This document shows, in pieces, positions 1-28,460 of a DNA stretch of 28,460 bases; the first letter of the stretch is position 1; every line of letters starts with the position of its first letter. This stretch comes from a virus. The DNA is taken from positions 1 through 28,460 of IMG/VR virus record IMGVR_UViG_3300028581_000186; one strand, written 5' to 3'. Position numbers and translations under genes: made by a program. The notes under the pieces were generated by a model. That model searched no databases and had not been told where the DNA came from. It was given only the letters and a program-made list of their open reading frames with translations.

Positions 1-249
1 CGGTGCGCAGAGTTGGGCCTGTGCCTGTTGGGCTCTCGCGTCGGCTACGATTACATATCGCTTTTCCGTAATGCCGTCCGTCGTGTGCCCCTGTCCATGG
101 GCAAGGGATACTGCACCGAGACCGTCCAGTACATCCACCAGGAAGCCGGGCTGTTCGCCCCTCAGGCCCTGGCCATGCGCCCCAATGACTATCTGCTCAG
201 GCCCTGGCCCACGGTCGAACTCGCATCCTACACGGTGGAGGGCGAGTAA
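1..249 (+). CDS. Permuted NlpC/P60-like (C92/YiiX-type) cysteine peptidase, C-terminal part
   Basis: The reading frame is open from the first base and ends at the TAA at 247-249, so the N-terminus lies outside the window. The visible part has the pattern YDYISLFRNAVRRVP, then GKGYCTETVQYIHQEAGL. This resembles the C-terminal half of permuted papain-like amidases of the YiiX/YaeF type, in which the catalytic Cys (in GYCTE) sits in the C-terminal half and the His lies upstream. Such phage proteins are usually assigned to cell-wall cleavage. Its place just before a small coiled-coil/membrane protein and the terminase fits a lysis role, but the His-containing half cannot be seen. Family assignment is from pattern memory. 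The stop overlaps the next start (TAATG), so translation is probably coupled. Confidence 0.55.
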   Translation, partial: RCAELGLCLLGSRVGYDYISLFRNAVRRVPLSMGKGYCTETVQYIHQEAGLFAPQALAMRPNDYLLRPWPTVELASYTVEGE

Positions 250-548
250 TGGCCGACGAATTGCGTCCCCTCTACGACAAGATGGACGTCCTGCAAGGGC
301 AGATATCGCACCTCTCTGGAGAGATGCGGGCCAGCATGGCGACGATCAACGCCACCATGTCGGAGCGGTGCTCTACGCGCGGACAGAAAATAGACGACCT
401 AGCCGACGATCACGACCTGACGAAATCCCGCGTGGCCGTGCTTGAGCAGGACAAGGCCAAAATGATTGGCGGTGCTGTGGTGGCTGGTGGGCTCGTGAGC
501 GGCCTGATTACGATGGCCGTTAAATTTTTGTCGGTAGGCGGCAAGTAG
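249..548 (+). CDS. Small coiled-coil protein with C-terminal membrane segment (holin/XhlA-like)
   Basis: This 99-residue protein starts in the TAATG overlap with the upstream peptidase. Residues 1-70 are polar, with heptad-like spacing (LRPLYDKMDVLQGQISHL and KIDDLADDHDL). Residues about 72-93 form one hydrophobic segment (GGAVVAGGLVSGLITMAV) followed by a short basic tail. A soluble coiled coil plus one C-terminal membrane span is the topology of XhlA-type holin accessory proteins and several phage holins. The position beside a peptidase and before the terminase supports a lysis role. There is no sequence motif that proves holin activity, and a structural or spanin-like role cannot be excluded. 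Confidence 0.55.
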   Translation: MADELRPLYDKMDVLQGQISHLSGEMRASMATINATMSERCSTRGQKIDDLADDHDLTKSRVAVLEQDKAKMIGGAVVAGGLVSGLITMAVKFLSVGGK

Positions 549-550
549 CC

Positions 551-1015
551 ATGGCCGGGAAGCGCAAGCCCATCAAGTCCAACTCTGTCACCCCCGCCCA
601 GGTGGACAAGTTCTTCGCCGCGCTGGCTGCGACGGCCAACGTGGTGTTTTCAGCCAAGGCCGCCAAGATCAGCCACAGCCACGTCTACGACCTGCGCAAG
701 GAAGATCCGGAGTTTGCGGCCAGGTGGGATAACGCGGAAAACGTCGGCACCGATAGCGCAGAGGGAGAGGCTTTCCGGCGCGCCGTCAGGGGCGTGCTCA
801 AGCCCGTCTACCAGCAGGGCAAGAAGGTGGGGACGATTCGGGAGTACTCGGACGCACTTTTGGCGTTGCTGCTCAAGGCCCGGAGGCCAGAGAAGTTCAA
901 GGACAAGGCCAGCGTGGACCACAACGTCAAGGGCGAAGTGGCCCACGTCCTCTGTCCGCGCTCCGAAGAGCTGCTTTCCAAGCTTCTGAACAGGGGACCC
1001 CATGAAGAGGCTTGA
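551..1015 (+). CDS. Terminase small subunit
   Basis: This 154-residue protein carries an N-terminal helix-turn-helix-like segment (residues about 30-62). The piece AKISHSHVYDLRKEDPEFAA matches the usual small-terminase pattern (A..A.VS.S.VY..R..DPEFA..W). A central helical oligomerisation region and the segment LLALLLKARRPEKFKDK, common in phage small terminases, follow. In the packaging motor this subunit recognises viral DNA and regulates the large ATPase/nuclease. Its 3' end overlaps the large-subunit start by 14 bases, the usual pairing. It begins two bases after the holin-like gene, so the two are probably cotranscribed. Confidence 0.8.
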   Translation: MAGKRKPIKSNSVTPAQVDKFFAALAATANVVFSAKAAKISHSHVYDLRKEDPEFAARWDNAENVGTDSAEGEAFRRAVRGVLKPVYQQGKKVGTIREYSDALLALLLKARRPEKFKDKASVDHNVKGEVAHVLCPRSEELLSKLLNRGPHEEA

Positions 1016-2549
1016 GCGCGAAGCCCTCTACGCCGAACTCTTCAAGGCCTGCGGCCGAGAGGGGTTCAACGCTGCTGCCCGGCGGCTGGCGCTGGAAGAC
1101 CTGTACTTCCTGCTGACGGTAATCCTTGGCCGTGACGACATGCGCCGGGATTGGCTCTTCGAACGCTGCCGGGAGGTAGAGGCCAGCCCCAACGGCCACT
1201 TGGACCTCTGGGCACGCGAGCACTACAAATCCACCATCATCACGTTCGGGCTCACGATTCAGGACATCCTGCGCAACCCCGAAATTACGGTGGGCATCTT
1301 TTCGTTCAACCGGCCCATTGCAAAGGCGTTCCTTCGGCAGATCAAGCGGGAACTTGAAGGAAACGACACCCTCAAGGAGTTGTTCCCCGACATCCTGTAT
1401 GAAAACCCGTCCAAGGACGCCCTGAAGTGGTCTGAGGATGAAGGCATCATCGTCAAGCGCAAGAGCAACCCCAAGGAAGCTACGGTCGAAGCATGGGGCC
1501 TTGTGGATGGCCAGCCGACGTCCAAGCACTACAGCCTGCTCATTTATGACGATGTGGTCACAATTTCGTCTGTGACGACTCCCGAGATGATCGCCAAGGT
1601 CACCGAGGCATGGGAGCTTTCGCTTAACCTGGGGGCTGATGGCGGCCACGCGCGGTACATCGGGACTCGCTACCACAACAACGACACGTACCAGACCATC
1701 CTTTCGCGCGGCTCCGCTGTTCCCCGCATCTACCCGGCCACCGTTGACGGGAAGGTGGACGGAGAACCCGTGTTTCTCGACCGGGACACCCTGGCCAAGA
1801 AGCGCCGTGACATGGGGCCGTACACGTTCGGCTGCCAGATGCTGCAAGACCCGGTGGCGGACAAGGCGCAGGGCTTCAAGAAGGAGTGGCTGCAATTCTG
1901 GGATGCCAAGGAACTCAAGGGCCTGAACATCTACATGCTGGTGGACCCGGCCAGTAAAAAGAAGAAGAGCAGCGACTTCACCACCATCACGATCCTGGGG
2001 CTGGGGCCGGATCAGAATTACTACATCATCGACCAGGTGCGCGACCGGCTGAACCTCACGGAACGTGCCGCAGCCGTCATTCGTCTGCACCGTCAGTACC
2101 GGCCCCTCAAGGTCGGCTACGAAGAATACGGCCTTCAGGCTGATATCGAGCACATCAAGTACGTCCAAGAGCAGGAAAACTACCGCTTTCCCATCATTGA
2201 ACTGGGAGGCTCGATGCCCAAGGAAGACCGCATCCGCCGTCTGGTTCCGCTCTATGAGCAGGGCCGGGTGTTTCGACCGTATCGGTGCATCTTCGTGGAT
2301 TACGAGGGTAGGGCGCACGACCTGACCCGCGAGTTCATAGACCAGGAATACCTGGCTTTCCCCGTCTCTCACCATGACGACATGTTGGATTGTGAGGCGC
2401 GCATTGTTGACCCGGACCTTGGTGCCAGGTTCCCAGACACCTCCGCTGTTCAACAGGGGCTCCACCAGGCCGTCACCGACTACGACGTCCTTTCCGGTGT
2501 CACTAAACCGGGCCGGGCGCAAACCTCTTACAACCTGTTTGGAGGCTGA
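1002..2549 (+). CDS. Terminase large subunit (packaging ATPase/nuclease)
   Basis: This 515-residue protein has the two expected domains. The ATPase has a Walker A-like segment WAREHYKST (residues about 70-78), a variant of the usual A.G.GKST loop. Its Walker B-like segment is SLLIYDDVV (about 178-186), with consecutive acidic residues. The RNase H-like nuclease begins near residue 312 (MLVDPASKKKKSSDFT) and has a late SHHDDMLDC motif supplying further metal-binding Asp residues. It pumps DNA into the prohead and cuts it. The start overlaps the small subunit, and AGGGGACCCC precedes the ATG. The length is normal for podovirus terminases. Confidence 0.92.
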   Translation: MKRLEREALYAELFKACGREGFNAAARRLALEDLYFLLTVILGRDDMRRDWLFERCREVEASPNGHLDLWAREHYKSTIITFGLTIQDILRNPEITVGIFSFNRPIAKAFLRQIKRELEGNDTLKELFPDILYENPSKDALKWSEDEGIIVKRKSNPKEATVEAWGLVDGQPTSKHYSLLIYDDVVTISSVTTPEMIAKVTEAWELSLNLGADGGHARYIGTRYHNNDTYQTILSRGSAVPRIYPATVDGKVDGEPVFLDRDTLAKKRRDMGPYTFGCQMLQDPVADKAQGFKKEWLQFWDAKELKGLNIYMLVDPASKKKKSSDFTTITILGLGPDQNYYIIDQVRDRLNLTERAAAVIRLHRQYRPLKVGYEEYGLQADIEHIKYVQEQENYRFPIIELGGSMPKEDRIRRLVPLYEQGRVFRPYRCIFVDYEGRAHDLTREFIDQEYLAFPVSHHDDMLDCEARIVDPDLGARFPDTSAVQQGLHQAVTDYDVLSGVTKPGRAQTSYNLFGG

Positions 2550-2550
2550 T

Positions 2551-3069
2551 ATGGGCGGTGGTGGCGGCGTCGAAGACAACTCTGCGCAGGTGCAGCAGCA
2601 GCAGATGATTCTGATGATTCAGGCCCAGCAGGCAGAGCAGGCTGAACTGGAACGTCAGCGTCAGATGGCACAGGCTCAGGCCGAGCAGGCTGCGCGGGAA
2701 GAACAAAGCCGTGCCCAGCAGGCTCAATGGGAAGCACAGGCTAACGCACAGCAAGAGGCTGTGCAGTCCATGTACAACTCGGCCCGCCAAGACGCTGCGA
2801 ACAAGGCCGAAGAGATGCGCCGGGCCATGGAAGCCGAAGCCGCCAAGCAGGCAGAACTGGAACGTCAGCGCGTGCTGGCCCAGGAAGAGGCTGACAAACT
2901 CACCAACATGAAGACCGGAATGGCCAACGACGTGGTCAACGAAGCGGACGCAGTGGCGTTGCAGAAGAAGCGCCGGGCCACCCTCACCCCCGTGAAGACG
3001 CTGCTGACCAGCGGAACGGGTCTGACCACAGACGCCCCGGTGCAGGCCAAAACCCTGTTGGGCCAGTAG
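2551..3069 (+). CDS. Gln/Ala-rich coiled-coil phage protein of the packaging region
   Basis: This 172-residue protein starts with ATGGGCGGTGG, directly after a GGAGG ribosome site that overlaps the terminase stop. After a glycine-rich N-terminus (MGGGGGVEDNS) come about 100 residues of charged, Gln-rich heptads (repeated QAQQAEQAELERQR and AKQAELERQRVLAQEE). The C-terminus is more ordered: TLTPVKTLLTSGTGLT, then KTLLGQ. Proteins with this glycine start and a TSG.GL...KTLLG tail occur next to the portal gene in several podoviruses, but I know of no assigned function. It may be a virion-associated or assembly factor. The internal repetition (AELERQR twice) is typical of coiled coils. Confidence 0.75.
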   Translation: MGGGGGVEDNSAQVQQQQMILMIQAQQAEQAELERQRQMAQAQAEQAAREEQSRAQQAQWEAQANAQQEAVQSMYNSARQDAANKAEEMRRAMEAEAAKQAELERQRVLAQEEADKLTNMKTGMANDVVNEADAVALQKKRRATLTPVKTLLTSGTGLTTDAPVQAKTLLGQ

Positions 3070-3081
3070 GAGCAACAACAG

Positions 3082-4746
3082 ATGGCAAAGGCCGACATCG
3101 CAACACTCATGGAGCAGGCCAAGGCTCTGGAGAACGAACGGGCGCAGTCCTGGGACTCTCACTGGCAGGAGATCATCGACTACCTGCTGCCAGCGCGTGG
3201 CCGTTTCATGTCCAAGGGCGAGAAGCCCAACCGTGGCGACAAGCGGATGGCCAAGATCGTGGACAGCCTGGGCACCCGCGCCATGCGTATGCTGGCTGCG
3301 GGCATGCAGGGCGGTCTGACGTCACCCTCGCGCCCTTGGTTCCGCCTGGGCCTGGCTGACCCTGCCCTGGAAGGCACCGGCACCGTCAAGGCGTGGCTGG
3401 CCGACTGTGAACGCCGCCTGTACGCGCAACTGGCGAAATCGAATTTCTACGAGATGGCCCATCAACTCTACGTCGAGCAGGCCGGGTTCGGCACTGGCGT
3501 CATGCTGGTGCAGGAAGACATGACCCGCATCGTGCGTTTCCACCTGCTCACGGCTGGCGAATACTGTCTAGCCACGGGCGAGGACGGCCAGGTGGATACG
3601 CTCCATCGCCGGTTGTGGATGACGCCGCGCCAGATGGTGCAGCGGTTTGGCGAGAGCGCCCTAAGCGACTCAGCCAAGGCCAGCTACAAGGACTCTCCCT
3701 TCGACTGGGTGCAGGTCTACCACTGTTTGTCTCCCAGAGAAGACAGAGAGCCGGGCAAGGCCGACAATAAGAACATGGCATATCAGTCTGTCTATTGGGA
3801 GCAGGGCAGCGACAAGGCGCTGAGTGAAAGCGGCTACGACGAGCGCCCATTCATTGCCTGCAGGTGGGACGTCGTGGGCAGTGACGCCTACGGACGCAGC
3901 CCCGCCATGGACATCCTGCCTGACGTCAAGATGCTTCAGGAGATGAGCAAGCAGCAGCTTATCATGATCCACAAGGTCAATAATCCCCCCATGGCCGTGC
4001 CGGTTGGGTTCAAGTCTTCGCTCAACCTGACGCCCGGTGGCGTGAACTATGTGGACCCTGGCAACCAGGAATACGTCAAGCCGCTGTACCAGATTCAGCC
4101 TGACCTAAAGGACATGGAACTGAAGTTGGAGCAGGTGCGAGGGTCCATCCGGGCCGGGCTGTTCAACGACCTGTTTCTGTCCCTGAACGAAGCGCAGCCC
4201 AACATGACCGCCACCGAGGTGGTGGAGCGCCACTCCGAGAAACTGCTGATGCTTGGCCCCATCGTGGAGCGCATGCAGATGGAACTTCTCGACCCGACCA
4301 TCGAGCGGGTGTTCCGCATCATGGCGCGTTCTGGTGCGCTCCAGCAGCCCCCGCAAGAGCTTTCGGGGCAGGAAGTGAAGGTCGAGTACACCTCGCTGTT
4401 GGCGCAAGCACAGCGCGAAATCAGCACGCAAAGCCTGACGCGCTTCGTGACCTCTGTGCAGGCTCTCAGTCAGGTCCGCCCCGACGCGGTGGACAAACTC
4501 AACGCTGACGAGATCGTTGACCAGTTGGGCAGCGCCTATGGCGTGCAGCCCTCCGTCATCGTGCCCACCAACGACGTGCAGCAGATACGCCAGGCCCGCG
4601 CTCAGCAGCAGATGCAGGCCCAGCAGGCAGAGCAGCAGCGCATGCAGGCTGAGAGTGCTGCCAAAGCGCTCAGCCAGGTGGGCAGCATCCCCACGCAGCC
4701 GGGCACGTTTGCCGGTGACGCCATGGGATCGGGGGCCACGCAATGA
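3082..4746 (+). CDS. Portal (head-tail connector) protein
   Basis: This 554-residue protein is of the 'head-to-tail connecting protein' family found in T7- and BPP-1-like podoviruses. Recognisable parts are the N-terminal WQEIIDYLLPARGRF, then TRAMRMLAAGMQGGLTSPSR, WFRLGL, and the later region YGRSPAMDILPDVKMLQEM. The C-terminal tail from about residue 495 is Gln-rich (RQARAQQQMQAQQAEQQ). Twelve copies would form the ring at the packaging vertex. The gene has a clear AGGAG ribosome site and overlaps the Bbp19-type gene by four bases (ATGA). Length and position are both as expected. Confidence 0.9.
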   Translation: MAKADIATLMEQAKALENERAQSWDSHWQEIIDYLLPARGRFMSKGEKPNRGDKRMAKIVDSLGTRAMRMLAAGMQGGLTSPSRPWFRLGLADPALEGTGTVKAWLADCERRLYAQLAKSNFYEMAHQLYVEQAGFGTGVMLVQEDMTRIVRFHLLTAGEYCLATGEDGQVDTLHRRLWMTPRQMVQRFGESALSDSAKASYKDSPFDWVQVYHCLSPREDREPGKADNKNMAYQSVYWEQGSDKALSESGYDERPFIACRWDVVGSDAYGRSPAMDILPDVKMLQEMSKQQLIMIHKVNNPPMAVPVGFKSSLNLTPGGVNYVDPGNQEYVKPLYQIQPDLKDMELKLEQVRGSIRAGLFNDLFLSLNEAQPNMTATEVVERHSEKLLMLGPIVERMQMELLDPTIERVFRIMARSGALQQPPQELSGQEVKVEYTSLLAQAQREISTQSLTRFVTSVQALSQVRPDAVDKLNADEIVDQLGSAYGVQPSVIVPTNDVQQIRQARAQQQMQAQQAEQQRMQAESAAKALSQVGSIPTQPGTFAGDAMGSGATQ

Positions 4747-5057
4747 CCATGGACACCGACATTCTCCACAGCGAGCAGCAAGAAGGCCGTGACGCTGAAC
4801 TGCAGGCCGAAGAGCGCATGCGTAAGCTGCAAGAAGCCTACACTCATACATTTTTGACGACTGAGGAGGGCCGGGCCGTGCTGGTCGATTTGCTCACATG
4901 GAGCAAGTCGCTGGAGACCACGATGACCGGCAATTCGTGGACACATTACAACGAGGGGGCGCGGGCCGTGGGCCTGAAACTTCTCAAAATGCTGGGCTTG
5001 GGCGGCGTGGATCACCTCGTTGCGCTCCTGGCGAAGGATGCAGGACATGGAAGCTGA
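4743..5057 (+). CDS. Bbp19-family phage protein
   Basis: This 104-residue protein starts within an ATGA overlap with the portal gene. The core has the pattern seen in the Bbp19-like family of BPP-1-type podoviruses: FLTTEEGRAVLVDLL, then MTGNSWTHYNEGARAVGL, then LLKML. Its function is unknown to me. The constant position between portal and scaffold suggests a head-assembly or connector role. The last ten bases overlap the start of the scaffold gene. The C-terminal end (LAKDAGHGS) is short and polar. Confidence 0.7.
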   Translation: MTMDTDILHSEQQEGRDAELQAEERMRKLQEAYTHTFLTTEEGRAVLVDLLTWSKSLETTMTGNSWTHYNEGARAVGLKLLKMLGLGGVDHLVALLAKDAGHGS

Positions 5058-5691
5058 AACCAGCACTGAAGCCACCACCGCACAGGATAACACCGCAAGC
5101 GGGCAGGCCGACGCGCAAGTTCAGGCCCAGGCCGAGGCGAAGCCGGGCGAGGCCGCCCAGGCTGCACAGACCGCCGAACTCCAGGCCAAGACCGGAGAAG
5201 AGGCCGAAGGCACCACGGGCGAGAAGCCTGCGGAAAAGCCCGCCGAAAAGCGGGAAGTCAAGATCGACCTGAAAACCCCGGAGGGTTGGAAGGACAAGAA
5301 GTCGTCCGACTGGTTCAAGGCGACTGCTGAGGCTTCGGGGCTTACCCCGGATCAGGCGCAGGGTGTGTTCGACGCTTGGGTGTCGCGCCACGCTGACGCC
5401 AATGCCGAGTCCGCCAAACAACTTGAGGAGGCCAGTAACCTGCTCAAGGTGGAGTGGCGGAAGGACTACGACGTCAATATTGCGCTGGCATCTAAGACCG
5501 CCAGGAACCTGGGAGGCCAAGAACTTGCTGATTATCTGGACAAGTCTGGCCTGGGCAACAACCCCGCGCTGATCCGGGCGTTCCACCGGGCCGGGAAGAT
5601 GCTGAGCGAGGATTCCTTCGTTGTCGGCGGGAGCGGGGCGGGAAACCCTGCCAGTTCTGCGGCCAGCACCCTCTACCCCAACCAAAAATAG
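5047..5691 (+). CDS. Scaffolding protein
   Basis: This 214-residue protein is acidic and Ala/Glu-rich over its first 75 residues (AQAEAKPGEAAQAAQ, EKPAEKPAEKREVK). A more ordered helical region follows (WKDKKSSDWFKATAEASGL, then VEWRKDYDVNIALAS) and then a short tail. A disordered acidic N-terminus, helical C-terminus and position directly before the capsid gene fit the internal scaffold that guides prohead assembly. I chose the ATG at 5047 because GAAGGA lies at a good distance upstream. An in-frame ATG at 5038 is an alternative. It overlaps the Bbp19-type gene by eleven bases. Confidence 0.8.
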   Translation: MEAETSTEATTAQDNTASGQADAQVQAQAEAKPGEAAQAAQTAELQAKTGEEAEGTTGEKPAEKPAEKREVKIDLKTPEGWKDKKSSDWFKATAEASGLTPDQAQGVFDAWVSRHADANAESAKQLEEASNLLKVEWRKDYDVNIALASKTARNLGGQELADYLDKSGLGNNPALIRAFHRAGKMLSEDSFVVGGSGAGNPASSAASTLYPNQK

Positions 5692-5703
5692 GAGATATCC
5701 ACA

Positions 5704-6693
5704 ATGGCTACTCTCGCCACCACCAACCTGACCCTTGCCGACTGGGCGCGTCGTAAAGACCCCAACGGCAAAATAGACACCATCGTTGAACTGCTCGGCC
5801 AGACCAACGAAATCCTTGAAGACATGGTCTTCGTGGAAGGTAACCTGGAGACCGGCCACAAGACCACCGTGCGCACCGGCCTTCCCTCTGCCACCTGGCG
5901 CATGCTGAACTACGGCGTGCAGCCTTCCAAGAGCACCACGGCCCAGGTCGTGGACACCTGCGGCATGCTGGAGGCCTACTCCGAGATCGACAAGGCCTTG
6001 GCCGACCTCAACGGCAACACCGCCGCCTTCCGCCTGTCGGAAGACCGCGCCTTCCTTGAAACCATGAACCAGCAGATGGCGCAGACCCTGTTTTACGGAA
6101 ACACCGCGCAGTACCCTGAGCGCTTCTTGGGCCTGGCCCCGCGCTACGGAGCCCTGTCCGGGGCTGCTTCCGCCGCCAACATTATCTCGGGCAGCGGCTC
6201 GTCAGCACTGTCCAGCGTCTACCTGGTCTGCTGGGGAGAAAACACCGTCCACGGCATCTTCCCCAAGGGCTCCAAGGCTGGTTTCCAGCACGAAGACAAG
6301 GGCCAGCAGACCCTGATCGACGCCGCTGGTGGCAAGTACGAGGGCTATCGCTCCCACTACAAGTGGGACATCGGCTGCGTCGTCCGCGATTGGCGTTATG
6401 TGGTGCGCATCGCCAACATCGACACCTCTGCCCTGGTGAAGAACGCCGCCACCGGCGCTGACCTCATCGACCTGATGATTCAGGCCATCGAAACCCTGCC
6501 CAATCAGTCCATGGGCAAGCCTGTCTTCTACGTCAACCAGAAGATACGCAGCTTCCTGCGCCGCCAGATCATGAACAAGACCGTCACCCAGCTGACCCTG
6601 GACAACGTCGCGGGCAAGCATGTGCTGTCCTTTGACGGCATCCCCGTCCGCCGCTGCGATCAGATCCTCAACACCGAGACCCAGATCTCCTAA
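5704..6693 (+). CDS. Major capsid protein
   Basis: This 329-residue protein starts MATLATTNLTLADWARRKDP, followed by NEILEDMVFVEGN and the segment TTVRTGLPSATWRMLNYG. This is the pattern of the HK97-fold major capsid proteins of BPP-1-like podoviruses (Bbp17 type). It has a strong AGGAGATAT ribosome site. Codon choice is strongly biased to C-ending codons, as expected for the most highly made virion protein. The context of scaffold upstream and Bbp16-type protein downstream supports the call. It forms the icosahedral shell. Confidence 0.9.
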   Translation: MATLATTNLTLADWARRKDPNGKIDTIVELLGQTNEILEDMVFVEGNLETGHKTTVRTGLPSATWRMLNYGVQPSKSTTAQVVDTCGMLEAYSEIDKALADLNGNTAAFRLSEDRAFLETMNQQMAQTLFYGNTAQYPERFLGLAPRYGALSGAASAANIISGSGSSALSSVYLVCWGENTVHGIFPKGSKAGFQHEDKGQQTLIDAAGGKYEGYRSHYKWDIGCVVRDWRYVVRIANIDTSALVKNAATGADLIDLMIQAIETLPNQSMGKPVFYVNQKIRSFLRRQIMNKTVTQLTLDNVAGKHVLSFDGIPVRRCDQILNTETQIS

Positions 6694-6716
6694 TCGGGGA
6701 TTGAAGGAGACCGATA

Positions 6717-7112
6717 ATGTACCTCGATAAACTGCTCATGTTCAACGAGAGCGATGCGGCCATCACCGCCACCACCGCCTCGACCAACGTCATCGACCTT
6801 GGTGCCGCAGACCTTGGCAAGTCCGAGGAAATGGACATTTTCGTTCAGGTCACCGAGGCGTTCAACAACCTCACCAGCCTGGGCATCAAGGCTCAGACCG
6901 CCACCGATGCCGCGTTCTCCACGCCCATCGACCTTCCGGTGCAGGCCACTCCCCTGCTGGCCGCCCTTACCCTCAACAGCGTCCAGCTGCAGGTCTCCGT
7001 GCCCAAGGGCGTTCTGCGCTTCATGCGCCTGTATTACACCGTCACCGGCACCGCCCCGACCACTGGCAAGATTCGCGCCGGGCTCATCACCAACCGCCAG
7101 ACCAACGCCTAG
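6717..7112 (+). CDS. Bbp16-family capsid cement/decoration protein
   Basis: This 131-residue protein follows the capsid gene by 23 bases with a GAAGGAG ribosome site. The start MYLDKLLMFNESDAAI, the central SVIDLG-like segment (NVIDLGAADLG) and the C-terminal FMRLYYTVTGTAPTTGKIRAG match the pattern of Bbp16-type proteins, a beta-rich family that decorates and stabilises the capsid of BPP-1-like phages. It shows the same strong C-ending codon bias as the capsid gene. The call is from memory of the family pattern. Confidence 0.75.
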   Translation: MYLDKLLMFNESDAAITATTASTNVIDLGAADLGKSEEMDIFVQVTEAFNNLTSLGIKAQTATDAAFSTPIDLPVQATPLLAALTLNSVQLQVSVPKGVLRFMRLYYTVTGTAPTTGKIRAGLITNRQTNA

Positions 7113-7120
7113 GAGGCGAC

Positions 7121-7315
7121 ATGAACGCCCGCGTACGCTGCGTAACCACCTGCTACATCGACGGCTGCCTGTACGAGGCTGACAGGGAATACACCCTGAT
7201 GCTGCCCAAGGAGCATGGCCACTGGGAGCACTTCGACGTGCTTGAGGACATGGACGTCAAGAAGGGCAAGGGCAAGGGCAAGGACGCCCCTGCGGACGCA
7301 TCTGCCTCTGAATAA
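7121..7315 (+). CDS. Small hypothetical protein of the head module
   Basis: This 64-residue protein is preceded by a perfect AGGAGG eight bases after the cement gene. Residues 1-45 look folded (VRCVTTCYIDGCLYEADREY, with three Cys, and the segment HWEHFDVLED). The tail is a Lys/Gly repeat (KKGKGKGKGKD) followed by an acidic, Ala-rich end. Small proteins of this shape sit between the capsid and tail genes in related phages, but I cannot name a function. It is the last gene before a strong terminator, so it belongs to the head transcription unit. Confidence 0.7.
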   Translation: MNARVRCVTTCYIDGCLYEADREYTLMLPKEHGHWEHFDVLEDMDVKKGKGKGKDAPADASASE

Positions 7316-7322
7316 CTCTATC

Positions 7323-7354
7323 CGGGGCTGGGCTTCACCGCCTGGCCCCGTTTT
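7323..7354 (+). terminator. Rho-independent terminator after the head genes
   Basis: CGGGGC at 7323-7328 pairs with GCCCCG at 7345-7350. The stem continues through two G-T wobbles and GGC/GCC to about 11 pairs closing a six-base loop (TTCACC). TTTT follows directly. It lies between the head genes and the tail tube genes and would lower tail expression relative to the capsid. Confidence 0.85.
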
Positions 7355-7365
7355 AAGGAATGCCC

Positions 7366-7932
7366 ATGGCGAGTGTCGTCCAGATATGCAACCTGGCCCT
7401 GTCGAAGATCGGCAGCCCGCCCATCTCTTCACTCACCGAGGACAGCCGGGAGGCCGCTGCTTGCAGCATGATCTACGAGCCGCTGCGGGACGAGGTCTTG
7501 CAGATTCGCCCGTGGGCGTCCTGCACCAAGCGCGTGGCCCTGGCCATGCTGGACGAAGCTCCCGCGTTTGAGTTCACTGCCGCGTGGCAGCTTCCCAGCG
7601 ACTACCTTGATCTGGTGCGCCTGGGTGACACCGACGGCGCCGACATCAATTACCGCATCGAAGGGCGCGTGTTGCTCACCAACACCGAGACCGCCAACAT
7701 CATCTACATATTTAGGCAGGAGGACAGCGGCACCTATGAGCCGGTGCTGGTTGACCTCATCGCCAGCCGCATGGCCGTTGACCTCTCCATGACCGTGGCG
7801 GGCAGTGGCACCATGGGCCAGGCCTTGTATCAGGCCTATGAGCAGAAGCGCACCCGCGCCAAGAGCGTTGACGGGCAGGCCGTGGGCCAGCCGTCCTTCA
7901 CCTTCACCTCGCTCGTGGACGCGAGGCTGTAA
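7366..7932 (+). CDS. Tail tubular protein A (gp11-like adaptor)
   Basis: This 188-residue protein starts MASVVQICNLALSKIGSPPI, the typical opening of T7 gp11-like adaptor proteins (NLAL..IG...I.SL.E.S..A). It then has YEPLRDEVLQIRPWASC and WQLPSDYLDLVRLGD. The adaptor ring joins the portal to the nozzle. I chose the ATG at 7366 because AAGGA stands six bases upstream. An ATG two codons earlier (7360) overlaps that ribosome site. The stop overlaps the start of tail tubular B (TAATG). Confidence 0.88.
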   Translation: MASVVQICNLALSKIGSPPISSLTEDSREAAACSMIYEPLRDEVLQIRPWASCTKRVALAMLDEAPAFEFTAAWQLPSDYLDLVRLGDTDGADINYRIEGRVLLTNTETANIIYIFRQEDSGTYEPVLVDLIASRMAVDLSMTVAGSGTMGQALYQAYEQKRTRAKSVDGQAVGQPSFTFTSLVDARL

Positions 7933-10295
7933 TGGCGAAAGTCAGCCACCTTCAGGCCTCTTTCACCGCTGGCGAACTGTCTCCGCGTCTGTTTGGCCGG
8001 GTAGACCTCGCCAAGTACCAGACCGGCCTGGCCAAGTGCCGCAACATGGTGCTGATGCCCCACGGCGGCGTCAACCGGCGCAGCGGGACGCGGTTTGTCC
8101 ATGAAGTGAAGGACAGCACCAAGACCGTGCGCCTCATCGCGTTCGAGTTCAGCACCGTGCAGGCCTACATCTTGGAGTTCGGCAACCAGTACATGCGCGT
8201 CTACAAGGACGGCGGCATCGTGGTCAGCGGTGGCACGACGCCCTACGAGATCACCACCCCGTACCTTGAGGCGGACCTGCCCTCGTTGAAATTCGCGCAG
8301 AACGCCGACACACTTTTCATCGTGCACCCCAGCTACCAGCCGCGCTCTTTGAGCCGCACCGACCACACCGCGTGGGCGTTCACCATTCTGGACTTCGTGG
8401 ACGGGCCGTATCTGGATGAAAATATTGACCAATCGAAGACTATTACGCCCAGCGGCAAAGGCCAATACGTGGTCAACGGAACGTTTGACAACGACATCGC
8501 TGGGTGGAACGACATGAACGCGGGTTCAGGTGCAAAAGTTCAGTGGGACAGCATGTCCATGATGGATTTGATAGGAATAGTTGGCGGTTACGCCATGGCG
8601 CAGCAGACCGTAACCCTAACTGCTGCGAATGTAGAACACACCTTGGAATTTGAGGTGAAGAGCGGCCCTATTATAATGTGCATAGGAAGTACATCGTCTG
8701 GGAGTGAAATCTTAGCTGCCGTGCCCTATGAAAAAGGTGTGCATACAGTAAAATTTACCCCCACCGTGACTACAATATATCTGTTTTTCATGAACACCGC
8801 CAACGCCAGCCGGGCAATCGACAACGTGCGCATCAGTCGCCAGGAGAGCATCACGCTCACCGCGAACTTCGACTGCTGGAACGCTGGCCACGTAGGCGCG
8901 TTCTGGCGGCTCACCCATGGCGAATACACCGGCTACGTGAAGATCACGGCTTACACCGACGCCACGCATGTCACGGCCACCGTCATGGATGCCCTGGCCT
9001 CGACTGCTGCCACGTACAAATGGCGCGAAGGGGCTTGGAGCACCCACCAGGGATACCCCAGCGCGGTGGTTTTCCACCAGCAACGCCTGTTTTTCGCTGC
9101 GACTCCCAAGTCTCCGCAAACCGTATGGGGCAGCAAAACCCAGAAGTACGTTGACTTCACCATCGGCGTGGCGGCTGACGATGCCTTGAACATCACCGTC
9201 GCGTCGAACCAGGTGAACGCCATCAACTGGCTGGTCAGCAGCAAGTCGCTTGTGCTGGGCACCATCGGGTCAGAGTGGCGCATGGGCAGCGCGGATGGCT
9301 CCGACATGATCTTGCAGCCAGCCAACGCTTCCGCCGCCCAGGAGACCAACCACGGGTCACACCCGACGCTGCTGCCGATCCGCGCAGCCGGGCAGACCAT
9401 CTTCGTGCAGCGCAGCGGGCGCAAGATCCGAGAGCTTTCCTACGATTTCCAGACGAACGGCTGGGTGGCCCCTGACCTGTCGCTGCTGGCCGAGCACATT
9501 ACCGTGGGAGGCATCACAGACATCGCCTATGCGCAGGAGCCGGACTCCATCATCTGGATGGTGCGGGCAGACGGAGTGCTGCTGGGACTTACCTACAACC
9601 GCTCCGAGCAGGTGGTGGGCTGGCACTGGCACGATACGGACGGCCTGTTTGAGAACGTCTGCACGATCCACAATGGCGAACAGGATCAGGTTTGGGTGGT
9701 CGTCAAGCGCACCATCGGCGGCGTCACCAAGCGTTACGTGGAATACTTCACCGCGCCCTTCGTGGATCAGGACATTGAGGATGCCGTCTTCGTGGATTGC
9801 AGCCTGTCGTACTCTGGCACAGCGGCTACCACCTTCAGCGGCCTTGGGCATCTGGAAGGCAAGAGCGTGGACATCCTGGCCGGTGGGTCTGTCCGCACTC
9901 CCAAAACCGTCACCAGCGGGGCCGTTACCATCGCCAACTCTGCCACCAAGGCGGTCATAGGCCTGCCCTACGTCAGCGAGTTGCAGACCTTGAAGCCGGA
10001 GGCTGGCCAGGACGACGGCACGGCACAGGGGCACCTGAAGCGCGTCAGCAAGGCCACCCTGCGCGTGCATCGCAGTCTTGGCTATGAGGTGGGCGCGACC
10101 ACCGATAAGATGTTCCGCCCGCCGCACCGCAGTAACAACACCCCAATGGGCCAGGCTCCAGACCTCTTCACGGGCGACGAGAAGGTGGCCATCGAGGGGC
10201 GCTACGACTTCGGCGGGCAAATATGGGTGCGCCAGACGCAGCCGCTTCCGCTGACCGTGCTGGCCATCATCGCGCAGGTGGGCGTCAATGGCTAG
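7932..10295 (+). CDS. Tail tubular protein B (nozzle) with an inserted lectin-like domain
   Basis: This 787-residue protein starts MAKVSHLQASFTAGELSPRL and continues GLAKCRNMVLMPHGGVNRRS, the standard opening of gp12-like tail nozzle proteins. Later signatures are WSTHQGYPSAVVFHQQRLFF and VWGSKTQKYVDF. It forms the tip of the short tail. Residues about 176-303 (8457-8840) do not belong to the usual fold: they form a CBM4/9-like module placed at the point where homologues have a short linker before the AGHVGAFWRLTHG segment. The gene overlaps its neighbours at both ends (TAATG upstream, eight bases downstream). Confidence 0.88.
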   Translation: MAKVSHLQASFTAGELSPRLFGRVDLAKYQTGLAKCRNMVLMPHGGVNRRSGTRFVHEVKDSTKTVRLIAFEFSTVQAYILEFGNQYMRVYKDGGIVVSGGTTPYEITTPYLEADLPSLKFAQNADTLFIVHPSYQPRSLSRTDHTAWAFTILDFVDGPYLDENIDQSKTITPSGKGQYVVNGTFDNDIAGWNDMNAGSGAKVQWDSMSMMDLIGIVGGYAMAQQTVTLTAANVEHTLEFEVKSGPIIMCIGSTSSGSEILAAVPYEKGVHTVKFTPTVTTIYLFFMNTANASRAIDNVRISRQESITLTANFDCWNAGHVGAFWRLTHGEYTGYVKITAYTDATHVTATVMDALASTAATYKWREGAWSTHQGYPSAVVFHQQRLFFAATPKSPQTVWGSKTQKYVDFTIGVAADDALNITVASNQVNAINWLVSSKSLVLGTIGSEWRMGSADGSDMILQPANASAAQETNHGSHPTLLPIRAAGQTIFVQRSGRKIRELSYDFQTNGWVAPDLSLLAEHITVGGITDIAYAQEPDSIIWMVRADGVLLGLTYNRSEQVVGWHWHDTDGLFENVCTIHNGEQDQVWVVVKRTIGGVTKRYVEYFTAPFVDQDIEDAVFVDCSLSYSGTAATTFSGLGHLEGKSVDILAGGSVRTPKTVTSGAVTIANSATKAVIGLPYVSELQTLKPEAGQDDGTAQGHLKRVSKATLRVHRSLGYEVGATTDKMFRPPHRSNNTPMGQAPDLFTGDEKVAIEGRYDFGGQIWVRQTQPLPLTVLAIIAQVGVNG
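8457..8840 (+). other. CBM4/9-like carbohydrate-binding domain inserted in the nozzle protein
   Basis: Residues about 176-303 of the nozzle protein begin with the opening typical of CBM4/9 jelly-roll modules (VVNGTFDNDIAGWND). They continue with alternating beta-strand segments (QQTVTLTAANVEHTLEFEV, HTVKFTPTVTTIYLFFMN) and end with ASRAIDNVRISR, the typical CBM4/9 close. Bases 8540-8780 are visibly richer in A and T and use rarer codons (ATA, TTA, GTA) than the flanks. This suggests a transferred domain. Carbohydrate binding is inferred from the family pattern only. Confidence 0.65.
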
Positions 10296-10740
10296 ACCTG
10301 AAGTCGTACCGCTCATGAGCGAGCACCTTGAGGCCGCAGTGTACCGGCCCGACCATGCCGAATACGTGCTGGCTCTGGGAGCGTGGAACGTGGGCGTGGA
10401 GGACAGCCTTGTGCGCAACGGCGGCATGGCGCTGGTGCTGGATGACGTCGTGCTGGCCATGGCTGGCGTGGCGTTCCTCTGGAACGGCGTGGGAAATATC
10501 TGGATGCGCAGCTGCCTGGGCGCAGACAAGCACCCGCTGGCCGTCATGCGGGCCACCAAGGAGTTCATGCGCATCGTTACCACCGCCTTCCAGCCGCGCA
10601 GGCTACAGGCACACGTCAGGGCTGACTCTGCCATCAACCGGCGGTTTATAGAGCATTTCGGATTCAGCGAGGAAGGAATCATGCGCGGATTCGGGCCGGA
10701 AGGCGCTGATTATGCCCTCTACGCCAGGGTGCAATCATGA
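10288..10740 (+). CDS. gp13-like GNAT-fold phage protein
   Basis: This 150-residue protein overlaps the nozzle gene by eight bases. Its order is that of the T7 gp13-like family, which has an acetyltransferase-like fold: a short N-terminal element, a central GGMALVLDDVVLAMAGVAFL, WMRSCLGADKHPL, a helix, then LQAHVRADSAINRRFIEHFG and ALYARV at the end. In this family the protein is linked to virion assembly of the internal core. The usual acetyl-CoA loop (Q/R-x-x-G-x-G/A) is not evident, so catalysis is doubtful. The final codons overlap the next gene (ATGA). Confidence 0.6.
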   Translation: MARPEVVPLMSEHLEAAVYRPDHAEYVLALGAWNVGVEDSLVRNGGMALVLDDVVLAMAGVAFLWNGVGNIWMRSCLGADKHPLAVMRATKEFMRIVTTAFQPRRLQAHVRADSAINRRFIEHFGFSEEGIMRGFGPEGADYALYARVQS

Positions 10741-11201
10741 TCCGCCCCATCACCCCGCAGGATGCCCCCGCAGTGGCCGTTATGGTGGAAAAATTCGTGG
10801 GGCTGACACAGATCAGCGGCAGTCTGGGCTTTGACGGAGAAAGCTCCGTGTCCATGCTGTCCATGTTTGGCGCCCACCCGGCCCTGTTTGGGTTCGTAGC
10901 GGAGGATGAGGACGGGATATTCGGGTTCATCATCGCCTCCATCACCCCGTTCCCGTGGAACCAGCACCGCCTTGTGGCTCAGGAGATGGGTTGGTGGGTG
11001 AATCCTGACCGGCGCGGGTCCACTGCTTCGGTCAGGCTGGTCGCGGCCCTTGAGGAAGAGGCGTGGAAGCGTGGCGCGAAGGCCGTCCTCATGATTTGTG
11101 AGCACGGTATAAAGCATGAAGCTGTTTCGAAACTGTATGAACGGCGTGGATATTCCTCGCTTGAGCATCTTTACGTCAAGGAGGTGCCGTCGTGGCAATA
11201 G
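10737..11201 (+). CDS. GNAT-family N-acetyltransferase
   Basis: This 154-residue protein is a complete GNAT domain: N-terminal MIRPITPQDAPAVAVMVEKF, a central beta-strand pair (ALFGFVAEDEDGIFGFIIAS), then motif A (EMGWWVNPDRRGSTASVRLV) giving the acetyl-CoA loop RRGSTAS. It ends with HEAVSKLYERRGYSSLEHLY, the usual C-terminal YerrGF segment. It would acetylate an amine on an unknown substrate. It follows the gp13-like GNAT-fold gene with an ATGA overlap, so two GNAT-type proteins stand in tandem inside the virion genes. Modification of a virion or host protein is possible but not shown. Confidence 0.8.
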   Translation: MIRPITPQDAPAVAVMVEKFVGLTQISGSLGFDGESSVSMLSMFGAHPALFGFVAEDEDGIFGFIIASITPFPWNQHRLVAQEMGWWVNPDRRGSTASVRLVAALEEEAWKRGAKAVLMICEHGIKHEAVSKLYERRGYSSLEHLYVKEVPSWQ

Positions 11202-12346
11202 GAACAGCATCAGCCATAGGCCTGGGCCTTAGCGCCACCAGCGCCGGGTTTAGCATCTTCAATAGTCTCGGCGGTGGCAGCGACGCACAGACGGCAGCGA
11301 ACAACAACTCGCACCTGGCCGACCTGGAGATGAACAAGTACCAGCTCAATTCCGCCCTTGCGGAGTTTGAGGCCCGGCGCATCAGGGACGTCACCGCCCT
11401 GGACGCGGATTACCTGGGGTTCGCCACCGAGCGGCAGGCCTCATGGCTGGCCACTCAGTCAAAGTTGAACAAAAGCCTCATGATTGCCGGTGACATAGGA
11501 CGGTACACGTCGTTCTCCAAGCAGGCGACGGAGGCCAAGGCACGGTCAGAGGACATCAAGAAGGCCGCTGAGATTCAGGCCGACAACACCGAGCACACGG
11601 GGGCGCGGCAGTCCAAGGTCGTCGCCACACAAACGAACCTCAAGCGGGCCATGCAGCAGGAGGACGACGCCAAGAAACTTGGCCTTGTCCGCGCATCTGC
11701 CGGTGCCCGCATGGTGGCCTACAGCGGTTCCGCCCTGGACGTCTTGCAGCATGAAGAGGACATGGCCAACGCCCGGCAGGTGTCCATTGCCACGCTTGGC
11801 GGCATGCAGGCTGACGATGTGCAGTACGATTCCAAGATCAACGCCAACTTCATCCGCCAGAAGGCCAGCATCTCGGCAGCTGCGGAGGTGCGTCAATTCG
11901 CAGACGCTCCGATGGACAACCCCGTTCTTCAGGCACAACTGGCCGCTGCCGACATCAGCACCGCCCGCGACATTGCGCTGGTGAACGAAGAGGGCTGGCG
12001 CACAGCCATGAAGATGAAGATGGACGCGGCAACGTCCATCAACCGGGCCGTCATGTCGGTGGGATCGGCGCAGTCAAGCGCCTCTGCCAGTGCCGGGCTG
12101 TCGTCTGCGTACTCTGGAATGGGCGGAATGGACTACAGCAAGGCGGGCAGCAGCCTGCTCACCGGGGCGTCCAGCATCTTTAGAGAGGCGAAGGAGGGTG
12201 GGCTATTCACCACGACTTCAAAACCCGTGGATGCCTTGGCCGGTTACAGTAGCTCATCCCCAGGATACGGGTTCGACCTGGGCAGCAATCTCAGCCCGTA
12301 TGTGTCCGCCCAAAACTACTCGCAGTTCCCTGCGTTCGACTTCTAG
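11192..12346 (+). CDS. Internal virion protein B-like (gp14-like)
   Basis: This 384-residue protein uses a GTG start preceded by AAGGAGGTGCCGTC and overlaps the GNAT gene by ten bases. It opens with a hydrophobic, Gly/Ser/Ala-rich segment (AIGLGLSATSAGFSIFNSLG), as gp14-like ejection proteins do. Long helices follow (about residues 40-270), with the family-like piece GLVRASAGARMVAYSGSALD (compare 'AS.GA.G...SGS..DV'). The C-terminus is Gly/Ser/Tyr-rich. In T7-like phages this protein leaves the head first and helps form the channel through the outer membrane. Confidence 0.72.
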   Translation: MAIGTASAIGLGLSATSAGFSIFNSLGGGSDAQTAANNNSHLADLEMNKYQLNSALAEFEARRIRDVTALDADYLGFATERQASWLATQSKLNKSLMIAGDIGRYTSFSKQATEAKARSEDIKKAAEIQADNTEHTGARQSKVVATQTNLKRAMQQEDDAKKLGLVRASAGARMVAYSGSALDVLQHEEDMANARQVSIATLGGMQADDVQYDSKINANFIRQKASISAAAEVRQFADAPMDNPVLQAQLAAADISTARDIALVNEEGWRTAMKMKMDAATSINRAVMSVGSAQSSASASAGLSSAYSGMGGMDYSKAGSSLLTGASSIFREAKEGGLFTTTSKPVDALAGYSSSSPGYGFDLGSNLSPYVSAQNYSQFPAFDF

Positions 12347-12354
12347 GAGCACCC

Positions 12355-14535
12355 ATGGGCATTTCGATACCAGCTTTTGCAATGGGCGCGGGCCAATCCG
12401 GGCAGACCAGGCTTGACCCTTACGCCGAAGACGCCCCGTTGTGGAAGGCCAACCAGATACAGGAACGGGCCGCGCAACAGCAGCAGCAGAGCAACCAGCA
12501 GTTGGCGGACACCATGGGCGCTATCGGAACGAAGTTGCCGGAGTTCATGCGCAAGTTCAACGAGCAGGAAGCCCTGACGTTCACCATGGATCGGCGCAAC
12601 AAGATGATGATCGAGGGCACCAAGGCCGTGGCCGATTGGGAAACCACGGCCACCGGCGAGAACGCCCTGAACGCCCCCAAGGCTCTCAGCGAGAAGATGC
12701 AGAGCATCAAAGAGGCGCTGTTGAAGGACGCCCCCAACGACTTGGCACGCACACGCGCCGGGCAAGACCTGGACAACCACATCGCACAATTCCAGGTGCA
12801 TGGCGAAAAGATCGCCAGAAAGGGCGCGAAAGAGCACACGGCCAACGTCATCAACAATTGGGAAGAGCGTCTGCTGTCCATGGCTGCAACCGGAGGCGGT
12901 AGCCCCCAGCTGCAAGATTGGATTCTGCGCGAGGGCGAAGCCGCATGGGTGGCTCAGGGGGTGAACGGCCTGCTCATCAGCCCCGAAGAAGCACAGCAGG
13001 GAATACACTCCTTTCAGAAGAAGGCCGCATGGGCATACGTGCAAGGCCAACTTGCCAACCCCCAGCTGCAAGACAAGATCATGGGCGAGTTGAAGCGGGG
13101 AGACCTGAAGGACGTCTTCACCGCCGAGCAGAATATCAAGGTCATGACGCAGATGGAACACATCAGGCGTGAGCGTGAAGCCGAGGCCCGGCGTGCCCAG
13201 GCCGAAGCAAAACAGCGCATGCGTGAAGCCGCCTACGATTCCCAGGAGTTTCTGAAGGACCAGGTGGACAGTGCCGCCGCCACGGGGAAAACCGCGCCCG
13301 GCACGGTGGACGCCATCGCCAGCCTGCGCAAGATGGGTGGGAACTTCGCCCGCCATGCTGACAATATGGACGCGGCTATATCTTCAAGCATGGCCGTGCA
13401 TGGCACAGTGCAATCCAGTGTTTTCCTCCCGTTTGATGAGCAGCGTTCAAAGTTGCAGGCGCTCATGCCGGGAGAGGGGGAAGACAATTACCATATCAAG
13501 ATACAAGCTGTTCAGCGCGGTCTTAGCGCCATCAGCAACCAGGAAGACGCCTTCAAGAAAGACCCAGCAGGATTTACGCTACCAAGAGCCTTCAACCAGG
13601 TTGTAAAGTTCGGTGGAGATCCGTCGAAACAAGAGGACTTTTCCAGGGTATTAGGGCTTGCGGTAGATATCCAGAAGCAAATGGGCATGCCTGAGGACAA
13701 AATCAAGGTCGTACCGCTGAAGGATGCGCAGTTACTTGCTGGCAAGTTCGCGTCCGGCAGCGAAGACGACAAGTTGTCAATCATTAAAAGTCTTGATATA
13801 TATGGGCCATTGAAGAGCAAAGCAATGGCGGAACTCAAGATCGATGCGTCAGCACAGCATGCTTCTGCATTGCTTGACACCAGCGATCCGCAGTCTGTGA
13901 ACAACGCACGGCTGCTTATGGGGGTCAACTCTGACAAAATCAAGCTGTCAGACGCAGAAGAAAAGGCTCTCAAGGCGGACGTTATAAAGAAATCGCTGAC
14001 CCCAACACTTTTGCAGAAGCAAGCCGCGTTCGTAGCCCAAGGTGGGGCCGGGCGCAGCGCCTATGCCAAGGAACTTGAGCAGGTGGGTGCCAGAGCCGCC
14101 AGTGTCGTCGGTGCTGTTAAGGCCGGTCAGATTCTCGATGCACCATACACGCACGTTGACGATGACAAGTTGGCCCTGGCGCTGGTCCCCAAAGAGATCA
14201 GCGAAAAGGACGCGGTGGCCGGGTTCGCGGCTTTGCGGTCCAGCATCAGCGAAGACGACTTGGCCGACATGAAAGCGGCCATAATCGCCAGCAAGGGGCC
14301 GGGGGTGGGTTCCCGCCTGTTTCAAGAGCGCCTGAATGATATTCGCACCCATGGGGTATGGATGAATGACGGCAACGGGTTCGTGCTCCTCGACCCTGTC
14401 ACCCGGCAAGCCGTCGCGGTTAAGGGGAGGAAGGCCTTCAAAGTGACAAACTCTCAGCTGAAGGACGCCGCCCACGGCAGGGCGACTATCACCGGCCCTG
14501 TTATGGGCGATATGCCCTTGTTCGGAGACAAATAA
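12355..14535 (+). CDS. Internal virion protein (gp15-like ejection protein)
   Basis: This 726-residue protein starts after AGGAGCACCC. It opens with MGISIPAFAMGAGQ, then a Gln-rich stretch (RAAQQQQQSNQQLADTMG). The rest is almost wholly alpha-helical, including a highly charged coil (EAEARRAQAEAKQRMREAAY, about residues 275-300). The position between gp14-like and gp16-like proteins and the size fit the second ejection protein of podoviruses, which forms the periplasmic tube during DNA entry. No enzyme motif is visible. Bases about 13560-14000 use more A/T-ending codons than the flanks, perhaps a swapped segment. Confidence 0.6.
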   Translation: MGISIPAFAMGAGQSGQTRLDPYAEDAPLWKANQIQERAAQQQQQSNQQLADTMGAIGTKLPEFMRKFNEQEALTFTMDRRNKMMIEGTKAVADWETTATGENALNAPKALSEKMQSIKEALLKDAPNDLARTRAGQDLDNHIAQFQVHGEKIARKGAKEHTANVINNWEERLLSMAATGGGSPQLQDWILREGEAAWVAQGVNGLLISPEEAQQGIHSFQKKAAWAYVQGQLANPQLQDKIMGELKRGDLKDVFTAEQNIKVMTQMEHIRREREAEARRAQAEAKQRMREAAYDSQEFLKDQVDSAAATGKTAPGTVDAIASLRKMGGNFARHADNMDAAISSSMAVHGTVQSSVFLPFDEQRSKLQALMPGEGEDNYHIKIQAVQRGLSAISNQEDAFKKDPAGFTLPRAFNQVVKFGGDPSKQEDFSRVLGLAVDIQKQMGMPEDKIKVVPLKDAQLLAGKFASGSEDDKLSIIKSLDIYGPLKSKAMAELKIDASAQHASALLDTSDPQSVNNARLLMGVNSDKIKLSDAEEKALKADVIKKSLTPTLLQKQAAFVAQGGAGRSAYAKELEQVGARAASVVGAVKAGQILDAPYTHVDDDKLALALVPKEISEKDAVAGFAALRSSISEDDLADMKAAIIASKGPGVGSRLFQERLNDIRTHGVWMNDGNGFVLLDPVTRQAVAVKGRKAFKVTNSQLKDAAHGRATITGPVMGDMPLFGDK

Positions 14536-14536
14536 T

Positions 14537-16843
14537 ATGGGCGCATGGTTTGACGAGCAGCGCCCGCAGAGCAACGAAGACGTTCTGCGCAGCTTCGATA
14601 TGCGCGAAACACCGCTCTCCGAGTATCTTGGCGCCAAGTTGTCAGAAGGCTTCGACTACACCACCACACGAGTGCTGTCGGACGAGTTTCGGGTGGCTGG
14701 TGCTGAAGAGAAGGCCTACGGGAAAGACCCACGCCCTGCCGTAGACCCAAACGAGATGGTATTCGCCGATACTGAAGGACAAGAGCGTCTGACCAAGACT
14801 GACCGGCCCATCCAGACGAAAGAGGAGTGGGCAAAGTCCGAAAGTTTCCGGCCCGGCATCAAATACGAGAAAGTTGGCGAGATGACGCCCGTGCGGGCGC
14901 AGATTCTTGCCGATGACTACGACAACCGACGCTACCGTGACAGCCTTTTGGAGCGCTCACCCACGGGCATGCGGTCCATCCTGGGCTTCGGCGCGGGTAT
15001 GATTGGCTCCTTGCCCGATCCGGTGAACGTTGTGAGTTTTGGGGCCGTGGGTGCTGGGCGGACATTTGCCCGCGCTGCGGTCATCGGTGCCGCTGAGAAC
15101 GTGGCCGCATCTGCTCTGGTTGACGCTGTGGTGCTTCCTGACCTCGCGGCCAGGGGTGAGGACGTCGGGTTCAAAGAGTTCGCCATGGACAGCATGTTCG
15201 CTGCTGCCATCGGCAGTTTGTTCGGTGTTGGCGGGCAGGCGCTCAAGAACGCCACGGAATCGGCCAGGATGCGCACGCACGTGCCAGACCGGCAGGTGTT
15301 GGCCAACTCACTGGAAAAGGCCGCTGTGGACGTTGCGGATGGACGCCCGGCTGATGTGCGGGACGTGCTGAAACTGGAAAAGGAATCGCTGGGCAGGTTG
15401 TATGATGAAGCGTTGCTTCATCCAATGGGTGGTGACTCCAAAGACGCCAGCGTGCGCCTGACGCGAGAAACATTTGCTGACGATGTTGACCGGGCCATTT
15501 CAAGCGTGCTGGTGGAAAAAGGCAGTGGGAAAGCTCGCCCTGATGGCTCCATTACTTTTGACGCCGGGTACGGACTAGTCAAAATAATCTGGAAACATGG
15601 AGAGGAATCCTCCCGTGTTCCAGGGATGCAGGTACGTAAAGAAGACATTCTGGCTTTCCCCGGCATCATCAAAGAATACGAGCCTACTTTCGACAAGCGC
15701 CACGGTGGCGTAGATTGGGTTGTTCAACGCGAGGACGGGAGGCAGGTTGTTTACGGGGTGCGAGAATACGCTGAAGATGGCGTGGCGCATTTGGTAACGG
15801 TGCATGTTCCTGACCCCGGAAAGGAAAAGGCGACCCTTTCGAGCCGCCTTAAAACTGGTGAAACTTCCGGTTCCTCTTCCGCGCTTTCCAGGCTCATCCA
15901 AGATACCACCGATGGGGCTTCTCCTCTCACCCGCACCGGGGCCGAAAGTCTCGATGCCCAGGCAGGAAAGAATATAACCACTGTCGAAGTCCCTGTCAAA
16001 GCAAAGACCGCTCCAGCCCCCCTGGATTTGGCTGACTCCGACATCAAGTTGTTGGACGCCTGGCGCAGGGATGAAATCAAGCATCTGAACGCCAACCCGG
16101 TGAAAGATCCGGTATATGACTTCGTGCGTGGCCGTATCGACGCCTCCAGCGTCACCTCCGAAGAGCGGAAGACGTTGAACTCCAAGTACGGGCAGAGTAT
16201 ATGGGCAAAGAAGGGCACTGGCGTAGCGCTGGACGTCCTTGAAACTGAAATTGAGCTATCCCCTGAGTTTGCCACTTTGCGCTCAGATTTTGGCGGGGAC
16301 AACCTTTATAGCCACCTGACCGACAACGCCAAGAGTAACAAGAGCCACCGAGAGGAGGCCATCCGTGCCATCGACCAAGAATACTACAGGCTTGAGCAAG
16401 AAATCAGAGACTACTACAGAGAAGAAGCCGCCAGAGAGTCTCGCGCTCTTGCAGGCGAAAATGAGGCACCTAATGGACCTCAAGAAGCAGCACCAGGAAG
16501 CGATCCAGTTGGAAGAGGAACAGAAGGCCAATCCGCAGCAGTAGACGATGGCCCTGACGACTGGGAGCGTGCTTTTGGCCCTTCCACCGAGCCTAACGCA
16601 AGGTGGGGCGATCCTCACCCCGAAGTCTTCACCGACCCAGCCGAGATAATCCGCCGAGAGTCCACGCCTGACGTCACCGAACAGGCCATGGCCGCGCATA
16701 TTGACGCCCTGGAGGCGGACGGCAAACTGCTTGAGATTGACCACAGAGAACTTTCTGACGCCCGCGAAACAACCAGCCGTGCCGAGCAATACGGCGAACA
16801 TCTTTTGAACATAGCCGAATGTGCGGCCAAGGTGGTGTCGTAA
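14537..16843 (+). CDS. Internal virion protein with hydrophobic region and PBECR/MuF-C-like nuclease domain
   Basis: This 768-residue protein starts one base after the upstream stop with GGAGA upstream. Residues 1-140 are polar. Residues about 145-238 hold several hydrophobic helices (RSILGFGAGMIGSLPDPVNV, then FAAAIGSLFGVGGQ), as in membrane-inserting ejection proteins. Residues about 335-445 carry a toxin-like nuclease domain, listed separately. Residues 505-640 are helical, including a coiled coil ending EQEIRDYYREEAARES. The last 130 residues are low-complexity and acidic. It overlaps the next large gene (TAATG). The layout suggests an ejected multi-domain protein. A second reading is a toxin or inhibitor delivered with the DNA. 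Confidence 0.65.
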   Translation: MGAWFDEQRPQSNEDVLRSFDMRETPLSEYLGAKLSEGFDYTTTRVLSDEFRVAGAEEKAYGKDPRPAVDPNEMVFADTEGQERLTKTDRPIQTKEEWAKSESFRPGIKYEKVGEMTPVRAQILADDYDNRRYRDSLLERSPTGMRSILGFGAGMIGSLPDPVNVVSFGAVGAGRTFARAAVIGAAENVAASALVDAVVLPDLAARGEDVGFKEFAMDSMFAAAIGSLFGVGGQALKNATESARMRTHVPDRQVLANSLEKAAVDVADGRPADVRDVLKLEKESLGRLYDEALLHPMGGDSKDASVRLTRETFADDVDRAISSVLVEKGSGKARPDGSITFDAGYGLVKIIWKHGEESSRVPGMQVRKEDILAFPGIIKEYEPTFDKRHGGVDWVVQREDGRQVVYGVREYAEDGVAHLVTVHVPDPGKEKATLSSRLKTGETSGSSSALSRLIQDTTDGASPLTRTGAESLDAQAGKNITTVEVPVKAKTAPAPLDLADSDIKLLDAWRRDEIKHLNANPVKDPVYDFVRGRIDASSVTSEERKTLNSKYGQSIWAKKGTGVALDVLETEIELSPEFATLRSDFGGDNLYSHLTDNAKSNKSHREEAIRAIDQEYYRLEQEIRDYYREEAARESRALAGENEAPNGPQEAAPGSDPVGRGTEGQSAAVDDGPDDWERAFGPSTEPNARWGDPHPEVFTDPAEIIRRESTPDVTEQAMAAHIDALEADGKLLEIDHRELSDARETTSRAEQYGEHLLNIAECAAKVVS
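15539..15872 (+). other. Candidate PBECR/MuF-C-like (barnase-EndoU-ColicinE5/D-RelE) nuclease domain
   Basis: Residues about 335-445 of the preceding protein run: FDAGYGLVKIIWKHGEES, then VRKEDILAFPGIIKEYEP, then GGVDWVVQREDGRQVVYG, then EDGVAHLVTVHVPDP, then TLSSRLK. A helix ending in (K)H-I-I-x-(K/R)H-G, a 'DI..FP.II' segment, and two or three beta strands ending near a T/S-S-R/K motif is the layout I know from phage MuF C-terminal toxins and PBECR nucleases. Candidate active residues are K353, H354 and residues in the SSRLK end. Nuclease activity is inferred only. Confidence 0.5.
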
Positions 16844-19413
16844 TGGCAACCCGCTCCGAATGTCTCGACATGGTGAAGCGCGGTGGTGCTTCCGACGTTG
16901 AAGCCGCTGAGATCGTGGACATGGTGTTGGCCGAAAAGAAGCGCATCGAGGCCGAGGGCAGGATTGCCACGGCGGCGGACCTCGCCACCTTCGGTAGCAC
17001 CAAGGCCGAGCAGATGAAGCAGGCCGCAGCCATGCAGCGCAAGCACGCGGCCCTGAACGTGTTGGCGAGGGAGCAAATAGCCGGGCACCTGGAAAGCTGG
17101 GTCTTCCACGGCGGGGACATCGTCGAAGGGCTGATGGCCTACACGGTGGGCAGTTCCAAGCAGATCGAAGGCGCGAGGGCTTCAATTGGGGCCAAGGCTT
17201 CCGCAGTGCTCAAAGATTGGGCCGGTGGTGTGGTGGCGCGGGTTGAGAAAATCCCTGGCGCATTGCAGCTGATAAAGCAGGACCGTGGCTTCCTGGCCGA
17301 CGTTGTGCGCGAGATGCACGAAATCAGGCCGGACGGTAAGGTCGGTATCAGCGGTAACGATACCGCCCGCCAGGTGGGTGCCCTCCTGTCAGAGGCCGCA
17401 GAAATGTCCCGCGTCCGCCTGAACGAGGCCGGGGCGTTCATTGGCAAACTGGATGGATGGGTGCCGCAGGTGCATGACGAAGGGCGGCTTGTCAGCGCAG
17501 GGAAGGAAAAGTGGACAGAGACCATCCGCCCGCTGCTGGACATGGAACGCTCCTTTGAAGGGAAGACTCCTGAAGAGGTCAACACGATCCTGGGCGAGAT
17601 ATTTGAGAACATCGTCACCGGGCGAGATGCCACGGTATCGGCTGGGGAGAAAGGCCAGTTCATGGGGCCGCGCAACCTGGCCAAGAGCATGGGCCAGCAT
17701 CGCGTGCTGCACTTTGCTGACGCTGAATCATGGTTGAAATACCACGACGAATTTGGGCGTGGAAACGTGCTGGTCAACGTGATCCACCACCTTGAGGGCG
17801 CATCCCGCAAGGTGGCCCTGATGGAAGGACTCGGACCCAACCCTGAGGCCATGATGGTGTCGGTGATGGAAGAGGCCAGCCGCAGGGTGCGCGAGAATCC
17901 CGCCATGGACCCTGCCGACAAGGCGCAGGCCATCCAGAAGTTATCGCAGTCCTGGGATGGTGGTGGGAAGGTAAAGCAGGCCATGGACGTGCTCACGGGC
18001 AACGTGGGCAATCCGGTCAACCGCCAGATGTCGTCCTTCCTGTCCGGTGTGCGGGCCGTCCAGAGCATGGCGAAGCTGGGCGGTGCGGTCATCTCCTCAG
18101 TGACCGATGTCGTCACCATGGCCACCAACTACCGATACATGGGCCGGAACTTGTTTGAGGGCTACGCTGATGCGTTCCGCAACGTCATGGTGGGCCGTGG
18201 CAGCGAAGAGCAGCGCCAACTGGCCATGCACCTGGGGACGATCTTTGACGGCATCCTTGGCGACGTGATGGCCCGCATGAACGTGGAAGACGCACCAGTT
18301 CATGGTCGCATATCTTCCATGATGAACACCTTTTTCAAGGCGTCAGGCCTCAACCTCTGGACCGACGCGCACAAGGGCGGTTACGTGCGCGGCCTTTCAG
18401 CCTGGATCGGTGATCATGCCGGCCAATCCTTCGTCGAGTTGGCGGACCCGCTGCGCAAGGTGCTGGAGTACCACGGCCTGGGCGCTGAGAAGTGGGAAGC
18501 CATGCGCCACATGGTGCAGACAGCGGAGGACGGGAAGGCGTACATGGTCCCCCACATGGTTGACGCTGTACCTGACGAGGTGATGCGCCCCATGATTGCC
18601 GAGCGCATGGCTGCGGCAGGGAAGCGCGTCAAAGATGCGGATGCTCTCGCCAGCCACGAAGCCTTCCTGCTGAAAAAAGAGCGCGAGAAGCTGCGCACCG
18701 AGGTGATGGCCTTCTTCACTGACGAGACTAGCCACGCCGTGCTTGAGCCTGACTACCGCACGCGCATCAGGATGACGCAGGGGACGCGCCCCGGAACCAT
18801 CCTGGGTGAGGCCATGCGGTTCGTGATGCAGTTCAAAAGTTTCCCCATGACGCACGTGCAGAAGACTCTACAAGGCAGGCGCTTCGGTGTTGCCGGTTCC
18901 AACGGTATGGACGTTCCTGGCATCGTCCATTTTGCGGCTGCATCCATGATGTTTGGTTACGCAGCGGGGATGGCAAAGGATTTCGTGAAGGGCAAAGAGC
19001 CGCGTGACCCGGCGAAATGGGAGACATGGATGGCGGCGGCGGCACAGTCTGGTGGCCTGGGCATCTACGGCGACTTCTTGTTCGCCCAGAACGACAGGTT
19101 CGGCGGTGGGCCAACCGCCGCCGCAGCCGGTCCGCTGGTCGGGACTGCCGAGCAGCTTATCAAGATCGGTTCCAAGTCATTGAGGGGCGAAGCCGATGCG
19201 GCGGACTTCTTCAAACTGGGGATGGACAACACGCCATATATAAACCTGTGGTACACGCGGGCAGCGCTTGACTATCTGCTGCTCTACCACCTGCGCGAGA
19301 TGATGAGTCCTGGCACGCTTCGGCGCATGGAGAAGAACGCGAAGCAGGAATACAACCAAGAGTTTATCGCACCGCCTTCGAGAATTATCCGGCGCGGTGG
19401 CGGGTTCAGATGA
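16843..19413 (+). CDS. Large internal virion protein (gp16-like, C-terminal type)
   Basis: This 856-residue protein starts in the TAATG overlap, and AAGGTGGT serves as ribosome site. An in-frame ATG eight codons upstream lacks a site. It is mostly helical. A central hydrophobic, Gly-rich segment is SVTDVVTMATNYRYM after MAKLGGAVIS (about residues 404-430). The late region MRFVMQFKSFPMTHVQKTLQ, then HFAAASMMFGYAAGMAKDF, matches the pattern near the C-terminus of large podovirus internal core proteins (MQFKSFP). No lysozyme/transglycosylase motif is visible. It is the last gene of the ejection set. Its TGA is the first base-point of the 55-bp repeat that follows. Confidence 0.68.
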   Translation: MATRSECLDMVKRGGASDVEAAEIVDMVLAEKKRIEAEGRIATAADLATFGSTKAEQMKQAAAMQRKHAALNVLAREQIAGHLESWVFHGGDIVEGLMAYTVGSSKQIEGARASIGAKASAVLKDWAGGVVARVEKIPGALQLIKQDRGFLADVVREMHEIRPDGKVGISGNDTARQVGALLSEAAEMSRVRLNEAGAFIGKLDGWVPQVHDEGRLVSAGKEKWTETIRPLLDMERSFEGKTPEEVNTILGEIFENIVTGRDATVSAGEKGQFMGPRNLAKSMGQHRVLHFADAESWLKYHDEFGRGNVLVNVIHHLEGASRKVALMEGLGPNPEAMMVSVMEEASRRVRENPAMDPADKAQAIQKLSQSWDGGGKVKQAMDVLTGNVGNPVNRQMSSFLSGVRAVQSMAKLGGAVISSVTDVVTMATNYRYMGRNLFEGYADAFRNVMVGRGSEEQRQLAMHLGTIFDGILGDVMARMNVEDAPVHGRISSMMNTFFKASGLNLWTDAHKGGYVRGLSAWIGDHAGQSFVELADPLRKVLEYHGLGAEKWEAMRHMVQTAEDGKAYMVPHMVDAVPDEVMRPMIAERMAAAGKRVKDADALASHEAFLLKKEREKLRTEVMAFFTDETSHAVLEPDYRTRIRMTQGTRPGTILGEAMRFVMQFKSFPMTHVQKTLQGRRFGVAGSNGMDVPGIVHFAAASMMFGYAAGMAKDFVKGKEPRDPAKWETWMAAAAQSGGLGIYGDFLFAQNDRFGGGPTAAAAGPLVGTAEQLIKIGSKSLRGEADAADFFKLGMDNTPYINLWYTRAALDYLLLYHLREMMSPGTLRRMEKNAKQEYNQEFIAPPSRIIRRGGGFR

Positions 19414-19466
19414 TGACCCCCAGGATGTGCAGTCCCAGGGGCCGTCAATTCCTACCAGCTGTAGGT
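19412..19466. repeat. 55-bp direct repeat, left copy
   Basis: Bases 19412-19466 are identical to 23557-23611 (same orientation, 4,145 bp apart). Identity starts with GATGACCCCC and ends with GCTGTAGGT. The next 30 bases match at 24 positions. The non-coding part contains an imperfect hairpin (TGAC...GTCA outside, CCCC/GGGG inside, 19414-19447). The rest covers the last codons (TYSW, stop) of an antirepressor-like reading frame on the minus strand. The G at 19412 and the A at 19413 are within the TGA stop of the upstream gene. Confidence 0.95.
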
Positions 19467-19523
19467 TTGCAGCCTCTCGCCCTTGAATCTACCCTTCGGC
19501 ACTTCAAAATAAAATGCCGGGTG
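19452..19523 (-). pseudogene. Broken 3' end of an antirepressor-like gene
   Basis: Read on the minus strand, the frame from 19523 to the TAG at 19452 encodes HPAFYFEVPKGRFKGERLQTYSW after a TAG in frame; the last 13 residues match the end of the intact ORF6N antirepressor (KGRFKSERLQTYSW) with one change (G for S). Five of six base differences in this stretch are silent, so it was once coding. No start or ribosome site belongs to it, and the N-terminal part is gone. It is a remnant of a related cassette. A neighbouring minus-strand frame, open from 19648, may hold more of the remnant after a frameshift. Confidence 0.6.
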
Positions 19524-19617
19524 CTAGAAAACCGCCTGAGAGCGGCCCCAAGACTTTCCCCGAAGGTATTGTATGATCTTGGGACACCCGACACCGGGTG
19601 TGTAAACCAAAAGGCGC

Positions 19618-19644
19618 AAAAAATCCACGAATTTTCGGACGTGG
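19618..19644 (-). terminator. Minus-strand rho-independent terminator of the moron gene
   Basis: On the minus strand CCACG (19644-19640) pairs with CGTGG (19629-19625) around a ten-base loop, followed by A and six T (19623-19618). It lies 66 bases after the stop of the small membrane protein gene, so that gene has its own transcript end. Confidence 0.6.
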
Positions 19645-19709
19645 TCACCGTCTCAGGCTTGGTGTTTTCTAGGCACCGAAGGCAAGATACGGCGGGTGGA
19701 AATCAAATG

Positions 19710-19925
19710 TCAATAGGCACTTTTTCTTTTTTCGATGTTCTTTTTGATTCTCCAGCCCTGGAATTTAGAAAATGTCCAGGCGATAGAGAACAACAACGCA
19801 AACCCAATTATTATGGAGGCAACTTCTTCCAGCATGTTTTGAAGTGTGTACCCATGGAAGAAAGCGTACACCAACCCGGCCCCACCAAAGATAACGAATC
19901 CCCATATCCATTGGAATACGTTCAT
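19710..19925 (-). CDS. Small two-span membrane protein (moron)
   Basis: This 71-residue protein is read against the late genes. I chose the ATG at 19925 (MNVFQWIWGFVIFGGAG) because the frame upstream runs into the start of the fibre gene and a G-rich stretch (GGGGGGC) stands about ten bases upstream. Residues about 5-24 (QWIWGFVIFGGAGLVYAF) and 36-55 (VASIIIGFALLFSIAWTF) are membrane segments. The tail is strongly basic (RIKKNIEKRKSAY). It is A/T-rich, opposite in strand and has its own terminator, all marks of a moron. Such proteins often act in the host membrane, for example in superinfection exclusion, but nothing here proves that. Confidence 0.6.
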   Translation of the reverse strand: MNVFQWIWGFVIFGGAGLVYAFFHGYTLQNMLEEVASIIIGFALLFSIAWTFSKFQGWRIKKNIEKRKSAY

Positions 19926-19977
19926 GATATTATGCCCCCCATTTCTCCCCGCGTAACCCCATGGAGGAAATAACGCA

Positions 19978-21300
19978 ATGACCATCGCCACGCAGACAAA
20001 CAAGGTTCTTTACTCAGGCTCTGGCCTGACGGTCTACCCGTACACGTTCAAGGTGTTCTCGGCGTCCGACATCGCGGTGATCCGCCGGGCCGTTGCTGGC
20101 ACTGAGACCACGCTGACGCTGACAACCGACTACACGGTGTCCGGTGTCGGATCAGACGCGGGAGGCAACGTCACGCTGGTGGGCACGCAGGCATCCAGCC
20201 CCCCGGCCACGGGTGAAAAGCTGCTGGTGAAGCGCCTGGTGCCGCTGACGCAGGACACCGACTGGCAGGACAACGACAATTTCCCTGCTGCTGTGCTTGA
20301 GGACGCCGTGGACCGCACGGTATGCATCGCCCAGCAGTTGCAGGAGCAGATTGACCGCTGTTTCAAGGTCGCGGACACCAGCACTGCTGCCGTCATAGAC
20401 CCTGCGCAGGTGGCCATCGACGCGGATCGTGCTGCTGTCTCCGCAGGTGAGGCATCGGCATCGGCCATCGCGGCGGCTGCTTCTGCTTCGTCCCTGGACA
20501 CGTCGTCATTCATGACAAAGGCCATCCTGTCCAACGCTGGGAGCATCATTTACGGCAGCGCAGCGGCGACCCCGGCGAATCTTTCTGCTGGTGCTGACGG
20601 GGAAGTGCTCACCCTGGTGAGCGGCCTGCCCTCCTGGGAGGCTGCCGCTGGTGGTACTTCCAAGTGGACTGACCTTGTAGGTTCGACTGATTTCGCAACC
20701 ACGGCGGTATCCACCAGCACCGTTACGATGGTGACTGACCAGACTGCCACTATCAAAGTGGGCATGGCCCTCAAGTTTACGTTGAGCGGGACCACCTACT
20801 ACGCCATCTGCACGGCCATCACCTCTTCGCTCCTGACCATTGCAGGTCCGCCCCTCACCACCACGGCCTCTGCCTTGACTGCCCTCTCCTACGGCTTGAT
20901 CCCCCCCTACGTGGAGCGCATCCAGATACCCGGCTACTGGGCTGCAACGGCTGACACGGCCATGCTCGTCAATCAGATTGGCGTGCCTTACGTCTGGCGT
21001 GGCTCCAAGTCTTACCTTGTCCAGATTGGGGCGTACACCCGCACGACTGACTCAGGGACAAACAAACCCAGGCTTAACGCCAGGATTGGCAGCACAACCA
21101 CTGATTACGTGTCCACAAGCAACTCCAACGCTGGCATAGAGACTACGGCTTCTTCAACGTGGTATAGGACTGTAGTGGACATTTCCTCTGCCAAGTATTC
21201 AGTGAATTATGGTGATGTTGTGGAACTCAAGACTGCGGCAGAGGGCGGGAATGATGATGCAAGTGATCTGGACGTTGAACTTGTGTTCGTGCAGGAGTAG
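19978..21300 (+). CDS. Tail fibre/tailspike protein with T7 gp17-like N-terminus
   Basis: This 440-residue protein follows GGAGGAAATAACGCA. Residues 1-135 fit the particle-binding domain of T7 gp17-like fibres: TNKVLYSGSGLTVYPYTFKV, then DIAVIRRAVAGTETTLTLTT and LVKRLVPLTQDTDWQDND, ending AVDRTVCIAQQLQEQIDR. Residues 145-180 form an Ala-rich linker or coiled coil (AAVSAGEASASAIAAAASAS). The remaining 250 residues are Thr/Ser-rich beta structure without a motif I know. It attaches to the tail and reaches toward the host surface. Codons from about 21040 become richer in A/T, matching the next gene. Confidence 0.82.
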   Translation: MTIATQTNKVLYSGSGLTVYPYTFKVFSASDIAVIRRAVAGTETTLTLTTDYTVSGVGSDAGGNVTLVGTQASSPPATGEKLLVKRLVPLTQDTDWQDNDNFPAAVLEDAVDRTVCIAQQLQEQIDRCFKVADTSTAAVIDPAQVAIDADRAAVSAGEASASAIAAAASASSLDTSSFMTKAILSNAGSIIYGSAAATPANLSAGADGEVLTLVSGLPSWEAAAGGTSKWTDLVGSTDFATTAVSTSTVTMVTDQTATIKVGMALKFTLSGTTYYAICTAITSSLLTIAGPPLTTTASALTALSYGLIPPYVERIQIPGYWAATADTAMLVNQIGVPYVWRGSKSYLVQIGAYTRTTDSGTNKPRLNARIGSTTTDYVSTSNSNAGIETTASSTWYRTVVDISSAKYSVNYGDVVELKTAAEGGNDDASDLDVELVFVQE

Positions 21301-21303
21301 CCA

Positions 21304-22644
21304 GTGATTCGCTCTGATCCGTCTACGCTTAATGCGTCACAGACCAAGTTGTTCATACGAGGGCACAACGCCACAAAGGATGACTCCCCAGGAAATAAGA
21401 CCATCACCAATAACGGCGGCGTCACTGTAGTTGATGCGCCCGGTGGACATCCGTATGCGCGGAGTGCCGGGTATTTCGACGGTGCAAACGCCTATCTTAC
21501 AGCCACAGATAGCCCAGATTGGCAGCTTGGTGGCGGCACAGGCGCATTTACAATACGTGGGTGGGTTTACATAGACTCATTTGCGAACTATAGATGTATC
21601 GCAGGGCAGCTGGATAGCGGGACTCTGTTTTGGAACTTCATCATTTATGATGGAACAACGATTAGGTTTGAAAACTACAGTGGTGGAGTGGACACTGTGA
21701 TAACGGCAGCACATGGATTTGCCCTTAACACCTTTAACCTCGTTGAACTTGTAAGAATAGACAACGGGAATACCTCAGCATCGTGGCGCATATTTGTCAA
21801 CGGAGTCGCTAAGTCTTTGACATTGGTAAGCGGAACATGGAACCATACAACGGCTGATTGCGCTTCCGTCCTTGGTGTAGGCATCCGTGGAAATAACAAC
21901 GCATATCCCATGTCTGGGTATATGTGCGATGTCGAAATTGCTAACACGGCGAGACATACGGCTGATTACACTCTCCCCACCGCCCCCCTCGTAGCAGACG
22001 CAAACACCAAGCTCCTGCTGCCGATGGACAAGTACCTGACTCCAACCACGTTCACGGACATAAGCCCTTCGCCAAAAACGATCACGCGTAATGGAAACGC
22101 TGTGCAGGCGTTGTTGCCGCCTGGGAAGAAGGCTTTGAGTTTTACAGCAGCCAGTGGTCAGTATCTCAGTACAACGAACTTGACCGGATTTGATTATGGA
22201 AGAGACTACACAATGGACTGCTGGGTAAAGCTACCCACCACATTTCAGACAGGACATCTCATGGGACAGATTGATAACGGGTCAGTTGGCCCTGCAATTG
22301 CAATGTGGGTGCACTCAAACGGAGACTACTTATACGTACAGCAATTCAATGTGGCTGGTGGATTTGATATAGCTGGAATTGTTTACACAGTACCAGTGAC
22401 ACTTAAAAATGTTTGGATTCACCTCGCTACGGTAAGATATGGCAACTTGTTGTCACTATATGTGAATGGAGTATTGGTTAGGTCAGGAACGTGTGCCGGA
22501 ACGTGGGTGAACCCAGCAACATTCTTTGGTGTTGGATCAGTATATAACAGTGCGCCCAGTAATGTTAAGGCGGACATGATGAATACAAGATACTCTTCCT
22601 TCGCCCGCTGGACAAAGAACTTCATCCCGCCAACCAAGTATTAG
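21304..22644 (+). CDS. Double LamG/concanavalin-like lectin protein, probable receptor-binding fibre
   Basis: This 446-residue protein starts at GTG (21304), with GGAG seven bases upstream and only three bases after the fibre stop. It holds two LamG-like beta-sandwich units. The first (about 40-220) has SAGYFDGANAYLTATDSPDW, FTIRGWVYIDS, and WRIFVNGVAKSLT. The second (about 265-430) has LSFTAASGQYLSTTNL, YTMDCWVKLP, and LSLYVNGVLVRSG. Both end with an 'ARHTADYTLPT' or 'FARWTKNFIPPT' strand. Such domains bind glycans or proteins, so this may be the part that chooses the receptor. Codon use is clearly more A/T-rich than the head genes, suggesting recent exchange. Confidence 0.8.
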   Translation: MIRSDPSTLNASQTKLFIRGHNATKDDSPGNKTITNNGGVTVVDAPGGHPYARSAGYFDGANAYLTATDSPDWQLGGGTGAFTIRGWVYIDSFANYRCIAGQLDSGTLFWNFIIYDGTTIRFENYSGGVDTVITAAHGFALNTFNLVELVRIDNGNTSASWRIFVNGVAKSLTLVSGTWNHTTADCASVLGVGIRGNNNAYPMSGYMCDVEIANTARHTADYTLPTAPLVADANTKLLLPMDKYLTPTTFTDISPSPKTITRNGNAVQALLPPGKKALSFTAASGQYLSTTNLTGFDYGRDYTMDCWVKLPTTFQTGHLMGQIDNGSVGPAIAMWVHSNGDYLYVQQFNVAGGFDIAGIVYTVPVTLKNVWIHLATVRYGNLLSLYVNGVLVRSGTCAGTWVNPATFFGVGSVYNSAPSNVKADMMNTRYSSFARWTKNFIPPTKY

Positions 22645-22653
22645 GAGATCATC

Positions 22654-23169
22654 ATGCATTACATTCTTCAGACCAACGCTTCCGGCAGCACTGAGTTGCA
22701 GAAAGTTCGTGACAATGGAACCACACGCTTGGTGGGCGAGGACGATCCCAGCTATCTGGAGTGGGTGGCTGCTGGGAATCCTACGGAGATCATACCTTAC
22801 GTGCCTCCTGTCGGTCCCACACTGGAAGAACTCAAAGCTGCAAAGAGTGCTGCCGTCCAGGCTGAGAAAGTGCGCGTCAGGGACGCTGGGTTCTTGGTGG
22901 AGGGTATTCTCTTTGATTCTGACGGTGCTGCCCAACTCGCGTACACCCAGCAAGCCATCAGGCTTATGCAGAATCCCGACTTCTCCACACCTTGGAAGGC
23001 ATCTCTGGGAGTGTGGGTGACGATGAATGCTGCCCAGTTTGCACTGGTATCAGTTGCCTGTGAGACACACATCAATCAGATATTTGGCTGGCAAGCTCTG
23101 AAAGATCAGGCCATCGCTGTTGCTACATTGGAAACCATCGACGCCATCTCCACGGTGTTCGGAGAATAG
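22654..23169 (+). CDS. DUF4376-type tail fibre-associated protein
   Basis: This 171-residue protein follows AGGAGATCATC nine bases after the lectin gene. The N-terminal half is a short beta-rich unit (MHYILQTNASGSTELQKVRD) and a Pro-rich linker (IIPYVPPVGPTLEEL). The second half fits the DUF4376 pattern: KVRVRDAGFLVEGILFDSD, a helix with QQAIRLMQNPDF, then WVTMNAAQFALVSVACETHI. DUF4376 proteins sit at the end of fibre clusters in many phages and are thought to help fibre assembly or to be fibre-tip parts. The position fits that role. The exact job is not known to me. Confidence 0.7.
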   Translation: MHYILQTNASGSTELQKVRDNGTTRLVGEDDPSYLEWVAAGNPTEIIPYVPPVGPTLEELKAAKSAAVQAEKVRVRDAGFLVEGILFDSDGAAQLAYTQQAIRLMQNPDFSTPWKASLGVWVTMNAAQFALVSVACETHINQIFGWQALKDQAIAVATLETIDAISTVFGE

Positions 23170-23170
23170 C

Positions 23171-23416
23171 ATGAAGCGCGCCCTCATCTTCCTACTGTTA
23201 CTCCTCTCCCTGGCCCTCCCGGCCCTGGCCCGTGACGTCCAGGTGTGCGGCCCGGTGGTCATCTATTTCAACCCCCATGGAGGATGCACCGAGGCCATTG
23301 TTGCCGAGATCGACCGCGCCGCGTCTTCCGTCCACGTGCAGGCACGGCACGCCCATGCAGATCAAGGAGTACCTGGCGGATATGATCGAATCACCGGCCT
23401 ACCAGCGGTTGGTTGA
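23171..23416 (+). pseudogene. N-terminal fragment of a secreted phospholipase D-family nuclease
   Basis: The ATG at 23171 follows the DUF4376 stop directly. Residues 1-20 are a clear signal peptide (MKRALIFLLLLLSLALPALA). Residues 21-58 match the start of PLD-type Nuc-like endonucleases (VIYFNPHGGCTEAIVAEIDR, then VHVQA; compare 'YFSPGGGCTDAIV..I..A...I.VQAYSF'). The homology stops after A58 (base 23344). The next residues, RHAHA, may come from the later 'RHAIAHNK' motif region by internal deletion. The rest is read out of frame to a stop at 23416. The central part with the HKD histidine and lysine is absent. The matching C-terminus is at 24944-25093. A full-length protein would be about 170-180 residues. 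Confidence 0.75.
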
Positions 23417-23561
23417 GAAAGACGCCACGGCTGCGGGTGAAGAGATCAAGAGCATCATCCAATCGTACCAGGGCATGGCCCGCTTCATGTTGCTCCGCGA
23501 AAATGACCGGATAGCCACCATTGTCCAAGACACCCGCGCAGAACGCCGGGCGGCGAGATGA
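23355..23561 (+). CDS. Hypothetical 68-residue protein, probably a gene fragment
   Basis: The frame from ATG 23355 (MQIKEYLADMIESPAY) to TGA 23561 gives a soluble helical protein (GEEIKSIIQSYQGMARFMLL, ending AERRAAR). The codon use looks genuine. There is no ribosome site before the ATG: the upstream bases belong to the phospholipase D fragment in another frame. I therefore think its own 5' end was lost when the segments were joined, or it is translated only by coupling. The last codons, AGA TGA, lie at the edge of the 55-bp repeat. I do not recognise the family. Confidence 0.45.
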   Translation: MQIKEYLADMIESPAYQRLVEKDATAAGEEIKSIIQSYQGMARFMLLRENDRIATIVQDTRAERRAAR

Positions 23562-23611
23562 CCCCCAGGATGTGCAGTCCCAGGGGCCGTCAATTCCTAC
23601 CAGCTGTAGGT
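23557..23611. repeat. 55-bp direct repeat, right copy
   Basis: This is the partner of 19412-19466. The hairpin-forming part is 23559-23592: TGAC pairs with GTCA, CCCC with GGGG and GG with CC, with a two-base bulge. A second dyad, centred on CAGCTG, overlaps the last codons and stop of the antirepressor gene. No T-run follows on either strand, so it is not a standard rho-independent terminator. Confidence 0.95.
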
Positions 23612-24634
23612 CTGAAGCCTTTCGCTCTTGAACCTGCCCTTGGAATCCTTCTCGATCTGGCGCAGGTCGTTCCGGGCGTGCCTCAGTTCCAGGTGGACGG
23701 CGATTCCCGCGAACCCCAGCCGCGCCAGGGATTCCAGTTCGCGGATTCCGTGCCGCAGAGTGTCCACCCGATCCGCCACAAGGTTCTTGGACTGCTGGGC
23801 CAGGGACGTGTCAATGGTGATGGTGGATCCGTCTGCGGCGTAGGCTGCGCGGTTCACAGCGTCTTCGATGATCCGAAGGTGCGCACACGCGTTCATGATG
23901 GCTTCTTCGATGGTGCGCAGTTCAGGCCGATAGGCGTTGTGGATGACGACCATGGCCGTGCGCAAGTCTTCGCTGGGACCGGGGAGCGCCTTCCGCTCCT
24001 CCCCAGCCGGAAGCGCCTCAACCAGGGCGGTCATGAACACCACGGCGCGGGGAAGCTGTTCCACGGTCAGGTCCTCGATACGCTTGATACCCATGACGTC
24101 ATGCACCTTGCGCCACGCGGCCTTGTAGGCTTCGGCGTGGGGGCCGGAAGAGAGCGCACCCACGTACCGGTTGACGAGCACGGCAAGTTGGTTCCGCTCC
24201 TTGGCGGTGGTCAGTCGGGAGGGTGTGGGTTCGGGCGCTGTGTCCGCCGTCTGGGAGAAGTAGCAGTCTTCCAATTTCTCGAAGACTTCCCATGCGGCGT
24301 CGGTGTGCAGCATCTTGGCGTGGCGGGCGGCTCCACGCGCGGTCCAGAGGGTAAGCCCACGGGTTTTATCCGGTACGCCAAAACCGTCTGCGTTACTTTC
24401 GGTAACACAAGCGTTAATTCCCCTAAGTTCACGGCTACTTACCTTGAAGAAGTGCTTCCCAAGGAAGAAGCGGTCCTTATTTTTGCTGAGGTTCTTGCGG
24501 ATGTTGACGGGTTCCACGCCATAAAGAGCGGCCAGGGCCTTGGACGTGATGACGGGTTGACCCTTGTAGGCAATGACGGGAAGGGATTCAACGGTGACGG
24601 TGGTGACGTTTTCTGCTACGTTCAACTGAGCCAT
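23597..24634 (-). CDS. ORF6N-domain phage antirepressor
   Basis: This 345-residue protein starts at ATG 24634 with AGGAGG upstream. An earlier in-frame start lacks a site. Residues about 15-125 are an ORF6N (KilA-N-like) domain: LPVIAYKGQPVITSKALAAL, VEPVNIRKNLSKNKDRFFLG, then LTLWTARGAARHAKML. The second half (residues about 150-250) has AYKAAWRKVHDVMGIKRIED, then LPRAVVFMTALVEALP, the 'W...H....V......LP..A..FL' pattern of P22-type antirepressor C-termini. Such proteins bind and disable a repressor and promote lytic growth. The gene lies against the late genes and behind a ribbon-helix-helix gene, whose product may control it. The end KGRFKSERLQTYSW is shared with the remnant at 19452-19523. 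Confidence 0.8.
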   Translation of the reverse strand: MAQLNVAENVTTVTVESLPVIAYKGQPVITSKALAALYGVEPVNIRKNLSKNKDRFFLGKHFFKVSSRELRGINACVTESNADGFGVPDKTRGLTLWTARGAARHAKMLHTDAAWEVFEKLEDCYFSQTADTAPEPTPSRLTTAKERNQLAVLVNRYVGALSSGPHAEAYKAAWRKVHDVMGIKRIEDLTVEQLPRAVVFMTALVEALPAGEERKALPGPSEDLRTAMVVIHNAYRPELRTIEEAIMNACAHLRIIEDAVNRAAYAADGSTITIDTSLAQQSKNLVADRVDTLRHGIRELESLARLGFAGIAVHLELRHARNDLRQIEKDSKGRFKSERLQTYSW

Positions 24635-24709
24635 GGCTGCGCCTCCTGTGAAGGTGCGGTTGTGGCTAGGCCCTGTTCGGTGGTGGTACACCGGGCGGGG
24701 CCGCCTAAT

Positions 24710-24844
24710 TTATTTGTGGGTTCTTTCCAGCCTGTCCTTGATTGCCACAATAAGCCAATCCTTGAGCGTCTTCCCCTCCTTTGCCGCTGCAACCTTCATC
24801 TCCCGGTGGATGTCGTCCGGGAAGTTCCTGACGTTCAGGTTCAT
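24710..24844 (-). CDS. Arc-type ribbon-helix-helix small repressor
   Basis: This 44-residue protein starts at ATG 24844 after a perfect AGGAGG. The order is one beta strand (MNLNVRNFPDDIHREMK), then two helices (VAAAKEGKTLKDWLIVAI and a basic end KDRLERTHK). This is the Arc/FitA-like pattern (strand, 'P..lh..lk..A...g.s......'). A dimer would pair the strands and place N4/R6 in the major groove. It is the first gene of an operon with the ORF6N antirepressor, like Arc-Ant of phage P22. It probably represses its own promoter, where two copies of GTA(T/A)CTAA overlap the -10 box. Confidence 0.75.
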   Translation of the reverse strand: MNLNVRNFPDDIHREMKVAAAKEGKTLKDWLIVAIKDRLERTHK

Positions 24845-24861
24845 GTTGTCCTCCTGGGGAC

Positions 24862-24892
24862 GTATCTAACGCATGTAACTAAACGACGTCAA
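24862..24892 (-). promoter_or_regulatory. Promoter and candidate operator of the RHH-antirepressor operon
   Basis: On the minus strand TTGACG (24892-24887) and TTAGAT (24869-24864) form -35 and -10 boxes with a 17-base spacer. Two direct repeats, TTAGTTAC (24882-24875) and TTAGATAC (24869-24862), 13 bases apart, cover the spacer and -10 box. This is a natural site for the ribbon-helix-helix protein. The start of the first gene is 20 bases downstream of the -10 box. Confidence 0.65.
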
Positions 24893-24913
24893 CCCCCTAA
24901 ACCCAAAGTCAAC

Positions 24914-24950
24914 AAAAAAAACAGGCCGCCCGTGATAAAGTTGGGCGGCC
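24914..24950 (-). terminator. Minus-strand rho-independent terminator
   Basis: GGCCGCCC (24950-24943 on the minus strand) pairs perfectly with GGGCGGCC (24931-24924) around an 11-base loop, followed within two bases by eight T. It would stop transcripts coming from the integrase side before they enter the antirepressor operon. Its outer arm overlaps the first codons of the phospholipase D C-terminal fragment, so it marks the right junction of the cassette. Confidence 0.85.
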
Positions 24951-25093
24951 ACAGGGTGATTACCGGCAGCTTCAACTTTACGGCAGCGGCAGAGAAGAGC
25001 AACGCCGAAAACGTGGTGGTGCTGGACAGTCCGGAGGCGGCGGGGCTCTACTTGGATAACTGGCGGGCTCATGAGGAGCACTCGGTGCCGTGA
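24944..25093 (+). pseudogene. C-terminal fragment of the phospholipase D-family nuclease
   Basis: The frame reads GGHRVITGSFNFTAAAEKSN, then AENVVVLDSPEAAGLYLDNW and RAHEEHS before TGA at 25093. This is the end of Nuc-like PLD endonucleases (GR.VITGSFNFT.AAE..NAEN...L....A..Y...W..H), containing the GSxNF motif and the Asn-Ala-Glu-Asn segment. The HKD histidine and lysine that should stand just upstream are missing. There is no start codon with a ribosome site. With the fragment at 23171, it shows that one gene was broken and its middle replaced by about 1.6 kb. A good terminator follows at 25120. Confidence 0.8.
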
Positions 25094-25119
25094 GTTGTTA
25101 AGCCCACCTTAAGAACTGG

Positions 25120-25144
25120 GGCCGTCCACGGGGGCGGTCTTTTT
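25120..25144 (+). terminator. Plus-strand rho-independent terminator ending the late region
   Basis: GGCCGTCC (25120-25127) pairs with GGGCGGTC (25132-25139), eight pairs including two G-U wobbles, with an ACGG loop and TTTTT directly after. It follows the phospholipase D gene end by 26 bases and probably ends the whole late transcript. Confidence 0.75.
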
Positions 25145-25146
25145 CG

Positions 25147-25166
25147 TGTGCAAACTATGTGCAAAC
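25147..25166. repeat. Tandem TGTGCAAAC repeat, possible integrase arm site
   Basis: TGTGCAAAC occurs at 25147-25155 and again at 25158-25166, one helical turn apart (11 bases). A related TGTG run follows at 25179. It lies in the 248-bp gap between the late terminator and the integrase stop, where attP arm sites of tyrosine recombinases are expected. Binding by the integrase is an inference. Confidence 0.4.
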
Positions 25167-25296
25167 ATGGGCAGCAATGTGTAAAAAACTGCCTACTGCT
25201 GAGAACGTGAACCCGCGCAAACAAACGATTCCGTGCCCACAGGGCCGATCAGGAAGATCCCCACCCTGGCGTACGCAACAATATAATATGATTGAA

Positions 25297-25311
25297 GTTT
25301 AACGATTAAAC
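25297..25311. repeat. Palindrome GTTTAA-CGA-TTAAAC downstream of the integrase
   Basis: Six-base perfect arms (25297-25302 and 25306-25311) around CGA lie in an A/T-rich stretch (AATATAATATGATTG). It sits 31 bases past the integrase stop. It could be the core of an attachment site, an IHF or regulator site, or a weak terminator. The sequence does not decide. Confidence 0.35.
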
Positions 25312-25341
25312 ACTTTGCTATGGGTAAACGGAAAGGTAAAT

Positions 25342-26364
25342 CTACTTTTTCGACGCCCGCAAAGCCACTATTTTGGTCACCGGCACAGCCCGATTTTCCC
25401 ACACATTTTCCAGCACTGGCAGGTCAACACCCAGGCTTTTGAGATAGCCGCTGGTGGTGGTCGAAGTCTTGTGGCGAAGGATACCCTGGATGATCGGCAA
25501 GGGGACGTTCTCGTTCGCCAGGATGGACGCCGACAGGTGGCGGATGGCGTGGAAACCGAAGTGCTTCACCCCGGCTCGCTTGCAGATGCGCTTCATGAAG
25601 TGCTGGCGCTTCAGGTATCTCTCGCCGTTCTCGCGCACGAACACGAACGTGCTCTGTTTCTTCAGCCCAGCCAGAGCCTCAGCAGCAGGAGTCACCAGCG
25701 GGACATAGTCGAACTCCAGACCACCGCCCTTGCGCTTGTTCGTCCAGAGCCGCACACGTCCAGGCTCAACGTCAGACCATTGCAGGCGGCATATCTCGCG
25801 CAACCGGGCGCTGGTGTAGAGGGCGAATTTTAGGAAAGCATGGTCTTGCTCATTGGTGCAGGAGTTGAGCACGGCAAAAAAATCCGCTTCCGGGGGCACG
25901 TACCGGGGCTGTCGCTGTTCGGCAAACTTTTCCACCTCGGCAAACGGGTTCTTGTCTGGCAGGCCCATGTACTTCTGCCCCCAGCGCCATGCCGCGCGGA
26001 GGTCGCGCCGGTCTTTGTTGGCGGCGTTGCCTGATACGGACAGGCGCATGGAGAGGATGCGGTAGGCGTCTGTTGGCGTGGCGAGGAATATGTCTCTGGA
26101 TGGTCCGTACTGCTCCGCGAAGAGCGTCAGCGCAGCTTTCTTGGTGCGGTAGGTGCGATTCGGGAATTGGAGCGCGTAGTCAAGATACTCATTTGCCCAT
26201 TCCAATGCCGTGACGATGCGGGTCTTTGGAGCGAACCACACTTCCGCCGTCTGCGCTGATTCCCATTTCCTGGCCTCGCTCATAGACGGGAACAGTTTGG
26301 TCTTCCGCGCTCCTTGAATCATCTTCGATGCCCGCCAGCGTCCGTCCGCCATCCTGTATGGCAT
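25342..26364 (-). CDS. Tyrosine-type phage integrase
   Basis: This 340-residue protein starts at ATG 26364 with GGGAGA upstream. Residues about 1-45 form a small arm-binding-like unit (YRMADGRWRASKMIQGARKT). Residues 50-150 form the core-binding helices. The catalytic domain holds all expected residues: R187 (TSARLREICRL), K near 210-212 (NKRKGG), H272 and R275 (FHAIRHLSAS), H298 (GILRHKTST) and Y307 (TTTSGYLKS). It joins and excises the phage at attP/attB. Its first 176 bases overlap the excisionase-like gene in another frame. No tRNA gene or obvious core site lies beside it in this window. Confidence 0.93.
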   Translation of the reverse strand: MPYRMADGRWRASKMIQGARKTKLFPSMSEARKWESAQTAEVWFAPKTRIVTALEWANEYLDYALQFPNRTYRTKKAALTLFAEQYGPSRDIFLATPTDAYRILSMRLSVSGNAANKDRRDLRAAWRWGQKYMGLPDKNPFAEVEKFAEQRQPRYVPPEADFFAVLNSCTNEQDHAFLKFALYTSARLREICRLQWSDVEPGRVRLWTNKRKGGGLEFDYVPLVTPAAEALAGLKKQSTFVFVRENGERYLKRQHFMKRICKRAGVKHFGFHAIRHLSASILANENVPLPIIQGILRHKTSTTTSGYLKSLGVDLPVLENVWENRAVPVTKIVALRASKK

Positions 26365-26503
26365 AGATTCTCTCCCGAAAATCGACGGGGAAGCGCAGCA
26401 ACTTGCCTACCTTGTAACCGCCGATGGATTTCCATTGGCGGTACACGGTGGCACGGCTGACCGCAAGTTCTGCGGCGACTTGAGCGGGAGACAGGTCGGG
26501 CAT
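26189..26503 (-). CDS. Excisionase-like HTH protein overlapping the integrase
   Basis: This 104-residue protein starts at ATG 26503, three bases after the stop of the upstream gene. Residues 1-45 form a winged helix-turn-helix of the HTH_17/excisionase type: LSPAQVAAELAVSRATVYRQ, then GGYKVGKLLRFP. Such proteins bend DNA and favour excision, or regulate the integrase. From residue 47 on, the frame overlaps the integrase start for about 58 codons. This second half has no clear fold and may be passenger sequence. The integrase frame is +1 relative to this one. Coupled translation is likely. A fused product by frameshifting is possible but has no visible slippery site. Confidence 0.65.
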   Translation of the reverse strand: MPDLSPAQVAAELAVSRATVYRQWKSIGGYKVGKLLRFPVDFRERIYAIQDGGRTLAGIEDDSRSAEDQTVPVYERGQEMGISADGGSVVRSKDPHRHGIGMGK

Positions 26504-26505
26504 CT

Positions 26506-26784
26506 CTACGCCGCCTCCACCTTGCGGAGGTCTTCCACGGCTTCATAGAGAATCTTCAGGTCGCCATACAACTCAGGCCCAACGTGTTGTACTGAGGGCA
26601 TTTCCCAAGACTCCACAAGTTCAGCAGCACTTACCACAGCATCCTTTGCAGCCTGGATGCGCTGGGACTTCTCCTGGGCAATCACTGCAATGGAGTCTTC
26701 CACTTTATCGCTCTCGTATTCTGCTGGGACCGTAAGCCCCAAGCGTGTCTGCATTTCGTCAACAATTGGCTGATACGCTTTCAT
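26506..26784 (-). CDS. Hypothetical early helical protein
   Basis: This 92-residue protein starts at ATG 26784 with AAGGAG seven bases upstream. A GTG one codon earlier is an alternative. It is acidic and helical (QPIVDEMQTRLGLTVPAEYE, EDSIAVIAQEKSQRIQAAKD, ILYEAVEDLRKVEAA), with no motif I recognise. It lies between a 39-residue gene and the excisionase-like gene on the same strand, so it is part of the early/lysogeny transcript. Base use is more A/T-rich than its neighbours. It could be a regulator or a small accessory protein. Confidence 0.65.
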   Translation of the reverse strand: MKAYQPIVDEMQTRLGLTVPAEYESDKVEDSIAVIAQEKSQRIQAAKDAVVSAAELVESWEMPSVQHVGPELYGDLKILYEAVEDLRKVEAA

Positions 26785-26788
26785 CACA

Positions 26789-26908
26789 CTACTCCTTCGC
26801 TTCCGGGCTCAGGCGTTCACCTGGATTCGGCAGGACGCCCCGGAAGTGGTCTCGCACCACGGCCATGATTACGGTCTGGGCTGCGTCGCCCCATGTGCGG
26901 GTGGTCAT
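26789..26908 (-). CDS. Hypothetical 39-residue early protein
   Basis: The frame from ATG 26908 to TAG 26789 encodes MTTRTWGDAAQTVIMAVVRD and then HFRGVLPNPGERLSPEAKE. The ATG overlaps the stop of the upstream Cys-rich gene (ATGA), and the 3' end contains the ribosome site of the next gene (AAGGAG). Both features support a real, coupled gene. It is too short for a family call. Residues 5-22 form an amphipathic helix. Confidence 0.5.
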   Translation of the reverse strand: MTTRTWGDAAQTVIMAVVRDHFRGVLPNPGERLSPEAKE

Positions 26909-27123
26909 GTGGAAAACCCTCTCAGCCCACAGTGGCCGAAGGTTCGTCCAGCCTCAAATCTCCACATGGCGCACCCGGACGCTATGCAGCGGGCATACTG
27001 GGGGCTTCTGGCGTCTGGGTATGCCGGGTTGATGACGCAGTTTACCGCCGAATTGTCGTCCCCAGATCCACACCGAACCATGGGGCACCACTTCGTTCTC
27101 GCTGCGTCTTCGGTCATCGGCAT
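26905..27123 (-). CDS. Small Cys-rich phage protein
   Basis: This 72-residue protein starts at ATG 27123 with AAAGGAGAATGAC upstream. It has Cys residues in KWCPM, NSAVNCVI, ARCIASGCAMWR and GHCGLRG. The C-P-M, C-x(4)-C-x-x-W-R, then G-x-C-G-L layout occurs in small early proteins of many temperate phages and may bind zinc. Their role is unknown to me. It overlaps the next small gene by four bases. Confidence 0.65.
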   Translation of the reverse strand: MPMTEDAARTKWCPMVRCGSGDDNSAVNCVINPAYPDARSPQYARCIASGCAMWRFEAGRTFGHCGLRGFST

Positions 27124-27161
27124 GTCATTCTCCTTTCCCGTCTTGTCCCATCCTCATCCGC

Positions 27162-27184
27162 GCCAACCCCAGAACGGGGCTGGC
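27162..27184 (-). other. Intercistronic hairpin
   Basis: In minus-strand RNA GCCAGCCCC pairs with GGGGUUGGC (one G-U) around GUUCU, nine pairs. On the plus strand one pair becomes an A-C mismatch, so the structure is specific for the minus transcript. No U-run follows. It lies between the end of the gene at 27202 and the start at 27123, and may protect mRNA or reduce read-through. Confidence 0.5.
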
Positions 27185-27201
27185 AGGGGGAGAGAGGGGC
27201 T

Positions 27202-27921
27202 TTAGGAGATGACGTTCATCTCCGGCAGCTTCTCCGAAAGCCACGCCCTGACGGATTCCATGGCCACATTGCGCCAGGCCTCGCCGTCAGCCACGAACAG
27301 GCCGGGGTTTCCGTTCTTGTCCAGGCGCAAGATGAACTCCCGCTCGGGCTGCGCCACTTCGTGGAACGTGCTGTAGGGGATCAACTTGACGCGGGGCTTC
27401 AGCGTTTTGGTGCCCACCATCCGCGCACCGGCCTGCACGGACACTTCCTGCGAAACGCCGTCGTCTTTGATGGTGTTTCCCTCGGACACGACGATGGACG
27501 CCACGGACTTGAGGACTTCCGTCCGGTCTTCATTTTCCAGGAACATGGCGTTGACGCTGATGACGAACTCTTCCGCGCCCATGAAGCGACCGAAGGGGAA
27601 CGAAGGGATCAGCGGTTCAGCATGGTTGACAGTGGTGCGCTGTGCGAAGGGTCCGGTGGCGTCGGTGATGAGTTCCACCCTGGTGGGGCTGGCCACGTGC
27701 ACCAAGCATTTGGACAGGTCCAGGCCGTCCACGTTTGCGGTGCAGTAGCCCACGATGCCGGTCAGGGTGCAGAGCTTGATGAAGGGGATTTCCGGCTGTT
27801 TGACCGGGCGCAATTCGCCCCGGCTGTACTGTCGCCCGTCGATCTCCACTTCGCTGGCGGCGTGCAGCTTGTCCTTGAGCCCTCCGACGTATTCCAGGGC
27901 GTCCGCAATGCCGTTATCCAT
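27202..27921 (-). CDS. Conserved early phage protein (partner of the 'replication terminator' family protein)
   Basis: This 239-residue protein starts at ATG 27921 after AAGGAGG inside the end of the upstream gene (eight-base overlap). Recognisable stretches are LCTLTGIVGYCTANVDGLDL, CLVHVASPTRVELI, LIPSFPFGRFMGAEEF, VSEGNTIKDDGVSQEVSVQA and LIPYSTFHEVAQPEREFIL, ending in LFVADGEAWRNVAMESVRAW. I remember the same string of segments in early-region proteins of many siphoviruses, including those of Gram-positive hosts. It has no assigned activity that I know. Its constant pairing with the next gene suggests a DNA replication or recombination role. Confidence 0.65.
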   Translation of the reverse strand: MDNGIADALEYVGGLKDKLHAASEVEIDGRQYSRGELRPVKQPEIPFIKLCTLTGIVGYCTANVDGLDLSKCLVHVASPTRVELITDATGPFAQRTTVNHAEPLIPSFPFGRFMGAEEFVISVNAMFLENEDRTEVLKSVASIVVSEGNTIKDDGVSQEVSVQAGARMVGTKTLKPRVKLIPYSTFHEVAQPEREFILRLDKNGNPGLFVADGEAWRNVAMESVRAWLSEKLPEMNVIS

Positions 27922-28276
27922 TCTGAGCCTCCTTGATGCTGGTCACTTTGGGGTTGTTGATGGGAAGTTCCAGTTGGTCCGGGCGGGTTCCGATTTCGGG
28001 TATGAACAGGGTGTCCAGTCCGTCGGCACCACGGTCCACCATGGCCATGATTTCCACGGGCTTCACCGGGGCCAATTTGGACGTCACGGCGTAGGTGAGC
28101 GTGGGCATGTTGCGCTGTTCGTTGGGCTTGAACTTGACCTTGATGGTCAGTTCCCGGACGGCCTTGGGCTCGGTGTTGGGGTCGCCGATGTTGTTGACTA
28201 TTTGGGCCAGGGCGACGTTTGCGATTTCCCCTAGGCCGTCCTCTCCAAGGCTCTCGTAATTCAGTTGCGTGCTCAT
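27914..28276 (-). CDS. 'Replication terminator protein'-like early phage protein
   Basis: This 120-residue protein starts at ATG 28276 after AGGAGGCCAC. The segments IANVALAQIVNNIGDPNTEP and ELTIKVKFKPNEQRN, then VTSKLAPVKPVEIMA, match a small family often named replication terminator protein in phages of Gram-positive bacteria (helix, 'NI.DPNT...K.R.I...I.FKP...R', 'V.SKLAP'). The name is historical and I would not take it as proof of function. It overlaps the next early gene, and the two are probably translated together. A terminator hairpin stands only 28 bases upstream of the start. Confidence 0.6.
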   Translation of the reverse strand: MSTQLNYESLGEDGLGEIANVALAQIVNNIGDPNTEPKAVRELTIKVKFKPNEQRNMPTLTYAVTSKLAPVKPVEIMAMVDRGADGLDTLFIPEIGTRPDQLELPINNPKVTSIKEAQNG

Positions 28277-28303
28277 GTGGCCTCCTGTGTTGTTTCTTCC
28301 CGC

Positions 28304-28330
28304 AAAACCGACGTTCTTTCACCACGTCGG
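28304..28330 (-). terminator. Minus-strand terminator or attenuator before the early gene pair
   Basis: On the minus strand CCGACGT (28330-28324) pairs perfectly with ACGTCGG (28314-28308) around a nine-base loop, followed by TTTT (28307-28304). It lies 28 bases upstream of an early gene start, leaving little room for a promoter. It either ends an upstream gene or regulates read-through. Confidence 0.6.
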
Positions 28331-28342
28331 CGCTCCGGGCAG

Positions 28343-28367
28343 GGCCGGGAGGTGGTGTCTCCCGGCC
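28343..28367. other. Strong GC hairpin
   Basis: GGCCGGGAG (28343-28351) and CTCCCGGCC (28359-28367) are perfect nine-base arms around a seven-base loop. No T-run follows on either strand. Next to the terminator at 28304-28330, it forms a tandem of stable hairpins in the minus transcript, possibly a rho-related or antitermination element. Confidence 0.6.
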
Positions 28368-28410
28368 TGGGTTAGAGGGTTCAAGTCACAACTGCGAGGG
28401 AGGGTGGTGC

Positions 28411-28460
28411 CTAATTTGTGGCCCAGGCCGCACAGCCGGGGCGCTCAGGGCATCCGGCGC
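28411..28460 (-). CDS. Possible 3' end of a small Cys-containing early gene
   Basis: One minus-strand frame is open from the window edge to a TAG at 28411, giving AGCPERPGCAAWATN. The C-P-x-x-x-G-C-x-x-W spacing is like small Cys-rich phage proteins, and the terminator at 28304 lies a short way downstream. Only 15 codons are visible, so this is weak. Confidence 0.25.
   Translation of the reverse strand, partial: AGCPERPGCAAWATN

What the first reader, a model, noticed from the sequence alone, without database searches (positions are those of the whole stretch)
8457..8840. Carbohydrate-binding-like module inserted in the tail nozzle protein
The nozzle protein has about 128 extra residues opening VVNGTFDNDIAGWND and closing AIDNVRISR, the signature ends of a CBM4/9 jelly roll, in a region of distinct base use. 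A glycan-binding domain on the nozzle would give the phage a second surface contact besides the fibres.
Basis: partly seen in the sequence, partly recalled or inferred. Interest (0 to 1): 0.55.

Follow-up and report, generated by a model that had tools for sequence, protein, structure and literature searches.

The report
Sugar-binding-like domain in phage tail nozzle
The protein that forms the exit nozzle of this short-tailed phage carries an extra domain shaped like known sugar-binding modules, placed where it probably sits at the tip of the tail, and related phages carry the same kind of domain in other loops of the same protein, which suggests that the nozzle itself can help the phage hold on to its host.

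Summary
Window ORF 7932-10295 (787 aa) is a podovirus tail nozzle; residues 178-304 (8463-8843) are an extra domain absent from 126 of 178 full-length relatives sampled. AlphaFold2 folds it alone at pLDDT 94 as a nine-strand jelly roll. First fold match is a porphyran-binding CBM (Z 14.9), tied within 1 Z with a phage tailspike domain and insecticidal-toxin domains; further CBM families follow at 12-14. By sequence the window copy does not match Pfam CBM_4_9 and three close relatives fall just short, so it is 'CBM4/9-like', not filed in that family. The GC3 dip is real here but absent from L002-L004. A core tree places this site's insert in the window's own small clade, inside a starred group whose other 31 rows lack it. 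By comparison with T7 gp12 the site lies in the nozzle tip domain (inferred). The same domain family occurs in two other loops of related nozzles, which also take other modules (E1_FCCH; rarely CBM_5_12, Laminin_G_3). Best reading: an accessory adhesin on the nozzle, working like CBM inserts in 'evolved Dit' proteins. Glycan binding is untested. New variant of a known kind.

The parts
7932..10295 (+). Tail nozzle protein (tail tubular protein B / T7 gp12 type), 787 aa
   Evidence: phrog_376 E 6.8e-230; phmmer to 8ck1_A 'Tail Nozzle' E 2.2e-128; AF2 model pLDDT 86.5, VIA Z 42.6 to 8ck1_A and 27.0 to T7 8e4g; no Pfam Phage_nozzle match
8463..8843 (+). Inserted CBM4/9-like jelly-roll domain, aa 178-304
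   Evidence: absent from 126 of 178 nozzles and at this site in 6; AF2 alone pLDDT 94.4, nine strands; first fold match 8xmz porphyran-binding CBM Z 14.9
8445..9041 (+). 'Slot B', aa 172-370, holding the native nozzle tip domain plus the insert
   Evidence: gap between conserved core segments s2 and s3; equated with the T7 gp12 tip domain (loop of propeller blade 3) by inference from PMC6702177 and the whole-chain fold match
8409..8786 (+). Low-GC3 segment, aa 160-285 (GC3 0.52)
   Evidence: change-point scan, 60 shuffles
8223..8243 (+). 'Slot A', aa 98-104: empty in the window; holds the same domain family, E1_FCCH or other modules in relatives
9744..9830 (+). 'Slot C', aa 605-633, between propeller and platform: empty in the window; holds a second CBM-like copy or another module in some relatives
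7360..7932 (+). Upstream tail protein, presumably the tail adaptor (tail tubular protein A type)
   Evidence: phrog_394 'tail protein' E 2.7e-52; Pfam 'Tube' only E 0.0056, 17.1 bits, below its cut-off 22.3; role inferred from position
19978..21300 (+). Tail-fibre-type protein (the phage has a separate fibre)
   Evidence: phrog_1640 'tail protein' E 4.4e-31 over residues 1-122, plus several phrogs named tail fiber or tail spike protein
21304..22644 (+). Protein with a Laminin_G_3 lectin-like domain, probably virion-borne
   Evidence: PF13385 E 3.9e-20; phrog_701 'virion structural protein' E 1.7e-19; GC3 0.50

Best explanation
[quoted passage not shown] Six copies would sit around the end of the tail (nozzles of this class are hexamers; not shown for this phage). 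They most likely act as an accessory adhesin that holds the tail tip against a surface polysaccharide (capsule, EPS or LPS) while the separate fibre makes the main contact, before the nozzle opens. Shown here: insertion, predicted fold, relatives, purifying selection. Inferred: gain rather than loss, position at the tip, surface exposure, glycan ligand, effect on adsorption.
For: Insert against collinear relatives. AF2 of the domain alone pLDDT 94.4, pTM 0.87. VIA: 8xmz porphyran-binding CBM Z 14.9 (118 aligned, rmsd 2.0); CBA120 tailspike TSP4 5w6h Z 14.0; CBM4-2 4bj0 Z 13.8; hyaluronan-binding module 4d0q Z 13.5; CBM16 2zey Z 13.4. Foldseek has the same first hit, E 9.7e-07. The domain recurs in nozzles: of the best 80 loci kept by the domain-profile scan (122 relatives, capped), 49 have it in a nozzle ORF; of 77 full nozzles among the best 80 of 96 loci of a scan built on the nozzle, 10 have it. 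Other carbohydrate- or adhesion-type modules sit in slot A of relatives: CBM_5_12 E 1e-07 (L236) and Laminin_G_3 E 1.3e-30 (L198). dN/dS about 0.10-0.14 between three close copies (dS 0.41-0.51, dN 0.040-0.069). In T7 the tip domain is the most distal part and protrudes toward the outer membrane (PMC6702177, passages). A nozzle (TTPB of phage OWB) binds host cells and a host protein, Vp0980 (PMC7241545, passages). CBM inserts in evolved Dit proteins promote adsorption to EPS-bearing hosts (PMC10688798, passages).
Against: No ligand or binding residue was identified. The window copy gives no Pfam CBM_4_9 match at E up to 1; L002 and L131 give none either, and L003, L004 and L179 stay below the cut-off (21.9, 24.2, 24.9 against 25.9 bits). 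The fold is not specific to sugar binding: Cry1 toxin domains (Z 14.2-14.3) tie with the best CBM, Vip3 domains score 12.1-14.0, promeprin 12.0, and ephrin-receptor ligand-binding domains appear in Foldseek. In the full-length model the start of the domain is poorly placed (aa 180-189 pLDDT under 50, blocks 191-220 about 60), so its orientation is unknown. No record of the 50,697 in the phage collection has a tblastn match to the domain.
Confidence: 0.58

Rival explanations
1. A structural decoration: the jelly roll stiffens the tip ring or keeps neighbouring nozzle subunits closed, and binds no ligand.
For: The most frequent insert type in the slots is E1_FCCH-like (Pfam in 10 of 33 nozzles; the largest insert cluster has 57 members and its representative matches E1_FCCH), for which I recall no binding role in phages. 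Ig-like decorations of virions are common (PMC13320782, passages).
Against: The domain is missing from 126 of 178 nozzles and is found in three different loops, which fits an added surface function better than one fixed subunit interface.
Confidence: 0.22
2. A protein-binding adhesin: the jelly roll recognises an outer-membrane or surface protein, not a sugar.
For: The nozzle of phage OWB binds the membrane protein Vp0980 (PMC7241545, passages); the fold also occurs in protein-binding domains such as ephrin receptors.
Against: The first fold match and many others are carbohydrate-binding modules; slots in relatives hold CBM_5_12 and Laminin_G_3.
Confidence: 0.12
3. A dock for another virion protein such as a second fibre or the Laminin_G-domain protein encoded at 21304-22644.
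For: The window encodes a fibre-type protein and a Laminin_G_3 protein; nozzles carry a fibre dock in T7 (PMC6702177, passages).
Against: The T7 fibre dock lies between propeller and platform, not at the tip; no co-variation of insert and fibre genes was tested.
Confidence: 0.05
4. An ordinary, ancestral nozzle domain that was lost many times.
For: Counts of changes cannot tell gain from loss, and slot A carriage is the rule in one large clade (22 of 22 rows).
Against: At this site the label needs only 2 changes on 117 rows, and the window's clade (3 rows, support 100) sits in a starred group of 34 whose other 31 lack it.
Confidence: 0.03

Closest known systems
T7-type tail nozzle (T7 gp12, Carin1 8ck1_A, LME-1 9efk_M; PHROG 376)
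   Same: Whole chain and fold: VIA Z 27.0 (8e4g), 42.6 and 36.4
   Different: The window nozzle has an extra 127-aa jelly roll in the tip region. Carin1 has other extra segments in slots B and C; its slot-B segment gave no significant Pfam match
CBM4/9-type carbohydrate-binding modules (CBM4-2, CBM16, CBM61; first match 8xmz porphyran-binding CBM)
   Same: Predicted fold (Z 12.3-14.9); NGTFD...W opening and DNV close
   Different: Own sequence does not match PF02018; ligand unknown; carried by a virion protein
Evolved Dit (evoDit) of skunaviruses (PMC10688798, passages)
   Same: A CBM-type domain inserted in an otherwise collinear tail-end protein; promotes adsorption there
   Different: Long-tailed phages of lactococci, another hub protein; here no adsorption data
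Nozzle as host-binding protein: phage OWB TTPB (PMC7241545, passages)
   Same: The nozzle itself touches the host
   Different: Ligand there is a membrane protein; no inserted domain is mentioned in the passages read

Membership tests
T7-type podovirus tail nozzle | Full-length match to the nozzle protein family (PHROG 376, 'tail protein') | tested here: met
   phrog_376 E 6.8e-230 over 1-787; phmmer 8ck1_A 'Tail Nozzle' E 2.2e-128
T7-type podovirus tail nozzle | Nozzle fold with beta-propeller | tested here: met
   VIA Z 42.6 to 8ck1_A; propeller proteins align over about 37-612
T7-type podovirus tail nozzle | Hexameric ring on the adaptor | not testable with these tools
   no complex was modelled
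Pfam Phage_nozzle (PF25675) | Match to the Pfam model | tested here: not met
   window protein: no match at E up to 1; 8 of 33 nozzles of alignment A4 match, best E 9.5e-10. It is not filed in this Pfam family; nozzle identity rests on PHROG, PDB and fold
Pfam CBM_4_9 (PF02018) | Score at or above the curated cut-off of 25.9 bits | tested here: not met
   window copy: no CBM_4_9 match at E up to 1; L003 21.9, L004 24.2, L179 24.9 bits; L002 and L131 none
Pfam CBM_4_9 (PF02018) | Beta-jelly-roll fold of the family | tested here: met
   4bj0 (CBM4-2) Z 13.8, 1gui (CBM4) Z 13.4, on a predicted model
Pfam CBM_4_9 (PF02018) | Binding of a carbohydrate through a cleft or surface with aromatic residues | not testable with these tools
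   aromatic or His in all four slot-B copies compared (window, L002, L003, L179): 179, 185, 192, 205, 236, 240, 266, 283, 286; their exposure is unknown
Evolved Dit | Carbohydrate-binding-type domain inserted in a collinear hub protein | tested here: met
   insert, CBM-type by predicted fold only
Evolved Dit | The host protein is a distal tail protein (Dit) | tested here: not met
   it is a nozzle; so it works like an evoDit but is not one
Evolved Dit | Insert promotes adsorption | not testable with these tools
   needs phage and host

The most novel reading that the evidence does not exclude
The podovirus nozzle is a general display scaffold: its tip domain and two further loops repeatedly take in adhesion-type modules (CBM4/9-like, CBM5/12, laminin-G lectin, perhaps discoidin-like and glycine-rich ones, and FCCH), apparently sometimes with one domain nested in another. 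The DNA gate itself would then be a second, independently evolving host-range determinant, and glycan binding at the tip could be coupled to gate opening.
Probability: 0.42. Interest if true: 0.7.

Novelty: new variant of a known kind. Interest (0 to 1): 0.45.

Why it matters
Host contact of short-tailed phages is usually credited to fibres and spikes. A nozzle that carries exchangeable binding modules would put an adhesin on the DNA gate itself. It would offer a testable link between surface binding and genome release, and a place to look when fibre genes alone do not explain host range. The slot map gives a simple comparative assay for podovirus genomes.

Tried and rejected
Tried without result: tblastn of the domain alone against 50,697 phage records gave no match at E up to 10. 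An HMM of five copies against solved structures gave only chance-like hits, best E 0.43. Pfam on the window domain gave only A2M_recep E 0.21. The window copy was therefore placed by fold, not by sequence.

Considered and dropped: that the low-GC patch proves a recent swap of the domain. Four-fold sites differ no more in the patch than in the rest for window against L002 (21/37 against 145/252); they differ more for window against L003 (24/32 against 138/241; 183 of 5000 shuffles as high) and L179 (25/34 against 136/239; 241 of 5000), and less for L003 against L179 (17/60 against 141/327); sites are near saturation. Nei-Gojobori dS for window-L002 is 1.95 in the domain against 0.99 and 1.08 in the flanks, which points toward a swap. 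I call it inconclusive.

Considered and dropped: that Carin1's slot-B segment is a chitin-binding module; it looked so by eye, but Pfam gave no significant match. That the domain is uniquely variable: it is less alike to the window's (54-60%) than residues 1-177 (70-74%), but residues 701-787 are as variable in L003 and L179 (54, 51%). An alignment-only slot survey mis-set gaps; I replaced it by HMM anchors. The domain-only tree has few columns and cannot place slot-B copies among slot-A copies.

Literature: the Carin-1 structure paper is not held, so its text was not read. Of ten paper searches, eight listed no paper whose title or displayed start of abstract describes a CBM in a nozzle; two searches gave the evoDit and OWB papers. 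Lists were capped (15 of 39, 15 of 17, 12 of 126, 12 of 31), and the library holds open-licence papers only. Eight papers were seen as passages (PMC13320782, PMC11440229, PMC10575957, PMC6702177, PMC11784390, PMC10688798, PMC10684548, PMC7241545); none was read whole.

Full report
What was claimed.

The protein. ORF 7932-10295 (787 aa) is a nozzle. PHROG 376 matches the whole chain (E 6.8e-230). phmmer finds the solved Carin1 tail nozzle 8ck1_A (E 2.2e-128). A full-length AF2 model (pLDDT 86.5, 33-row alignment) aligns with 8ck1_A at Z 42.6, with LME-1 at 36.4, with T7 gp12 entries at 25.4-27.0 and with P22 gp10 at up to 18.8. The Pfam Phage_nozzle model does not match the window protein, although it matches 8 of 33 relatives. 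Upstream lies a tail protein (presumably the adaptor), before it Bbp16-type and GP7-type capsid-region genes; downstream come internal virion proteins, a fibre-type protein and a Laminin_G_3 protein.

The insert is real. Relatives at roughly 38-46% identity align on both sides of residues 178-304 and skip them. I anchored nozzles on four conserved core segments and measured the gaps between them. From 258 loci I obtained 189 distinct nozzle ORFs (identical ones collapsed, near copies kept), 58 of which carry the domain. Of the 178 with all four anchors, 126 lack it, 43 have it only in slot A (after about residue 98), 6 only in slot B (the window's site) and 3 in slots A and C. Sampling matters: loci were picked for the domain. 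In the search built on the nozzle in genome contigs (best 80 of 96 loci), 10 of 77 full nozzles carry it, 9 in slot A and 1 in slot B. In the search with the window protein (best 80 of 172), 3 of 80 do, all in slot B.

Where it came in. On a core tree of 117 representatives that leaves the slots out, slot-B carriage needs 2 changes. The window, L002 and L179 (the six slot-B ORFs were reduced to four representatives) form a clade of support 100, inside a starred group of 34 rows whose other 31 lack the domain; the second case is L131. The count cannot tell gain from loss; one gain in the window's clade is the simplest reading. The five slot-B copies of that clade group together in the domain tree (99), which otherwise resolves little.

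The fold. AF2 of the domain alone with 13 copies gives pLDDT 94.4 and nine strands. VIA ranks 8xmz, a porphyran-binding CBM, first (Z 14.9, 118 aligned, rmsd 2.0, 20% identity). Rows within 1 Z are ties: Cry1 toxin domains (14.2-14.3), the CBA120 tailspike TSP4 and a Vip3 domain (14.0 each) tie with it. CBM4-2 has 13.8, a hyaluronan-binding module 13.5, CBM16 13.4, CBM61 12.7. Foldseek has the same first hit (E 9.7e-07) and the tailspike second. By sequence the window copy does not match PF02018; L003, L004 and L179 reach 21.9, 24.2 and 24.9 bits against a cut-off of 25.9, and of ten copies scanned only one from a non-nozzle phage protein (L085) passes it, at 28.7. I therefore call it CBM4/9-like by fold and do not file it in the Pfam family.

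Where it sits. Propeller proteins align over about residues 37-612. In T7 gp12 a loop of blade 3 leads out to the tip domain, which is the most distal part and protrudes toward the outer membrane (PMC6702177, passages). Slot B, residues 172-370, is the matching excursion.

The slots hold other things too. Slot A is occupied (50 or more residues) in 95, slot B (100 or more) in 78 and slot C (70 or more) in 38 of 178 nozzles (sums). The 156 inserts that are not this domain fall into 39 clusters; the largest has 57 members (41 in slot A, 5 in B, 11 in C) and its representative matches E1_FCCH. Pfam at E up to 0.01 on one representative of each cluster found E1_FCCH in 4, CBM_5_12 in 2 (one above and one below its cut-off), Laminin_G_3 in 1; F5_F8_type_C and a glycine-rich domain each matched 1 below their cut-offs; at least 24 of the 39 have no match. 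So the claim of many adhesion modules rests on few named cases. In five nozzles (L084, L202, L210, L215, L222) the domain profile matches slot A in two separate stretches; in L084, the one I read, the two ends of one domain flank about 160 other residues.

Selection and base use. Three close slot-B copies show dS 0.41-0.51 and dN 0.040-0.069, so the domain is kept by purifying selection, as are its flanks. Identity to the window is lower in the domain (60, 54, 56, 54% for L002, L003, L004, L179) than in residues 1-177 (70-74%), but the C-terminal 87 residues are as variable in L003 and L179. The low GC3 of the window copy is not seen in L002-L004, and tests for a recent swap disagree.

How it probably works. 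A nozzle has been shown to bind host cells: OWB TTPB binds the membrane protein Vp0980, and adding it blocks adsorption (PMC7241545, passages). CBM-type inserts in the Dit of skunaviruses let phages adsorb to and infect EPS-bearing hosts (PMC10688798, passages). By analogy, a ring of CBM-like domains at the nozzle tip would hold the tail against a surface polysaccharide. Shown: insertion, predicted fold, recurrence, selection. Inferred: tip position, exposure, sugar ligand, effect on adsorption. A merely structural or a protein-binding role remains open.

Novelty. CBM inserts in tail hub proteins are known, and domain shuffling in phage proteins is described (PMC10684548, passages; the words nozzle, tail tubular and tail tube occur 0 times in its text). 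I found no description of CBM-type inserts in nozzles in the searches named under Tried and rejected, but the lists were capped, the library is partial and the Carin-1 paper was not held. Hence new variant of a known kind.

Noticed in passing
L016, L032 and other loci: 33 of 80 nozzles found with the window protein have 20 residues or fewer between core segments s2 and s3, so they seem to lack the tip domain altogether (the 80 include near copies). Their hosts were not determined.
   Followed up: partly
L084 residues about 109-396; also L202, L210, L215, L222: In L084 the CBM-like domain in slot A is split by about 160 residues, apparently another domain nested inside it; four more nozzles have two separate profile matches in slot A but were not read.
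   Followed up: partly
L093, L098, L102: Nozzles with two copies of the domain, one in slot A and one in slot C.
   Followed up: partly
L179; also L183, L192, L219, L220: The nozzle 63% identical to the window's lies in a 245-kb Desulfovibrionaceae MAG contig, and nearby domain-less relatives come from Desulfovibrio and Halodesulfovibrio records: a hint at the host.
   Followed up: no
window 21304-22644: Protein with a Laminin_G_3 domain and GC3 0.50, next to a fibre-type gene; a second lectin-like candidate.
   Followed up: no
window 19410-19973: 187-aa ORF with low GC (0.486) and no PHROG or Pfam match at E up to 0.01, between a virion protein and the fibre-type gene.
   Followed up: no
L004 near 6923-7351: The nozzle reading frame of this contig is broken near its end (two overlapping ORFs), a sequencing error or a real break.
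   Followed up: no
L183 4169-4651: A Desulfovibrio nozzle relative without this domain has a different insert in slot A that resembles a CBM by eye but has only a weak Pfam match (AlcCBM31, E 0.053).
   Followed up: no
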